This document shows positions 1 through 64,000 of a DNA stretch of 64,000 nucleotides, one piece after another; position 1 is the first letter of the stretch; each line of letters begins with the position of its first letter. The position numbers and the translations under genes are program-made. The stretch covers positions 124,001 through 188,000 of the forward strand of contig DASYHQ010000061.1 of assembly GCA_035998445.1 (NCBI GenBank), in the 5' to 3' direction. This DNA is from Tepidisphaeraceae bacterium. GTDB taxonomy: Bacteria; Planctomycetota; Phycisphaerae; Tepidisphaerales; Tepidisphaeraceae. The notes under the pieces were generated by a model. The model was not told where the DNA came from. It did no database searches and saw only the letters and a program-made list of their open reading frames with translations.

Positions 1-1040
1 CGGGTGCGGTGCTGAAGATCGAGCAGACGAACACCGATGGCGACGGCTTGGCCGCCGACGACGTGGCATACGTGGTGGTGCCTCCGCCACGAAATTTGGC
101 GGTGTTGTACGTCGATGGGGGCGATGGCAACCCGTTCATCGAGCGGGCGCTGGACAGCCTGGACCTGAAGGACATGAAGCGGCTGACGCCGCAGCAGTAC
201 GAGGCCCAGATCCCGACCGAATTCGATGTCATCGTCTTCGATCGCTACTCGCCCACCGCGCTGCCCCCGGCCGGCAACTTCGTATATCTGGGTGGCGTGC
301 CACCGAACACGAAGCTGACGGCCGAGACGAAGGAGGGCAAGCGCGTGGTGGCGGAGGGGGGCGAGGTGCTCGACTGGAAGCGCGACCACCCGATCCTGCG
401 GCACCTGGTGCTGTCGAAACTCTACGCCGCCGAGATGCTGAGCCTGCAACCGCCGCTGGATGCCGAAGTGCTGATCGAGGGCGTGAACGGGCCCATGCTG
501 GTCCTGTATCGCGAGGGGCGCGGCACGCACCTGGTGGTGTCGTTCGACACGCTGCAGAGCAACTGGCCCACCCGGCCGAGCTTTCCGGTGTTCGTCTACA
601 ACGCGATGCAGTTCCTGGCGCTCGGCACCGACATGAACGTGCGCCAGGCGTATGACCCCGGCGCGTCGCCGGTCATTCCCGCTCAGAACCTGCAGCGGGC
701 GGGTGAAAGCGTTCGCCGGGTGCGGTTGAACGGCCCGGGTGGCTCGCGTGAGATCGACGTGCCACCGACCGGCGAGTTCGCGCTGCCGCCGTTGAACCAG
801 GCCGGCATTTACACGCTGACGCCCGCCGTGCCACAGTTCGAGCAGATCGCGGTGAACCTGGTCGACCCGAGCGAGAGCAACCTGCTCCCCGTCGACACCG
901 CGCCCGGCGGCGTCGGTGAGGCCGTCGCCACCACCAGTGGCCCGGCCCGCACGGAACTGTGGTGGTGGATCATCGCCTGCGTCGGCGTGCCGTTGCTGAT
1001 GATCGAATGGTGGGTGTATACGCGGCGCGTGCACCTGTAG
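1..1040 (+). CDS. BatA/VWA-type membrane protein, C-terminal part (5' truncated by window edge)
   Basis: The reading frame is open from the first full codon (base 3), so the gene begins before the window; the GTG at 9 is internal. The visible 345 residues begin with a beta-rich stretch ending in LAADDVAYVVVPPPR. This is the end of the second domain typical of planctomycete BatA-like proteins with a von Willebrand domain. A Rossmann-like segment follows (LAVLYVDGGDGNPFIERAL), resembling a degenerate glutamine-amidotransferase fold. One C-terminal transmembrane helix (WWWIIACVGVPLLMIEWW) is followed by a short basic tail. Family members sit in the inner membrane next to MoxR ATPases; that context lies outside the window. 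The family is fairly clear, the function is not. Confidence 0.7.
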   Translation, partial: GAVLKIEQTNTDGDGLAADDVAYVVVPPPRNLAVLYVDGGDGNPFIERALDSLDLKDMKRLTPQQYEAQIPTEFDVIVFDRYSPTALPPAGNFVYLGGVPPNTKLTAETKEGKRVVAEGGEVLDWKRDHPILRHLVLSKLYAAEMLSLQPPLDAEVLIEGVNGPMLVLYREGRGTHLVVSFDTLQSNWPTRPSFPVFVYNAMQFLALGTDMNVRQAYDPGASPVIPAQNLQRAGESVRRVRLNGPGGSREIDVPPTGEFALPPLNQAGIYTLTPAVPQFEQIAVNLVDPSESNLLPVDTAPGGVGEAVATTSGPARTELWWWIIACVGVPLLMIEWWVYTRRVHL

Positions 1041-1060
1041 ACCGCGTCTTCCACGTCATT

Positions 1061-1669
1061 CTTCTGTAGGACAGGCATTCCTGCCTGTCTCTCCCCCCGT
1101 ATTTCTTTCTGCTTCCCTTTTGTGGCACAGGCATTCCTGTCTGTGTCTCTTCTCTGTCTTTCCGCCTTTCCGCTGCCGGTGGGGCGGTCCATTCTTGTCT
1201 GTCTCTCTTTCGCTTGTCAGGAAGGAAGAGACGCGAAGACGCGAAGGCGCGAAGGAGGGGGCGAAGGAAAACGAAGGGCGTTGCGCTAATACGACGTCTA
1301 CCGCGCAGCGCGGGCGTAGAGATGGATAGCCTGTTCTTTGACAACCGAATACGCGATGCGGTGGACCGCACCGGCCACCGGATCGACCACCCGATGTTGC
1401 ACAATGGTGCAAAATGGTGCACGGAATCGCAGTTTGTCTTACCCAAACCGCCGTCGCGAGTGGCTTTGTCCTCTTCGCGGTTCTTCGCGTCTGCCCTTTG
1501 CGACCTTCGCGTTCTATTCTGGTGCGCAAGAGAGACAGACAAGAATGTCCGTCCCGCCAAGAGAAGGAAGACAGTAGAGACACAGGCACGAATGCCTGTG
1601 CCACAGAAGAGAGAATACGGGGGGAGAGCGGGGGGAGAGACAGGCAGGAATGCCTGTCCTACAGAAGAG
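1061..1669. repeat. Composite repeat with concentric inverted-repeat shells around a unique core (copy 1)
   Basis: Fills the 660-bp gap between the BatA-like gene and valS; no protein gene is supported. Outer arms are family B (CTTCTGTAGGACAGGCATTC at 1061, inverse ending near 1667). Inside lie a GTGGCACAGGCATTCCTG shell, a GGCGGTCCATTCTTGTC shell and a CTTCGCG-rich shell. Each occurs in inverted order on both sides of a core at about 1283-1452. The core recurs in opposite orientation at about 42108-42266. Confidence 0.85.
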
Positions 1670-1700
1670 CATCCTGCCGGTCTCTCCGCCGCCGATGGTA

Positions 1701-5099
<3,399 letters not shown>

Positions 5100-5354
5100 A
5101 GCGCAGTCCGGCTTTCAATAAAAATCGGCAATCGACAATCGCAAATCGGCAATGAGAATACGGGGGTGGGGTTCAGCCGACAATCGGTCGGACAGAACCC
5201 TATCGTACGACGAGCGTGGGGGCGAGGCGGATCATTCGGATCTTACCTTATCGGCTGCGAAGACACCCGGCAACCCCATGCGCGGTGAAGGCGGCCCCGC
5301 GGCGCAGCTTCCGGCATGGTCAGCGGCGGGGCGGGCTGCTACCGTGGCCGCCCA

Positions 5355-6524
5355 ATGCGGTCGCCGCCGGCGCTTTTGACCATTCTCGCGTTTCTGGCAT
5401 ACGTCAGCCTGGGCTTGCCCGATGCCGTTCCGGGGGTGGCGTGGCCATTTATTCGTGAAACGTTCAAACTGCCGATCAGCTCGCTGGGGACGCTGCTGGT
5501 GACCAGCATGGGGGGGTACCTTGTCGCCAGCTTTTACAGCGGAAGGCTCGTTAACCGCATCGGCGTCGGCGGTGTGCTGGCGGGCAGTGGGGCGTTGATC
5601 GTCGCAGGCATGACGGGGTACGCGCTGGCGCCCAACTGGCCGGTGATGGTGGGGTTCGCCGTCTTCGCGGGGCTGGGGGCCGGGGCGATTGACGCGTCGC
5701 TGAACCTGTACGCCGCCAATCACTTCCGGCCACGGTTGATGGTTTGGCTGCATGGGTGCTGGGGCGTTGGGGCGGTCATCGGGCCGCTCGTGATGACGGC
5801 GATGGTGACCTCGCGCTACGGCTGGCGCGGCGGGTACGCGGTGCTGGCGGTGATGATCGCGGCGCTGTCGATCGCGTTCCTCTTCACGCTTCGCCAGTGG
5901 GACGACGATCCGGAACCGGTAGAAGGCGCCCCGCCCCCGCCCGCCGCAGTCTCGTTCTCGACGGCGCTAACCGACGTGCGCGTCTGGCTGAACGTGCTGC
6001 TCTACTTCTTCTACACCGGACTGGAAATCTCGGTCGGCGCATGGATTACCAGCCTGATGCGCGAGGCCCGCCATGTGCCCGAAGCCCAAGCCGGCACGGC
6101 GACCGCGTTCTACTTCGCCAGCATTACGGCAGGGCGGTTCGTGATCGGGTCGATCGCCAACCGCGTGCCGTCGGAACTGATCGTGCGCGCCGCGACCTGG
6201 CTGGCACCGCTGGTGATTCTGCTGATCTGGCTGCCCAAATCGTACAGCATCAACGTCGTCGCCCTCATGCTGCTGGGATTCCTGATCTCCCCGCTGTTCC
6301 CCCTGTGGATGTCCCTGACGCCCGTGCGATTAGGCCCCGCAGTCACCGCCCACGCGGTGGGCCTGCAGATGGCGGCCGCGAGTTTGGGCATGTCCCTGAT
6401 CCCCGGCGCCCTCGGCTACATCGCCCGCTGGCAGGGCTTAGAGGCCATCCCGATCGCGTTCCTGGCGCTGGCGCTCATCGTGCTGACCATCCACGAGTTC
6501 GCGAGGCGGATGACGGTGCGGTAG
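5355..6524 (+). CDS. Major facilitator superfamily transporter
   Basis: 389-residue integral membrane protein with about twelve hydrophobic helices, split into two halves by a charged loop (DDDPEPVEGAPPPP, about residues 190-205). The first helix follows immediately after MRSPPALLTILAFLAYVSLG. The conserved loop between helices 2 and 3 reads GRLVNRIGVG. The overall look is that of the FucP/sugar-proton symporter-like branch of MFS; the substrate cannot be read from sequence. I chose the ATG at 5355 because the upstream in-frame residues (13 codons from 5316) are Gly/Arg-rich and do not resemble the family. It stands alone between valS (divergent) and a repeat-filled gap. Confidence 0.88.
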   Translation: MRSPPALLTILAFLAYVSLGLPDAVPGVAWPFIRETFKLPISSLGTLLVTSMGGYLVASFYSGRLVNRIGVGGVLAGSGALIVAGMTGYALAPNWPVMVGFAVFAGLGAGAIDASLNLYAANHFRPRLMVWLHGCWGVGAVIGPLVMTAMVTSRYGWRGGYAVLAVMIAALSIAFLFTLRQWDDDPEPVEGAPPPPAAVSFSTALTDVRVWLNVLLYFFYTGLEISVGAWITSLMREARHVPEAQAGTATAFYFASITAGRFVIGSIANRVPSELIVRAATWLAPLVILLIWLPKSYSINVVALMLLGFLISPLFPLWMSLTPVRLGPAVTAHAVGLQMAAASLGMSLIPGALGYIARWQGLEAIPIAFLALALIVLTIHEFARRMTVR

Positions 6525-6542
6525 GGGAGCGTGGGCTTCAAT

Positions 6543-6828
6543 CTTCTGTAGGACCGGCATTCTTGCCTGTCTCTCCCCGAATTTTCCAGAATCAAAATCC
6601 CAAGCCCCAATGGCCAAACAAATGACCAAGCACCAAATCACAATCGGAAAGACTCCCTGCTCTTGTGTCTGCCTCTGTGCTCTCCGTGTCCTCTGTGGTT
6701 CAACCTCTTCTTCGCGCTACCCTTCGCGACTCCTTCGCGGCCTTCGCGTCTAACTCTTCTGCATTGAATACGGGGGGAGAAGCAGACAGGGGGGAGAGAC
6801 AGGCAGGAATGCCTGTCCTACAGAAGAG
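6543..6828. repeat. Mosaic repeat cluster (family B arms plus three modules)
   Basis: The 441-bp gap 6525-6965 holds no gene. In order: a family B left arm (6543), an AATCCCAAGCCCCAATG module, a CTCTGTGTCCTCTGTGG module, a CCTTCGCGACTCCTTCGCGG module, and a family B right arm (GACAGGCAGGAATGCCTGTC near 6800). The last four modules recur in the same order at 34486-34712 and, less the TTCGCG module, at 20068-20222. Confidence 0.88.
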
Positions 6829-6965
6829 CGCACCGGGGGGTGCTATCGAAAACCTGACATCTGGCAGATCCGAAATTGACAGTCACCCGTACCCCCGTTA
6901 ACGTCGCCCCACAGTTCAGAGTTGGCCCTGGCCACCGTTCGAACGGCCATTGAAAGGCGCGACTT

Positions 6966-7709
6966 TTGGCTGCGATCGTCGTCATCCCGGCACGTTACGG
7001 CTCTACCCGCTTTCCCGCCAAAATTCTCGCCGCAGAGACCGGCAGGCCGCTCGTTCAACACGTGGTAGACCGCGCCAAACGCTGCAAACGCGTCCGTGAG
7101 GTGCTGGTGGCGACGGACGACCCCCGCATCGTCGATGCGTTGCGGCCGTTCGAGACGAGTTGCGTGATGACCTCGCCGGCCCACCCCAGCGGCACCGACC
7201 GCATCGCGGAAGTGGCGGCCAACCGGCAGGACAACGGCGACGACATCATCGTCAACGTGCAGGGGGACGAACCGGAAATCGAGCCGGAGACGATTGATGC
7301 GCTCATCGAACGCCTGGAAACATCGCAAGACGACATGGCGACCGCGGCCACGCTGTTTCGGAATGATGCGGACGTGGCCAACCCCAACCTCGTGAAGGTC
7401 GTGATGGGGTTGGACGGGCGGGCGGTCTATTTCTCGCGCAGCCCGATCCCGTTTCGGCGCGAGGCGACCTTTTCCGAGAACGCGGCGTACTACTTGCATC
7501 TGGGCATATACGCGTACCGACGCGACTTCCTGTTAAAGTACGCCGCCTGGCCACCCACGCCCTTGGAACAGACCGAAAAGCTCGAGCAATTGCGTGCCTT
7601 GGAGCACGGCTGTTCGATGTACGTGCACGTCGTGAACCGCGCGACGCACGGGGTGGATACGAAGGAACAGTACGACGCGTTTGTCAGACGATTTAAGGAG
7701 GGTCATTAG
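6966..7709 (+). CDS. kdsB: 3-deoxy-manno-octulosonate cytidylyltransferase (CMP-Kdo synthetase)
   Basis: Cytoplasmic enzyme that joins CTP and Kdo to give CMP-Kdo, the activated sugar for the first step of the LPS inner core. The 247-residue length is typical. Diagnostic motifs are the nucleotide-binding IPARYGSTRFPAK (7-19), SGTDRI (75-80) and NVQGDEP (97-103, with the metal-binding aspartate). The start is TTG at 6966, because the conserved N-terminal strand AAIVVIPAR begins directly after it and no ATG precedes it. pyrG, which makes the CTP substrate, follows 79 bp downstream in the same direction, so co-expression is plausible. Presence of this gene implies a Kdo-containing outer membrane. 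Confidence 0.96.
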   Translation: MAAIVVIPARYGSTRFPAKILAAETGRPLVQHVVDRAKRCKRVREVLVATDDPRIVDALRPFETSCVMTSPAHPSGTDRIAEVAANRQDNGDDIIVNVQGDEPEIEPETIDALIERLETSQDDMATAATLFRNDADVANPNLVKVVMGLDGRAVYFSRSPIPFRREATFSENAAYYLHLGIYAYRRDFLLKYAAWPPTPLEQTEKLEQLRALEHGCSMYVHVVNRATHGVDTKEQYDAFVRRFKEGH

Positions 7710-7785
7710 TCATCGGTCATTCGTCACTCGTCCGGAAGAGATCGTCTTTCGCTAGTGACCAATGACCAATGACCAGTGACTAACA
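7709..7785. repeat. Short inverted repeat of GTCATTGGTCA-type units
   Basis: The gap between kdsB and pyrG is almost wholly an imperfect palindrome. Its left side is TAGTCATCGGTCATTCGTCA and its right side AGTGACCAATGACCAATGAC. It would form a hairpin in a kdsB-pyrG transcript. Confidence 0.75.
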
Positions 7786-7788
7786 AAA

Positions 7789-9549
7789 ATGAGCAACGAA
7801 GAACTACTCGCCAAGATCGGTCAATCGAACGCGGCCGACGAGACCGAGTTTTACACGCCGATGCCACCGGGCTACCGCAAGGGCCATCACAAGTACGTGA
7901 TCGTCGTCGGCACCGTCATGAGCGGGCTGGGCAAGGGCATCTTCAGCTCGTCGCTCGCCAAGCTGATGAAGGACAAGGGGATGGTCGTCGCGCCGATCAA
8001 GATGGAGGGGTACCTCAACATCGACAGCGGCACGCTCAACCCGTACCGGCATGGCGAGGTGTTCGTGCTGGACGACGGCATGGAGACCGACATGGATCTG
8101 GGCACCTACGAGCGCCTGCTCGACCAGAACCTGGGGGCGGCCAACTTTACCACCAACGGGCAGATTCTGTCGGCCGTGCTGAAGAAGGAACGCGAGGGGG
8201 GCTACCTCGGCCGCGACGTGCAGGTCATCCCGCACGTGGTGGGCGAGGTGAAACTGAAGCTGCGCGAACTGGCGGCCAAGAGCAACGCCGACGTCGTCTT
8301 TGTCGAGGTCGGTGGCACGGTCGGCGACTACGAGAACTCGTTCTACCTGGAGGCCTGCCGTCAGCTGGCGTACGAGGAGGGGGAAGGGTCGGTCATCTTC
8401 GTCGCCCTTACGTACGTGCTGGAACCGGGCGCCCTTGGCGAGCAGAAGAGCAAGGCGGCGCAGCTGGGCATCAAGCGGTTGATGGAGGTCGGCATCATGC
8501 CGCACATCATCACGTGCCGCGCGAGCAACCCGGTGAAGGAGAAGGTCCGCGAGAAGATATCGATGTACACGAACGTGCCGATGAAGCGCGTCATCACGAT
8601 GCACGACGTCGACAGCATCTACTCGATCCCCGAAAGTTTGCGCGAGGCCGGCATCGACCGAGAAGTGCTGACGCTGCTGGACCTGCACGACCGCGTGAAC
8701 CAGCGCAACGAGGACCAGGCGCGCATGAAGTGGCGCTGGTTCAGCGAGAACATCGGTAAGGCCAAGAAGGACATCACGCTTGCCGTCACCGGAAAGTACG
8801 TCAGCCTGCGCGACGCCTACGCCAGCATCATCAAGGCCGGCGAACACTGCGGCGTGCACCTCGGCGTGAACGTGAACTTCAAGTGGCTCGACACCACCGC
8901 GATCGACCCGGCGAATGTCGTCAAACGCCTCGGTGACTGCCACGGCATCATCGTGCCCGGCGGGTTCGGCATTCGCGGCACCGAGGGCAAGATCGAGTGC
9001 ATTCGCTACGCCCGTGAAGCCAAGGTGCCGTACCTGGGCCTCTGCCTGGGCTTCCAGATGGCGGTGATCGAGTACGCGCGCAACGTCATCGGCATCAAGG
9101 ACGCCAACAGCACCGAGTTCGCCCCCGGCTGTCGCAACGCGCTGATCGACATTTTGCCCGAGCAGAAGAAGATCGAAGGCCTCGGCGGCAACATGCGCCT
9201 GGGTGGCAAGGACGTGCTGATCAAGCAGGGCACGCTGGCCGCCCGCTTGTTCAACAACGCCGAGAAGATCCGCCTGCGCTTCCGCCATCGGTACGAGGTC
9301 GACCCGCAGTACGTGGCGCAACTGGAAGAGGCCGGCATGATCTTCAGCGGCAAGGCGCCCGACTACCCGATCATGCAGATCCTGGAGCTGTCGCAGGACG
9401 TGCATCCGTACTTCATCGGCACCCAGGCCCACCCCGAGCTGACCAGCCGCCCATTGACGCCCCAACCGCTGTTCATGGGCCTGGTCAAAGCCGCCATGGA
9501 ATACGCCGACAAGGGCGGCGTCCCCGAACGCGAGAAGCAGACGGTTTAA
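7789..9549 (+). CDS. pyrG: CTP synthase
   Basis: Converts UTP to CTP with glutamine as nitrogen donor (last step of pyrimidine nucleotide synthesis). The N-terminal synthetase domain has the P-loop GTVMSGLGKGIF (41-52) and the IDSGTLNPYRHGEVFVLDDG region. The C-terminal class I glutamine amidotransferase domain has nucleophile Cys419 (GLCLGFQ) and the His548/Glu550 pair (AHPE). At 586 residues it is somewhat longer than the usual 535-550, because of an N-terminal extension of about 30 residues. The P-loop begins GTVM instead of the common GGVV. Its place right after kdsB fits the CTP need of Kdo activation. Confidence 0.97.
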   Translation: MSNEELLAKIGQSNAADETEFYTPMPPGYRKGHHKYVIVVGTVMSGLGKGIFSSSLAKLMKDKGMVVAPIKMEGYLNIDSGTLNPYRHGEVFVLDDGMETDMDLGTYERLLDQNLGAANFTTNGQILSAVLKKEREGGYLGRDVQVIPHVVGEVKLKLRELAAKSNADVVFVEVGGTVGDYENSFYLEACRQLAYEEGEGSVIFVALTYVLEPGALGEQKSKAAQLGIKRLMEVGIMPHIITCRASNPVKEKVREKISMYTNVPMKRVITMHDVDSIYSIPESLREAGIDREVLTLLDLHDRVNQRNEDQARMKWRWFSENIGKAKKDITLAVTGKYVSLRDAYASIIKAGEHCGVHLGVNVNFKWLDTTAIDPANVVKRLGDCHGIIVPGGFGIRGTEGKIECIRYAREAKVPYLGLCLGFQMAVIEYARNVIGIKDANSTEFAPGCRNALIDILPEQKKIEGLGGNMRLGGKDVLIKQGTLAARLFNNAEKIRLRFRHRYEVDPQYVAQLEEAGMIFSGKAPDYPIMQILELSQDVHPYFIGTQAHPELTSRPLTPQPLFMGLVKAAMEYADKGGVPEREKQTV

Positions 9550-9555
9550 CTCGTT

Positions 9556-9672
9556 TTTAACGCAGAGGCGCAGAGCAGCACGCCGAGTACGCAGAGGAAG
9601 AAGAAGCCAGGCAAAAAGGGCTTTGTCTTCCTCTGCGTCACTCTGCGCGTTTCTCTGCGCCTCTGCGTTGAA
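9556..9672. repeat. Inverted repeat of CTCTGCG-rich sequence
   Basis: Between the convergent pyrG and desulfurase-like genes, CGCAGAGGCGCAGAG on the left faces CTCTGCGCCTCTGCG on the right. A long G:C-rich stem could act as a shared transcription end; there is no clear U-tract. Confidence 0.7.
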
Positions 9673-9677
9673 CCGAT

Positions 9678-10883
9678 CTATCGAGAGACGCCGGTCATGG
9701 CGACTTCGGCCAAAGCGTCGGTGGCGAAGCGGACGTCCTGCTTGCTCAGGAAGGGGCCGAAGCTGAAGCGGGTGGTGCCGCCGGTGGCGACGGTGCCGAT
9801 GGCGGTGTGGGCGAGGGGGGCGCAGTGGATGCCGCTGCGGGTGAGGATGCCGTAGTGGGTTTCGAGGATCGCCGACAGTTCGTGCGGGTCGAGGCCATCG
9901 ATGCGGACGCTGAAGACACCGATGCGGTCGCGGACGCCTTGGGGGCCGTAGTAGGTCAGGCCGTCGATCTCGCTGACGCCTTCGATGAAGGTGCGGACGA
10001 GGTCGAGGTCGTGGGCGTGGATCGCAGCGACCGTCTTCTCAAGCACGTAGCGGACGCCTTCGCTCAGGCCGGCGATGCCGATCGCGTTGTGGCTGCCGGG
10101 CTCGTACTTGTCGGGCATAAAGTCGGGTTGCGTGTCGTGCTCGCTGACGGAGCCAGTGCCCCCCTCCTTCAGCGGGCGCAGGATCTTTTCCAAGCCCGGT
10201 CGGATGTAGAGGAAGCCGGTGCCGAGCGGGCCGAGCAGCGCCTTGTGTCCCGGGGCGGCCAAGAGATCGATGCAGTCGGTTTGCACGTCGATCGGCAGGT
10301 GCCCGACGGACTGGGCGGCGTCGACGATGAACGGCACCGCCGCCTCGCGGGCGATCTGGCCGATGGCCCGGATGTTCTGCACGGTGCCAGTGACGTTGCT
10401 GACGTGCGTGATCGCGATCAACTTCGTGTCCCGCCGAACGGCCTTGCGGATGGCGTCGGGGTCGACCAGGCCGGTCTTCGGATCGACCGCGACGCGCGTC
10501 TGTTCGCACCAGCCGCGCTCGGCGAGGGCGTTTAAGGGTCGCAGGATCGAGTTGTGGTCGATGTGCGTGCAGATCGCGTGGCTCGACTTGGGCGTGGGGT
10601 CGATCAGGCCCTTGATGGCGAGGTTCAGAGCGTCGGAGCAATTCAGCGTGAAGATGACGTGCTCAGCCCGCTCGCCGTTGATGAGCGTATTGATGCGCTT
10701 GCGACAGTCGTGCAGAAGACGCGCCGATTCCACCGCCTCGGCGTAGGCGCCGCGACCGGCGCTGGCGCCGATCTCGGTCGCGTAACGCGTCATTGCCTCG
10801 ATTACGCCACTGGGCTTGGGAAAGCTGGTGGCGGCGTTGTCGAGGTACAGGCGGCGCGGGGCAAAATCAGGTACGGCACTCAT
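9678..10883 (-). CDS. Class V aminotransferase / cysteine desulfurase family protein
   Basis: 401-residue PLP-dependent fold-type I enzyme. Seen: the N-terminal LYLDNAATSFPKP (12-24) typical of the desulfurase branch, the PLP-contacting FIVDAAQSVGH (185-195, Asp188), and the Schiff-base lysine Lys214 in APGHKALLGPLGTGF. Near the C terminus, RSGIHCAPLAHTAIG supplies a cysteine at the usual position of the sulfur-accepting residue. The sequence resembles the subgroup annotated as cysteine desulfurase family protein more than housekeeping IscS/SufS. No iron-sulfur scaffold gene adjoins it, so sulfur donation to a specific pathway is inference. Confidence 0.85.
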   Translation of the reverse strand: MSAVPDFAPRRLYLDNAATSFPKPSGVIEAMTRYATEIGASAGRGAYAEAVESARLLHDCRKRINTLINGERAEHVIFTLNCSDALNLAIKGLIDPTPKSSHAICTHIDHNSILRPLNALAERGWCEQTRVAVDPKTGLVDPDAIRKAVRRDTKLIAITHVSNVTGTVQNIRAIGQIAREAAVPFIVDAAQSVGHLPIDVQTDCIDLLAAPGHKALLGPLGTGFLYIRPGLEKILRPLKEGGTGSVSEHDTQPDFMPDKYEPGSHNAIGIAGLSEGVRYVLEKTVAAIHAHDLDLVRTFIEGVSEIDGLTYYGPQGVRDRIGVFSVRIDGLDPHELSAILETHYGILTRSGIHCAPLAHTAIGTVATGGTTRFSFGPFLSKQDVRFATDALAEVAMTGVSR

Positions 10884-10987
10884 CGGGCCAAATCATAGGC
10901 CGATGGACGGTTGGGGGGAAGGTGAGGAGATGAAGCCGGAAGGACGGAGCCTGGATGGCGGGCAGAACGCCGCCCAATGCCAAACCT

Positions 10988-11091
10988 GTCATCCCGAGGG
11001 GAGCGGTAGCGACCCGAGGGATCTCGAAAGACGGAGACGCTTAAGCCAATGGGCGATCCCTCAGGTCGCTACCGCTCCCTTCGGGATGACA
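10988..11091. repeat. Family C palindromic element
   Basis: Starts GTCATCCCGAGGGGAGCGGT and ends with the reverse complement (CGCTCCCTTCGGGATGAC). The central arms are GGGATCTCGA and CGATCCCTC. At least six further copies lie in the window. Confidence 0.92.
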
Positions 11092-11120
11092 CGGGTTGCC
11101 GGGGCCGCGTCTACGCCTCA

Positions 11121-11765
11121 TCAACGCGTCGCCACGCGCGCACTACGCCGCAGGGCCAGTATTCCAATGGCCAGCAGCGCCAAACTGCTGGGTTCGGGGA
11201 CCGCCGTCTCGGGGAATTCGATTGGCGTGGTGGCGGTGGCCAGCGGCGCGGCGATCGGGGTGGAGCCGAGGAACGACGGGCCGTCGGCCCCAACACCAAG
11301 CACGAAAGGGCTAAACGCTGGCGTGGCGAGGTCGCCTGTGGGGGCGTCACCATCAAAGGTGAGGCCCTTGCCGGTGATCTCCGGCAGGAACCGCTGCACG
11401 CCACCATTGCCACCGGGCAGTGAATCAGGCATCGCCGCGGGGGTCGAACGGGCGGGGGACCATTCGATCAACGGGCCGGGGACGGACGGGAACGTCAGCC
11501 CGTCGGTCACGCTGGGCATCCGCGGGGGCGGGCTCACGCGGATGGCCGAGCTGAAGAGCGTGGGCTTGGCGGCTTGGTCGAAAAACGAAGCCTGCATCGC
11601 AAGCGGGTCGACCGATTCGACGGCGGCGGGCTCGTTGGACCACGGGGAGGTCGTGTCGACGATCGCCACGGGTTCGATCGACAGGGCCGGCTGGACCCCG
11701 TCGGCCACCTCGTTGGCGATCGCGGTGGTGGCGAGCAGGAGCACGATGGTCTTGGTGTAACGCAT
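11121..11765 (-). CDS. PEP-CTERM sorting-signal protein
   Basis: 214-residue exported protein of unknown function. A signal peptide is seen at the N terminus (MRYTKTIVLLLATTAIANEV). The C terminus is the classic PEP-CTERM tripartite signal: VPEPSSLALLAIGILALRRS, that is a PEP motif, a hydrophobic helix and an Arg-rich end. Such signals are processed by exosortase at the membrane, usually in bacteria that make exopolysaccharide. The body is rich in Pro/Ser/Thr with no recognised domain. It is short for the class and may be a surface or matrix component. The flanking genes do not suggest a specific role. Confidence 0.85.
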   Translation of the reverse strand: MRYTKTIVLLLATTAIANEVADGVQPALSIEPVAIVDTTSPWSNEPAAVESVDPLAMQASFFDQAAKPTLFSSAIRVSPPPRMPSVTDGLTFPSVPGPLIEWSPARSTPAAMPDSLPGGNGGVQRFLPEITGKGLTFDGDAPTGDLATPAFSPFVLGVGADGPSFLGSTPIAAPLATATTPIEFPETAVPEPSSLALLAIGILALRRSARVATR

Positions 11766-12085
11766 GATTCGGGCGGCGATCCAACCCCAAGCCGGTCGCC
11801 GCTCCGAGTTTCGTATCGTCTAGTGGGTGGGGGGTGTTAACTGGAGGACATGAGAATCTGGAGAAAAAGTGCTGACAGCGTAGTTGAGGCCGGATTATCG
11901 GGCATCCAGTAGGGATGGCGGTGTCCACTAACGAGCTGAGCGAGCGTGGCTGGCGTGCCACCGGCGTCGGTGGTCCTTCGCTTGCGTCGGTGGTCAGAAC
12001 GGGTTAAATTCTCCGCCCCTGTTCTGGCTGACGCTGCGCGACCTTTTCGCACGGCGCACGCTGGGACCGTTTGGAGCCGTATCCC
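11766..12085. other. Intergenic region between divergent genes, no feature recognised
   Basis: 320 bp separating the PEP-CTERM gene (minus) from rpmE2 (plus). It must hold both promoters, but I cannot name convincing boxes. A short direct repeat GCGTCGGTGGTC occurs twice around 11967-11995. Confidence 0.4.
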
Positions 12086-12379
12086 ATGAAAAAGAATGTT
12101 CATCCGAAGTACCGTCCGGTCGTGTTCCAGGACAACGGCGCCGGTTTCGCGTTCCTGACGCGTTCGACCATGCAGACGCGCGACACGATCAAGTGGGAAG
12201 ATGGCAACGAGTACCCGCTGATCAAGGTCGACATCAGCTCGGCCAGCCACCCGTTCTTCACCGGCAAGCAGATGTTCATCGACACCGCCGGTCGTGTGGA
12301 ACGCTTCAGCAAGAAGTTCGGCGGCACCTACAGCTTCCAGAAGGGTGCCGCTCCCGCGGCCGCCCCGGCGAAGAAGTAA
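12086..12379 (+). CDS. rpmE2: 50S ribosomal protein L31, type B
   Basis: 97-residue ribosomal protein of the central protuberance. [16 protein letters not shown] at the start and the [10 protein letters not shown]...[12 protein letters not shown] block are diagnostic. The CxxC zinc ligands of type A L31 are absent, so this is the zinc-independent C- form. In many bacteria that form is exchanged for the zinc form under zinc shortage; whether a zinc form exists elsewhere is unknown. An Ala/Pro/Lys tail ends the protein. The start is the ATG at 12086, five codons inside the longest frame, because homology begins with MKKN. Confidence 0.95.
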
Positions 12380-12410
12380 AACGACGACGCTTTCGTCGTT
12401 CCCCGTTGTT
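12380..12410 (+). terminator. Hairpin downstream of rpmE2
   Basis: ACGACGA (12381) pairs with TCGTCGT (12393) directly after the stop codon. The U-tract is weak. A second larger stem (GGGTGGAAGGC... / ...GTCTTCCACCC) follows at about 12434-12510. Confidence 0.4.
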
Positions 12411-12544
12411 GGCTTCATCCGTATAACCACGAGGGTGGAAGGCGGAAGACTGCAGATGACGATCGGGCCGTAAGGTCCGGGTCGCGTCTGGCGTCTTCGT
12501 CTTCCACCCTTGTTGTCGTTCGCGTTGACGTTGTACCCATCATT

Positions 12545-13186
12545 ATGACGCCGTTGCCCACACGAGCCCCCGTCAATAGCCTGTGGGCAACGGCGTTCAT
12601 TGTTGCGCTGATGGTTGGCGCGCTCGGGTCGACCGGGTGCAAGTCCAACCGCCCGCCGACCATTCAATCGCAGCCACCGGAACCGCTCGTGGGGTTGAAC
12701 GACCCGACGCTGCGCGAGGATCTGCAAGCGCTGGTCGCGCCACCGCAGGGGTGGAACGCAGAGCCGATCAAGGCGTCGGGCAAACATACGCACCAGGTCT
12801 GGATCAGCCCGACCGGTCGCACGGCGTACGGGGTCATCAACTTCAGCCTGCCTTGGCCGGTCGGTCACGATTTGACGCTGCAGGGGTTCCTGCGCGAGAT
12901 GAAGCGCACGGAGGGGGCCGCAAATCTGATTGAAAAAGAATACGATCCGAACCTGCCGGGCCTGCGGTTCGTTGCAGAGGGGGGCCTCTACCGCGTGCGT
13001 GGCAACCTGTTCGTACAAGGTTGGCGCGGTTGGGTCGCGTACGCGGGCACGAAGGTAAACGAAGCGATCGACGCGAAAGAGCTTGAAGTTGCCGAACAGG
13101 CAAGGGAAAGTACACGCATCGGGAACAAGGCCGTGCCGGGCAGCGCGACCTTACCCGCCAGTGAACCCAGCCAGAACCTCAATTAA
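12545..13186 (+). CDS. Lipoprotein of unknown function, paralogue 1
   Basis: 213 residues. A signal-like hydrophobic stretch (LWATAFIVALMVGALG) is followed by a lipobox-like STGCKS, so the protein is probably anchored to a membrane by lipid at the cysteine. The mature part shares its plan with the next gene: PQGWNAEPI, THQVWISPTGRTAYGV, a basic middle, then YRVRGNLFVQGWRGWVAYAG. I do not recognise the family. The pair look like tandem duplicates with about 120 bp between them. Confidence 0.75.
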   Translation: MTPLPTRAPVNSLWATAFIVALMVGALGSTGCKSNRPPTIQSQPPEPLVGLNDPTLREDLQALVAPPQGWNAEPIKASGKHTHQVWISPTGRTAYGVINFSLPWPVGHDLTLQGFLREMKRTEGAANLIEKEYDPNLPGLRFVAEGGLYRVRGNLFVQGWRGWVAYAGTKVNEAIDAKELEVAEQARESTRIGNKAVPGSATLPASEPSQNLN

Positions 13187-13304
13187 TCGCAAACCGGTGG
13201 TTGTGTCGATAAGACCACATCGGGGTTCGCGGCGCGATTGAAACCAGACGGCTGACCTGCGAAGACCAACCGACCGCGCGCCTCGCTCGTATTACGGAGA
13301 CGCA

Positions 13305-13934
13305 ATGGGCAAGCGTTTGACGTTCGCCACCGGCCTGGCGCCGGTGACTGTGCTATTCATCGGAATTCTGGGTCTGACATCGGGTTGTGCATCGCCGGCG
13401 TCGGTGGGGACGCATCGGTTGATCGAGCACCAGGCGATGATCGACTTCTCGGGCCTTGCGCCAACGGCCGAGAACCGGTCGCTTCGCGTCAACGCCGCCA
13501 TCCCTGAGCGGTGGGAATCTCTTCCGATCCACGCGACCGCGCTATACACGCATCAGCAGTGGCGCAGCCCCGGCCGGATGACCGGCGTCGGCGTCGCGTA
13601 CCTGCGCATGCCGTTGCCACTGTCCAGCAGCGCGATCCTCTGGTTCGCCAAGAACGAGTACAAGAAAAAGAAGACGCCCGAAGGCCGCACGATCGGCGAG
13701 TGGGTGGACGCCACCGGCCGGCACTGGTTCGAGGGCGAGAACGACAAGTACCACGTGCGCGGCTACGTGATCACTAAGGGCTTTGAGGCCTGGATCATCT
13801 ATTTCGGCTACCGCATCCCCAGCATCCCCCACGCCGCCGAGCTGAACCTCGCCGCGCGGTCGGCCGACAAGATGCTGCCGACGCCACTGGTGTCATCGCG
13901 CACCCCAGAGACGAGCGCGGCGTCGGTGGACTAA
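13305..13934 (+). CDS. Lipoprotein of unknown function, paralogue 2
   Basis: 209 residues. Signal peptide LAPVTVLFIGILGLTSGC with a good lipobox (LTSGC). The mature protein aligns by eye with the preceding lipoprotein: PERWESLPI, THQQWRSPGRMTGVGV, then YHVRGYVITKGFEAWIIYFG. The two differ strongly in the middle (here AKNEYKKKKTPEGRT), so the duplication is old. Function unknown; the pattern suggests a small beta-sheet domain at the envelope. The start ATG at 13305 follows TTACGGAGACGCA, with GGAG six bases upstream. Confidence 0.78.
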   Translation: MGKRLTFATGLAPVTVLFIGILGLTSGCASPASVGTHRLIEHQAMIDFSGLAPTAENRSLRVNAAIPERWESLPIHATALYTHQQWRSPGRMTGVGVAYLRMPLPLSSSAILWFAKNEYKKKKTPEGRTIGEWVDATGRHWFEGENDKYHVRGYVITKGFEAWIIYFGYRIPSIPHAAELNLAARSADKMLPTPLVSSRTPETSAASVD

Positions 13935-14004
13935 GACGGCCGCGGAGCCACGAAGGCCCGCAGGGGAACACGAAGAACGAGGGCGCGTGGTCGACGCGCT
14001 CTTT

Positions 14005-14143
14005 ACGTGGCATGGGCGTCTCGTCCATACGTGCGATGATGCCTGCAGATTCCATTTGGTTCATTCCGCGCGGTCGCAGCGATTTGCCACAAACAATAGT
14101 GCCATTTCATTCCACATGCATGGGCGAGACGCCCATGCCACGG
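14005..14143. repeat. Family A palindromic element upstream of the heptose locus
   Basis: 139 bp in the gene-free stretch 13935-14303. The ends read CGTGGCATGGGCGTCTCGTC and the inverse CATGGGCGAGACGCCCATGC. The left arm carries one or two substitutions. Confidence 0.92.
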
Positions 14144-14232
14144 CCGGAGACGCCTTCGCGTCCTCCTTCGCGCCTTCGTGGCTCCCCGTTTCCGCCATCA
14201 TTCTCGGACGCGCCCGCGACAGCAGCCTACTC

Positions 14233-14261
14233 TTTCCCCGCCCGTAATCGATCGGTATCCT
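14233..14261 (+). promoter_or_regulatory. Possible promoter of the heptose locus
   Basis: A -10-like TATCCT at 14256-14261 sits 17 bp after TTTCCC (14233-14238). The context GGTATCCTAG is repeated exactly in front of the transaldolase gene. Confidence 0.35.
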
Positions 14262-14303
14262 AGTCGTCTGTTAGAGCGAACCGAGGGATACCGGAGCAAC
14301 TGA

Positions 14304-15284
14304 ATGATCATCACGCGGAGTCCGCTGCGCATTTCACTGGGCGGTGGGGGAACAGATTTACCGTCGTACTATCGCAAGCACAGCGGCTTCCTGATCGCAG
14401 CGGCGATCGACCGGTACGTCTACATCACGCTGCACCAGACGTTCCAGCAGGAACTGATCATCAAGTATTCCAAGCTCGAGCACGCCGCCAGCGTCGCCGA
14501 GGTGCAGCACCCGATCGTACGGGAAGCATTGAAGGTCGTCGGCATCGATCAGCCGCACCTCGAGATCACCAGCATGGCCGACATCCCCTCGGGGACCGGG
14601 CTGGGCTCGTCCGGCAGCTTCACCACGGCGCTGTTGAAGGCGCTGCACGGCTACAAGAAGAACATCATCCACCCGCGCGAGCTGGCCGAGCAGGCCTGCG
14701 ACATCGAGATCAACAAGCTCGGTGAACCGATCGGCAAGCAGGACCAGTACATCGCGGCGTACGGTGGCATCACCTGCTTCCAGTTCCTGCCGAATGATCG
14801 CGTGGAAGCCAAGCCGCTGAACATTACGTCGGAAACGCTTTACAACCTGGAAGACAACCTGCTGCTGTTCTTCACCGGCTTCAGCCGGGCCGCCGGCAGC
14901 ATCCTGAAAGAGCAGGACCAGAAGAGCAAGCAGGCCGACACCGCCATGACCGATAACCTCCACTTCGTGAAGGAACTCGGCTACCAGTCGCAGGAAGCCC
15001 TCGAAACCGGCAACCTCGTGAAGTTCGGCGAACTGATGAACACCCACTGGGAACGCAAAAAACAACGCTCCGGCGGCATGAGCAACGGCAAGATCGACGA
15101 GTGGTACACGCTGGCCATGGAAAACGGAGCCATCGGCGGCAAACTCATCGGGGCCGGTGGCGGTGGCTTCCTCATGTTCTACACCGAAGACAAGACGCGC
15201 CTGCGCCACGCCCTGGCGACGACCGGTTTGCGCGAGGTGCGCTTCCGGTTCGACTTCGAGGGGACGAAGACGTTGATCCAGTAG
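14304..15284 (+). CDS. hddA: GHMP kinase, D-glycero-alpha-D-manno-heptose 7-phosphate kinase-like
   Basis: 326 residues. Predicted to phosphorylate D-glycero-D-manno-heptose 7-phosphate at C1 to the alpha-1,7-bisphosphate, in the cytoplasm. The GHMP family marks are SPLRISLGGGGTDLP (6-20), the ATP-binding IPSGTGLGSSGSF (94-106) and the C-terminal GAIGGKLIGAGGGGF. The sugar-specific QDQYIAAYGGI segment is typical of HddA-type kinases. An isomerase, a 7-phosphatase and a nucleotidyltransferase follow, which completes the GDP-heptose type route and supports this substrate over fucose or mevalonate. ATG at 14304 has GGAG seven bases upstream. Confidence 0.9.
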   Translation: MIITRSPLRISLGGGGTDLPSYYRKHSGFLIAAAIDRYVYITLHQTFQQELIIKYSKLEHAASVAEVQHPIVREALKVVGIDQPHLEITSMADIPSGTGLGSSGSFTTALLKALHGYKKNIIHPRELAEQACDIEINKLGEPIGKQDQYIAAYGGITCFQFLPNDRVEAKPLNITSETLYNLEDNLLLFFTGFSRAAGSILKEQDQKSKQADTAMTDNLHFVKELGYQSQEALETGNLVKFGELMNTHWERKKQRSGGMSNGKIDEWYTLAMENGAIGGKLIGAGGGGFLMFYTEDKTRLRHALATTGLREVRFRFDFEGTKTLIQ

Positions 15285-15350
15285 AAGATACAGAGATGCG
15301 AAGCCGCGAAGGGGTCGCGAAGAAAGAAACGGATCGATCATGCGCATTTC

Positions 15351-15426
15351 GTCATCCTGAGGTACTCCGAAGGATCTCCCCCCGTATGACGCCCCGAAGA
15401 GATCCTTCGGAGTACCTCAGGATGAC
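15351..15426. repeat. Family D palindromic element between hddA and hddC
   Basis: GTCATCCTGAGGTACTCCGA at the left faces TCGGAGTACCTCAGGATGAC at the right, with an AAGGATCT inner arm. Further copies at 43964-44046 and 51166-51234. Confidence 0.93.
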
Positions 15427-15496
15427 GAACTAAATCTTCTCCCTTAACTTCGGGATTCCTTCGCGCCTTTGCGACTTCGCGTCTCTTCTCCATCTC

Positions 15497-16228
15497 ATGA
15501 AGCATTCACCCCTCGACAGTGCCACCGTCCCCGTCGCACTGCTTGCCGGTGGCCTCGCCACGCGGTTGCGGCCGATCACGGAGAAGATCCCCAAGGCGCT
15601 CGTCGACCTCGCCGGGCGGCCGTTCATCGATTGGCAGCTCGATCTGCTGGCCGAGAACGGCATAAGGCATGTGGTGATGTGCCTGGGATATCTCGGTGAA
15701 ATGGTCCGTGATCACTGCGGCGACGGTTCTGCCCGCGGCATGCGCCTCGAGTACTCGTTCGACGGTGAAAAACTCATGGGTACCGGCGGCGCGCTCCTGC
15801 GGGCCCGCCATCTCCTGGGCAATGATGCCTTCTGGGTCATGTACGGCGATTCCTACATGGACATCGCCTACCGCGACGTGCTAGCCGCGTTCGCGCGGTC
15901 CGACGCGCTCGGACTGATGACCGTCCTCCGCAACGGCAACCAGTGGGACACCAGCAACGTCATCTTCCAGGACGGCCAACTGGTGCGCTACGACAAGAAG
16001 AACCGCACGCCGGAGATGCAGTACATCGATTACGGCGTCGGCCTGTTGCGCGCCAGCGTCCTCAATCGCGTACCGGCCGACCGCCCGTTCGACTTGGCCG
16101 AGCTATATACGGCATTAGTGGAAGAACGGCGGATGATCGGGTACGAAGTCACCCAGCGTTTCTACGAAATCGGCACCCCCGCTTCGCTGGAGGAAGCGCG
16201 GGTATATTTACAGTCGCGGAATCGTTAA
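15497..16228 (+). CDS. hddC: Nucleotidyltransferase, heptose 1-phosphate guanylyltransferase-like
   Basis: 243 residues. Predicted to couple heptose 1-phosphate to a nucleotide (GDP in characterised HddC). The nucleotidyl-transferase signature LAGGLATRLRPITEKIPKAL (16-35) contains the catalytic Arg/Lys, and the sugar-binding MGTGGAL and metal-binding FWVMYGDSYMD follow. It ends with FYEIGTPASLEEAR, common in this subfamily. It lies 212 bp after hddA with a family D palindrome between, and 156 bp before the isomerase. The nucleotide specificity (GDP, CDP, ADP) cannot be proven from sequence; the GHMP kinase next door argues for GDP. Confidence 0.88.
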   Translation: MKHSPLDSATVPVALLAGGLATRLRPITEKIPKALVDLAGRPFIDWQLDLLAENGIRHVVMCLGYLGEMVRDHCGDGSARGMRLEYSFDGEKLMGTGGALLRARHLLGNDAFWVMYGDSYMDIAYRDVLAAFARSDALGLMTVLRNGNQWDTSNVIFQDGQLVRYDKKNRTPEMQYIDYGVGLLRASVLNRVPADRPFDLAELYTALVEERRMIGYEVTQRFYEIGTPASLEEARVYLQSRNR

Positions 16229-16232
16229 TACT

Positions 16233-16348
16233 CTTCTGTAGGACAGGCATTCCTGCCTGTCTCTCCCCCCGTTCTCCCCCCGGATTTCCGAGAGAACAAG
16301 ACGGGGGGAGATGAAGAGAGACAGGCAGGAATGCCTGTCCTACAGAAG
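16233..16348. repeat. Family B palindromic element (REPIN-like) between hddC and gmhA
   Basis: CTTCTGTAGGACAGGCATTC at the left and its inverse ending CTACAGAAG at the right. Each arm is a palindrome (GACAGGCA-TTCC-TGCCTGTC). The inside has complementary CTCCCCCCG and CGGGGGGAG. Confidence 0.95.
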
Positions 16349-16384
16349 ACTAGGCCGACAATTGGCAGTGATTAGAAAGTAAAC

Positions 16385-16981
16385 ATGTCCTTCTCCCAAT
16401 CGTTCCTCACCGAAGTCACCCAGATCGCCCAATCCGTCGACGCCACGGCCATCGAGGCCATCGCCGACAAGCTCGCGGCCGTGCGGGTCAATGGCGGGCG
16501 GCTGTTCTTCCTGGGCGTGGGTGGCAGCGCGGGCAACTGTAATCACGCCGTCAACGACTTCCGCAAGATCGCTGGCTTTGAGGCCTACGCTCCCACCGAC
16601 AACGTGAGCGAGCTTACCGCCCGCACGAATGACGAGGGCTGGGAAACCGTCTTCGTCGCCTGGCTGAAGGGCAGCCGGCTTCGCAAGGAAGACGGCGTCT
16701 TCGTCTTCAGCGTGGGCGGCGGCAGCCTGGAGAAGAACGTCAGCCCCAACCTCGTGCGCGCCCTGCAGCACGCCAAGGAAGTCGGCTCGACCATCGTCGG
16801 TATCGTCGGCCGTGACGGCGGCTACACCGCCACCGTCGCCGACGCCGCGGTGATCATTCCGACGGTCAACGCCGACCACGTCACCCCGCACAGTGAAGCG
16901 TGGCAGGCGGTCGTCTGGCACTTGCTCGTCAGCCACCCCAAGCTGAAGGCGGCGGTGACGAAGTGGGAGTCGACCAAGTGA
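16385..16981 (+). CDS. gmhA: SIS-domain phosphoheptose isomerase-like protein
   Basis: 198 residues. A single SIS domain with FFLGVGGSAGNCNHAVNDFR (41-60) and VFSVGGGSLEKNVS. It is predicted to isomerise sedoheptulose 7-phosphate to D-glycero-D-manno-heptose 7-phosphate, the entry step of the pathway. The serine-rich phosphate-binding loops are intact. The GmhA zinc-site HAE pattern is not exact here (AWQAVVWHLL near the end), so it belongs to the wider GmhA/DiaA-like group. The assignment rests on fold plus the operon partners. Confidence 0.85.
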   Translation: MSFSQSFLTEVTQIAQSVDATAIEAIADKLAAVRVNGGRLFFLGVGGSAGNCNHAVNDFRKIAGFEAYAPTDNVSELTARTNDEGWETVFVAWLKGSRLRKEDGVFVFSVGGGSLEKNVSPNLVRALQHAKEVGSTIVGIVGRDGGYTATVADAAVIIPTVNADHVTPHSEAWQAVVWHLLVSHPKLKAAVTKWESTK

Positions 16982-17021
16982 TCAAACAGGTGCGAACCAC
17001 GAAGACGCGAAGGGCTTCAGG

Positions 17022-17160
17022 CCGTGGCATGGGCGTCTCGCCCATGCGTGTAGATAGGCAAAAGACCATAATTTGTGCAAGCCCGCTCCGGTCGCGGCGT
17101 CTGAAACAAATTGAATCAGCTGGCCTTATGACATGCATGGGCGAGACGCCCATGCCACGG
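17022..17160. repeat. Family A palindromic element between gmhA and gmhB
   Basis: 139 bp, 29-bp-class inverted ends CCGTGGCATGGGCGTCTCGC / inverse. An in-frame ATG in its right arm creates a false upstream start (MHGRDAHATV) for gmhB. Confidence 0.95.
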
Positions 17161-17222
17161 TAGGAACGCTCGCTGCCTTTGTGTCGTTCTTCGTGCCTTC
17201 GTGGCTCCCGATAACGTGCGAC

Positions 17223-17774
17223 ATGCCCAGAGCCGTTTTTCTTGATCGCGATGGCGTCATCAACACCTGTACGGTGAAGGGCAGCACGCCGTATCCGCCA
17301 AACGGGGTGGACGAGCTCTGCGTCGAGCCCGGCGCCGCCGAGGCGATGGCGAAGTTGAAGGCGGCCGGTTACCTGCTGCTGGTCGTCACCAACCAGCCCG
17401 ACGTGGCCCGCGGCACGCAGACCAAGGCGGGGGTCGAGGCGATCAACGAGGCGCTGCGCGGGCAGCTGCCGATCGACGACGTGGCCGTCTGCTATCACGA
17501 CAACGCCGACAACTGCGACTGTCGCAAGCCCAAGCCGGGCATGCTGACGACGCTGGCGAAGAAGTGGCACGTTGATCTGCACCACAGCTTCATGGTCGGC
17601 GACCGCAGCGGCGACATTCACGCGGGTGAATCCGCCGGCGTGCGCACGTTCCTCGTCGACCGACCCTACAGCAAGGTCGACACCTGCCGGCCGGACTTCT
17701 GCGTGCGCGACCTAGCGCACGCCAGCGACATCATCCTGCAGATGGTCCGCATCGAACCGCCGCGGATGCCGTAG
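17223..17774 (+). CDS. gmhB: HAD-IIIA phosphatase, D-glycero-D-manno-heptose 1,7-bisphosphate 7-phosphatase-like
   Basis: 183 residues. The HAD motif I is FLDRDGVIN (6-14), motif II VVTNQ, motif III RKPKPGM and motif IV VGDRSGD (125-131). A GmhB-type zinc site (Cys90, His92, Cys98, Cys100) is present. It is predicted to remove the 7-phosphate before nucleotidyl transfer. I start at ATG 17223 because MPRAVFLDRDG matches the family; the longer frame begins inside a family A repeat. The stop codon TAG (17772-17774) lies within the left end of another family A-like repeat, so the extreme C terminus may be repeat-trimmed. Confidence 0.92.
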   Translation: MPRAVFLDRDGVINTCTVKGSTPYPPNGVDELCVEPGAAEAMAKLKAAGYLLLVVTNQPDVARGTQTKAGVEAINEALRGQLPIDDVAVCYHDNADNCDCRKPKPGMLTTLAKKWHVDLHHSFMVGDRSGDIHAGESAGVRTFLVDRPYSKVDTCRPDFCVRDLAHASDIILQMVRIEPPRMP

Positions 17775-17990
17775 CATGGGCGGCTGCTCTTCGCGTAGCA
17801 CGGGCGGCCCGCCCGTGGAGCCCCGGTACGCTGGGGTGTCGGGCCGTACTCGGCCCGAGCTAAAGAGCGCAAGCGATCTTCCATCCGGTGTCACGGGAAC
17901 TCCCTTCGCTTGCGCGATCGAGGATTCGGACGGAGTACCATCCGACGTGCGTGGGTACACGCACCATGGGCGAGACGCCCATGCTACGGT
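17769..17990. repeat. Variant family A element after gmhB
   Basis: Begins CCGTAGCATGGGCGG, then a second left arm CGTAGCACGGGCGGCCCGCC. The right arm is CATGGGCGAGACGCCCATGC TACGG. The middle (about 17850-17950) is not the usual family A interior. No gene lies in 17775-18097. Confidence 0.8.
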
Positions 17991-18030
17991 AAAGATGCGC
18001 ATGGCCGCGTCGTCTACTTCTTTGGCGTCC

Positions 18031-18060
18031 TTGGCGGTTCAATTTCCGCTGTGGTATCCT
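18031..18060 (+). promoter_or_regulatory. Possible promoter of the transaldolase gene
   Basis: TTGGCG (18031-18036) and TATCCT (18055-18060) with an 18-bp spacer. The -10 context GGTATCCTAG equals that before hddA. Confidence 0.4.
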
Positions 18061-18097
18061 AGCGATTCGCTCAATAGAACTTTCAGGAGTCAGCCGT

Positions 18098-18820
18098 ATG
18101 TCCAGCCCCAGCGTCGAACAGCTCAAAGTGAAGATTTACGCCGACGGCGCCGACCGGGCGGGCATGCTCGAGATGGCGGCCAAGCCGCACATCGCGGGGC
18201 TGACGACCAACCCCACGCTGATGAACAAGGCCGGCATCAAGGACTACCGCGCCTTCGCCAGGGACATCCTAAGCGTCATCAAGGACAAGCCGATCAGCTT
18301 CGAGGTCTTCTGCGACGAGTTCGAGGAGATGGAGCGCCAGGCGCGCGAGATCGCCAGCTGGGGCGACAACGTCTACGCCAAGATCCCCGTCACCAACTGT
18401 AGCGGCCAACCGGCGACGAAGCTGATCGCGACGCTGGCCAAGGCCAAGGTGAAGCAGAACGTGACGGCCCTGATGACGATGGCGCAGGTGCGCGACGTCT
18501 CGCTGGCGCTGGAAGATCATGCTCCCAGCAACATCAGTATCTTCGCCGGCCGCATCGCCGACACCGGCCGCGACCCCCTGCCCATGATGGCGGCAGCGGT
18601 CGAGATGATGAAGCCCTACAAGACGCAGGAACTGATCTGGGCCAGCCCCCGCGAACTGCTGAACATCTTCCAGGCCGACGCGATCGGCTGCCACATCATC
18701 ACCGTCACCAACGACGTGCTGAAGAAGCTGTCGCTGGTGGGCAAGGATTTGAACCAATACTCGCTGGAGACCGTGAAGATGTTTTACGCCGACGCATCGG
18801 CGGCGGGGTTCAAGCTGTAG
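18098..18820 (+). CDS. tal: Transaldolase (small, fructose-6-phosphate aldolase/TalC-like type)
   Basis: 240-residue class I aldolase of the short transaldolase group. The Schiff-base lysine is Lys95 in VYAKIPVTN; other marks are ADGAD, LTTNPTLM (35-42) and SIFAGRIADTGRDP. It moves a dihydroxyacetone unit between sugar phosphates and so controls sedoheptulose 7-phosphate, the precursor used by the heptose isomerase in the same cluster. AGGAG at 18085-18089 precedes the ATG by eight bases. It has its own likely promoter after the variant family A repeat, so it may be transcribed both alone and with the heptose genes. Confidence 0.93.
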   Translation: MSSPSVEQLKVKIYADGADRAGMLEMAAKPHIAGLTTNPTLMNKAGIKDYRAFARDILSVIKDKPISFEVFCDEFEEMERQAREIASWGDNVYAKIPVTNCSGQPATKLIATLAKAKVKQNVTALMTMAQVRDVSLALEDHAPSNISIFAGRIADTGRDPLPMMAAAVEMMKPYKTQELIWASPRELLNIFQADAIGCHIITVTNDVLKKLSLVGKDLNQYSLETVKMFYADASAAGFKL

Positions 18821-18876
18821 GGGAACGGATACCAGCGGTTGGCGGCGCGTAAGAGACGGGGCGGGTGGTGCAGAGT

Positions 18877-19043
18877 GTCATCCCGATGGGAGCCTAGGTA
18901 CGGTCTGACGGATCAAAGTGAGTGCCCCTCCGAGCGGTTGTCATCCCGATGGGAGCCTAAGGCGACCTGAGGGATCTCGAACCACTAGAGTCGCTCGGCA
19001 CTGGGAGATCCCTCAGTCGCCTGAGGCCCCGATCGGGATGACA
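18877..19043. repeat. Family C element with an extra partial copy
   Basis: A complete element (18940-19043, GTCATCCCGATGGGAGCCTA ... CGATCGGGATGAC) is preceded by a truncated left half at 18877-18925. It lies between convergent tal and the DMT transporter gene. Confidence 0.9.
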
Positions 19044-19087
19044 GCTTGAATTTATCCCGGACGGACACGGACATTCGATGTCCACCG

Positions 19088-20023
19088 CTAATCCTCGATC
19101 AGCGCCGCCTCTTTCTGCATTTGCTGCATCTTCGGCCTTGATCGCATCACGACGATCACGCCGCCCGCCACCACTAGGGCGCTGGCGAGGTAGAAGCGGG
19201 CCTTGGGCACTTCACCGATGAAGATGAACGCCAGCACACCGGCGAAGACGAACTGACCGAGGTTGAAGATGCTGACGACCTGGCCGCGCAGGTGGCGCAT
19301 CGCGTTGTTCAGCAGCGTGTGACCGACCACCGTGGGGCCGGCGGCCAGGGCGAATAGCAATGCGTAATCGCGGGCGCTGTAGTCGAACAGCGGGCGGGCG
19401 GTGGGGATGCACAGGCCGATGAAGAAGCAGAAGAAGCCCGCCATCCAATAAAGCGGCACGATGTACAACCAGAGCGATTCCCCCTCGCTGCGGTACCGCC
19501 TCGCGGCCAGCATGTAGAGGGCCATCATCAGCATTGACCCAAAGCAGATCACGTCGCCCAGCAGGTTGGGCCCGCCGAGGTGATAATCACCGGCCGTCAG
19601 CACGAGCACGCCCGCCAGGGCCAGGATGGAGCCGATGATCTCCCGCCGGGTGATGATCTCGCCCATCGCGGCCCACATCAGGAACGGCATGACGACCGGC
19701 ACCATGTTCACCACGAGCGCCGCGTTTGCCGCCCCGGTCAGGCGGGCGCCGGTGTTCCAGCTGATGAAGTGCAGCGCCAGCATCGCCGCACCCGGCCCAC
19801 TGCGGACCAGCAACTGCCGCATCGGCGTGACGCTTAGGCCCGACGCCCGCTGTTTAGCGCGAGCCCGGAAGAACAAAGGCGACAGCATGACGGCCGCCAG
19901 CAGCACGCGGTAGCTCGCCAGCAGCACCGGTGGCATCGTGTTCGACTTGATCATCACGACGGCCGTGGAACCAGCCATGACGGCGGTGATCAGCAGGACG
20001 TAATGGACGCTTTGGGCAGGCAT
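19088..20023 (-). CDS. DMT superfamily (EamA-type) transporter
   Basis: 311-residue inner-membrane protein with about ten hydrophobic helices in two EamA repeats. The first is around TMPPVLLASYRVLLAAVMLSP; the second ends with the glycine-rich ALAAGPTVVGHTLLNNAMRH and VSIFNLGQFVFAGVLAF. Family members export amino acids or other small metabolites; the substrate is not predictable here. I set the start at ATG 20023 (MPAQSVHYVLLITAVMAG). The longer frame to 20200 runs through repeat modules (QRAQRGEVW) and is artefactual. Confidence 0.87.
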   Translation of the reverse strand: MPAQSVHYVLLITAVMAGSTAVVMIKSNTMPPVLLASYRVLLAAVMLSPLFFRARAKQRASGLSVTPMRQLLVRSGPGAAMLALHFISWNTGARLTGAANAALVVNMVPVVMPFLMWAAMGEIITRREIIGSILALAGVLVLTAGDYHLGGPNLLGDVICFGSMLMMALYMLAARRYRSEGESLWLYIVPLYWMAGFFCFFIGLCIPTARPLFDYSARDYALLFALAAGPTVVGHTLLNNAMRHLRGQVVSIFNLGQFVFAGVLAFIFIGEVPKARFYLASALVVAGGVIVVMRSRPKMQQMQKEAALIED

Positions 20024-20067
20024 GGGAAGAGAATAGGGGAGAGCGCTTGCGGGGTGGGAGGAGGGCA

Positions 20068-20222
20068 AAATCCCAAGCCCCGATGCCAAACAAATCACCG
20101 AGCACCAAATCCAAACCTCACCTCTCTGTGCCCTCTGTGGTTCAACTGCTTCGCCTCCACCGAATACGGGGGAAACGCGTACGGGGGGAGAGACAGGCAA
20201 GAATGCCTGTCCTACAGAAGAG
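20068..20222. repeat. Mosaic repeat cluster (same module order as 6590-6828, one module missing)
   Basis: AATCCCAAGCCCCGATG, then CTCTGTGCCCTCTGTGG, then a CGGGGGGAGAGACAGGCAAG family B right arm ending CTACAGAAG. Fills the gap between the DMT and terC genes. Confidence 0.87.
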
Positions 20223-20236
20223 GAACAGGCACCCCG

Positions 20237-21385
20237 CTACACCTCTTCAATCCCCGGCGGCGAGTGAAGCTTGCTGGCCTTCTCGTCGCGCTTGTTGGCC
20301 ATAATCGAGGCGATCACGCCGGCGGCGAGGATTAGGAAGATGACGCCCAGCAGGTAGAAGTTGAAGTTGTCACCGACCCATTCCTTCAGTTGCTTGGCAA
20401 TCAGCATCTTCACGCCCACCAGCGTCAGCACCAGCGCCAGCGAGATCTTGAGGTAGCGGAACAGGGTGATCATGCCAGCCAGCGCGAAGTAGAGGCTGCG
20501 CAGGCCGAGGATGGCGAAGACGTTGCTCGTGAAGACGATGAACGGGTCGCCGGTGATCGCGAAGATCGCGGGGATGCTGTCGACGGCGAAGACGAGGTCG
20601 GTGAACTCGACGACGATCAGCGCCAGCATGAGCGGCGTCAACATCAGCGTGCCGGCCTTCACCCCTTCCACCGCGGCGTCGACGGGACCGGTGGGAGTCT
20701 CGTAATTGAGCGTGTCACCCTTTTGCCAGACCTCCGGCTCGTGCGATGCTGCCGACCCTGCCCGCACGAAGAAGTGCTGGCCGTGATAGTTGTTGGTGAC
20801 CGGCAACAGTCGCCGCGTCTGTCGAACGAGGAAGTTGTCGCCGATGTCGGCCGCGTCCTCTTCCTTGCTGAAGAGCATCTTCAGGCCGGTCAGGATCAGG
20901 AACCCGCCGAAGATGTAGATGATCCAGTGGAACCGCGCCAGCAGCACGGCCCCCAGGCCGATCATCGCGCCGCGCATCACCAGCGCGCCCAGGATGCCCC
21001 AGAACAGCACGCGATGCTGGTACATCGCCGGCACCTTGAAGTAGGTGAAGACCATGGCGATGACGAAGATGTTGTCGACGCTGAGGGACTTCTCGATCAC
21101 GTAACCGGTGATGTACTTCACGGTCGCGTGATGGCCCTCCATCTCCTGCCCGTCGACGGGGTCGCGCGCGACGGTACCGTCGGCGGCCATGCCCAGGCCC
21201 ATCCAGTGATTTTCGTAGCCGTAGTAGACGAACGCGCTAAAGGCCAGTCCGAGCGTGATCCACATCGCCGACCACTTCAGGGCCTCGCGAACGCCGATCA
21301 CGTGAGCTTTGCGATTGAAGACGCCCAGATCGAGGGCGAGCATGAAGAGCACGAACAGGATAAACCCGGACCAGATCCAGAACAT
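20237..21385 (-). CDS. TerC/Alx-family integral membrane protein
   Basis: 382 residues, about nine transmembrane helices. The family's acidic motifs are intact: VIEKSLSVDNIFVIAMVF (helix with Glu/Asp) and VVEFTDLVFAVDSIPAIFAI with TGDPFIVFTSN after it. TerC/Alx/YkoY proteins are linked to manganese export and to metal loading of secreted proteins. A loop of about 60 residues separates the two halves. I prefer ATG 21385, five bases after GGAG, over GTG 21388. A yybP-ykoY-type riboswitch sits directly upstream, which supports control by manganese. Confidence 0.93.
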   Translation of the reverse strand: MFWIWSGFILFVLFMLALDLGVFNRKAHVIGVREALKWSAMWITLGLAFSAFVYYGYENHWMGLGMAADGTVARDPVDGQEMEGHHATVKYITGYVIEKSLSVDNIFVIAMVFTYFKVPAMYQHRVLFWGILGALVMRGAMIGLGAVLLARFHWIIYIFGGFLILTGLKMLFSKEEDAADIGDNFLVRQTRRLLPVTNNYHGQHFFVRAGSAASHEPEVWQKGDTLNYETPTGPVDAAVEGVKAGTLMLTPLMLALIVVEFTDLVFAVDSIPAIFAITGDPFIVFTSNVFAILGLRSLYFALAGMITLFRYLKISLALVLTLVGVKMLIAKQLKEWVGDNFNFYLLGVIFLILAAGVIASIMANKRDEKASKLHSPPGIEEV

Positions 21386-21439
21386 CACATCTCCAACGCT
21401 GGGGCGGGCGCGCTATGGCAGGTGCGCCCACTTGCGGGA

Positions 21440-21566
21440 AGGACCGGTGGTCTCGCCCGTGACGGTCCACGGGTGGACCGGTCAACCGCGCGGCCGGAGG
21501 GTCGATGGAAGACCCTCGTGTTGACGACCGGCGCAGCCCGCTTCAGCGGGGGGCTACTCCCCAACG
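21440..21566 (-). promoter_or_regulatory. yybP-ykoY-type (manganese) riboswitch upstream of terC
   Basis: Read on the minus strand the region contains GGGGAGTAGC (21562-21553), then GTCAACACG, then a hairpin region, and near the 3' end GGCGAGACCACCGG (about 21457-21443). These are the conserved blocks of the yybP-ykoY class in the right order and spacing, about 55 bases before the terC start. This class binds Mn2+ and usually raises expression of exporters. Confidence 0.9.
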
Positions 21567-21664
21567 TTAGTTGCTGCGCGCTAGATTAGGGGCGCAGCGG
21601 GGGGCCGTCAATGTGGGATGTAGAGCTGGCCGAGCCACCAGGCGCGGTGGGCCCGTTGGTCTTC

Positions 21665-21801
21665 ACGTAGCATGGGCGTCTCGCCAATGCCTGTGGATTG
21701 AAATGGAGATCGACTTAGTGGCAACTCGCTTCGACCGAGCGGCGGCCACAAACGATATCCTTCGGCCTTATCACCGTCATGGGCGAGACGCCATGCTACG
21801 T
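21665..21801. repeat. Family A palindromic element, decayed copy
   Basis: Ends ACGTAGCATGGGCGTCTCGC and inverse GAGACGCCATGCTACGT. One base is changed or missing in each inner arm. Confidence 0.9.
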
Positions 21802-21875
21802 GCGGAGCGACCGCGACTAGTTACAACGTCGCGGGTGAAAGCGATAAGGGACAACGGGTGAGCACCAATAAACAA

Positions 21876-22110
21876 GGCCTGGCTCTCCCCTGAGAAGCCA
21901 GGCCCTGCGACCCCTAAGGCGTACCAACTTGAAGGCGAACTTATAGTGCGGAACTGTGTGCGACGTATGAACGCGGCCGAAGGTTTCGAATAAACCCCCG
22001 GGCGAACGTGTCGTCCGACCGACCGTCGGCCGGACGACACTGCCCGTGGGAACCAACCGCGCTCCATGTTTTTTGAGCGGCCTAAGCCACTCATCACCGT
22101 CACCGCGACG
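21876..22110 (-). ncRNA. Candidate structured RNA or leader on the minus strand
   Basis: The stretch 21802-22376 has no convincing gene. On the minus strand, a strong hairpin (GTGTCGTCCG ... CGGACGACAC, 22040-22006) is followed by a second stem, GGCCTGGCT ... AGCCAGGCC (21904-21876). A T-rich TTGTTTATT tail comes next, like a terminator. I do not recognise an RNA family. Low confidence. Confidence 0.25.
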
Positions 22111-22376
22111 GCAACGAATCTCCCTATAGAAAACGCGGTGCCAGAACCAAGATTGGTCGAGAATTTTCGCGGAAGCCGCGTTTCCCGCTGAATAACTCAT
22201 GATTTGTCGACTCGCTCGCGCCGCAGTGCCAGTGGAAGGCGCGATGTGCATCGCGCGGTTCTTCGTCAATCAGGGTGCCGGTCGCCCAGAGATTGGGCAG
22301 ACGATGCGCGCTTGTCGAATGTGCCGGTATTTCAGGCGTCTTGAAGGGGTTTCCCCGCAACTCTATGATTCTCGCC

Positions 22377-23405
22377 ATGGTCGACAAAGCATTTCGCGTC
22401 GCGGTGGTGGGTTGCGGTAGCATGGCTAACGCGTGGGTCGAGACGGCACGGAAGGCACCGGGCGTGGAGGTGGTCGCGCTGATCGACCTGCGCCCCGAAG
22501 CCGCGCGCGCGATGGCCGACAAGCATGGCTTGCCGCACTCGGTGGTCTACGGCTCGCTCGCCGAGGCCGCGGCGACGGCCAAGCCGAACCTCGTGTTCGA
22601 CGTGACGATCCCCGATGCCCACGAGCGCGTCGTCACCGAGGCCCTGCGGCTCGGTTGCGACGTGCTCGGCGAGAAGCCGCTGTCGACCAGCATCGAGTCC
22701 GCCCGCCGAATGGTCGCCACGGCACAGGAGACTGGCCGCATGTACGCGGTCATGCAGAACCAGCGCTACAGCTCACGCGCCGTGGCGGCGCGCGACTTCA
22801 TCAAATCGGGTCGCATCGGATCGCTCGACGAGTTCCATGGCGAGATGTACCTCGGGCCGCACTTCGGTGGCTTTCGCGAGGAGATGCCGTACCCGCTGAT
22901 CGTCGACATGCTCATCCACCTGTTCGACAAGGCCCGCTTCATGTCGGGCACCGACCCGGTCAGCGTCTACTGCCACTCGTTCAACCCAAAGCACAGCTGG
23001 TACAAGGGCGACGCCAGCTGCGTCGCGATCTTCGAGATGACCGGCGGCGTCGTCTTCAGCTTCCGCGCCAGCTGGTGTGCCGAGGGCCTGCCGGCCGACT
23101 GGGGCGGCGAGTGGCGCTTCATCGGCGCCGAAGGCACGATGAAGTGGGACACGCAGGGCCTGCGCGCCCAGGCCCGCAAGCCCGACGGCAAGCGCGAGTT
23201 CATGTACGAGATGGAAGACATCGCGATCCCGGAGACCGAGATGCCGCTGCAAGGCCACCCGGCGTTCATCACCGATGGCTTGGCCGCTCTGCGCGAGGGC
23301 CGCGCGCCGCAGACGGTCTGCACCGACAACATCAAGAGCCTCGCAATGGTCGAGGCCGCGGTGAAGAGCGCCAAGCAGGGGGCGAAGGTGAAGGTCGAGT
23401 GGTAG
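22377..23405 (+). CDS. Gfo/Idh/MocA family oxidoreductase
   Basis: 342 residues. The Rossmann nucleotide-binding start is FRVAVVGCGSMANAW (6-20), and the catalytic-domain signature GEKPLSTSIESAR (98-110) includes the conserved lysine. The C-terminal substrate domain has HSWYKGDASCVAIFEMTGG. Such enzymes oxidise or reduce sugars and related polyols with NAD(P). I use ATG 22377 (MVDKAFRVAVV); the frame extends upstream to 22275 without family similarity. No operon partner in the same direction gives the substrate. Confidence 0.9.
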   Translation: MVDKAFRVAVVGCGSMANAWVETARKAPGVEVVALIDLRPEAARAMADKHGLPHSVVYGSLAEAAATAKPNLVFDVTIPDAHERVVTEALRLGCDVLGEKPLSTSIESARRMVATAQETGRMYAVMQNQRYSSRAVAARDFIKSGRIGSLDEFHGEMYLGPHFGGFREEMPYPLIVDMLIHLFDKARFMSGTDPVSVYCHSFNPKHSWYKGDASCVAIFEMTGGVVFSFRASWCAEGLPADWGGEWRFIGAEGTMKWDTQGLRAQARKPDGKREFMYEMEDIAIPETEMPLQGHPAFITDGLAALREGRAPQTVCTDNIKSLAMVEAAVKSAKQGAKVKVEW

Positions 23406-23476
23406 GGTCGCAACGGCCCGGGGGGCGGGGGATCTTCCCGGCGTCACGAAACGTCAGAGGGGGGCGAGGCACCGTT

Positions 23477-23593
23477 CCCCCTCTCCCGGTACCCCGGGGG
23501 AAGGCTGGGGAGGGGGCGCTCCGGCTATTCAAGTGTACTGCGTCGGGCGGAAGCCCCCTCCCCTACCCTCCCCCGGGGTACCGGGAGAGGGGG
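23477..23593. repeat. Family E palindromic element
   Basis: CCCCCTCTCCCGGTACCCCG at the left and CGGGGTACCGGGAGAGGGGG at the right. Intergenic counterpart of the insert in valS at 3124-3235. Confidence 0.94.
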
Positions 23594-23645
23594 ATCACGA
23601 TCGGCTCGTATAAGCTGACCGACTACCCACCAAACCGCGTTGTAT

Positions 23646-23855
23646 GTCACGTTAACGGCGTGGGAGGTCACGAAAACCCGATGTGCCGTCACGTTTCATG
23701 CATGCGCGGTCACGTTTCATGCATGCGGAGTCACGTTGCATGCATGTTGTGTCACGTTTGATGCATGCAAAGTCACGTTACATCGAGTTTTCGTGACATC
23801 GCATGCATGAAACGTGACACAACATGCCTCCCGCGTGACGTCGCAGGCATCGGCG
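23646..23855. repeat. Array of ten sites at exact 21-bp spacing (GTCAC / GTGAC)
   Basis: GTCAC begins at 23646, 23667, 23688, 23709, 23730, 23751 and 23772; GTGAC begins at 23793, 23814 and 23835, keeping the same 21-bp register. The best units read GTCACGTTTCATGCATG plus four variable bases and contain the palindrome CATGCATG. The last part is largely an inverted copy of the second and third units. Lies 143 bp before the next gene start, at 23983. Confidence 0.93.
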
Positions 23856-23982
23856 AGACGTCCGTGCAACGCGATCGGCGGACGCGATGGTGATCGAGCG
23901 CCATCTCAAGCGGCGGGTGTTTCAGACGATGTGCGATCGCCGCGGCATAGGTCAACTTAACCTTCTGCGGTACGCTTTCAGC

Positions 23983-25503
23983 ATGACGGCCACGCAACGA
24001 ATCGTTTCCCGCACCACAGCCATCTGCATCTGCACGCTCGTCCTCTGCTGGGCCTTCGGGCTCGCCCCCTTGCCCGCCCGTGCCCAGGCCGCTGCCGCGC
24101 CAGCGGTGAAGTACAAGATCGGCCAGCTTGACCCCGCCATCACCGAAAGTTCCGGCATCGTCGCAAGTCGGCGGCATCCCGGCGTGTTCTGGACGCACGA
24201 CGACAGCGGCAACGCGCCGCGCATCTTCGCGGTGAAGCAAGACGGCACGCTGCTGGCGACGTACACGATCGGTGCGAAAAACGTCGACTGGGAGGACATC
24301 GCGATCGACGATGACGGTCACCTGTACATCGGTGACATCGGCAACAACGCCCGCCGGCGCGATCGCGGGCCGGCGGTGTACCAGATCGACGAGCCTGACC
24401 CCAGCGTGCCCGTGCCCGCGGGCGCGCCGGCGCTGCGGGTGAAGGCGCGGTACCCGCTTGCGTACCCGGCCGACCCGTTCGACGCCGAGGCATTGTTCGT
24501 CTGGCAGGATCATGGCTACATCGTGTCGAAGCAGCGCGACGCGGCCGTGGCGCAGGTGCTGCGGTTCACATTGGCCGCGCCCAAGCCGGTGCCACAACGG
24601 ATGGAAGCGGTGGCCGATTTGGCGTTGCGCACGCCCGTGACGGCCGCGGACATGTCGGCCGACGGGAAGGAACTGATGGTGCTGACGGTCTTCGGGCCGA
24701 ACCGGTACGTGGTGAACGGCGACCCCGCCAAGGCCGCAACCGTGCCGCCGCGCAGCGTGATGTTCCTGCACCCGAACATGGAGGCCGCCACGCTCGTGCC
24801 CGACGGTGTGCTGGCGACCACCGAGCGCCGTGACATCCTGCTGTTCGACAACGCCGCGTTCGACGGCCCTCGGGCCGGGCAGGGCGAGCCGGCCAAGCGC
24901 ATCGCGATCGCAGCCGCAACGATGCCGATCACGGTCGACGGGGCGCTTGACGACTGGACCGACCCCGCCACCCGGCAAGCCTTGTCCAGCGATCCCACCG
25001 ACGCGCCCGACGCCGCCGCCGCCAAACTGTGGCTCGCCTGGCGGCCAGGGGGCCTGTACGTTGCCGCCCGCGTGCCACGCGGTGATCCGTCGGCATTGTT
25101 GACCGAGTGGTTCGGCGGTGACGCGATCGAGATCTTCGTCGGCCGACACGCGATCGACCGCCCTGCAGAATACGGAGCGGGCGACGACCGCTGTTACATC
25201 GGGTTCGCGCCACTACCAGACAAGGGCCGCGGCGCCGTCGTGCTGAAGTGGCCACGACGGTCCTCACCGCCCGTCGATGCACAGGTTGCCGGGCAAGTGA
25301 ATGCCGATGGGAACTATGATGTTGAAGCGTTTCTGCCCGCCACGGCAATCGTTGCGGGCGACCCGCTGACCACGGGCCGCACGCTGCGATTGGAAGTGTC
25401 GCTGCTGGCCCGCCGGCCACGTGGGAACTGGTATCTCAGCGCCGCGAACGAAGCCGGCACGTGGATGAGCCCGCTGAAGTGGACCATCGCCACGTTGAAG
25501 TGA
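23983..25503 (+). CDS. Secreted propeller-like protein with C-terminal CBM9-like domain
   Basis: 506 residues. Signal peptide MTATQRIVSRTTAICICTLV with cleavage probably near PARAQA. Residues about 45-300 are beta-rich with ESSGIVASRRHPGVFWTHDD, DWEDIAIDDDGHLYIGDIGN and similar strands, like SdiA-regulated/esterase-like propellers. From about residue 315 the protein resembles a family 9 carbohydrate-binding module: ITVDGALDDW, LWLAWRPGGLYVAARV, GGDAIEIFVG and a final WYLSAANEAGTWMSPLKW. It probably binds or processes extracellular carbohydrate or protein. I use ATG 23983; the frame extends upstream to 23887 but the signal peptide starts here. The 21-bp array lies just upstream. Confidence 0.75.
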   Translation: MTATQRIVSRTTAICICTLVLCWAFGLAPLPARAQAAAAPAVKYKIGQLDPAITESSGIVASRRHPGVFWTHDDSGNAPRIFAVKQDGTLLATYTIGAKNVDWEDIAIDDDGHLYIGDIGNNARRRDRGPAVYQIDEPDPSVPVPAGAPALRVKARYPLAYPADPFDAEALFVWQDHGYIVSKQRDAAVAQVLRFTLAAPKPVPQRMEAVADLALRTPVTAADMSADGKELMVLTVFGPNRYVVNGDPAKAATVPPRSVMFLHPNMEAATLVPDGVLATTERRDILLFDNAAFDGPRAGQGEPAKRIAIAAATMPITVDGALDDWTDPATRQALSSDPTDAPDAAAAKLWLAWRPGGLYVAARVPRGDPSALLTEWFGGDAIEIFVGRHAIDRPAEYGAGDDRCYIGFAPLPDKGRGAVVLKWPRRSSPPVDAQVAGQVNADGNYDVEAFLPATAIVAGDPLTTGRTLRLEVSLLARRPRGNWYLSAANEAGTWMSPLKWTIATLK

Positions 25504-25764
25504 ACCCCGGCTTGTCCTCGGGCGTAGGAACCACGGGTATCGAGTCGCGTCTGTTGGCGCCGACACACGTGTCGGCACTGATGGGGTGATCCGGCGGTTC
25601 AAGGTGCAAGAAATCCTTTGAATCTGCCGATCCTAATCGGTATGGTGCGCGGGACGGACGTTGTCGGGGCTGACGCGTTCGGAACGAGCCAACCTTGCGA
25701 ACAACCAGACGCAGCCGAGCCGTGAACGGCTTGTGTGGCGTCGTTCTATCTTCGGGACACACGG

Positions 25765-25977
25765 ATGCGTCAATTCATTCCCTCGGTGCGCGAAATCATC
25801 ATCTTTGCGGTGCTGTCGATCACGATGGCGATCGTCGTCTCGTCGTTCATGAACGCCGCGTCGCACGATCTGGGCCTGTCGTTCCTGGCGATGCCGCTGT
25901 TCGTCTTCTCGGCCATCCTCGGCCTGCGCCGCAACTGGGCCCGCAACGCCGCCGAAACCGATAGCACCTCCGCCTGA
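25765..25977 (+). CDS. Small membrane protein of unknown function
   Basis: 70 residues (MRQFIPSVREIIIFAVLSIT...). Two hydrophobic helices, about residues 9-25 and 36-53, are joined by a short polar loop and followed by a basic and then acidic tail. No family recognised. The preference for G/C third positions and the ATG after a plausible upstream region make it more likely real than not. It sits between larger plus-strand genes with about 200 bp on each side. Confidence 0.5.
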   Translation: MRQFIPSVREIIIFAVLSITMAIVVSSFMNAASHDLGLSFLAMPLFVFSAILGLRRNWARNAAETDSTSA

Positions 25978-26173
25978 ACGAGCGTACGTCGGTGTGACGT
26001 TGGACGGTTGGCGGAGCGATCCTCAGGCCACGTCGCGTGGGAGCGGTCCGTCAGACGGTACTAAGTCGGTACTTGGCCGACGGGTATCGCAGTCCCATCG
26101 CATCGTTGCATTTTTCACTTGCATCGCGCCATGCCAGATGGAACCATCCGTACTCCACCAGGAGGGATGCGCG

Positions 26174-26959
26174 ATGGCCGACGACAACGAGTACGACCTG
26201 AACCCTGAGCAATCCGCCGAACGCTCGCTGGCGGGTCAGCCGATCTATCGTCACAAGGAACGCACCAAACCGTTCGAGCCGGCGGTGGGGGACATGGAGA
26301 CGATCGGCGCGGTCGAGGCGCACATCGCGGCCCACCTGGGCGAGGTCGACAGCGTCTTCCACGAGATCATCAGCGATCTGGTGCACATCGACGTGCACGT
26401 GGTAAAGCCGACCGATGATCGCCCATGGTACTCGCTGGTGACCAGCGGCATGAGCGACCGGCCGATGAACACGCCCGAGGGCGCGCACGACGTTCGCTTC
26501 GCCGAACTCATGATCAACCTGCCGGCCGATTGGCCACTGGAATCGAAGGACAAGCCCGGGCAGATCAACAGCGACCCCAAGGCGTACTGGCCGATCGGCT
26601 GGTTGAAGATGATCGCCCGCATGCCGCACGAGTACTCGACATGGGTTGGCTTTGGCCACACGATCCCAAACGGCGACCCGGCCGAGCCGTTCGCCGACAA
26701 CACGAAGTTCATCGGCTCGATCCTGTTGCCACCGCTCCTGACGCCGGAGGGGTTTCACGAGCTGAAGCTGGAGGGGCGCACGGTCCACTTCTACGCGCTC
26801 TGTCCGCTGTACTCCGAGGAGATGGACCAGAAACTGAAGGGCGGCACCGAGTCGCTGTTCGCGGCCTTCGAGAAGGCCGGCGTGCCGCCTACGGAGGTGG
26901 AAGTCGTCACGCTGGGTCGAAAGAACGCCTGCAAGCGCAAGGGCTGGTGGCCGTTCTAA
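26174..26959 (+). CDS. Suppressor-of-fused (SUFU) domain protein
   Basis: 261 residues, cytoplasmic. It resembles the bacterial SUFU-like family by VEAHIAAHLGEVDSVFHEI, HIDVHVVKPTDDRPWYSLVT, SGMSDRPMNTPEG and WPIGWLKMIARMPHEYSTW. Bacterial SUFU proteins are common in multi-gene polymorphic toxin and immunity settings and as stand-alone genes; no toxin is next to this one. GGAGGG at 26161 sits seven bases before the ATG, which fixes the start 60 codons inside the longest frame. Function unknown. Confidence 0.85.
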   Translation: MADDNEYDLNPEQSAERSLAGQPIYRHKERTKPFEPAVGDMETIGAVEAHIAAHLGEVDSVFHEIISDLVHIDVHVVKPTDDRPWYSLVTSGMSDRPMNTPEGAHDVRFAELMINLPADWPLESKDKPGQINSDPKAYWPIGWLKMIARMPHEYSTWVGFGHTIPNGDPAEPFADNTKFIGSILLPPLLTPEGFHELKLEGRTVHFYALCPLYSEEMDQKLKGGTESLFAAFEKAGVPPTEVEVVTLGRKNACKRKGWWPF

Positions 26960-27007
26960 GGGCCGTTCGCGCACCGCGCGTCTTCAGATGGGCTATGATG
27001 GGGGAGA

Positions 27008-27421
27008 ATGCCCGCAGCGCCACCGCGACAATCTCTCGTCGTCCTGTTCGACGGCCAGTGCAACCTGTGCAACGGCGCGGTCAACTTCCTGATCGATCGC
27101 GACCACGGTCGGCGGTTCAAGTTCGCCAGCCAGCAATCGGCCGCGGGCAAGGAACTGCTCGCCAGCTACGATCAACCCATCAATTTGAAGACTTTGGTCG
27201 TGATCGATCGCGGCCAAGCCTTCACCCGTTCCGCGGCCGTCTTGCGCTTGGTGCGGCACCTGCCGTTTCCATGGCCACTGCTCCAGGTCGGCGTTGCGAT
27301 CCCGCGACCGATCGCCGACTGGCTGTACGATCGCGTGGCGGGCAACCGCTACCGCCTGTTTGGCCGGTCCGATGCCTGCCGTATGCCGACACCTGAGCTG
27401 GCGGATCGCTTCCTGGGTTAG
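27008..27421 (+). CDS. DCC-family thiol-disulfide oxidoreductase-like protein (DUF393)
   Basis: 137 residues. The name-giving motif is DGQCNLC (15-21) in VVLFDGQCNLCNGAVNFLID. FKFASQQS and the final Tyr-Arg-Leu-Phe-Gly-Arg (NRYRLFGRSDAC) are also typical. These proteins have a thioredoxin-like fold; a redox role is inferred from the two cysteines. An SRPBCC protein follows 86 bp downstream in the same direction, so the two may be co-transcribed. Confidence 0.88.
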   Translation: MPAAPPRQSLVVLFDGQCNLCNGAVNFLIDRDHGRRFKFASQQSAAGKELLASYDQPINLKTLVVIDRGQAFTRSAAVLRLVRHLPFPWPLLQVGVAIPRPIADWLYDRVAGNRYRLFGRSDACRMPTPELADRFLG

Positions 27422-27506
27422 CGGCTGGCCGACCCATCCTTTCAAAACCGGCGCGGACTTCCCCGCTGACACATCCAACCCGCCTCTGCCGTGCGTAGGA
27501 TGGGGC

Positions 27507-27998
27507 GTGTATTACGAACTGACTGATGCCATCGTCGTGAAGACCGACCTGCAGGCCACTTGGGCGTTCTTCGGCCGGGCTGAGAATTTGCCCGACATCA
27601 CGCCCCCATGGATGAACTTCGAGGTGCTGGCCGACGGGCCGATCAACATCGGCCAGGGCACGCACATCGACTACCGCATTCGCTGGGCGGGCATTCCGCT
27701 GCGTTGGCGCACGCGCATTATCGACTGGTCGCCACCGCGGCAGTTCATCGATCTGCAGCTGAGCGGGCCGTACGACCTTTGGCATCACCAGCACACGTTC
27801 GAACAGGTCGAAGACGGCACCCTCTGCCGCGACCGCGTGCTCTACCGTGTGCCGTTCGGGCCACTGGGCCGCATCGCCAACGCATTGATGGTGCGCCGGC
27901 AACTCATTGAGATCTTCGAGTACCGCCGGACGAAGATCGCCGAGCGAATGGGGCTGGTGAGGGCGGTGCAGGCGAAGGTGGAGATACGCAAAGTGTGA
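27507..27998 (+). CDS. SRPBCC-family protein
   Basis: 163 residues beginning VYYELTDAIVVKTDLQATW at a GTG (27507). GTAGGA seven bases upstream acts as ribosome site; the upstream frame overlaps the DCC gene and is unlike the family. Polyketide-cyclase/START-like fold features are the N-terminal strand, FFGRAENLPDITPPWMNFEV, and the long C-terminal helix (RIANALMVRRQLIEIFEYRR). Such proteins bind hydrophobic ligands. Function not known. Confidence 0.82.
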   Translation: MYYELTDAIVVKTDLQATWAFFGRAENLPDITPPWMNFEVLADGPINIGQGTHIDYRIRWAGIPLRWRTRIIDWSPPRQFIDLQLSGPYDLWHHQHTFEQVEDGTLCRDRVLYRVPFGPLGRIANALMVRRQLIEIFEYRRTKIAERMGLVRAVQAKVEIRKV

Positions 27999-28029
27999 GC
28001 GAGCGCCGAGCGACCGGTCGGCGCAAGTT

Positions 28030-28132
28030 GTCATCCCGAGCGGAGCCCAGGGCGACGGGAGGGATCTCGATAGGCGAGCGATGTTCGGCCGTGGGAGATC
28101 CCTCAGGTCGGCAAGCCTCCCATCGGGATGAC
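28030..28132. repeat. Family C palindromic element
   Basis: GTCATCCCGAGCGGAGCCCA ... TCCCATCGGGATGAC with inner GGGATCTCGA and GAGATCCCTC arms, in the gap before the GH57 gene. Confidence 0.92.
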
Positions 28133-28242
28133 AGCCAATGCCGACTGACGGTGTCGCACGAAGCTAGCGGTTCGCCAACTCGTCCCCTCCGCCGTTCTGC
28201 GCATAGTCAACCGCCACCGTCACGGTTACGATTGCCGGCCTC

Positions 28243-29934
28243 ATGAGCGAATCCCTCGGCACGCTTTGCATCGTCCTTCATGGTCACCTGCCGTACGTCC
28301 TGCACCACGGTTCCTGGCCGCACGGTGAGGCGTGGCTGTACGAGGCGGCCGCCGAGACGTACCTGCCGTTGCTCGACATGGTCGGTGAAGCCGCGTTGAT
28401 GAAGTCGCGGCCGGCCTTAACCATCGGCCTGACGCCCATCCTGCTCGAACAGCTGTCGCACCAGCGCTTCAAGGACGGCTTCATCATCTACTGCAACGAG
28501 CGCATCGCCCGCGCCAAGCAGGACGAGGCCGACTTCAAGAAGGCCGGCGACGGGCACAAGGCCTACCTTGCGCAACGCTGGCAGGACTGGTACGGCAAGA
28601 AGCTCGAGCACTTCGACCGCATCGGCCGCGACATCCCCGGCGAGTTCGGCAAGCGCTTCCGGGAAGGGCACATCCAGATCCTCACCAGCAACGCGACGCA
28701 CGCCTACATGCCGCTGCTGCTGAACGACCAGATGATGGCCGCCCAGATGAGCGCCGGCGTGAACACCAGCAAGCGCGTGCTTGGCATTCAGCCCCGCGGC
28801 ATGTGGCTGCCCGAGTGCGCCTATCGCCCCAACTGGGATCACTGGATGCCCGCCGTCCTGTACGACAACCCGCGACAACGCCCCGGCGTCGAGAAGTTCA
28901 TCGCCGACGCCGGCGTCACACATTTCTTCGTCGACACCCACATGGTCACCGGCGGCCAACCACTCGGCATCTACGAGAAGGGCAACTTCCGCACGGTTGG
29001 TGAACAACAGCTCCACTGGGACCAAAAACGCGGCTGGCGTCATCCGCTGGAACCCACCGGCGTTGCCAGCTGGCCCGAGGCCCCGAAAACCTTCGCCTTC
29101 GCCCGCCACCCCAAGATCAGCGAACAGGTCTGGAGCGGTTCCATCGGCTACCCCGGCGCCGGCCAGTACATGGAATTCCACCGCAAGCACGGCGACCGCG
29201 GCCTGCGCTACCACAAGGTCACCAGCAACAAGACCGCCCTCAGCGACAAGGAGCTCTACTACCCCGACGACATCCCCGCCAAGGTCTTCGAACACGCGCA
29301 GCATTTCGTCAACGTGGTCAAGCAGGTCTTAGGCGAATACAAGTTCTGGTCCGGCCGCGAGGGCGTCTGCGTCGCGCCGTTCGACGCGGAACTCTTCGGC
29401 CACTGGTGGTTCGAGGGCGTGCAGTTTTTACGCGACGTCATCCTCACCCTCGCCAACGACAGCCAGGTGAAGCTGATGACGGCTGAAGAAGCCATGTACC
29501 ACCACCCGCCCGACAAGGTCATGCGCCTGCCCGAGGGCAGCTGGGGCGAGAACGGCAACCACAGCGTCTGGATCAACGACAAGGTCAAGTGGATGTGGGA
29601 GATCGAGTACCGCGCCGAAGGCCGCATGCTCAAGCTGCTCCACGAGCTGCCCTGGCAGACCAACGCCAAGGTCAAGGAACTGATGGACCGCGGCGCCCGC
29701 GAGTTGCTGCTGCTGCAAGCCAGCGACTGGCCCTTCGTCATCCACACCCAGGGTGCCGTCGACTACGGCATCCAACGCTTCAGCGGCCACGCCACCAACT
29801 ACGACCGCATGATGACCCTCGCCGAGAAGGTCGCCAAGGGTCAGGAACTGGACGAGGTCGACAACGCCGAGATCCGCGAGGTCGATCTGCACGACAGCGT
29901 GTTCCTGGACGTGGACCTGAACTGGTGGATGTAG
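28243..29934 (+). CDS. Glycoside hydrolase family 57 protein, 1,4-alpha-glucan branching enzyme-like
   Basis: 563 residues. The N terminus has GTLCIVLHGHLPYVLHHG and ALTIGLTPILLEQL, both typical of the GH57 branching-enzyme/DUF1957 group. The catalytic nucleophile is Glu191 in GMWLPECAYRP and the acid/base Asp381 in APFDAELFGHWWFEG. A helical C-terminal domain (about residues 410-560) contains MWEIEYRAEGRMLKLLHELP. Expected to make alpha-1,6 branches in glycogen in the cytoplasm; no glycogen synthase is adjacent. The start ATG 28243 follows directly on CCTC; the ribosome site is weak. Confidence 0.93.
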   Translation: MSESLGTLCIVLHGHLPYVLHHGSWPHGEAWLYEAAAETYLPLLDMVGEAALMKSRPALTIGLTPILLEQLSHQRFKDGFIIYCNERIARAKQDEADFKKAGDGHKAYLAQRWQDWYGKKLEHFDRIGRDIPGEFGKRFREGHIQILTSNATHAYMPLLLNDQMMAAQMSAGVNTSKRVLGIQPRGMWLPECAYRPNWDHWMPAVLYDNPRQRPGVEKFIADAGVTHFFVDTHMVTGGQPLGIYEKGNFRTVGEQQLHWDQKRGWRHPLEPTGVASWPEAPKTFAFARHPKISEQVWSGSIGYPGAGQYMEFHRKHGDRGLRYHKVTSNKTALSDKELYYPDDIPAKVFEHAQHFVNVVKQVLGEYKFWSGREGVCVAPFDAELFGHWWFEGVQFLRDVILTLANDSQVKLMTAEEAMYHHPPDKVMRLPEGSWGENGNHSVWINDKVKWMWEIEYRAEGRMLKLLHELPWQTNAKVKELMDRGARELLLLQASDWPFVIHTQGAVDYGIQRFSGHATNYDRMMTLAEKVAKGQELDEVDNAEIREVDLHDSVFLDVDLNWWM

Positions 29935-30047
29935 ACGCGCAAGCTCTCCTTACGCTTCACTTTGAGTAGACGTTGCCGCCTGTGACGACTGCCGCTGCAG
30001 TACGCGGTAGCGGTCGGCCACGCGCTCGCGCATCCGCGTCGAAACGA

Positions 30048-30077
30048 TTGCATCTCGTATGGGGACCGGGTTATACT
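30048..30077 (+). promoter_or_regulatory. Possible promoter of the PEP-CTERM gene at 30175
   Basis: TTGCAT (30048-30053), 18-bp spacer, TATACT (30072-30077), about 100 bp before the start codon. Confidence 0.4.
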
Positions 30078-30174
30078 CGGTCGTTAGGGCACGTATCACA
30101 AGTCCTACGGGCACTAATTAGGAATGAGGAGTCGCAGGTTGGCGCATGCGCCGTCTGCACAAGGGAGATCGACC

Positions 30175-30960
30175 ATGCGCAATCGCGTTCTCGTGGGCCA
30201 ACGGCGTTTATCTTTGGCACTGATGGCCTTCGCAGGCCTGTCTCTGGGCACGCCCGCGTTCGGGGCGAAGATCCTCATGGATTTCGGCAACACGGCGACC
30301 GGCACCGACGCGGTCGGGCGCGCGTGGAACAACATCGGGACGGCCAACGATACCGTGCCGAACAAGGTGCTGAACGACACCACGGGCACCGACAGCGGCT
30401 ACCGGCTGACGATCGCCAACCCGCCCGGCACCACGAACGCCGTCGGCTTCAATGCCGAGAACACCAACGGCACGCCGACGCCGAGCGGCCAGGCGGCTGC
30501 GCGCAGCTATCCCAGCACGGCCACGGAAGACAACCTGTACGGCAACGTCGGTACGTTTAATGGCTTGGTCGTGCAGGGCGTCCGCCTGACGTTCTCGAAC
30601 CTCAGCCCGACCGAGGTCTACAGCCTCGACTTCTTCGCCTCGCGCCTGTTCGTCTCCGACAACCGCGAGACCGAGTACGCCGTCACCGGGGCCGCCGGCA
30701 CGACCAGCGTCTTCCTGAACCCGTCGAACAACGAAGGCAACGTCGTCGGCGTGTCGGGCATCAGCCCCGTCGAGACGACGTCCGGCTCGGGCCTGTGGCA
30801 GATCGTCGTCGACATCGACGCCGGCCCGAACAACAACAACACCAGCAAGTTCTTCCACGTCAGCGTCGCCGAACTGAACTCCACGCTGGTGCCGGAGCCG
30901 GCGTCGCTTGGCCTGCTGGGTGGGGCGCTCGTCCTGCTCGGCCGCCGTCGCCGCGTCTGA
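30175..30960 (+). CDS. PEP-CTERM sorting-signal protein
   Basis: 261 residues. Signal peptide RRLSLALMAFAGLSLGTPAF with cleavage likely after FGA. The body is a beta-rich exported domain (ILMDFGNTATGTDAVGRAWN, VYSLDFFASRLFVSDNRETE), like many planctomycete PEP-CTERM proteins. The C terminus is VPEPASLGLLGGALVLLGRR plus RRV: PEP, helix, Arg cluster. Likely anchored or released at the surface by exosortase. AAGGGAGATC precedes the ATG at 30175. It faces a GH16 remnant. Confidence 0.9.
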   Translation: MRNRVLVGQRRLSLALMAFAGLSLGTPAFGAKILMDFGNTATGTDAVGRAWNNIGTANDTVPNKVLNDTTGTDSGYRLTIANPPGTTNAVGFNAENTNGTPTPSGQAAARSYPSTATEDNLYGNVGTFNGLVVQGVRLTFSNLSPTEVYSLDFFASRLFVSDNRETEYAVTGAAGTTSVFLNPSNNEGNVVGVSGISPVETTSGSGLWQIVVDIDAGPNNNNTSKFFHVSVAELNSTLVPEPASLGLLGGALVLLGRRRRV

Positions 30961-30976
30961 CCGATGACGTGCAGCG

Positions 30977-31000
30977 GGGCGGGGCGATGTCGCCCCGCCC
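30977..31000. terminator. Hairpin between convergent genes
   Basis: A ten-base G:C stem (GGGCGGGGCG / CGCCCCGCCC) with an ATGT loop lies between the PEP-CTERM stop and the GH16 stop. There is no U-tract, so rho-independent ending is uncertain. Confidence 0.5.
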
Positions 31001-31007
31001 TGCGCCG

Positions 31008-31500
31008 TTACTCCTTCCGCCACACCTTCAGCGACTTCAGCACCATCGCGCCCGAGCCGTCCTCGTACTTCGACTCCGGCTTCGCCTTCACGGCGACGTT
31101 GGTTAATGGGTACCAGGTTTCGCCTTTAAAGGGGTTGGCGTACTGCATCGTTTCCACGCCGTCGACGAACATCGTGATCAGGTCCTCATCCACCGTCACG
31201 GCGAAGGTGTGGAAGTCGCTGTCGAGCGTGTTGGGCAGGCCGAAGGTCGACATCTTCATGCGCATGGCGGGGCGGGTGAACGTGCGCTGCAGCTTGTCGC
31301 CACCGTGCAGGTTGGTGGAGAGATCGGACGCGAAGACCCACGACCCGTTGTAGCCAAACCCCTCGTACACGTCGATCTCCGGCGGCCAGCCCGCCACCGG
31401 CAATAGCCACAGCGCCGGCCACGATCCCTTGCGGTTGGGCATCTTCGCGACCCACTCCACGCTGCCGTACTTGAAGTACGTCTCCGGCGTCTTATGGCCC
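31008..31500 (-). pseudogene. Glycoside hydrolase family 16 remnant (5' part lost to repeats)
   Basis: The retained C-terminal part shows a GH16 core: FKYGSVEWVAKMPNRKGSWP, ALWLLPVAGWPPEIDVYEG (the EIDVYE catalytic block) and FHTFAVTVDEDLITMFVDG. A complete GH16 protein needs a further roughly 80-100 residues and a signal peptide before this. On this strand the upstream sequence is instead family F and other palindromes (31518-31713). The open frame continues through them to 31739 only as Arg/Pro-rich repeat translation. I call it a disrupted gene; expression as a chimera is possible but unlikely to give an active enzyme. Confidence 0.75.
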
Positions 31501-31517
31501 GACAGTGCCGGGTGCCG

Positions 31518-31713
31518 GGTGCCACGGTTTGGTACTCCAAGCCGTGCTTGAGGCCGTGGGGAAAGACACGGCACGGAGTACCGTACCGTGGCACCCGGCG
31601 GGGCGGGGCGGGACGCGGCGGGCACGGGATTCCGGGCAGTGGGTCCGTTTGAAGTGGCACGGGTTTCCAACCCGTGTTCTGGAGCGAAGACACGGGTTGA
31701 AAACCCGTGCCAC
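31518..31713. repeat. Two family F palindromes in tandem upstream of the GH16 remnant
   Basis: 31518-31596: GGTGCCACGGTTTGGTACTC ... with inverse GTACCGTACCGTGGCACC. 31655-31713: GTGGCACGGGTTTCCAACCC and inverse. The second is flanked by a further inverted pair (AGTGGGTCCGTTTGAA / TTGAAACTGACCCACT). Confidence 0.88.
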
Positions 31714-31758
31714 GGGGGAAGGTGTTGAAACTGACCCACTACCGGATTCCGATCCGGG

Positions 31759-32010
31759 GGCAGGGGATTCTATTTCATGGGCACGGAACGTCGTTCCATG
31801 GACACGGAATGGCGTTCGGAGGGTACGGAATCCCATTCCATAGGCACGGAACGTCGTTCCGGGGGCACGGGGTTCCATTCCGCGGGCATGGAACGTCGTT
31901 CCGGCGGCACGGGGTTCCGTTCCGCGGGCACGGAATGGCGTTCCGGGGGCACGAGGTGGCGTTCCGTGGGCACGGGGTGGCGTTCCGGGGGCATGGGGTG
32001 GCGGGTCGGG
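31759..32010. repeat. Array of about twelve 21-bp units each holding a GGAAC...GTTCC palindrome
   Basis: Units start at 31759 (degenerate), 31780, 31801, 31822, 31843, 31864, 31885, 31906, 31927, 31948, 31969 and 31990, without a single indel. Consensus GGCACGGAACGTCGTTCCGG plus G. Neighbouring units differ at the palindrome but often keep its symmetry (GGAATGGCGTTCC, GGAATCCCATTCC). The last two units are G-rich and degenerate. Long frames through it on both strands only encode heptapeptide repeats. Confidence 0.94.
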
Positions 32011-32249
32011 TGGGGGGCGATGGGGCTGGGGGGCGGTGGGGGCGGTTATTCTGGGACGGGGTGGGGGCGTGGCGACGGGCGGGGGGATTTGGTTGCGGCG
32101 GCGCTTCAGTCGCGCGGCGGGCGGGCCGATGGAAGGGGGGTGGGGCGATCGTCGTGATCGCCGTCGGCGGCGCGGCTGGTCGTGTGACCGGCGATCGCGC
32201 GGATCGGGCCGGGCGGCGGGCGGTGCCCAACGTGGAACGGAGTCGAATC

Positions 32250-32936
32250 ATGGGAATGGTGCCCGAGAGGAAGCAGGAGAAGATCGCGTTCTTCGAGACG
32301 CACGTGCAGGCGTTGCTGACGAACGCCACGGCGATCGGGACGAGCACGGCGGCGGTGACGGACCTGCAGACGAAGACGCAGGGCGCGCGCACGCTGTATC
32401 AGGCGCAGCTGTCGGCGCAGGCGGCGGCGAAGCTGGCGGTGCAGGCGGCCGACCAGGCGGTGGAGCAGATGGCGATCGCCGGCGCGGCGGTCATCGAGCA
32501 GGTGCGGGCCAAGGCGCGCATGTCGGGCGACGGCATCTACACGCTGGCGGGCCTGCCGGCGCCGGCCACGCCCGCGGCGGTGGGCAACCCCGGCGAGCCG
32601 ACGCAGTTGAAGGTGACGCTGAACACCAACGGCTCGCTCGACCTGCGGTTCGCCTGCAAGAACCCGGCGGGCTGCCACGGCGTGATCTACCAGGTCTACC
32701 GCAGGGTGGCGTCGACCGGCGAGTACCACTACATCGGCGGCAGCGGGCAGCGGTCGTTCACCGACACCACGGTGCCGGCGGGCGTGCCGAGCGTGATGTA
32801 CCAGATCCAGGCGACGCGCTCGACGGCGGTCGGCAAGGTCGGCGAGTTCGTCGTGAACTTCGGCGTGACCCCCACCGGCATGACGACGACGGTGAGCAGC
32901 GCCAACACCGGCACGCCGGCGAAGATCGCGGCGTAG
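32250..32936 (+). CDS. Protein of unknown function with coiled-coil and fibronectin-like parts
   Basis: 228 residues (MGMVPERKQEKIAFFETHVQ...), no signal peptide. Residues about 1-95 are a long Ala/Gln-rich helix, probably a coiled coil (AQLSAQAAAKLAVQAADQAV). Residues about 125-225 look like a fibronectin type III-like sandwich (VTLNTNGSLDLRFACKNP, YQVYRRVASTGEYHYIG, SVMYQIQATRSTAVGKVGEF). I do not recognise a named family. A strong terminator follows. The start at 32250 is the first ATG where coding character begins; the frame upstream passes through the 21-bp array. Confidence 0.7.
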   Translation: MGMVPERKQEKIAFFETHVQALLTNATAIGTSTAAVTDLQTKTQGARTLYQAQLSAQAAAKLAVQAADQAVEQMAIAGAAVIEQVRAKARMSGDGIYTLAGLPAPATPAAVGNPGEPTQLKVTLNTNGSLDLRFACKNPAGCHGVIYQVYRRVASTGEYHYIGGSGQRSFTDTTVPAGVPSVMYQIQATRSTAVGKVGEFVVNFGVTPTGMTTTVSSANTGTPAKIAA

Positions 32937-32969
32937 GCCGACGTCTGACATTTGCAGTTTGACGTGAAG

Positions 32970-33006
32970 AACGGGGCGCGGCCTGTGTGGCGCGCCCCGT
33001 TCCTTT
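32970..33006 (+). terminator. Terminator after the coiled-coil/fibronectin-like gene
   Basis: AACGGGGCGCG pairs with CGCGCCCCGTT, followed by CCTTTG. Strong stem, short U-rich tail. Confidence 0.65.
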
Positions 33007-33050
33007 GCGCGCCGAGATGCGAAGGGCGGAGCAGGAAGGGCAAGCCGCGC

Positions 33051-33126
33051 GTGCCACCGGCGGCTTGCCCGCCCGTGTCTTCGTTCCACAGAAACAGCCA
33101 CGGGCGGGCAAGCCGCCGGTGGCACA
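33051..33126. repeat. Family G palindromic element
   Basis: GTGCCACCGGCGGCTTGCCC at the left and GGGCAAGCCGCCGGTGGCAC at the right, about 30 bp apart. A related decayed element lies at 37632-37700 (ACGGGCGGCTCGCCCGT). Confidence 0.92.
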
Positions 33127-33235
33127 CTGCGGTCGGTGGGCGTCAGAGCGGTCCTCACTTCAGACTTCATTCTTCCGGGAACTTTCCGGATGGCGGTGCG
33201 TCCAAACGGGCAGACTTTCAACGAAGGAGCCGGTT

Positions 33236-34417
33236 ATGCGGAAGCGTCGATTGGGATTGATGGCGTTGGTGGCGGCGGGGGCGTCGGTGGCATTCCTGCC
33301 GGGTGGGGTGGTGCGGGGGCATGAGCCGATCGTGGTGGATCATGGGCAGCGGCATCGGCAGCCGGTGATACAGATCGCGTTGCTATTGGATACGTCCAAC
33401 AGCATGGATGGGTTGATCGATCAGGCCCGCACGCAGCTGTGGGCGATCGTCAACGAGTTCGCACGGTGCAAGCGGGACGGGCAGAGCCCGCGGTTGCAGG
33501 TGGCGTTGTACGAGTATGGGAACGACGGGCTGCCGAGCGCCAACGGGCACGTGCGGCTGGTGCAGCCGTTCACGGGCGATCTGGATTTGGTCAGCGAGAA
33601 GCTGTGGGGCCTGCGCACCAACGGTGGCAGCGAGTTTTGCGGGACGGTGATCGGGGCGGCGACCCGCGAGCTGGTGTGGGCCGATGAGAAGGACGCGTAC
33701 CGCGCGATCTTCATCGCGGGGAACGAGCCGTTCACCCAGGGCGAGGTGGACTATCGCTCGGCGATCGGCATGGCGGTGGGCAGGGGCGTGATCGTCAACA
33801 CGATTCACTGCGGCGATGACAACGCTGGCCGATCGGGCCAGTGGGCGGACGGGGCGCGGCTGGGGGAGGGGCGGTATCTGTGGATCGACCAGAACCGGGC
33901 GGCGCCGGCGGTCATCGCGCCGCAGGATGAGAAGATCCGCAAGCTGTCGCTGGAGCTGAACGAGACGTACGTGCCGTACGGCGATGCGGGGGCGGTCGGC
34001 GCCCTGCGGCAGGCGAATCAGGACATGGTCGCCACCAGTGCCCCCAGCGCCGCCGCGGCCGGGGCGGACGTGCAGCGGGCGGTGGCAAAGGCCAATGCGC
34101 AGTACAACAACGCCAAGTGGGACCTGGTGGATGCGCTGAAGGACGGCGAGGTGAAACTGGAAGCGCTGCCGGCCGAGGCGTTGCCCGAGCCGATGAAGGA
34201 GCTGTCGAAGGAAGAGCGGGCGAAGTACGTGGAAGGGCAGGCCACCAAGCGCGCGGAACTGCAGCAGCAGATCAACGCGCTGAACGATGAGCGTGGGAAG
34301 TACGTGGCGGAGAAGGAAAAGGAACAGGCCAAGGGTGGGGCGGAGACGCTGAACAGCGCGGTGATCAAGGTCGTCCGCGAACAACTGGCGGAGCGGCAGT
34401 TTGAGGTGGAGAAGTAG
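33236..34417 (+). CDS. Secreted von Willebrand factor A-domain protein
   Basis: 393 residues. Signal peptide LGLMALVAAGASVAFLPGGV. A VWA domain starts at QIALLLDTSNSMDGL with the metal-site DTSNS (52-56). It continues with VALYEYGNDGL and TNGGSEFCGTVIGAA (the threonine of the metal site) to FIAGNEPFTQG. From about residue 270 the protein is a charged, partly coiled-coil tail (LSKEERAKYVEGQATKRAEL). Likely periplasmic, binding a partner through Mg2+. AAGGAG seven bases before the ATG 33236 fixes the start; the longer frame runs through the family G palindrome. Confidence 0.88.
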   Translation: MRKRRLGLMALVAAGASVAFLPGGVVRGHEPIVVDHGQRHRQPVIQIALLLDTSNSMDGLIDQARTQLWAIVNEFARCKRDGQSPRLQVALYEYGNDGLPSANGHVRLVQPFTGDLDLVSEKLWGLRTNGGSEFCGTVIGAATRELVWADEKDAYRAIFIAGNEPFTQGEVDYRSAIGMAVGRGVIVNTIHCGDDNAGRSGQWADGARLGEGRYLWIDQNRAAPAVIAPQDEKIRKLSLELNETYVPYGDAGAVGALRQANQDMVATSAPSAAAAGADVQRAVAKANAQYNNAKWDLVDALKDGEVKLEALPAEALPEPMKELSKEERAKYVEGQATKRAELQQQINALNDERGKYVAEKEKEQAKGGAETLNSAVIKVVREQLAERQFEVEK

Positions 34418-34485
34418 GGAGTGCGGGGAGGCGGCGGGAGACGCCGTGGGGCGGGCGTCTTCTGCCGGCCTTTGGGGAGGGGAAG

Positions 34486-34712
34486 CGAAATCCCAAGCCC
34501 CAATGCCAAACAAAATCCCAAAGACCAAATCCCAATCAGAGGGATTTCCTGCTCTGTGTCTGCCTCTGTGCTCTCTGTGTCCTCTGTGGTTCAACCTCTT
34601 CTACGCGCCACCTTCGCGATTCCTTCGCGTCTAACTCTTCTTCATTGAATACGGGGGGACAAGCAGACAGGGGGGGAGAGACAGGCAAGGAATGCCTGTC
34701 CTACCGAAGAGC
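34486..34712. repeat. Mosaic repeat cluster, third copy of the module series
   Basis: AATCCCAAGCCCCAATG, CTCTGTGTCCTCTGTGG, CCTTCGCGATTCCTTCGCG and a family B right arm (GAGACAGGCAAGGAATGC) in the same order as 6590-6828. The gap 34418-35088 has no protein gene. Confidence 0.88.
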
Positions 34713-34751
34713 CAAAGATCGCAGCTGACGCACGTTGTTCGCGCGGCGCAT

Positions 34752-34784
34752 AAAAAAGCACGGACCGGCAGAGGGGCCCGTGCT
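34752..34784 (-). terminator. Orphan rho-independent terminator on the minus strand
   Basis: Read on the minus strand: AGCACGG, a loop of about 14 bases, CCGTGCT, then six T. No minus-strand gene lies upstream of it before the sigma-factor gene, so it may end a small RNA starting somewhere in 34800-35050. Confidence 0.5.
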
Positions 34785-35088
34785 GGTAACGAAGTGCGAG
34801 CGGCAACACACCACTCAGACGACCGACTCCTGGTTCGTCGGTACACCTCGTCTGCGATCGTCTCGGGCGTAAACCCGAATTGGCTGTCTGGTAGAGGGAT
34901 GGCCCGGATTGGGGTCGGATGGCTGGCCAGCGCTGGCCGGGAAAGCCAGGTTGGCGTATGCTAGCCGTTACATCCTTGCGGGCCTTTGCTGCCCATAGAG
35001 ACGACTGGCAGCGTGAAAAGTTACAACAAGGAAAGTTTTCCCGTTATCGCGGTCCTAGCGGCGTCGACTGTAGCCTTGGGAGGACGTT

Positions 35089-37629
35089 CTGCGCGCAACG
35101 AGTCTGATTGCTGATGAGCCTGTCGAGACCCTGCTGGCGGAGTTTTCCGCCAGTGGGCAGCAGCAGGTGTTCGAGGAGATCGTCCGGCGATACGCCGGGA
35201 TGGTCTTCTCGGTCTGCCTGCGCACGTGTAAAGATGCCCACGATGCCGAGGACGCCACGCAGGCGGTCTTCCTGGCGCTGGCGGTACAGTGCAAAAGCGG
35301 CAACCCGGTGCGCCACTTGCCGGCGTGGTTGCGGCAGGTCGCCAAGCGAACCAGCCTAGACGTGCGCAAGAGCCGCAAGCGACGGGAAGCGCGCGAGGCC
35401 CGCCGCAGTGCGGAGAACAACGGCATTATCAACGACGACGATAAGCCGTCGGCGATGGACCTGAGCGAGATCGGGCACGTTCTAAGTGAAGAACTGGCCA
35501 AGCTGCCGGCGAAGTATCGGTTGCCGTTGGTGTCGCTGTACTTTGGTGGGTTGTCGCGCGAGGAGATCGCCGAACAACTGGGCCTGAAGCCCGGTGCGCT
35601 GGGCGTGCGGCTGCACCGCGCCCGCACGATGCTCGGCGAACGCTTGAAGCGTCGCGGGGCGATCACCGATGGCGCCGTGCTGTCGGCCGGCATGGCGCCG
35701 CTGCTGGAGACGGCGTTCGGACAAGCGCTGACGCAGCGCACGGTGGACGCGGCCGCGCAAGTGATGCTCGGGCACAGCCTGAGTGGCGCGGTGTCGGCCA
35801 ACGTGTTGGCGCTGATGAACGGCACGTACACGGTGGTGTCGCTCGGCAAGCTGAAGATCGTCGCGTCCGTCGTGATGCTGCTGGCAACCGTAGCGGGGGG
35901 CAGCATGGCGGCGGTGCGGGCGCCGGAATCGATCCCCAGCCTCGTAACGCACGTACGGCAGTGGATCGAAGGTTTACGCTTCGAGTTCCACCTGCCCCGG
36001 TTTGAACTGCAGGCGTCGGCGAACGACCCGGTGCCACAGCCTGCCTTGCCGCAGGATCGTTACGCGACCGCGCCCGAAGGAATGTCGCCCGAGGCGATGA
36101 TCGGCGACGTGGCGCACGCCCCGCAACCAACGACCTTCGTGCCCGCGCCGCAGCCTGCTCAGTCGCCGGCGCCCGCGCCGCGGACGACGCCATCCCTACT
36201 GCCGCCGCCAGGCCCGCGCGGCAACCCGTTCCCCACGGTGATCGCCAGCACGTCGACGTCGACATCCAGCAGTATGAACCTGCCCGACCCGATCGTTCGC
36301 GAGGACGACCGGGACGAGGTGGACGCGCAACAGCGCGCCGCGGCCAACGAACCCTCGCGTCGGCCGCCCGCGGCACCGACGGCGGGCTCGCCGGTGGATG
36401 GGCAGGATGCGATCGCGTCGATCGCGCCGACGTATGTCGGCACGAGCAGTGGGGCCGTCGGCGTCTCGCACGCGCCATCGCAGGGGTCCGCCTTCATCGC
36501 CTCTGCGGCCCGGCGGCCGATGCGCGGGCGCATCGCGGGGCCCACCGTTTCCGTCGGCGCGGCCGCCGGCACCTCCGGCACGCTTTCGATCGATGGCGGC
36601 ACGCTCGTCGCGGGCCTTGAAGACATCGGCCGGGAGGGCCAGGGCACGCTCGCGCAGAACGGTGGGCTGAACATCACCACGCAGTTGCTGTTGGGCGAAG
36701 GGGCCGGCGGCTCGGGAACCTACCTGTTGCGGCGCGGCGAACTGCGCTTTGCGCGCAACGGGTCGAGCGCGTCCGTGGGCATGGTCGTCGGTGGGCGCGG
36801 CCGCGGCACGCTGCTGCTGGGCGATGCGCTCGGCAGCGGGAACATCACGACCGAGCCGCTCAGCGGCGTTCCCATCGGCACGCTGCCTCTGCCGCTCACG
36901 GATCGTCCGTTCGTGATCGTGCGCGGCAGCGACATGGGCTCGGGTGTCGTGCGCGGCTGGGGGCGCATCGACGCGCCCGGCGGCACGTTCGTCAACAACG
37001 GACAGGTGATCGCCGACGGCTACGGGCAGGACCGAGAACTGGCGCTGGCCGACTTCGCGCAGGTCGACAACCTCATCGAGAACCCGACCATCGGTGGCAA
37101 CAACGGCTGGTTCGCGCAGAACCGCGGGCAACTCACGTTGCCCGCGCACGCGTCGGCCACTTCGCCGAACACGTTCACGTGGGGCGAGAGCCAAACCGAC
37201 GTCACGCTGGATCTGGTGAACAGCGTTCGGCTGGTCATCGATCCGCCGCCGCAGATCGTGACGGTCTCGCTGCTGTCGACCGACCGCAGCGATATCCCGC
37301 AATTGCCCGGCGGGCACAGCTTCATCGGCGTCTGGTCGCTGGACACGGGTGACGTGGTGCCCGACAGCGTCGACGTCAGCGTTCGCTACGACGACGCGCT
37401 GGCGACCAACCGCGGGCTGGACGAGTCTGGGCTGAAGCTGTGGCGTTACGCCGACGGCGACTGGTCGCTGGTAACCGGGCAGACGTTCTGGCGCGATGTC
37501 GACAACAACCTCATCGGCGGCAAGACCGATGGGTTGACCTTGTTCGCCATCTCCGCGCCCGAGCCCGGCGCGGTCACGACGCTATTGGGTCTAGGTGCCG
37601 CGGCGCTGCTGCGTCGGCGACGGCGCTAA
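35089..37629 (+). CDS. ECF-type sigma factor fused to a membrane-anchored, PEP-CTERM-tailed exported region
   Basis: About 846 residues if begun at CTG 35089. N-terminal sigma region 2 is seen in QVFEEIVRRYAGMVFSVCLR to AWLRQVAKRTSLDVRKSRKR, and region 4 in LPAKYRLPLVSLYFGGLSRE to LGVRLHRARTMLGERLKRRG. Then come a helical linker, one transmembrane helix (IVASVVMLLATVAGGSMAAV, about 257-276), and a Pro/Ser-rich region. A repeat-containing beta domain (GTLSIDGGTLVAGLEDIGRE, GTLAQNGGLNITTQLLLGEG) and a typical PEP-CTERM signal (APEPGAVTTLLGLGAAALLR plus RRRR) end it. No ATG, GTG or TTG lies between the in-frame stop at 35071 and GTG 35167, yet region 2 homology (LLAEFSASGQQQVFEE) starts before 35167. 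GGGAGG at 35078 is well placed for CTG 35089. Start uncertain. Confidence 0.85.
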   Translation: MRATSLIADEPVETLLAEFSASGQQQVFEEIVRRYAGMVFSVCLRTCKDAHDAEDATQAVFLALAVQCKSGNPVRHLPAWLRQVAKRTSLDVRKSRKRREAREARRSAENNGIINDDDKPSAMDLSEIGHVLSEELAKLPAKYRLPLVSLYFGGLSREEIAEQLGLKPGALGVRLHRARTMLGERLKRRGAITDGAVLSAGMAPLLETAFGQALTQRTVDAAAQVMLGHSLSGAVSANVLALMNGTYTVVSLGKLKIVASVVMLLATVAGGSMAAVRAPESIPSLVTHVRQWIEGLRFEFHLPRFELQASANDPVPQPALPQDRYATAPEGMSPEAMIGDVAHAPQPTTFVPAPQPAQSPAPAPRTTPSLLPPPGPRGNPFPTVIASTSTSTSSSMNLPDPIVREDDRDEVDAQQRAAANEPSRRPPAAPTAGSPVDGQDAIASIAPTYVGTSSGAVGVSHAPSQGSAFIASAARRPMRGRIAGPTVSVGAAAGTSGTLSIDGGTLVAGLEDIGREGQGTLAQNGGLNITTQLLLGEGAGGSGTYLLRRGELRFARNGSSASVGMVVGGRGRGTLLLGDALGSGNITTEPLSGVPIGTLPLPLTDRPFVIVRGSDMGSGVVRGWGRIDAPGGTFVNNGQVIADGYGQDRELALADFAQVDNLIENPTIGGNNGWFAQNRGQLTLPAHASATSPNTFTWGESQTDVTLDLVNSVRLVIDPPPQIVTVSLLSTDRSDIPQLPGGHSFIGVWSLDTGDVVPDSVDVSVRYDDALATNRGLDESGLKLWRYADGDWSLVTGQTFWRDVDNNLIGGKTDGLTLFAISAPEPGAVTTLLGLGAAALLRRRRR

Positions 37630-37631
37630 TC

Positions 37632-37700
37632 CGTACCACGGGCGGCTCGCCCGTGCCTTTGCGTTCCAAACGAAAGAGCATGAACGGGCCGCCTATGGCG
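37632..37700. repeat. Decayed family G-like palindrome
   Basis: GTACCACGGGCGGCTCGCCC at the left; the right side GAACGGGCCGCCTATGG keeps only part of the match. Confidence 0.65.
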
Positions 37701-37788
37701 AGAGATGCCTGGTCGTCACATCGCGACGGCTTGAGACCTCCGCCGAGCGGTTCCAATCTTCCATTCACCAGCGCGCCTAGCATAGGCA

Positions 37789-38856
37789 ATGTCCTCCGCT
37801 CAGCTCTTCGAACCGTTCCAGCTTCGATCGATCACCCTCCGCAATCGCATTGGCGTTGCGCCGATGTGCCAGTACAGCGCAACCGACGGCGTGCCCAACG
37901 ACTGGCACTTCGTGCACCTGGGCTCGCGCGCAGTCGGTGGGGCGGCGCTGGTGATGAGCGAGGCGACCGCGGTTGCGGATATCGGCCGCATCTCGCCCGG
38001 CGACACGGGCATCTGGAACGATGAGCAGGTGGATGCGTGGCGGCGGATCACGCGGTTCATCGAGCAGCACGGCGCGGTGCCGGCGATTCAACTCGCCCAC
38101 GCCGGTTGGAAGGCCTCTACCGCGGCCCCGTGGGATGGCGGCAAGGCCGTGGCGCCCGAGCAGGGCGGCTGGCAACCGATCGGCGTCGCCGGCGACGCGT
38201 TCGCGCCCCACTATCCTTCGCCGCGACAGGCGTCCGCGGCCGACATCGATTCGATCTGCCTCCAGTTCCGCGACGCCACTCGCCGCGCGATCGATGCCGG
38301 CTTTAAGGTCTTCGAGATCCACGCGGCCCACGGCTACCTGCTGCACAGCTTTTACTCGCCACTGTCGAACCGGAGGACCGACGACTTCGGTGGCTCGTTC
38401 GAAAACCGCACGCGGTTGCTGATGCAAGTCGTGCGCGACGTACGGCAGATCATCCCCGACCACCTGCCCGTAGTCGTGCGACTCTCCTGCACCGATTGGA
38501 CCGAGGGCGGCTGGACGATCGACGACTCGGTGCGCCTCGCGACCCAACTGAAGCAGGCGGGCGTCGACGCGATCGACTGCAGTTCGGGCGGCGTCTCGCG
38601 CAGCGCGAAGATCCCCGTTGGCCCCGGCTACCAGGTGGAACTGGCCGCTGCGGTGCGGCGAGGCGCGGGCATCGCGACCGCCGCCGTCGGCATGATCACC
38701 GAGCCGCACCAGGCCGAGACGATCTTGCGCACCGGGCAGGCCGACCTGGTGTTTCTCGCGCGCGAGCTGCTGCGCGATCCCTACTGGCCGCGCCGGGCAG
38801 CTGATGCCCTGCGCGCGAAGATCACGCCGCCGGTGCAGTACGAACGTGCGTGGTAG
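37789..38856 (+). CDS. NADH:flavin oxidoreductase, old yellow enzyme family (YqjM-like)
   Basis: 355 residues, FMN-binding TIM barrel. FEPFQLRSITLRNRIGVAPM starts the family fold and Cys27 (MCQYSA) is the redox-tuning cysteine of YqjM-type enzymes. The catalytic-site region FEIHAAHGYLLHSFYSPLSN and RTDDFGGSFENRTR are fully conserved. It reduces activated C=C bonds with NAD(P)H in the cytoplasm; the natural substrate is unknown. It stands alone; a short gap separates it from a convergent cytochrome gene. Confidence 0.95.
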   Translation: MSSAQLFEPFQLRSITLRNRIGVAPMCQYSATDGVPNDWHFVHLGSRAVGGAALVMSEATAVADIGRISPGDTGIWNDEQVDAWRRITRFIEQHGAVPAIQLAHAGWKASTAAPWDGGKAVAPEQGGWQPIGVAGDAFAPHYPSPRQASAADIDSICLQFRDATRRAIDAGFKVFEIHAAHGYLLHSFYSPLSNRRTDDFGGSFENRTRLLMQVVRDVRQIIPDHLPVVVRLSCTDWTEGGWTIDDSVRLATQLKQAGVDAIDCSSGGVSRSAKIPVGPGYQVELAAAVRRGAGIATAAVGMITEPHQAETILRTGQADLVFLARELLRDPYWPRRAADALRAKITPPVQYERAW

Positions 38857-38897
38857 CTCTACATGTTCGTGATGTTCGGGGCTGAGGGCTCTGAGGG

Positions 38898-39494
38898 CTA
38901 GTTATCGATCGTCCGTTCGAGCGTGCGTTCGCCGAGCGATACGTTGAGTGGGTACCGCTCCGCCATCGGCACGGTCACCTTCCACGCATGGCCATCAACC
39001 GACGCCTTCTCGCCCGCGACGCTGACCGAGGCGTCGGGGGAAACTTCGCCTTCGATCGTTGTCTTGCCGTCGGCGCTTTCCTTCTTCGTAACCACTACGA
39101 AAGGCGCCTTGGCGATCATTGCCTTGTGGTAATCGAACAGCACCTGCAGCTTCGGTGGGTCGACCGGCGCATTGCCCGGCCCGTCGGCCATGTTGTGGAT
39201 CGCGGTCCTCAGCTCGGTGTCGTTCAGCTCGTCGATGGCCGCGTCACCGTAGGCTGAGCCATACTCGCCATGGCAGGTGGCGCAGCTCGTCTCGAAATAG
39301 GTGAACGCAGCGAACGACTGCACCGCGATCGGAGTCGCCGATGGAGTGGTCGTCGCACGGGTCGTCGCCGGTTGACTCGCTGGCGCGGCCGCCCTGATCG
39401 GCGTCACCTCAACTTGAAACGCCAGCGCAGCGGCGATGATCGCTACGGCGAGCACGATGAGGATGTTGCGCTTGCGTCGTTTCATCATTGGCAT
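38898..39494 (-). CDS. Membrane-anchored c-type cytochrome-like protein
   Basis: 198 residues. The N-terminal helix KRNILIVLAVAIIAAALAF serves as anchor or signal. A Pro/Thr-rich linker is followed by one heme c motif CATCH (71-75) in FETSCATCHGEYGSAYGDAA. A C-terminal beta part (IEGEVSPDASVSVAGEKASV) follows. Only one CXXCH is present and a distal methionine cannot be assigned with certainty. The start at 39494 has GGAG seven bases upstream; ATG 39488 or 39485 are alternatives. Likely faces the periplasm. Partner unknown. Confidence 0.75.
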   Translation of the reverse strand: MPMMKRRKRNILIVLAVAIIAAALAFQVEVTPIRAAAPASQPATTRATTTPSATPIAVQSFAAFTYFETSCATCHGEYGSAYGDAAIDELNDTELRTAIHNMADGPGNAPVDPPKLQVLFDYHKAMIAKAPFVVVTKKESADGKTTIEGEVSPDASVSVAGEKASVDGHAWKVTVPMAERYPLNVSLGERTLERTIDN

Positions 39495-39632
39495 AGCACC
39501 GCTCCACACGAACAGGCACTGAACTTTAGCGATGCAGATCGCGTTTGTCGGCGGAGAAAGTCTGCCGGTGCCGGTCGCGCGTCACGGGCGGTTCCCTTGT
39601 CACCCGGCGAACCCTGCGTACCCTTAGCCGCC

Positions 39633-40424
39633 ATGAAGATCGTTCGCTTTATCCACGCAGGCGCCACCCACTTTGGTCGACAGATCGACGATAGCACCGC
39701 CGAGATCATCGAGGGGGACCTGTTCAACTCGCTGCACCTCACCGGCCGCACCGTGCGCATCGAGAAATTTCTGGCACCGATCGTGCCCACGGACATCCTC
39801 TGCATCGGGCTGAACTACCGCAAGCACGCAGAAGAGAGCAACTCGGCCATCCCGAAGCACCCGATGCTCTTCATCAAGTCGAGCAACACGCTCAACAACC
39901 CCGGCGACCCGATCCGCATTCCACGCTTAAGCCGCGAGATCGACTATGAGGCCGAACTGACGGTGGTGATCGGCAAGACGGCGACCGACGTCAGCCCGGC
40001 CGACGCGCTGAGCTACGTCTTCGGCTACACGATCGGCAACGACGTGTCGGCCCGCGACTGGCAGCGCGACAAGAACCTCGGTGGTGGGCAGTTTGCGCGC
40101 GGCAAGAGCTTCGACGGCTTCTGCCCGCTGGGCCCGGCGATCGTCACCAGCGACGAGATCGAGAACCCCAACAACCTGTCGATCAAAACCACGCTCAACG
40201 GGCAAACCGTGCAGGACTGGACGACCGCCGACATGATCTTCGACGTCGCCAGCATTATTTCGAGCCTCAGCAGCACGATGACGCTGCGCCCCGGCGCGGT
40301 CATCCTCACCGGCACGCCGCACGGCGTGGGCTTCGCCCGCACGCCACCTTTGTGGATGACGGCCGGCGATCGCGTGGCGATCGAGATCGAGGGGCTCGGC
40401 CGACTGGAAAATCTTGTGGTCTAA
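39633..40424 (+). CDS. Fumarylacetoacetate hydrolase family protein
   Basis: 263 residues. A short N-terminal domain is followed by the FAH catalytic fold: ILCIGLNYRKHAEESNS, HPMLFIKSSNTLNNPGDPI, metal ligands in REIDYEAELTVVIG, YTIGNDVSARDWQRDKN and the final VILTGTPHGVGF. Members act as acylpyruvate hydrolases or 2-hydroxyhepta-2,4-diene-dioate isomerases in aromatic breakdown. No neighbouring catabolic genes support one of these. ATG 39633 is fixed by the family start MKIVRFIHAG. Confidence 0.93.
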   Translation: MKIVRFIHAGATHFGRQIDDSTAEIIEGDLFNSLHLTGRTVRIEKFLAPIVPTDILCIGLNYRKHAEESNSAIPKHPMLFIKSSNTLNNPGDPIRIPRLSREIDYEAELTVVIGKTATDVSPADALSYVFGYTIGNDVSARDWQRDKNLGGGQFARGKSFDGFCPLGPAIVTSDEIENPNNLSIKTTLNGQTVQDWTTADMIFDVASIISSLSSTMTLRPGAVILTGTPHGVGFARTPPLWMTAGDRVAIEIEGLGRLENLVV

Positions 40425-40508
40425 TCCCGCATTTTCCGATTGGCGGGCCGGGGGGTGGCGCGTACATTGTCGGTGGCAGAGGTTCCCCGGTTTGTCGGCC
40501 CACCCCTT

Positions 40509-41981
40509 ATGCGAACCCTTTCCTTCATCATCGCGCTGGCCACCACTGCCGCCCTATCGAGCGGTGACACCATTCATCTGACCGACGGTCGCACGCTCAC
40601 CGGTGACGTGAAGCGCACGCCCGACGGCTGGACCGTTGTCGCCGACGGGCAGACCCTGCAGCTGACGAACGACCAGGTGAAGTCGATCGAGGTGGGCTCG
40701 GCCGAGGGTGGCGCCACCGGCGACGCCGGGCTGGCGTCGCTGCGGCGATCGACGGCGTCGGCGACCGATCCGAAGACCGTCATCGACAAGTACGAGCGAT
40801 TCATTACCGCCGCCAAGGGCAAGCCGGTCGCGGAGGTGGCGAAGGTCGACTTGCGCATCTGGAAGGACCGCGCCGACCGCGGGCTGGTGAAGTTCGGCGA
40901 CAAGTGGCTGACGCCGGCCGAGGCGGATCAGGCCAAGTCGCAGTTCGACGACCGGCTAATCGAGGCGCGCGATCACCTGCTGCAGGGGCGCACGACCGAG
41001 GCCAGCAAGATCATCGATGCCGTACTGTCGGCCGACGCGCAGCAACCGGCGGCGCTGTACCTGCGCGGCGTGCTGGCGTTCGGCACGGGCGACGTGCCCG
41101 CGGCCCGCAAGGCGTTCGACGCCGCGGCCAATGCGCTGGGTCGCGACGTTCACGGGCCCACGCTGAACAACCTCGCCGTCGTCATGATGCGCCAGAACCA
41201 GACGCCCGCGGCGCTGAACACCTACGGCAGGGCGCTGACGGTGGCGCCGGAGGACATGCGCATCCTCGACAACGTCGCCGAGGCGCTGCAGGCCAACAGC
41301 CGCGACAACAAGCTCGCCGGCGCCGTGAAGAAACTGGCCGCCACGTTCTCACCGTTGGACATGGCGCTGGCCAAGCGCATGGCGAGCGAGGGCTTCTTCC
41401 GCTGGGGCGCCACATGGGTGCCGCAGGACCAGTTCCAGCACCTGCAGGCGATGGAACGGCAGGTGAACGAGCAGATCGCCGTCCACGAGCGCGAGTTCAC
41501 CGCCGCCCAGGGCCGCGTGCGCGCGATCGACGACGAGGTGGCCGCCAACGAGCGATCGATGCGGCGCATCGAGGCCAACAGCGTCTTCCGCGACGAGACC
41601 GGCCAGCTCGTGCGGGTCGCGTACCCACCGGCGTACTTCGAGCTGCAGCGGTCCAACCAGGAACTGGCGACGGCCCGGCAGAAGGTGCTGACGGAGATCG
41701 AACAGATCCGCGTCGCTGCGAACCAGACGAAGGCGAAACTGCCGACGCCCCGGTATACCGGCGCACAGCGGTTAATCGGCCCCGAAGGCACGCCGAACCT
41801 GCCACCGGTTCCTGCAGAGGCCCCGCCTCAAGCGGCCGCGCCATCGCCCGCGGACCCCGCGGCGGCGCCACCACCACCGCCCCAACCCCTGGGTCCACCA
41901 CCACCGGCCAGCGGCACCCAGCCGGCCAAGAATCCGCCATTGCCGAACCCGGGACCACCGCCGCGGTCGCAGTTGCCGTGA
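40509..41981 (+). CDS. Secreted TPR-containing protein with Pro-rich tail
   Basis: 490 residues. Signal peptide MRTLSFIIALATTAALSSGD. A small beta domain follows (IHLTDGRTLTGDVKRTPDGW), resembling SHD1-like/LSm-like modules of planctomycete exported proteins. The middle has TPR-like helices (QPAALYLRGVLAFGTGDVPA, LNNLAVVMMRQNQTPAALNT). A coiled coil (about residues 310-430, QVNEQIAVHEREFTAAQGRV) and a long Pro/Ala tail end the protein. Probably a periplasmic scaffold. Start ATG 40509; the longer frame upstream lacks a signal. Confidence 0.75.
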   Translation: MRTLSFIIALATTAALSSGDTIHLTDGRTLTGDVKRTPDGWTVVADGQTLQLTNDQVKSIEVGSAEGGATGDAGLASLRRSTASATDPKTVIDKYERFITAAKGKPVAEVAKVDLRIWKDRADRGLVKFGDKWLTPAEADQAKSQFDDRLIEARDHLLQGRTTEASKIIDAVLSADAQQPAALYLRGVLAFGTGDVPAARKAFDAAANALGRDVHGPTLNNLAVVMMRQNQTPAALNTYGRALTVAPEDMRILDNVAEALQANSRDNKLAGAVKKLAATFSPLDMALAKRMASEGFFRWGATWVPQDQFQHLQAMERQVNEQIAVHEREFTAAQGRVRAIDDEVAANERSMRRIEANSVFRDETGQLVRVAYPPAYFELQRSNQELATARQKVLTEIEQIRVAANQTKAKLPTPRYTGAQRLIGPEGTPNLPPVPAEAPPQAAAPSPADPAAAPPPPPQPLGPPPPASGTQPAKNPPLPNPGPPPRSQLP

Positions 41982-42039
41982 GGGTTCACGGTGGGTTGTA
42001 GGGCGGCGCAACGTTCGCGGTGCACTAGGCGGAAGAATG

Positions 42040-42484
42040 AACGTCAGCGCCGCGAAGAGCAGTCGCGAAGGGTCTCGCCGAAGACCGCGGTAGAACGTGG
42101 CGGCGGTTTGGGCAAGACAACGCGCGAATCCATGCACCATTTTGCACCATTGTGCAACATCGGGTGATCGAGCCAGTCGCCGGTAAGGCTCATCACGTCG
42201 CGTATTCAGTTGTCAAAGAGCACGCTATCCATCTCTACGCTCGCGCTGCGTAGAAGACGCGGGGTTGGCGCAACACCACCCGCATTTCTTCGCGTCCGCC
42301 TTCGCGTCCTTCGCGCCTTCGCGTCTCTGCCTCTTCGCCATCGCGGCTAGCGGCGCGTGGCAGATAAGAATGTCCGTCCCACCGAATAAGAAACACAGAC
42401 AAGAATGCCTGTGTCACAGAAGAGAGAATACGGGGGGAGAGCGAGGGGAGAGACAGGCAGGAATGCCTGTCCTACAGAAGAGGG
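42040..42484. repeat. Composite repeat, second copy of core with right-hand shells
   Basis: Core (about 42108-42266) is the inverse of 1283-1452, sharing for example ATGGTGCAAAATGGTGCA and CTCTTTGACAACTGAATACG (on the minus strand). After it follow CTTCGCG-rich sequence, AGAATGTCCGTCCC, ACAAGAATGCCTGTGTC and the family B arm GACAGGCAGGAATGCCTGTC, in the order of copy 1. No gene is supported in 41982-42664. Confidence 0.85.
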
Positions 42485-42664
42485 CGCGGGACGCGAGATC
42501 GGCGTTTGCGCGGTTCTTGCACCAGGGCCGCCGGACTGGCCGCTTTAGCGGCCAGTTCTTTCATCGCGCCAGAACACTCAGTCAACCCTTCGACGACACG
42601 GCGCGCGGACCGAATGTCGTGATCGATGAACGAACGCCAGGCATCCGACGCAAAACGTGCTGGG

Positions 42665-42925
42665 CTACGCCCACACGCGCATCAGGTATTGCATGTCGTC
42701 CTCGGGCGTCTCGATCTCGATCGTCTCGAGGAGGCACGAGGGGTCGAGCCCCATGCGGGCCTCGTCGCGGTGCGTCTCGAGCATCAGCGTCAGCGAGTCC
42801 TTGAGCTTGTGGCGGCACTCGTCCAGCGAACGACCGGTGGAGATCGTGCCGGGGACTTCCTCGACCCAGCCCACGAACCCGCCGTTGCTCTCGGGCTTGA
42901 TGATGGTGTGGTACTGTTGTTTCAT
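42665..42925 (-). CDS. HicB-like antitoxin family protein, no HicA nearby
   Basis: 86 residues (MKQQYHTIIKPESNGGFVGW...). The partial RNase H-like fold of HicB/UPF0150 shows in FVGWVEEVPGTISTGRSLDE and CRHKLKDSLTLMLETHRDEA. No DNA-binding tail is seen. In typical TA pairs a 60-80-residue HicA lies next to it; I find none on either side. A coding-like frame (DAWRSFIDHDIRSARRVVEG) follows on the same strand at about 42650-42490 but lacks its own start. Orphan HicB proteins are common. Confidence 0.8.
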   Translation of the reverse strand: MKQQYHTIIKPESNGGFVGWVEEVPGTISTGRSLDECRHKLKDSLTLMLETHRDEARMGLDPSCLLETIEIETPEDDMQYLMRVWA

Positions 42926-43151
42926 GGTTCACGTATTCTGCCGATGCGATTTGCGCCGTTGCAAGGCAATTCTGAGGGAAGCGTGAGATACTTTTGCCTG
43001 CGCGCGCGGGTCTGCGTGTGGCGCGACGACGCGTTGCCGGTCGTCAGGCGCGCTCAAGCGACCCTGCCAAGGGAGGCATATCGAGGTGTGCTGGGCGCCA
43101 GGTGCACGATCTAACGGCTGGCGGACAAAGCCCGTGCGTTGATCAGAGACG

Positions 43152-43253
43152 TGTCATCCCGATGGGAGGCTTGCCGACCTGAGGGATCTCGACCGAGTGA
43201 CGGTGCGGGCCATGGGAGATCCCTCAGGTCGCCAAGGCTCCCATCGGGATGAC
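43152..43253. repeat. Family C palindromic element
   Basis: GTCATCCCGATGGGAGGCTT ... CTCCCATCGGGATGAC. It is the only structure I see in the gap 42926-43290. Confidence 0.93.
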
Positions 43254-43290
43254 AACCGGGCACGAGGAGACAGGGTTTTGCCCGCTAGCC

Positions 43291-43785
43291 TTAAGGCAAC
43301 GTGATCTTCGGGTTGCGCGCATCACCCGTACGTTCCAGCGCGGCCTTGATGGCGTTAGCGATCACGTCGGCCTGCGCCTCCCCTTGGAAGCGCACCGCAA
43401 CCAGCCTCGGCGACTCGTTGTACAGCGCCGGCGCGACGGACACGACGTGGATCTGCGCGTCGCGCAGCGCGTCGATCACGTCGTTCGACTCGTACTCGGC
43501 CAGGATGAACGTGCCGACGACGTTCGTCTTGCCGCACGGGCACATGAAGAAGTGAAACGTCGATTCGAGCCCCGCGGCCGTCGGGATGTCGCCGGCGTCG
43601 GGCGTCGACACCAGCAGGTCCTTCCGCGGCACGGTGACGGTGTAGACCGACTCCCGCTCGGTCCCCGTCAGCCCCAGCATCTTCGATAGCGCCGGCCAAG
43701 GCGACGCGGGCGCCGTCGTCGGCGCATCGGCAGCGAACAGCGGGACAGCGAACAGGACCGTGGCGAGGAAGAGGGTGAGTTTCAT
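43291..43785 (-). CDS. DUF1259-like exported protein
   Basis: 164 residues. Signal peptide MKLTLFLATVLFAVPLFAAD. The mature domain resembles the DUF1259/LppY-LpqO family: VYTVTVPRKDLLVSTPDAGD, FHFFMCPCGKTNVVGTFILA, NDVIDALRDAQIHVVSVAPA and PRLVAVRFQGEAQADVIANA. A CPCG pair may bind metal. Function unknown. The start is ATG 43785, seven codons inside the longest frame, because the signal peptide begins there. Confidence 0.75.
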   Translation of the reverse strand: MKLTLFLATVLFAVPLFAADAPTTAPASPWPALSKMLGLTGTERESVYTVTVPRKDLLVSTPDAGDIPTAAGLESTFHFFMCPCGKTNVVGTFILAEYESNDVIDALRDAQIHVVSVAPALYNESPRLVAVRFQGEAQADVIANAIKAALERTGDARNPKITLP

Positions 43786-43963
43786 GGTGTCTCGTATTGT
43801 AACCAAACTGTTGTGGTCTCTGACGCTGGGAGCGTTTTATAACCCGCGATCGACGCCGCTTGCGGTTTCACGCGACGCCACACTGGCCCGTCTGCGAAAC
43901 CCCAAGCGGTGTGGGCGCTTTACGTTACGGGAATCCGGACTCGACGCGTCAGCAGGCACAAAT

Positions 43964-44046
43964 CGTCATCCTGTGGTACTCCGAAGGATCTCTTCCTTCA
44001 CGAAGCGAATGCGGAGGGAGATCCTTCGGAGTACCTCAGGATGACG
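43964..44046. repeat. Family D palindromic element
   Basis: CGTCATCCTGTGGTACTCCG ... CGGAGTACCTCAGGATGACG with AAGGATCT inner arms. Main structure of the 316-bp gap 43786-44101. Confidence 0.92.
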
Positions 44047-44101
44047 ATGGGCTTGTAAAAGAGACGAGAACACGTTGCATATGCCTGCGCAAACAGAGCA
44101 T

Positions 44102-44581
44102 CTACTGCTCCGGCGTCAACGGACTCTTCACGCGCCGGGCGCGGAAAAAGTCGCGTAAAAGCCGACCGGTTTCCTCCGCGCGAATGCCTGCGATCACCTC
44201 CAGCCGATGGTTCAGGCGAACGTCTTCGCACAGCCGGTACAGCGTGCGAACGGCACCGGCCTTGGGGTCGTCGCAGCCGTAAACCAGCCTCGGCAGGCGG
44301 GCGTTCACGATCGCCCCGGCGCACATCGGGCAGGGTTCGAGCGTCACCACCAGCGTGCAGTCGATCAACCGCCAGTGGCCCAAGGCTGTGCCCGCTTGGC
44401 GCATCGCGATAATCTCAGCATGGGCGGTGGGGTCGTGGTGGGTTTCACGCAGGTTGTGGCCGCGCCCGATGATCTGGCCGGTGGGGTGATGGACGATCAC
44501 GCACCCGATCGGCACCTCACCCAGCGTGCCGGCCTTGGCGGCCTCGGCTAGCGCGTGCTGCATAGCGTCGTCGTCGGTCAT
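44102..44581 (-). CDS. tadA: tRNA-specific adenosine deaminase
   Basis: 159 residues. Converts adenosine 34 to inosine in tRNA-Arg(ACG), needed to read CGN codons. Zinc and catalytic residues are visible: His54 and Glu56 in TAHAEIIAM, Cys84 and Cys87 in EPCPMCAGAI. The length is normal for the bacterial enzyme. Its ATG overlaps the stop of the upstream membrane-protein gene by four bases (ATGA type), so the two are translationally coupled in the order nfuA-like, membrane protein, tadA. Confidence 0.94.
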   Translation of the reverse strand: MTDDDAMQHALAEAAKAGTLGEVPIGCVIVHHPTGQIIGRGHNLRETHHDPTAHAEIIAMRQAGTALGHWRLIDCTLVVTLEPCPMCAGAIVNARLPRLVYGCDDPKAGAVRTLYRLCEDVRLNHRLEVIAGIRAEETGRLLRDFFRARRVKSPLTPEQ

Positions 44582-45045
44582 TGGAATCGTCGGCGGGGGA
44601 CGTCCTGGGTCGACAGGCTGGCGAACAGGTCGTTGATCGCCATCGCGCCACGCTGCAGCCAGCCCAGCTGGTCGGCGACGAGTGCCAGGGTAATGGTGAC
44701 GAGCAGGACGGCACAGAAGCCGACGATGCCCCGTTCCACACGCTCGCCACGCCGGCGAGCCCGGCGGTTCGCCAGCAAGGCTGCGACGGCGGCAAATTGA
44801 ATCACGGCAAGGGCGACCACCAGCACCTTGCTGCCGGCGCCAACGGTCTCGCGGCCCGCGTACGCCGCCGCCAGGCCACCGGCCAACAGCAGCACCGCGA
44901 CGGCCGACAGCCGGTGGGCGATTTGCGATAAAACAGAACTGGACGGACGAGCCGGGCGGGCGGGAACATTAACGATCAGCGGAGCAGCCGGCGGGGGAAA
45001 GTCGCTGGCAATCGACACGTCTGCTATGGCAACGTCGGCCATCAT
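44578..45045 (-). CDS. Small integral membrane protein of unknown function
   Basis: 155 residues. A Pro-rich N-terminal segment precedes three hydrophobic helices (LSAVAVLLLAGGLAAAYAGR, VLVVALAVIQFAAVAALLAN, GIVGFCAVLLVTITLALVAD). A short C-terminal helix (GWLQRGAMAINDLFASLSTQ) follows. No family recognised. It lies 43 bp after the NifU-like gene and overlaps tadA by four bases, so it belongs to that transcription unit. Confidence 0.75.
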   Translation of the reverse strand: MMADVAIADVSIASDFPPPAAPLIVNVPARPARPSSSVLSQIAHRLSAVAVLLLAGGLAAAYAGRETVGAGSKVLVVALAVIQFAAVAALLANRRARRRGERVERGIVGFCAVLLVTITLALVADQLGWLQRGAMAINDLFASLSTQDVPRRRFQ

Positions 45046-45088
45046 TCACACCTGTGAACCAATCGGCCTCGCGCCAGGCGCGGCCGGC

Positions 45089-45343
45089 TTATACGACGGG
45101 GATCACCTTCGTCACTTCCGGCACGCGCTCGATCAGGTTGCGCTCGATGCCGTTCTGCAGCGTCATCGTGCTGCTGGGGCACCCATGACAGGCGCCGTGG
45201 AAGCGGATCGAGACGACCCCATCCTCGGCGACCTTCACGAGTTCGATATCGCCGCCGTCCGCCTGCACGGAGGGGCGGATGAGGTTGATGACCTCCTGAA
45301 CTTTCTCAGTCACGCTTTGCGGTTGGCTCGTCGCTGTGCCCAT
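45089..45343 (-). CDS. NifU-like C-terminal domain (Nfu) iron-sulfur carrier
   Basis: 84 residues, a stand-alone Nfu domain: VINLIRPSVQADGGDIELV, and the cluster-binding Cys52 and Cys55 in HGACHGCPSSTMTL. Such proteins carry 4Fe-4S clusters to client enzymes in the cytoplasm. It is the first gene of a likely three-gene unit with the membrane protein and tadA. The ATG at 45343 follows TCTGCAG; no strong ribosome site. Confidence 0.92.
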   Translation of the reverse strand: MGTATSQPQSVTEKVQEVINLIRPSVQADGGDIELVKVAEDGVVSIRFHGACHGCPSSTMTLQNGIERNLIERVPEVTKVIPVV

Positions 45344-45394
45344 CTGCAGACCTCTTGCGGTAAAGCAGGATTATAGCCGGTCGGGGATGGGATT

Positions 45395-45735
45395 GAAAAT
45401 CCCAAGTGTTGATGGCCAACAAATCAAGCCTCAAGCCTCAAGCCTCAAATCCCAATGACCAACAAATGACCAAGCCCTAAATCCCAATCAATTCGCCTAT
45501 CACCGGTTGAATGTCATCCCGATGGGAGCCTTGGCGACCTGAGGGATCTCGAAATACGGACGGTTCTCGGCCTTGAGAGATCCCTCGGGATGACAGGTAG
45601 CACATTGGGCTGAGGTTTTGTCCGCTAGCCTTAGGCGCCGCTCGGGATGACGGAGCGCGGCAAGCCGCGGGGCTTCTGATTTGGGATTTGGGGCTTGGTC
45701 ATTTGTTGGTCATTGGGGCTTGGTCATTCTCTTCC
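45395..45735. repeat. Nested repeat: GGGATTTGGGGCTTGG arms around a family C element
   Basis: Left arm near 45459 (AATGACCAACAAATGACCAA) and right arm near 45690 (TTGGTCATTTGTTGGTCATT) flank a shortened family C element at 45513-45594. A CAAGCCT heptamer is repeated three times at about 45423-45443. Fills the 453-bp gap 45344-45796. Confidence 0.85.
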
Positions 45736-45796
45736 CCATTCGCTCCCTCATTCTCCTTCCCCTAGTCACCTCCATGGTTTACGCTCCACGCGTCGC

Positions 45797-46945
45797 ATGA
45801 AAATCGTTCACGTCATCACGCGCCTGATCGTCGGCGGAGCGCAGGAGAACACGCTGCTGAGCTGCGAGGGGCAGCACGACCTCGGTCACGACGTCACGCT
45901 CATCACTGGCCCGCCGGTAGGGCCCGAGGGGTCGTTGCTACAGCGGGCCCAGGCGTACGGGTACCGCGTGGACGTGCTGGACGAGATGAAGCGGTCGATC
46001 CTGCCGATCGCGGACTTGCGGGTCTACCACCGGCTGGTGAGCCGCTTCCGCGAGCTGCGGCCGGACGTGGTCCACACGCATTCCAGCAAGGCGGGCATCA
46101 TCGGTCGCTGGGCGGCGCACCGCGCGCCGGTGCGGGGCATCGTCCACACGATTCATGGCCTGGCCTTCACCGCCAGCACCCGGCCGATCGTCAACCGGTT
46201 CTACGAGATGCTGGAACGGCAGACGGCCCCCATCTCGTCCAAGATCGTCTGCGTCGCCGACGCCATGCGCGACCAGTCGCTGGCGGCCGACATCGGCACC
46301 CCGTCGCAGTACGTCACGGTCTACAGCGGCATGGAGACGGCGCCGTTCGTCGATCCGCCCGTGCCGCGCGACGTTATTCGCAAGCAGCTGGGTTTGGCCC
46401 ACGACGACATCGCCGTCGGCACGATCGCACGGCTGTTTCACCTGAAGGGGCACGACGATCTACTCGACCTGGCGCCGGAACTGTGCAGCCGATTTCCGAA
46501 GCTGAAGTTCATGTGGGTGGGGGACGGGTTGTTGCGGCCGGACTTCGAAAAGCGCATCAGAGCGATGAACCTGGTCGATCGCTTCGTGCTGACCGGCCTG
46601 GTGCCGCCGACACGCATTCCGGAACTGGTGAACGCGATGGACATTGTCGCGCATCCGTCGCGGCGCGAAGGCTTGGCGCGCGCGCTGCCGCAGGGGTCGC
46701 TGGCGGGCAAGCCGGTGGTTACGTACGACATCGATGGCGCCAAGGAGGGCGTTCTGGACGGGCAGACGGGTTTTGTGCTGCCGCCGTTCGATAAACGGCA
46801 ACTGGGCGACAAGATCGCGGTACTACTGGAAGATGCCGAGTTACGATGGCGGTTCGGTGACGCCGGGCGGACGTTCGCGCTTGGGCGGTTCGACACGAAG
46901 GTGATGGTGGCGGGGCTCGAACGGGTGTACGCGGACTTGGTGTAG
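45797..46945 (+). CDS. Glycosyltransferase family 4 protein
   Basis: 382 residues, GT-B fold, retaining. The N-terminal domain starts MKIVHVITRLIVGGAQENTL with VVHTHSSKAGIIGRWAAHRA, and the C-terminal donor domain has KFMWVGDGLLRPDFEKRIRA, FVLTGLVPPTRIPELVNAMD and the EX7E-like region HPSRREGLARALPQGSLAGK. Likely adds a sugar in envelope or exopolysaccharide synthesis from the cytoplasmic side. No other polysaccharide gene is next to it. ATG 45797; the longer frame begins inside repeats. Confidence 0.93.
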   Translation: MKIVHVITRLIVGGAQENTLLSCEGQHDLGHDVTLITGPPVGPEGSLLQRAQAYGYRVDVLDEMKRSILPIADLRVYHRLVSRFRELRPDVVHTHSSKAGIIGRWAAHRAPVRGIVHTIHGLAFTASTRPIVNRFYEMLERQTAPISSKIVCVADAMRDQSLAADIGTPSQYVTVYSGMETAPFVDPPVPRDVIRKQLGLAHDDIAVGTIARLFHLKGHDDLLDLAPELCSRFPKLKFMWVGDGLLRPDFEKRIRAMNLVDRFVLTGLVPPTRIPELVNAMDIVAHPSRREGLARALPQGSLAGKPVVTYDIDGAKEGVLDGQTGFVLPPFDKRQLGDKIAVLLEDAELRWRFGDAGRTFALGRFDTKVMVAGLERVYADLV

Positions 46946-46951
46946 CCATCT

Positions 46952-47032
46952 ACATAGCCCCCGGCTTGCCGGGGTTCTTCCGTCTTTTCCGAGAGATGGA
47001 AGAAGAGACCCCCGGCAAGCCGGGGGCTATGT
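46952..47032. repeat. Family H palindromic element
   Basis: ACATAGCCCCCGGCTTGCCG at the left and CGGCAAGCCGGGGGCTATGT at the right, each arm itself palindromic (CCCCGGCTTGCCGGGG). Could end transcription of the glycosyltransferase gene. A decayed relative lies at 49182-49222. Confidence 0.93.
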
Positions 47033-47076
47033 GGGCGAGCAACACGATCGTCACTTGAGACAGGTGGAATAGATTG

Positions 47077-49155
47077 ATGAAGTTGATCCCAATCCGACAT
47101 GTCCTGCTCGCCGGCCTGCTCGCATCGCAGGCGATGGCGCAAACGCGCCCGCCCGCCCGGCCACCACGGCCGCAACCGCAGGAACCGGCCGTCGCTACCG
47201 CAACGCCGGAGGCGGATTCAAGAGGCTCGTACAAGCAGCAGCGCATCGACGCGATCGATGAGGAACTGGCCGTCCTGCTTCAGCGACGCGGCGAGACGGG
47301 CGTCGACCAGGCCATGCTCGAACTGCAGATCGACCTGCGCCTGCTCGCCCGCGGCATCGCCAGCATTATGCCCGACAAGCTGGACGGCAAGCCCGAGAAC
47401 GCCGCTGCCTACCTGCGCCTGCAGCAGGTGGTGCGCGCCGGCGACGAGATCGCGCTCACCGTTCGCACGCTGACGCCACCCACGGAACCGCAGGCCAACG
47501 CGCTGAAGGCCCTGCACGAGCTGACGTATCGCCCAGCGCTCGATAAGCCGACCGTCGCGGCGATCGATGCGCTTACCAAGGAGATCGCGACGGCGCTGTC
47601 GGCGATCGTGCCCGCGCCGCCCGTCACGATGCGACCGCAGCGCGCCGTTGCACCGGCGACCGCGCCGGCCGGGAATGGCAGCCCGACGGAAGCGCCACTG
47701 GTGACGTTGTCGAACGCGGCGCGCCGGCTGAACGTCACGCCGGTGCTGCGCCGGCAGATCCTCACCCTCACCGAGGCCGCCAACGTCGCCAGTAGCACCG
47801 GCGACGCCACCGAGGCCCGCGTGCTGGCCGAGGGGTTGTCGGACGCCGTCGACCTGGCCTCCGGCCTGGCCGCCAACACCGCCGTCGCGATGGCGACGCG
47901 GCAGGAGATCGAAGGGCAATTGGCGCAGGGGCTGGCGCTGTTCACCGACCCGCGCACGCGCGACATCGGGCGCAAGCGCCTCAAGACGCTCGCCCCGTAC
48001 CGCCAGACGCTGGCGCGCGTTGGTAAAATTGCGGAGAATCCGGACACGCGCCGGCTGGCCAAGCTGTTCGTCTGGGCGCAGGAGAATCCCGAGGACGGCC
48101 CGAAGGTGCTGAACGCCGTCGAGGCCTACAACCGTGTGGTGGCCGAGTTCGAGGGACGCCCGCGGCTCGCGTCGCTCCCACCGAACGTGAAGCGTGCCGC
48201 CGACGCCACCGTGCGCCAGTTTCAGACCGCCCGCGCGACGTTCATGGAAGAGGCGATCAGCCTGCCCGACGGTGGCATGATGGCCGCCACGCCCAAGCAG
48301 CTCAGCGACACGGTGGGTGAGATGTCGGCGGCGCTGGCGCAGCTGGATCTGATCGAGACGAGCCCGCGCTCGCTGGACGCGCTGCTGGCGTTCAAGCCAC
48401 GGCCGATTGGGCTGCTCGACAAGCGCGTGATTGCGGCCGTCGGTGGGGCCGTGGGTGAAGGGAAGATGCTGCCCGAGGATGCGGTGGCGTTCCTGAAGTC
48501 CCTGCGCGGCCTGGCCGACGCCGCGGCGCGCATCGGCACCGATCTGCCCAAGGCCGCCACGGGCGCTGAGGCGTGGGCCGGCCAAGGCGCTGCGGCGCTG
48601 CAGGCCCGGTTGAACGCGATGCTGACCGAGGCCACCTCGACGTTGGCCAGCGCGGATGGGGTGGTGTCGCCCGACGTGCTGTCGCAACTGGCGATCGCCG
48701 GCGACCTGGTCGAGGCGCTGCGCGGGGCGGCGAAGATCGACGAGGCGATCGCGGCGTGCGCGCCGCTGGCGCGCTGGGCCGACTGGGGTGTGGACGTGCA
48801 GCAGCTGGAGGCGATCGTGAAGGCCTATCGCGACGGTACCGCGGCGGCGGTGGACGGGTTGATCGACGGCTCGAGCGGCGCGGTCGAGCAGTGGCCGCGC
48901 ATGCGCCAGAAGTACCGGCCGGTGATTGAGTACCTGGAAGAGATCAGCGCGTACGCCCCCGCGTGCGCGACGCTACCGGAAGGGGCCGCCGGTCAGATCG
49001 CGGCGCTGGCGACGCCGTTCGACGCCGCGGCGTTTCGGGACGTGCGAATGACGGGCGCGACGCTCGGCATCTGGGGTGCCGCCGAGGTCGCCGCCGATCT
49101 TACGACTGCCGGTGAGGCGTCGGGGTTGGTGTCGAGGCAATTAAAGGCGCGGTAG
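47077..49155 (+). CDS. Large exported alpha-helical protein of unknown function
   Basis: 692 residues. Signal peptide MKLIPIRHVLLAGLLASQAM with AQ after it. The rest is almost wholly helical and Ala-rich, with low-complexity linkers (APPVTMRPQRAVAPATAPAG). Candidate helical repeats lie between residues 210 and 650, but I recognise no family. ATG 47077 is preferred to the TTG one codon upstream, with AGGTGGAA before it. The next gene also encodes a large exported protein; they may act together, but this is only a positional guess. Confidence 0.65.
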   Translation: MKLIPIRHVLLAGLLASQAMAQTRPPARPPRPQPQEPAVATATPEADSRGSYKQQRIDAIDEELAVLLQRRGETGVDQAMLELQIDLRLLARGIASIMPDKLDGKPENAAAYLRLQQVVRAGDEIALTVRTLTPPTEPQANALKALHELTYRPALDKPTVAAIDALTKEIATALSAIVPAPPVTMRPQRAVAPATAPAGNGSPTEAPLVTLSNAARRLNVTPVLRRQILTLTEAANVASSTGDATEARVLAEGLSDAVDLASGLAANTAVAMATRQEIEGQLAQGLALFTDPRTRDIGRKRLKTLAPYRQTLARVGKIAENPDTRRLAKLFVWAQENPEDGPKVLNAVEAYNRVVAEFEGRPRLASLPPNVKRAADATVRQFQTARATFMEEAISLPDGGMMAATPKQLSDTVGEMSAALAQLDLIETSPRSLDALLAFKPRPIGLLDKRVIAAVGGAVGEGKMLPEDAVAFLKSLRGLADAAARIGTDLPKAATGAEAWAGQGAAALQARLNAMLTEATSTLASADGVVSPDVLSQLAIAGDLVEALRGAAKIDEAIAACAPLARWADWGVDVQQLEAIVKAYRDGTAAAVDGLIDGSSGAVEQWPRMRQKYRPVIEYLEEISAYAPACATLPEGAAGQIAALATPFDAAAFRDVRMTGATLGIWGAAEVAADLTTAGEASGLVSRQLKAR

Positions 49156-49382
49156 GGGGATGCGATGCTTCTGTTCTACCCCGGTTAAGCCGGGAAACCC
49201 GGGCAGGTCCGGGGCTAGATGGGCTCTGGCGCACAAATTGCGTCGTTCGGATCGGTTACGTTTGCAGTTCAACCGTGCGATTGGCCGACAAGGGATAGAT
49301 TGCCGGGTACAATCCTGAAGTGGCGCTGCAACTTATGCGCCCGCGGGTGCGTCCAATGAGCAGGGCCAAGGGAGTCGTCATC

Positions 49383-51134
49383 ATGATGAAGCAACACAAA
49401 GCCATCCTGTCCGCCGCCGCCATCGGGGCGGCGCTCGCGGTGTCGTCGTCGGTCGCGGTGGCGCAGTACCGCGTGGGTAGCGACGGTCGGTTGAACGATG
49501 CCAACAACCGCATCGGCAGCAACGGGTACAACACTGGTGGCCCGATCATCCGTCCGTTGAACGGCGGCCTTGGCAACAACGTCGTCACCGGCAACGTCAC
49601 CGGTGGCCGTGAGTTCCGCGGGCCGGTGGGATACACCGATCCTGGCGCTTTCCGCGGCAGTACCGCCGACGAGACGACCGACCGGTTTATCCGTGGATCG
49701 TCGGGCGCGTCGTTCACCGGCGCGCCGCAGAACAACGCGCAGAACGTGTTGCCGTTCTACGGCAGCAGTCGCGCCGCGCCACCGCCACCCGGGTTCGTAA
49801 AGCAGGGCCTCACCGATGCTTACATCCCCGCGCCGGCCATGGCGCGCCAGGGGAGCGATTTGCGCTTGGGTTCCGTCGTCACCACGCCGCAGACCGTGTT
49901 GCCGTCGCCGGGCGATCTCATGCTGCCCGGCCCCGTCAATCCCAGCACCGGCCTCAGCACGATCACCGCGTCGCCGTTGTACGGCGTTCGCCAGTGGCGC
50001 AGCGACGTGCCGGCCGAGCGCCAGTTCGTCGACCGCTTTGGTCAGGACCAGCGACCCGATGCGCCCGACCGCATGTCGCTGGACGCCAACACGCTCGAGC
50101 AGTACCGCGCCGAACTGCGCGTCTCCAACCGCCTGCCCGAGACGCCGGAGCAGGATGGAACCTCCAACGAGCTGGCGACCGGTGTCGACCTCAATCGCCC
50201 GCGCGTCGGTGAGGGGGACGCCACGGGTGCCAATCAGCAACTCGCCAACCAACCGCTGGCCAACAACGCGCTCGGCGGGCAGATCGGCCCCGATCAATCG
50301 ACCCGCCAGGAGCTGATGACGCCGGCCGGCCAGAGCGCGCTTTACGCCCGGCTACAGGCGCAGTTCGACCAGCAGGGCGGTGGCGCGATCACCGACCAGG
50401 AAGCCCAGCGGCGCTTCGCGCTGCAGCGTAACCTACAGGCGAAGATCAACGCCGAAGCCAAGGCCGGCAAACCCGGTGAACTGCCCGAGCTGCCCGGCGA
50501 CGCCGGACTTGATGGCGGTGACACCGGCGCCGGCGCCGGTGCCGGCGCGATCGACACCAGCAAGTTGCCCATGCAGGCGCAGCCGGGCGGCAACGGTGGC
50601 TCGAACGTCACGACCGAACCGGTGAAGGTGAACAACCTTGCGGAAGGTACGAACGCCAAGGGGCTGGCCAAACTGATGACCGGCGCCGAGGAAGCGATGC
50701 GTGCCGGCGAGTTCGGCACCGCCATCGACCGCTACGACGCCGCCGCCAGCGTCGCGCCGAACAACCCGCTGGTCACGCTCGGCCGTGCCCACGCGGAGTT
50801 GGGCGCGTCGTACTACGGCCGCGCCGAGGCCGACCTTCGCAAGGCGTTCACCAACGGCCCGGCGCTGCTGGCGGGTGAATATGATTTGATCACGTTCCTC
50901 GGCGCCGAACGCCTGCAGTTCGTCATCAAGGATTTGAAGGAGATCGCGAGCGCCGAGCAACAGCAGGCTGGCCCAACCTTCCTGCTGGCCTACATCGCCC
51001 GGAACATGGGCAACAGCAAGCTGGCCGCCGACTACCTGACGGAAACGGAGAAACGCCTCGGCGGGCCCGACCCACTGATCGACGCGATGCGCAAAGGCTG
51101 GCGCCTGCCCACCGCCGACGAGGCGGGAAAGTAG
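49383..51134 (+). CDS. Exported protein with C-terminal TPR region, unknown function
   Basis: 583 residues. Signal peptide KAILSAAAIGAALAVSSSVA with cleavage near VAQ. Residues about 30-330 are Gly/Asn/Pro-rich and probably disordered (NRIGSNGYNTGGPIIRPLNG). A helical segment follows, then a Gly/Ala linker (DTGAGAGAGAI). The C-terminal 150 residues contain TPR-like units (EEAMRAGEFGTAIDRYDAAA, RAHAELGASYYGRAEADLRK). GGAG eight bases before ATG 49383 supports that start. Not a recognised family. Confidence 0.7.
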   Translation: MMKQHKAILSAAAIGAALAVSSSVAVAQYRVGSDGRLNDANNRIGSNGYNTGGPIIRPLNGGLGNNVVTGNVTGGREFRGPVGYTDPGAFRGSTADETTDRFIRGSSGASFTGAPQNNAQNVLPFYGSSRAAPPPPGFVKQGLTDAYIPAPAMARQGSDLRLGSVVTTPQTVLPSPGDLMLPGPVNPSTGLSTITASPLYGVRQWRSDVPAERQFVDRFGQDQRPDAPDRMSLDANTLEQYRAELRVSNRLPETPEQDGTSNELATGVDLNRPRVGEGDATGANQQLANQPLANNALGGQIGPDQSTRQELMTPAGQSALYARLQAQFDQQGGGAITDQEAQRRFALQRNLQAKINAEAKAGKPGELPELPGDAGLDGGDTGAGAGAGAIDTSKLPMQAQPGGNGGSNVTTEPVKVNNLAEGTNAKGLAKLMTGAEEAMRAGEFGTAIDRYDAAASVAPNNPLVTLGRAHAELGASYYGRAEADLRKAFTNGPALLAGEYDLITFLGAERLQFVIKDLKEIASAEQQQAGPTFLLAYIARNMGNSKLAADYLTETEKRLGGPDPLIDAMRKGWRLPTADEAGK

Positions 51135-51165
51135 GTTAATAATCGGAAAGACACTTTAATTTCTA

Positions 51166-51234
51166 GGTATTCGGAAGGATTTTTCGGTCTTGCGACGCGG
51201 ACGAAAAGATCCTTCGGGGTACCTCAGGATGACG
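51166..51234. repeat. Family D palindromic element, decayed left arm
   Basis: GTATTCGGAAGGATTTTTCG at the left faces ATCCTTCGGGGTACCTCAGG at the right. Confidence 0.8.
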
Positions 51235-51348
51235 CGTATATAGTTCTGCATTTCGTCGGGCAAGCCAGATCGGTTTTGCCCATGCTGCTGTTACCCTTCC
51301 ACTTTTTCCTGCCCCTCCATACCTGAGATCGGTTAACCTCCCCAGCCC

Positions 51349-52116
51349 ATGGGGCGGCTCAACATCATTCTGCAGGTTCGACAGTGGGGCGGCGATCTGC
51401 TGAACCTCTGCTACCCGGCCGTCTGCAGCGCGTGCGAGGCGCCGGCACCGGTGGGGGCATTTCTCTGTGAAGCATGCGAAGTGCAACTGGCGCAGCTGGC
51501 CCAAGCCGCAGCGTGTGAACGTTGTGCAATGCCGCTGGCAGTTCACGGTTCGCCATGCCCGTGGTGCGAGGGGGACGGGCTCAGGCCGTACGCGCGCATC
51601 GCGCGGCTGGGCACGATGTCATCGCCGTTGAAGCATCTGATTCATTTGGCCAAGTACAACCGCCGCTGGCCGATCGCGGAACGGCTCGCCGACCGGTTGA
51701 TGGTCGATGCGCAGGTGCAGGCGATTTTGCGCGACACCGACGTGCTGCTGCCCGTGCCGCTGCACGCCTGGCGGCAGATGCGGCGCGGCTTCAACCAGGC
51801 CGACGTCATCGCGTCGCGCCTCGGCCGGTGCGGCAAGGTGCGCGTCGTGCGGCCCGTCGTCCGCTTGCGCCCGACCGACACGCAGACCCACATGCATGGA
51901 CGTTCCAAACGCGCAGAGAACCTGAAGGACGCCTTCGGCCTGATCCGCCCGGCCGACGTCGCTGGGAAGCGCGTCACGGTCGTCGACGACGTGCTGACCA
52001 CCGGCGCCACCCTGCAAAGCCTCGCCCGCACCCTGCGGCCCGCCCGCCCCGCGAGCCTGTCGGCCATCACGCTCGCAATCGCCGACCCGGAAGGACGACA
52101 GTTCGAGGTGGTGTAG
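51349..52116 (+). CDS. ComF-family phosphoribosyltransferase-like protein
   Basis: 255 residues. A zinc-finger-like N terminus has several CxxC pairs (CYPAVCSACEAPA, CEACE, CERCAMPL, CPWCEG). A type I phosphoribosyltransferase fold follows, with VLLPVPLHAWRQMRRGFNQA and the PRPP-binding loop VTVVDDVLTTGATLQSLA. ComF proteins take part in DNA uptake in competent bacteria; the family is also widespread where competence is unknown. No other competence gene is in the window. It lies upstream of the urease locus without obvious link. Confidence 0.93.
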   Translation: MGRLNIILQVRQWGGDLLNLCYPAVCSACEAPAPVGAFLCEACEVQLAQLAQAAACERCAMPLAVHGSPCPWCEGDGLRPYARIARLGTMSSPLKHLIHLAKYNRRWPIAERLADRLMVDAQVQAILRDTDVLLPVPLHAWRQMRRGFNQADVIASRLGRCGKVRVVRPVVRLRPTDTQTHMHGRSKRAENLKDAFGLIRPADVAGKRVTVVDDVLTTGATLQSLARTLRPARPASLSAITLAIADPEGRQFEVV

Positions 52117-52157
52117 GTTGGAGCGGATGCGGGTGAAGCCGTGAATGTTCGAACACG

Positions 52158-52318
52158 GTAGTGGCGACGCCTGCGTCGCGGTGCGGCGTAGCCGCATTCT
52201 CGTAACATGGGCGGCCCGCCCATGCTTTTGCCTTCCAACGCGAGAACACGGTCGGGCCGCCCGTGGTACGGGTGGACTCGATGCTGCGCATCGACCGCGA
52301 CGCAGGCGTCGCCACTAC
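52158..52318. repeat. Nested palindrome (outer GTAGTGGCGACGCCTGCGTC arms)
   Basis: The outer 25-bp arms (52158-52182 and 52294-52318) are exact inverse repeats. A second palindrome (ACATGGGCGGCCCGCCCATG, 52205 on) sits inside with its partner GGGCCGCCCGTGG near 52265. Confidence 0.93.
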
Positions 52319-52329
52319 GGGTGCATGTC

Positions 52330-52833
52330 TCACCGTGCTTGAGGTTTCGCGCTGCGCACCTCAAACCCCGGCGCCAGCTTCACGCCCTGCAGCACCGTGG
52401 CGCGCAGCGGCGCGAAGACGCGCCTCTCCGTGCGGAACGGCACGCCATACCGATCCAGCGCCTCCCGCGTCGGCCCGTCGGCGATCACGATCAATCGTCC
52501 GTTCGACACTTGGACCGGCACGTGCAGGTTGCCCAGTTCCAGCGCGACCGTCGCGAGCGCATCAGGATCAACCGGGTCGGTCACCCACACCTCGCACGCC
52601 GGCACGTGAACGCGTAGGACCGCCAGTTGTTCCCCCTCACGCGCAACGCCTGTCGCTTCAGCGGCAAGCACGTCGCCATCGCGCAGCGATCGTCCCAGGG
52701 GCAACAGGATGCGCACCTCCCGTCTCGCGCGCGTCGTCTTGCGCAACGCGCGAGCAGCGCACTCGTGCCACGCAATGTCGACCGAATCGCTCGGTTCGAC
52801 GTCGGCGGAAGACAGGATGCGATCGTAAAGCAT
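52330..52833 (-). CDS. ureE: Urease accessory protein UreE
   Basis: 167 residues. A nickel-carrying chaperone for urease. The family look is given by REVRILLPLGRSLRDGDVLA in the N-terminal half and VALELGNLHVPVQV in the C-terminal domain. The C-terminal tail lacks a long His-rich stretch, so nickel storage is probably limited. It is transcribed away from ureD, with only 68 bp between the two starts; that gap must hold both promoters. In most bacteria ureE is in the same direction as ureABC. Confidence 0.9.
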   Translation of the reverse strand: MLYDRILSSADVEPSDSVDIAWHECAARALRKTTRARREVRILLPLGRSLRDGDVLAAEATGVAREGEQLAVLRVHVPACEVWVTDPVDPDALATVALELGNLHVPVQVSNGRLIVIADGPTREALDRYGVPFRTERRVFAPLRATVLQGVKLAPGFEVRSAKPQAR

Positions 52834-52901
52834 GACGGGTGGTGCCGACCGGCGGTGGCGCGTATGCTACCCGAGAACCGACCGCGCCGCCGCCACAGAG
52901 C

Positions 52902-53768
52902 ATGCGATCCATCGCCGACGCCCAGCCCATTGCCCGCTCGCCAGCACTGCGTCATCGCGGGACCGGCCAGCTCGTCGCCACGCGCGTTGACGGCCAGACC
53001 GCCATCACCCGTTCCACCGCCACCAGTCCGCTGAAGCTGCTCGTCCCGCGCCCGCGTGGCGGTTGCGCCTGGGCGTTCGCCAGCACCTTCGGCGGGGGCC
53101 TGGTTGCTGGCGACGAGATCGATTTGTCCGTCACCGCCAGCGCTGGCACGGCGCTGCTGCTCGGCACGCAGGCGTCGACGAAGATCTACCGCAGCCCGCA
53201 CAGCGTCGCAGCGATCCAGACGCTGAACGCCACGATCGCCGACGACGCGATCCTGCTCTCGCTGCCCGACCCCGTCAGCCCGTTCGCGACGGCCGTCTAC
53301 GAACAACGGCAACGGTTTGAACTGACCCGCGGCGCGTCGCTCGTGCTGCTCGATTGGATCAGCAGTGGCCGGCTGGCGCGCGGCGAGCGCTGGGCGTTCA
53401 CGCGGTACATGAGCCGCAACGATATCGTCGTCGACGGCCAGCACCTCGTGCGCGACGCGCTGCTGCTCGACGGCACCTTCGAGCCGATCGATGCGCCGCA
53501 CCGCATGGGGCGGTTTGATTGTTACGCGACGCTGTTCCTCATCGGCCCGCGCGTGCGCGACGGCGCCGCGGCGATCTTGGACGAACTGAACGCCGCACCG
53601 GTGAAGCGAAACGCCGAGCTATTGGCCAGTGCCAGCCCCATCGGCGATGGCGGGGCGGTGCTGCGGGTGTTGGGGCCGTCACCGCAGTTGGTGGGTCAGT
53701 ACCTGCGCGACCGCATGGCGTTCGCGTGGGCGATCGCCGGTGAGGATTTGTGGTCGCGGAAGTTTTAG
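52902..53768 (+). CDS. ureD: Urease accessory protein UreD (UreH)
   Basis: 288 residues. Scaffold of the urease maturation complex, contacting urease and UreF. Typical stretches: LKLLVPRPRGGCAWAFASTF with GGGLVAGD, GTALLLGTQASTKIYRS, and LVLLDWISSGRLARGERWAF. I use ATG 52902 (MRSIADAQPIARSPALRHRG); the 21 codons before it are proline-rich and fall in the divergent promoter gap. Followed by a family B palindrome and ureAB. Confidence 0.92.
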   Translation: MRSIADAQPIARSPALRHRGTGQLVATRVDGQTAITRSTATSPLKLLVPRPRGGCAWAFASTFGGGLVAGDEIDLSVTASAGTALLLGTQASTKIYRSPHSVAAIQTLNATIADDAILLSLPDPVSPFATAVYEQRQRFELTRGASLVLLDWISSGRLARGERWAFTRYMSRNDIVVDGQHLVRDALLLDGTFEPIDAPHRMGRFDCYATLFLIGPRVRDGAAAILDELNAAPVKRNAELLASASPIGDGGAVLRVLGPSPQLVGQYLRDRMAFAWAIAGEDLWSRKF

Positions 53769-53782
53769 AACGAGAGATGAAT

Positions 53783-53900
53783 CTTCTGTAGGACAGGCAT
53801 TCCTGCCTGTCTCTCTTGGTCTCCCCCCGTATTTCCTCTTCCGTCGAATACGGGGGGAAAGCGGGGGGAGAGACAGGCAGGAATGCCTGTCCTACAGAAG
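53783..53900. repeat. Family B palindromic element (REPIN-like) between ureD and ureAB
   Basis: CTTCTGTAGGACAGGCATTC ... GAATGCCTGTCCTACAGAAG, with inner CTCCCCCCGTATT and AATACGGGGGG arms. Ends 27 bp before the ureAB start, so it would form a long hairpin in a ureD-ureAB transcript. Confidence 0.95.
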
Positions 53901-53927
53901 AAAGGCACAGACAGAGGAAACGACACG

Positions 53928-54665
53928 ATGCATTTATCCCCCCGCGAGATCGACAAGCTGATGCTGCACAACGTGGGCTTCCTCGCCCAGAAGCGGCTCG
54001 CCCGCGGGCTGCGGTTGAATTATCCGGAGGCCGTGGCGCTGATCGCGGCGGTCTGCCTGGAATTCATTCGCGACGGCAAGCGCGTAGCCGAGCTGATGTC
54101 GCTCGGCCAGCAGTTGCTCGGCCGGCGGCAGGTGCTGCCGGGCGTGGCGGAGATGATCTACGACGTGCAGGTCGAGGGAACCTTCCCCGACGGCACGAAG
54201 CTCGTCACCGTTCACCACCCGATCGCATCGCTCGACGGCAAGCTGGAGATGGCCCTCTACGGCAGCTTCCTGCCCACGCCCGATCCGTCGCTCTTCGGCG
54301 ACCTACCTGAAGACAACCCGGGCGAAGTTCAACCCGCCGCCGGTGAACTGGCTCTGAACGAAGGCCGCGACAGCGTCGACCTACCCATCACCAACGTCGG
54401 CGATCGCCCGGTGCAGGTGGGCAGCCATTACCACTTCGTCGAGACCAACCCCGCGCTGCAGTTCGACCGCGGCGTGGCCTACGGCAAACGCCTCGACATT
54501 CCCGCGGGCACCGCGGTGCGCTTCGAGCCGGGCGAGACGAAGAGCGTGCGCCTCGTCGACATCGCCGGCGACAAGGTGATCGCTGGTGGCAACAACTTCG
54601 CTTCGGGCCCGGTGACCGAAACCGGCCGTAAGAAGGCGATCGACGCAACGAAGGCCGCAACATGA
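53928..54665 (+). CDS. ureAB: Urease gamma-beta fusion subunit
   Basis: 245 residues. Residues 1-101 are the gamma subunit ([60 protein letters not shown]). A linker of about 30 residues leads to the beta subunit from about 131 ([60 protein letters not shown]). Separate genes are the rule in most bacteria; this fusion is known from Helicobacter and a few other lineages. A C-terminal extension beyond [10 protein letters not shown] is short. GAGG lies 11 bases before ATG 53928. Confidence 0.95.
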
Positions 54666-54725
54666 CGCGCTGTATCACGTTGCTGGGCCCGCAGAATCGA
54701 ATCGAACAGTTGAGGTATCTGAACC

Positions 54726-56441
54726 ATGTCCTACCGCATTCCCCGCTCCACGTACGCCGACATCTATGGCCCTACGGTTGGCGACCGCGTTCGCCTTGGC
54801 GATACCGGCCTTATCCTTGAAGTGGAGAAGGACTTCGCCGTCTACGGTGACGAGTGCAAATTTGGTGGTGGCAAGGTGCTGCGCGAGGGCATGGGCCAGG
54901 CGGCGGGCGTGTCGCAGGCGGATGCGCTCGACCTCGTCATTACCAATGCGCTTGTCGTCGACTACACCGGCATCTACAAGGCCGACATTGGCGTTAAGAA
55001 TGGCCGCATCGCGGGCATCGGCAAGGCGGGCAACCCGGGTGTGATGGCGGGCGTGTCGGCGAATATGATCGTGGGCGTGACGACGGAAGTCATCGCCGGT
55101 GAAGGACTGATTTTGACCGCCGGCGGCATCGACGCGCACATTCACTACATCTGCCCGCAGCAGGCGTACGAGGCGATCGCGGCAGGCCTCACAACGATGA
55201 TCGGTGGTGGCACCGGGCCGGCAGTGGGCACCTGCGCCACCACCTGCACGCCAGGCGCGTTTTACACGCAGATGATGCTGCAGGCGACCGATGCGCTGCC
55301 GCTCAACTTCGGCTTTACCGGCAAGGGCAACACGGCCCACCCGGCAGGGCTGGCCGAGCAGATCGTGTCGGGGCAGATCGGACTGAAGCTGCACGAAGAC
55401 TGGGGCACCACGCCCGCGGCCATCGATTGTTGTTTAACGGTCGCCGAGCAGTACGACGTTGCAGTCACCATTCACACCGATACGCTCAACGAGTCCGGCT
55501 TTGTCGAATCGTCGATCGCGGCGTTCAAGAACCGCACGATTCACACCTACCACACCGAAGGCGCCGGCGGTGGTCACGCGCCCGACATCATCAAGGTCGC
55601 CGGGCTGCCCAACGTGCTGCCGTCGTCCACCAACCCCACGCGGCCATACACCGTGAACACGCTCGACGAGCATCTGGACATGCTGATGGTCTGCCATCAT
55701 CTCGATCCCAGTCTGCCGGAAGACGTCGCCTTCGCCGAGAGCCGTATTCGTGGTGAGACGATCGCGGCCGAGGATATATTGCACGACCTGGGTGCCATCA
55801 GCATGATTTCATCGGATAGCCAGGCGATGGGCCGCATCGGCGAGGTCATCACGCGCACCTGGCAGACGGCCGACAAGATGAAGCAGCAGCGCGGCAAACT
55901 GCCCGGCGACCCGGCCGGCCACGACAACAACCGCATCAAGCGTTACGTCGCCAAGTACACCATCAACCCCGCGATCGCGCACGGCGTGGGGCACGTGGTC
56001 GGCAGCATCGAGGTCGGCAAGTTCGCCGACCTGGTCCTGTGGAAGCCGGCGATGTTCGGCGCCAAGTGCGAGATGGTCATCAAGGGCGGCATTATCGCCT
56101 GGAGCCAGATGGGCGACCCCAACGCCAGCATCCCCACGCCGCAACCGGTCTACATGCGCCCCATGTTCGGCGGCTTCGGCCGGGCGACGGGCACGGCATC
56201 GCTGGCGTTCGTCTCGCAGGCGTCGGTGGATGCGAACGTGGTGCAAGGGTACGGCCTGAACAAGCAAATCACGCCTGTAAAAAACTGCCGTAACGTGGGC
56301 AAAAAGGACATGAAGCTGAACGACGCGACGCCCGTGATCACTGTCGACGCCGAGACCTACACGGTGACGGCCGACGGCGAGGAACTGCGCTGCGAGCCGC
56401 TGGACGTTCTGCCCCTGGCGCAGCGGTACTTCCTGTTCTAA
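54726..56441 (+). CDS. ureC: Urease alpha (catalytic) subunit
   Basis: 571 residues. Hydrolyses urea to ammonia and carbamate at a di-nickel site. The nickel ligands His138 and His140 ([12 protein letters not shown]) and the carbamylated Lys221 (GLKLHEDWG) are present, as is the active-site flap ([20 protein letters not shown]) with its catalytic histidine. The length is canonical. It starts 60 bp after ureAB. No ureF or ureG follows; the next 700 bp are repeats. Function needs UreF and UreG from elsewhere in the genome. Confidence 0.97.
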
Positions 56442-56560
56442 GGATGACGCGATTACCGGACGGATCGCGGGCTCGGCGTACCACGCCGTGCCGCCCGGCT
56501 TGCCGTCGCGTTCTGACTCACGGTGCGTCTCCCGCGTCTACAGCGCGCTTTCCATGCGAA

Positions 56561-56600
56561 GGGCGCGGCGCGGTTGTCATCGGCGCGGCGCGGTTGTCAT
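56561..56600. repeat. 20-bp tandem duplication
   Basis: GGCGCGGCGCGGTTGTCATC type sequence occurs twice in a row just after ureC. Confidence 0.75.
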
Positions 56601-56622
56601 CTGCGCGGCTAATTCTCCGCTT

Positions 56623-56794
56623 TAGAGCGGCTCTACCTCAGGTGTAGCGTGTCATCCCGAGGGGAGCGGTAGCGACCTGAGGGATCTCAAGTAAGGGAGG
56701 GCGCTCGACAGTGGCGATCCCTCGAGTCGCTACCGCTCCCGCTCGGGATGACAGGGTTGCGGCCAGACGCTACACCCGAAGTTGAACCGCTCTA
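56623..56794. repeat. Nested palindrome: TAGAGCGG arms around a family C element
   Basis: Outer arms TAGAGCGG...GGTGTAGCGT (56623-56650) and ACGCTACACC...CCGCTCTA (56766-56794) flank a complete family C element (56651-56752). The gap 56442-57158 has no gene. Confidence 0.92.
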
Positions 56795-56861
56795 GTGGTG
56801 GGAAACGGCGTTTTGCGACCGCGACAACCTGTCTCGACGAACGCCCTGCATCCGCGATCGC

Positions 56862-57024
56862 TAGAGCGTGTTATGCACTTTCCAGCTCAGAAACTGGCTT
56901 GGGTGCCACGGTTTGGTACTCCAAGCCGTGCCGGTACACGCAGACACGGCTTGGAGTACCAAACCGTGGCACCCAGCGTCGTCACGCCTGCGTTACTGGC
57001 CCCCAAAGTGGATAACACGCTCTA
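56862..57024. repeat. Nested palindrome: TAGAGCGTGTTATGCACTTT arms around a family F element
   Basis: Outer arms at 56862 and ending 57024 (AAAGTGGATAACACGCTCTA) flank a family F element (56902-56974, GGGTGCCACGGTTTGGTACT and inverse). Confidence 0.9.
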
Positions 57025-57158
57025 GGCTCTTGAAGGATGTCGAGACGCTCGACTGGTTCCCATAATATCCGCGTACACAGGCCGCCACTGAGCAACTTTT
57101 GTTCACACCCTGCGTATATTGAGGGGGGTACGGCTACAATGATTCCGGAGGTTCACCG

Positions 57159-58337
57159 ATGACCAAGCCCCTGTTGATCTCGCTCGCGTTGTTCGCTGGT
57201 GTTGCGCCGATCGCTCACGCTCAAAATGCCCCTCAAGCCACGACGGCGGCCGCGCCGTTATCGGCCGAACGATTGCAGGAGGCGATCGACAAAGGGTTGG
57301 CGTTCCTGAAGTCGCAGCAGCTGCCCGATGGCGGCTGGGCAACCGAACGGCAGCCGCCGGCGATTTCGGCGCTCGTGCTGAGGGCGTTTGCGCAGGACCC
57401 GAAGACGGGCCCGCAGGCGGACTTCGTGAAGAAGGGATACGAGCGCCTGTTGAGCTTCCAGGTCGAGAGTGGCGGCATCTACAAGGATGCGCTGGCCAAC
57501 TACAACACCGCCATCGCCGTCAGCGCGCTCGCGGCGGCGAACGATCCTGCGTACAAGGATCGGCTTGATAAGGCCGTCGCCTACCTCAAGAGCCTGCAGT
57601 GGACCAGTGGTGTCGTCGGCCCGAAGGGGGAATCGACGGCTGATGCAGACAAGGCCACGTGGGAAGGGGGCTGGGGCTACGGGCGCAACGGTCGGCCGGA
57701 CTTTTCCAACACGCAGATGGCGCTCGACGCGATGCACGACGCCGGCCTGAAGCCCGACGACCCGGCGTACCAGCGCGCCCTGACCTTCATCCAGCGCACC
57801 CAGAACCGTAGCGAGAGCAACGACCAGGCGTTCGCCGGCAACGATGGTGGCTTCTTCTACACGCCGGCGCGCGGTGGCGAATCGATGGCGGGGCACATCG
57901 ACGCCGCCGACAAGAAGGAACCGCGCAGCTACGGCTCGATGACCTATGCGGGCCTGAAGTCGTTCATCTACGCCGGCCTGTCCAAGACCGACCCGCGCGT
58001 GCAGGCGGCGTACGACTGGATCAAGCAGAACTACACGCTCGATGAAAACCCCGGCATGGCCGCCGCCGACCCCGAGAACGCGAAGAACGGCCTGTACTAC
58101 TACTACCACACCATGGCCCGCGCCATGAACGCCTACGACGAGCCCACCTTCACCGACGCCAGCGGCAAGACGCACGACTGGCGCGCCGATCTAGCCCAGC
58201 AGCTCTTCTCGCTCCAGCAGCCCGACGGCAGCTGGGTCGGCGACAAGCGCTGGATGGAAGACAACCCGGTCATCACCACGTCCTACGTCGTGCTGGCGCT
58301 GCAGGAGATCCAGAAAGACCTGGCGGAGAAGCAGTAG
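57159..58337 (+). CDS. Secreted alpha/alpha-toroid (prenyltransferase/squalene-oxidase repeat) protein
   Basis: 392 residues. Signal peptide MTKPLLISLALFAGVAPIAH with cleavage after AHA. Repeated units of the terpenoid-cyclase-like toroid are visible: AIDKGLAFLKSQQLPDGGWA, VAYLKSLQW, TFIQRTQNR and LFSLQQPDGSWVG. A classical DXDD cyclase motif is absent. Exported members of this type are common in planctomycetes; their role is unknown and cyclase activity is unlikely. GGAGG eight bases before ATG 57159 gives a strong ribosome site. Confidence 0.85.
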   Translation: MTKPLLISLALFAGVAPIAHAQNAPQATTAAAPLSAERLQEAIDKGLAFLKSQQLPDGGWATERQPPAISALVLRAFAQDPKTGPQADFVKKGYERLLSFQVESGGIYKDALANYNTAIAVSALAAANDPAYKDRLDKAVAYLKSLQWTSGVVGPKGESTADADKATWEGGWGYGRNGRPDFSNTQMALDAMHDAGLKPDDPAYQRALTFIQRTQNRSESNDQAFAGNDGGFFYTPARGGESMAGHIDAADKKEPRSYGSMTYAGLKSFIYAGLSKTDPRVQAAYDWIKQNYTLDENPGMAAADPENAKNGLYYYYHTMARAMNAYDEPTFTDASGKTHDWRADLAQQLFSLQQPDGSWVGDKRWMEDNPVITTSYVVLALQEIQKDLAEKQ

Positions 58338-58380
58338 GCCTGCTGTCTGACCGACGGATCGAGCACGTGGGTCAGCGTCT

Positions 58381-58482
58381 GTCATCCCGAAGGGAGCGGT
58401 AGCGACCAGAGGGATCTCGACGGGGCCAGCACAGTCCGCCGTGCCGATCCCTCAGGTCGCTACCGCTCCCGTTCGGGATGAC
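58381..58482. repeat. Family C palindromic element
   Basis: GTCATCCCGAAGGGAGCGGT ... CGCTCCCGTTCGGGATGAC between convergent genes. Confidence 0.93.
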
Positions 58483-58504
58483 ATAGCGTTGGTGCCGGCC
58501 CTAC

Positions 58505-59671
58505 CTACGTCGACTGATAGCTCAGCTTGCAACTCCTGCGGTACGCCGAGGCCGTCATGCCGACGGCGTTGCGGAAGACGTTCGCCATGCGCTCGGGGTT
58601 TGAGAACCCGCTGCCCTTGGCGATCGCGGGCATGGACAGGTCGGTGTTCGACAGCAACTGCTTGGCCTTCTCGATCCGCACCCGGCGAATCTCCTGCAAC
58701 GGCGTGCGACCCAAATGCTGCAGGAACTTTCGCTCCAAATACCGCCGGTTCACCGTTACCACCTTCAGCAGCTTCTGCACCGTCACGCCCTCGTGAACGC
58801 GCTCGCGGATGTAGCGCAGCGCCTCGAGCACCTCGGGGTCGTTGATGTTCAACAGGTTGGTGCTTTGCCGTGAGATGACGCTGACCGGGGGGAACATGAT
58901 CGCCTCGGCCGGTGGAGCGGCGCCGGACATCAGTTCGTCCAACAGTTTGGCGGCGGCGAAGCCGATCTTCTCGGTCGGCAGCGCGATGCTCGACAGTGGG
59001 GGGTGACTGAACTTGCTCACCAGCTCGTCATTATCGACGCCCAGCACGCAGACCTCTTCCGGCACGCGGATGCCGCTGTGCCGGCAGATCTCCAGGATCT
59101 CAGCGCCGGCCGGGTCGTGCGATGCGAAGATGCCGACCGGCTTGGGCAACGACTGCAGCCACGCCAGCACCGTCTGCGGGTCGCCCACCGGTGCCCGCGA
59201 CCGCAGCGGTGGCCTGCCCTGCCTGCGGTAAAAACTGACCTCGATCTCCTCATCCTCCAGCGCGCTGGCGAACCCCTTTTGGCGGATCTCCGAGAACCCC
59301 GCGCCGGTCGGCCCGATGGTGCCGAAGTGGCGCAGGCCCAGGTCCAGAAAGTACTCGGCCGCCAGCCGGCCGACGGCCTCGTCGTCGGCGAGCACCGAGG
59401 GAAACGGTTGGGGCGGCCACCAGTTCGACACGTCGACCACAGGAATGTCCAGCTCGCGCAGCTGGTCGACGTAGTTCTTCTCGGAATAGGTGATGACGCC
59501 GTCGGCGCTACCGCGTGCGATGCCGTTGAGATATTGCGGCAACGGCAGGACGCGCGTCCACGTCCAGTCCGGCCGTTGCGTCAGGTACGCGGCGATCCCC
59601 AATTGCACGCCGTGCAGATATCCCATCCAGTTGTGCATCACGAGCAGTATGCGACGCTGCGGATCAGCCAT
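58505..59671 (-). CDS. XylR-like transcription regulator (LacI-type sensor plus AraC-type DNA-binding domain)
   Basis: 388 residues. The N-terminal periplasmic-binding-protein fold (about 5-270) has RRILLVMHNWMGYLHGVQLG, DDEAVGRLAAEYFLDLGLRH and VCVLGVDNDELVSKFSHPPL. The C-terminal AraC pair of helix-turn-helix motifs (about 285-385) has VQKLLKVVTVNRRYLERKFL and LSMPAIAKGSGFSNPERMAN. This domain order is that of XylR, which senses a sugar. No sugar-use operon is next to it, so the ligand is unknown. ATG 59671 is chosen because the domain starts with MADPQRRILLVM. Confidence 0.92.
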   Translation of the reverse strand: MADPQRRILLVMHNWMGYLHGVQLGIAAYLTQRPDWTWTRVLPLPQYLNGIARGSADGVITYSEKNYVDQLRELDIPVVDVSNWWPPQPFPSVLADDEAVGRLAAEYFLDLGLRHFGTIGPTGAGFSEIRQKGFASALEDEEIEVSFYRRQGRPPLRSRAPVGDPQTVLAWLQSLPKPVGIFASHDPAGAEILEICRHSGIRVPEEVCVLGVDNDELVSKFSHPPLSSIALPTEKIGFAAAKLLDELMSGAAPPAEAIMFPPVSVISRQSTNLLNINDPEVLEALRYIRERVHEGVTVQKLLKVVTVNRRYLERKFLQHLGRTPLQEIRRVRIEKAKQLLSNTDLSMPAIAKGSGFSNPERMANVFRNAVGMTASAYRRSCKLSYQST

Positions 59672-60107
59672 GCACCAGTGGTAGCGAAGCAGTGACAATT
59701 AGGCAAGGCGTATTGTCGCAAAGCGGCAGTGCGATTGTTTCGTCTAACGCGGTGGTGGCTAGTGCCGCTCCTTGGCTGTGCGTTTTACGCGAGGAAGGGC
59801 TGAACTGAGAGCGCTAATTGGCTCGTCGCTGCTGGTAATTATTCGAGAAAGTGCCGGCGTACAACCGAAAAAACGGAAGCGAGCTGATCCGCGTTCGGAC
59901 GGCGGCAGCTTTGTTGCGCAAAGCGGACTCATGCAATGTTCGTGGGGATCTGTAGTGCGTCGAGATCGGTCGTTCCGAAATTTGTCTTATTAAGGTAAAA
60001 GCTGCTCTGCCCAGTTCATCGTTGATGCCGATGGACTGATGTGGTACTAGTTTAGCACGCGTTGGCAGAGCGCGGCACGAGATACCCTTCCATTTTACGA
60101 GGTTTTG
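59672..60107. other. Intergenic region, no feature recognised
   Basis: 436 bp between the divergent XylR-like and cyclophilin genes, somewhat lower in G+C than its surroundings and free of the palindromic families. It must hold two promoters; I see no convincing boxes or hairpins. Confidence 0.4.
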
Positions 60108-62423
60108 ATGTCATTGCTTTCGCGTCCCCGCGCTAGTGCGCCCGTTGCTCCGATCGAGTCGCTCGAGTCCCGCCGTCTGTTGCACAACGTATTGCTGGCA
60201 CCCATTGCGGACATGCAGGCGGTCGTCGGAACCGCGCAGACGGTCGACCTGAAGCAGCACTTCGACGATCCGGACGTCGCCCGCACCAAGGTGACGCTCG
60301 ACACGAACTTCGGTTCGATCCCGCTCGAGTTGTACGACGACCTGACCCCGCAGACGGTCGAGAACTTCCTGAAGTACGTCGAGAGCGACCGGTACAACAA
60401 CGTGCTGTTCCATCGCCTGGAGCCCGGCTTCGTCCTGCAGGGCGGTGGGTACACCAGCACCGGCGCCGAGGTCGAAGATTTCGGTAATGTCCCCAACGAA
60501 TTCGACGCGAGCCACCCGAACGTCATGGGCACGGTCGCCATGGCCAAGGTCGGTGGTGACCCCGATTCGGCGACGAGCCAGTTCTTCTTTAACCTGGCCG
60601 ACAACCGCGCGAACCTAGACAACCAGAACGGCGGCTTCACGACCTTCGCCGAAGCGCTGGACATGACCACGGTGAACAACATCGCGGCGCTCCCCACGAG
60701 CAACCAGGGCGGTGCCTTTAACGCCCTCCCGGCCGACGCGAGCGGCACCGTGCCCATGATCACCAACGCCACCCTGATGCCCAAGACGGCGTTCACCGTC
60801 ATCAGCAGCAACCCGGGGATCCTGAACGCCTCGGTCGCCCCCGATGGCACGCTGACCATGACGCCGGTCTCCAGCGGCAACGCGACCGTCACCGTCACGT
60901 CCACGACCCTCGACGGCGACGTGATGAACGAGGCCTTCGCGGTCGACGTGGCCGCGCCGCCCGTCGTGCTCGGCACCGGTGAGGGTCAGTCGCGCTCCCT
61001 GGTCTTCATCGACGGCGACGGCACCCGCACCACCGTGCGGGCCAGCAACGCCACCGCCACGGTCCTCATGAATGGCACCGAGGTGGCCCTGAGCACCGTG
61101 CGCGGCGTGACGACCGTCACCGGTCTGAACCTCAGCATCGGCAGCATCGCCCTAAACGAAATCACCCGCGTCAGCAGCAGCCTGATCATCTCCTCGTCGG
61201 GTGGCGATAACTCGGTCGATATCGGTGACATCACCGCGGCCGGCACGCTCGGCTCGATCACGGCGACGCGCGGCAACCTCGTCGGTGACGTGAACGTCGA
61301 CGGCGCGCTCGGCCGCGTTACCCTCGGGTCCATCAACGGTGGCTCGATCGCCTCGAACGTCGCCGGCACCGCGCTCACGCTTCGCGCCGGTGACGTGACC
61401 AACGCCAGCATCACGATGGTCAGCGCGATCCGCAGCATCACCGTCAACAGCTGGACCGACAGCGACGCCACGCCCGACGTTATCTCCGCGCTGGACATCA
61501 CCACGATCAGCTCGCGCGGCGACTTCGGCGCCGACATCAACACGCCCGGCGGCCTGCGCAGCGCCAGCATCCGCGGCAACACGACCAGCGACAACTGGAA
61601 CGTCGGTGGCACGCTGACCCGCCTGAGCGTCGGCAGCTGGGAAAACGTGGGTGGCAACGGTCAGGTGACGGCCGGTGACCTCGGCACGATCAGCTCGACC
61701 GGCAACTTCGGGCCCGACCTGACGGCCACCACTGGCCTGCGGTCGTTCTCGACCCGCGCCGACGTGACCGGTGGCGTGTGGAACATCGGCGCCGGCACCG
61801 CGTCGCGCGTCAGCGCGCTCAACACGGCGGCGGGCTGGATCGGCGTGTTCGCCGGGCCGGTCAGCTCCGTCTCGGTGCGCGGCACGCTCGACGGCACGCT
61901 GTCGGCCGGTTCGATGCGGTCTCTGTCGGTCGGCACGCTGGCGGCGCCGGTGTCGTTGACCGACGCCAGCGTCCCATACTCGCTGACCTCGTTCCGCGCG
62001 ACGACGATGACCGACGCCGAGATTCGCTCGGCCGGGAGCATCCGATCGGTCTCGGTGCGCTCGGGCACGCTCCGCAGCGCGATCTTCGCCGGCGTCGCCG
62101 GTGGCGACGCCTCGGTCGAGGGTGCCGCCGACTTCGCCAACCCCAATGCTCAGATCGTCTCGGCCCGCTTCGGCGCGCCGCGCGGTCAGGTGGGCTTCAG
62201 CGAAAGCGCGATCATCGCGCCGACGCTGGGCAGCATCAACATTGGCACGATCGCCGACACGGCCTCCAGCATCCCGTTCCAGGGTGTGGCCGCCGACAGC
62301 CTGCGCCTGCTGACCTTCACGATCGACGGCCAGCGCGTCCGCCTGACGGACGCGACCCCGATCGACACGCAGCTGCAGGACCAGGGTGTGACGCTCAACA
62401 ACTTTGAGGTCGTCGTGTTCTAA
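60108..62423 (+). CDS. Secreted cyclophilin-type peptidyl-prolyl isomerase with long beta-repeat tail
   Basis: 771 residues. The N terminus lacks a classical signal but has IESLESRRLLHN, like the LEPR-XLL motif at the start of many planctomycete surface proteins. Residues about 55-230 are a cyclophilin domain (VTLDTNFGSIPLELYDDLTP, NVLFHRLEPGFVLQGGGYT, MAKVGGDPDSATSQFFFNLA) with the catalytic Arg in FHRLEPGF. A sandwich-like domain follows, and then from about 350 many Gly/Ser/Thr-rich strands (LGSITATRGNLVGDVNVDGA, LGTISSTGNFGPDLTATTGL) that suggest a beta-solenoid. GAGG lies five bases before ATG 60108. A strong terminator follows. Confidence 0.9.
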   Translation: MSLLSRPRASAPVAPIESLESRRLLHNVLLAPIADMQAVVGTAQTVDLKQHFDDPDVARTKVTLDTNFGSIPLELYDDLTPQTVENFLKYVESDRYNNVLFHRLEPGFVLQGGGYTSTGAEVEDFGNVPNEFDASHPNVMGTVAMAKVGGDPDSATSQFFFNLADNRANLDNQNGGFTTFAEALDMTTVNNIAALPTSNQGGAFNALPADASGTVPMITNATLMPKTAFTVISSNPGILNASVAPDGTLTMTPVSSGNATVTVTSTTLDGDVMNEAFAVDVAAPPVVLGTGEGQSRSLVFIDGDGTRTTVRASNATATVLMNGTEVALSTVRGVTTVTGLNLSIGSIALNEITRVSSSLIISSSGGDNSVDIGDITAAGTLGSITATRGNLVGDVNVDGALGRVTLGSINGGSIASNVAGTALTLRAGDVTNASITMVSAIRSITVNSWTDSDATPDVISALDITTISSRGDFGADINTPGGLRSASIRGNTTSDNWNVGGTLTRLSVGSWENVGGNGQVTAGDLGTISSTGNFGPDLTATTGLRSFSTRADVTGGVWNIGAGTASRVSALNTAAGWIGVFAGPVSSVSVRGTLDGTLSAGSMRSLSVGTLAAPVSLTDASVPYSLTSFRATTMTDAEIRSAGSIRSVSVRSGTLRSAIFAGVAGGDASVEGAADFANPNAQIVSARFGAPRGQVGFSESAIIAPTLGSINIGTIADTASSIPFQGVAADSLRLLTFTIDGQRVRLTDATPIDTQLQDQGVTLNNFEVVVF

Positions 62424-62453
62424 GTCGTCTGCCGAAGTTTGATTCACAAACCC

Positions 62454-62487
62454 AATCGCCCGTGGCAACCGCCACGGGCGATTTTTC
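62454..62487 (+). terminator. Rho-independent terminator of the cyclophilin gene
   Basis: Stem AATCGCCCGTGGC / GCCACGGGCGATT with an AACC loop, followed by a T5 tract. Confidence 0.93.
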
Positions 62488-62560
62488 GTTTCGGTTGGTT
62501 CAGGTGGCTCGCCACCGATCGACGTCGGTCCTCATCCTGTGCGGGTGCTTGTCGGGTTCC

Positions 62561-62595
62561 GGTCCCTCTCCCACGTACTTATGGGAGAGGGACCG
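62561..62595. repeat. Short family E-like palindrome
   Basis: CCGGTCCCTCTCCCACG faces ATGGGAGAGGGACCGG; minimal form of family E. Confidence 0.75.
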
Positions 62596-62668
62596 GAGTG
62601 ACGTCCTCCGAACTGAAGCGCGCACCTTCTCAGAGGGTGTCAAAGAACACGGTGCTGTTCGGTTTTCA

Positions 62669-62808
62669 CCGTAGCATGGGCGTCTCGCCCATGGCCGTCT
62701 TGAGGCCGAGTAGGCATGTTTTCTTGGAGCCATTTCAGTCGAAGCGGGTTGCCTCAAATCCCATCGGTTGTCCTGCTGACGGACATGGGCGAGACGCCCA
62801 TGCTACGG
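62669..62808. repeat. Family A palindromic element
   Basis: CCGTAGCATGGGCGTCTCGC and inverse ending CATGCTACGG, 140 bp. One of two copies in the 757-bp gene-free stretch 62424-63180. Confidence 0.95.
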
Positions 62809-62935
62809 TCGGAGCGGACGCGGCGTCGTTCTTTAACACCCTCGCAGGATGACGCAGCTTGGAGCGGAACCATTTCTTCGGTCCTCTTTGAGCACCGTCC
62901 ATTGTCGGCCACCGCGACAGCGGCGTCCGTTCCGG

Positions 62936-63073
62936 CCGTGGCATGGGCGTCTCGCCCATGCATGCGGGAGGCCAGCAGATTCAATTTGCATCTGTTGCGC
63001 GGTCGAAGCCGCCCGCCACCAATCGTGATTCCATTTCAATCCACAAGCATGGGCTCTGGCATCCATGCCACGG
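62936..63073. repeat. Family A palindromic element, right arm changed
   Basis: CCGTGGCATGGGCGTCTCGC at the left; the right arm reads CATGGGCTCTGGCATCCATG before CCACGG, so its inner palindrome is lost. Confidence 0.88.
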
Positions 63074-63180
63074 TTTAAGGCGACCCACGTCAGTGCCACC
63101 CACGCAAGGGCGTGCCTACACTTTCCCCGTATCGCGTTTCGATGTTGCGCGGTCGAATGCCCCCGGGAGTGTCAGCCACA

Positions 63181-64000
63181 ATGCGCGTCTTTCACTGCGA
63201 TCACTGCAACCACGCCATCTTCTTTGAGAACACGCTCTGCCAAAAGTGCGGCCACAAACTCGCGTACCTGCCCGACCTGAAGGTCATCGCCTCGCTCGAC
63301 CTCGCCGGTAAAGCCAGGGACGGCAGCGACGAACTGTGGACCTCGCCGATCAAGCGGGCCGAGGGCAGGAAGTACCGCCTGTGCAAGAACTACGACCACA
63401 CCGACGTCTGCAACTGGGCGGTGCCGGCCGATGACGACAACCCGCTGTGCCCGTCTTGCCGGTTGACGCGGACCATTCCGGACCTGAACGTCCCCGGCAA
63501 CCTCGCTGCCTGGGCCAAACTGGAGACGGCGAAGCGGCGGCTCGTGTACAGCCTGATGGAGTTCGGCCTGCCGGTGAAGAACCGCATTGATGACCCGGGG
63601 GCCGGCTTAGCATTCGAGTTCCTGACCGACCCGCCGAACGGCCCGCGCGTGCTGACCGGGCACGACAACGGCGTTATTACGCTGAACGTGATCGAGGCCG
63701 ACGACGTCGAGCGCGAGCGGGCGCGCGTCTCGATGCACGAGCCGTACCGCACGCTGCTGGGCCATTTTCGCCACGAGGTGGGGCACTACTACTGGGACCG
63801 GCTGATCCAGCACCGCCCGCGGTTGGAAGCGTTCCGCAAGCTGTTCGGCGACGAGCAGGTGAGCTACGCCGACGCGCTGCAATCGCACTACGCCAACGGC
63901 CCATCGCCCGATTGGCAGCAACACTTCGTGAGCGCGTACGCCAGCGTGCACCCATGGGAAGACTGGGCCGAGACGTGGGCGCACTACTTCCACATGACCG
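63181..64000 (+). CDS. Zinc-binding metallopeptidase family protein (3' truncated by window edge)
   Basis: At least 273 residues, running off the end of the window. The N-terminal double zinc-ribbon is MRVFHCDHCNHAIFFENTLC with CQKCGHKL, then CKNYDHTDVCNW and CPSCRLTRTIPDL. The metalloprotease motif HEVGHYYW starts at His198, and WEDWAETWAHYFHM supplies the downstream acidic ligand region. The order matches the COG4307-type putative zinc-dependent peptidases. Substrate unknown, likely cytoplasmic. ATG 63181 begins the conserved sequence directly. Confidence 0.9.
   Translation, partial: MRVFHCDHCNHAIFFENTLCQKCGHKLAYLPDLKVIASLDLAGKARDGSDELWTSPIKRAEGRKYRLCKNYDHTDVCNWAVPADDDNPLCPSCRLTRTIPDLNVPGNLAAWAKLETAKRRLVYSLMEFGLPVKNRIDDPGAGLAFEFLTDPPNGPRVLTGHDNGVITLNVIEADDVERERARVSMHEPYRTLLGHFRHEVGHYYWDRLIQHRPRLEAFRKLFGDEQVSYADALQSHYANGPSPDWQQHFVSAYASVHPWEDWAETWAHYFHMT

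Follow-up and report, generated by a model that had tools for sequence, protein, structure and literature searches.

Plasmid iterons are tandem sites spaced about two helical turns apart next to the gene for their Rep protein, and many of the arrays reported here likewise adjoin the gene of a possible binder. They differ in occupying chromosomal contigs, at dozens of paralogous loci with unrelated motifs, and the associated protein family has no Rep or initiator domain, its predicted fold being a helical hairpin plus an Fn3 domain. The arrays are scattered along these contigs, and a plasmid search with one family member gave no match. ParR/parC centromeres also consist of a helically phased array upstream of a small protein gene, with a possible filament on the DNA, but here the units are palindromic, span two turns, and recur at many loci per genome. 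No ParM- or ParA-like partner occurred among the first 25 of the 78 Pfam families of 97 flanking open reading frames (ORFs), and within that scope a partition reading is not supported. REP/BIME elements with their RAYT proteins are palindromic intergenic repeats dispersed in a genome at nonorthologous sites, with solo copies and a tie to a protein family, all of which is seen here as well. The present arrays differ in their fixed period of 20 to 22 bp, their private sequences, and a protein family that has no Y1 (HUH) transposase or other Pfam domain. Multi-site operators (cooperative repressor arrays) resemble the present arrays in having palindromic sites along a single face of the helix ahead of genes, but they usually comprise 2 to 4 sites with one motif per regulator, whereas here there are dozens of motifs with rapid turnover. 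CRISPR arrays, with their conserved repeat, unique spacers, and adjacent cas genes, differ from those described here, in which the 20- to 22-bp units are similar throughout and the flanking genes are diverse.

No known array system that we considered matches in all of its own defining features, and membership among iterons, REP/RAYT elements, and CRISPR arrays was rejected on these grounds. An initial annotation of the locus studied here had proposed a protein-binding array of operator, iteron, or partition type; the operator-type features (palindromic, phased, and upstream of a gene) stand, the iteron assignment was rejected, and the partition assignment is not supported by the flanking families listed.

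Two arrays in one window

The window is the whole 64,000-nucleotide stretch of Tepidisphaeraceae DNA that we analyzed. The array first reported in it and its surroundings comprise the following features:

22365 to 23405, + strand: Gfo/Idh/MocA oxidoreductase gene, upstream neighbor of the reported array
23646 to 23855, no strand: reported orphan 21-bp array, located by pattern search (palindrome P = 0.002)
23741 to 23828, no strand: internal fold-back with near-perfect inverted arms (RNA fold z = -6.2)
23887 to 25503, + strand: gene facing the reported array, with a likely start at 23983, a signal peptide, weak phytase-like/propeller similarity, and a CBM9-like C terminus

The sequence and a pattern search confirmed ten sites in one 21-bp register, as first described: seven GTCAC sites (starting at 23646, 23667, 23688, 23709, 23730, 23751, and 23772) followed by three GTGAC sites (23793, 23814, and 23835). 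The unit has two palindromic centers, GTSAC and CATGCATG, exactly 10.5 bp apart, and for this reason the register is kept across the orientation flip at 23793. With one mismatch allowed on both strands, the motif GTSAC-N4-SATGCAT-N5-GTSAC had 12 matches in the window against 0 expected. Tandem Repeats Finder called the middle part of the array alone (23681 to 23783). The end of the array, read earlier as an inverted copy, does form a fold-back, with near-perfect arms of about 27 nt (approximately 23741 to 23767 versus 23802 to 23828). The distance of 143 bp to the downstream gene is also right when measured to the ATG at 23983. That gene had been called secreted and propeller/CBM9-like; it has a signal peptide, and its Pfam matches (Phytase-like and CBM9) fall under the curated cutoffs. 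Just upstream of the array, a separate GC-rich inverted repeat (CCCCTCTCCCGGTACCCCGGGGG..., 23474 to 23596) is a dispersed palindromic repeat with a partial copy on contig C30.

Two arrays had gone unseen by the initial annotation. One is a twin of the reported array on contig C30 (2603 to 2835), with the same motif and a + to - flip that is likewise in register. The ends of this contig (L009; 1 to 140 and 3600 to 3718) are inverted copies that resemble the end of an IS481-like transposase, and the contig is probably bounded by insertion sequences. The other is a second 21-bp array in the window itself, of unrelated sequence, with its own surroundings:

31509 to 31722, no strand: pair of REP-like hairpin repeats (GGTGCCACGGTTTGGTACTCC..., GGCACGGGTTTCCAACCCGTG...) immediately preceding the second array
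31778 to 32003, no strand: second 21-bp array, family linked, with consensus GGCACGGAACGTCGTTCCGGG
32048 to 32061, + strand: tentative shared box (ATTCTGGGACGGGG) at the head of a G-rich leader, between the second array and the gene
32250 to 32936, + strand: array-linked family member of 228 amino acids (pI 9.3) with an N-terminal helical hairpin and a C-terminal Fn3 domain

As RNA, each of the two window arrays folds better than shuffled sequences (z = -6.2 and -3.9), as would be expected if transcribed palindromic units acted in the form of a long hairpin. However, any periodic palindromic DNA folds in this way, making the strong fold an automatic consequence, and a hairpin does not need a spacing of 20 to 22 bp. 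There was also no Rfam match at the gathering score, and we consider a role as RNA highly improbable.

A genome-wide class of two-turn arrays

The scan for 21-bp periodicity suggested in the initial annotation showed that the reported array is not unique, since arrays of 20 to 22 bp recur dozens-fold across the scanned genome. In a census of 1.64 Mb (28% of the 5.84-Mb genome), with the period not fixed beforehand, 33 of 36 intergenic tandem arrays had a period of 20, 21, 22, 40, or 42 bp, and each array had essentially its own unit sequence. Extrapolation to 5.84 Mb gives roughly 120 arrays. A lag scan of 486 kb yielded 13 arrays at lag 21, with units nearly all different and one array inside a glutamine-rich coding region, and essentially none at other lags except multiples. 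When 0.85 Mb was scanned for intergenic arrays at ≥58% identity, 11 were found at lag 21 and three at lag 20, and nearly all remaining nonmultiple lags had none, one, or two. A search for phased ATGCAT returned further 21-bp arrays in the same genome with different partner sequences. The arrays have about 5 to 30 units; most face at least one gene start, and some lie upstream of unrelated core genes. Two related 20-bp arrays (C18:80904-81307 and C18:179174-179706) have two alternating unit types and a 40-bp higher-order period. In G011, intergenic-looking arrays have periods of 18 (L079:12883), 11 (L077:115), and 19 bp (L076:12559) as well as 21 bp (L077:447), and the period rule may be looser there.

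Palindromy was a general feature: 42 of 58 arrays from this and related genomes exceeded their column-shuffled versions (P < 0.05; Fisher P = 6e-45). Conservation was uneven among the columns of the unit in 40 of 57 arrays. At C18:155075, for example, about ten columns are kept, including the palindrome GTCGAC, and most others vary.

Because a 21-bp unit corresponds to seven codons and some reading frames are open in most arrays, we also considered that the arrays encode heptapeptide-repeat proteins, which the initial annotation had named as a finding that would count against it; one array (C61:306083) at first resembled amphipathic heptads. This reading conflicts with the existence of 20- and 22-bp arrays and with the pattern of variability, which was codon periodic in only 1 of 49 arrays (P < 0.05). 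Open frames were also fewer in the arrays (mean, 3.8 of 6) than in perfect repeats of the shuffled unit (4.9). Tandem arrays inside genes have codon-multiple periods instead, and two period-21 arrays filed as genic turned out to be upstream arrays overlapped by spurious ORFs. Coding is thus scarcely credible; it was rejected and is largely refuted as a general explanation. The periods of 20 to 22 bp and the lack of a codon period in the variability indicate helical rather than codon phasing, in line with the helical phasing and site-specific constraint first proposed for the reported array alone. The arrays look like unrelated minisatellites yet obey one physical rule: a palindromic unit of two helical turns.

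Linkage to a family of Fn3 proteins

Several arrays, including the second one in the window, lie upstream of paralogous genes. The encoded proteins are about 230 amino acids long and generally basic, with a predicted helical hairpin and an Fn3 domain. They matched no known family in Pfam, NCBIfam, or PHROG below an E value of 0.01, and no transposase or nuclease domain was found in them. An AlphaFold2 model of a family protein, predicted with confidence (pLDDT 91), shows a long helical hairpin, with the Fn3 domain at the C terminus. The pI was at least 9.1 in all 21 full members tested from this genome, versus 28% of controls above 9; across all family loci only 48% were above 9, the proteins of other genomes being less basic.

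A profile search of this genome gave 25 family matches, 24 of them testable for arrays. An upstream array with a period of 20 to 22 bp, or double that, preceded 21 of the 24 family genes in this genome and 18 of 32 in foreign genomes. Any periodicity at the same level was shown by 22 of 226 controls with wide upstream gaps, a set that itself contains family genes and array neighbors. Over all loci across Planctomycetota, 52 of 74 family genes had an upstream array and about 30% had no detectable one. Although periods of 14 to 30 bp were allowed, the 52 linked arrays had periods of 21 (45 arrays), 20 (6 arrays), or 22 bp (1 array). The family is present in 51 of the 298 genomes sampled from the class; the named records are a Humisphaera MAG and a Phycisphaerales MAG. 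Other classes of the phylum also have it, and 21-bp arrays accompany it there too. Its distribution is patchy, with absence from 9 of 10 relatives that were searched again.

Plasmid and phage searches with one family protein found no match. A scan of viral contigs found one family locus (L269, an IMG/VR contig), which has no upstream array; the gene is flanked there by a type I methyltransferase on one side and a phage tail tape-measure-like ORF on the other. No neighboring gene is common to the family loci. At L154, L138, L159, L165, L209, and L269, family genes have CRISPR (Cas8e), TIR, OLD-like, or type I restriction genes as neighbors, and a CRISPR-like translation (a translated array) was seen near one family gene only (L154). 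A defense-island reading was rejected: hand-picked neighbors matched defense genes, and an unbiased set gave no clear enrichment. PADLOC matches were estimated at roughly a tenth of 97 flanking ORFs versus 1 to 3 of 24 control ORFs near polA.

At family-linked loci, taken here to be the founder type, the order is array, in many cases a TTATCGGACG-like box with a G-rich leader, and then the gene. In this genome, family-linked arrays show an enrichment of REP-like hairpins on their upstream side (11 of 21). The leader between array and gene has a GC skew of +0.41 versus -0.01 (P = 6e-14), which is weaker in other genomes. A box like wTTwTCGGACGkGG exceeded the 95% control level at 9 of 21 loci in a leave-one-out analysis. 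The box likewise adjoins about 8 of the 22 arrays classed as orphans, one of which (C5b:137004) is actually linked to a truncated family gene. These layout results are tentative, as the k-mers and the box seed were picked after viewing the same sequences.

The period and the motif behave differently with respect to the protein. Proteins whose arrays have period 20 group together on the protein tree (3 of 500 shuffles were as low), whereas the motifs are unrelated even in a fully supported clade of three paralogues from this genome that have period 20. Mean motif similarity was 0.37 for proteins more than 50% identical and 0.31 for distant ones, and proteins 60 to 86% identical had mostly unrelated motifs. 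Motif conservation tracking protein identity was therefore tested and not found; the array period is conserved while the array sequence turns over fast.

The arrays could be operators or enhancers read by other factors, either one per motif or a shared reader of the phasing, with the Fn3 protein being merely the controlled product and the repeat number tuning expression. That motifs do not follow protein identity agrees with this, as do the usual orientation toward gene starts, the arrays upstream of unrelated core genes, and the promoter-like box and G-rich leader after many arrays. Such factors would not account for the strong phylum-wide linkage to a single protein family or for the clustering of period 20 by protein clade, and we regard this explanation as unlikely, though a serious contender.

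Orphan arrays and their absence from relatives

The scanned part of the genome contains about 14 family-linked arrays and 21 orphans. Five orphans share their motif with a family-linked array at another place in their own genome (r = 0.76 to 0.94), for example L119/C18_132202 (0.94), L122/C18_318191 (0.93), L112/C18_80904 (0.89), and L123/C18_650343 (0.89); with permuted columns as the null, the 99.9% level was 0.58. About 16 of the 21 matched no family-linked array found. An orphan upstream of polA (C61:265818) resembles one orphan and one family-linked array of G010, and one motif occurs at different loci in G000 and G010. At L009:2972-3433 and C18:611430-611717, two orphans face small genes whose products are basic and proline rich and hold MTPAERQ/MTSTERT, possibly a second array-linked gene type.

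The reported array is itself an orphan, with no Fn3-family gene beside it, no box, and no G-rich leader. Its motif is absent from every other genome among the 298 of the class, and its same-motif relatives in its own genome are one orphan (on C30) and zero family-linked arrays. In five relatives from other genera, the region ahead of the homologous gene lacks it, so a conserved operator of this downstream gene is not supported and was rejected. Absence from close relatives together with period-breaking indels had been named as a refutation; the absence was found, and no such indels were seen. None of the 24 relatives examined has the polA array in front of its polA gene. Given these absences, the two orphan arrays tested look lineage specific.

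Lineage-specific orphans, the same motif at different loci in G000 and G010, the REP-like hairpins just upstream of about half of the family-linked arrays in this genome, and the fold-backs inside arrays would also suit selfish or mutational products of REP/MITE-like amplification or dispersal of two-turn units, in which the Fn3 gene accompanies the founder unit and no regulatory role is involved. Pure copying, however, should neither keep particular columns and palindromic cores while the spacers vary nor hold one period across a phylum, and the Fn3 family has no transposase or nuclease domain. We therefore think an origin of this kind quite unlikely.

Discussion

We tentatively favor, at a little less than an even chance, the interpretation that the reported array belongs, as an orphan copy, to a genome-wide class of two-turn arrays that would probably form operator-type lattices, with the Fn3 protein as the leading candidate binder. 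The founder type of array would lie in the upstream region of a gene from the one paralogous family of basic proteins with a helical hairpin and an Fn3 domain. A homodimer would recognize the palindromic core of the unit, and neighboring dimers would stack on one face of the helix. The phasing would then make binding cooperative, with control of the neighboring promoter as the result. The Fn3 protein itself would most likely be the binder, acting on its own array and on copies of the same motif elsewhere. In favor of this interpretation are the narrow range of periods, the linkage to the family, the palindromic and unevenly conserved units, the motifs shared between linked and orphan arrays, the grouping of period 20 on the protein tree, and the high pI of the family proteins in this genome. 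Its role is open to doubt because close paralogues have unrelated motifs. It also counts against this protein that DNA binding is not usual for the Fn3 fold and that Foldseek, given the model, matched generic Fn3 domains only. Further points against the interpretation are the roughly 30% of family genes with no detectable array, the less basic proteins of other genomes, the absence of the tested orphans at their loci in relatives, the lack of a common neighboring gene, and the many orphans (about 16 of 21) that match no family-linked array found. For the reported array, which has an orphan twin only and no family-linked partner, the binder is least certain.

A broader interpretation is possible, although we would sooner doubt than accept it. 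Fn3 paralogues across the phylum may each be paired with a private, fast-evolving array that conserves nothing but the two-turn spacing, making up a self-addressing DNA lattice system, regulatory or genome organizing, with rapid turnover of specificity. The linkage to one protein family suggests an undescribed DNA-and-protein system. We found no description of such arrays or of a copying process of this kind in the open-access literature searched, and to our knowledge neither a self-binding array system nor a copying process that measures two helical turns has been described.

Dozens of arrays per genome are now tied to a protein family that the searched family libraries do not contain. If the proteins bind the arrays, a single genome would hold a large set of paralogous protein-DNA pairs with rapidly changing motifs. 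If they do not, a copying process able to measure out two turns of the helix would be no less surprising. The arrays, if the favored interpretation is true, may represent a new layer of gene control or chromosome organization in Planctomycetota.
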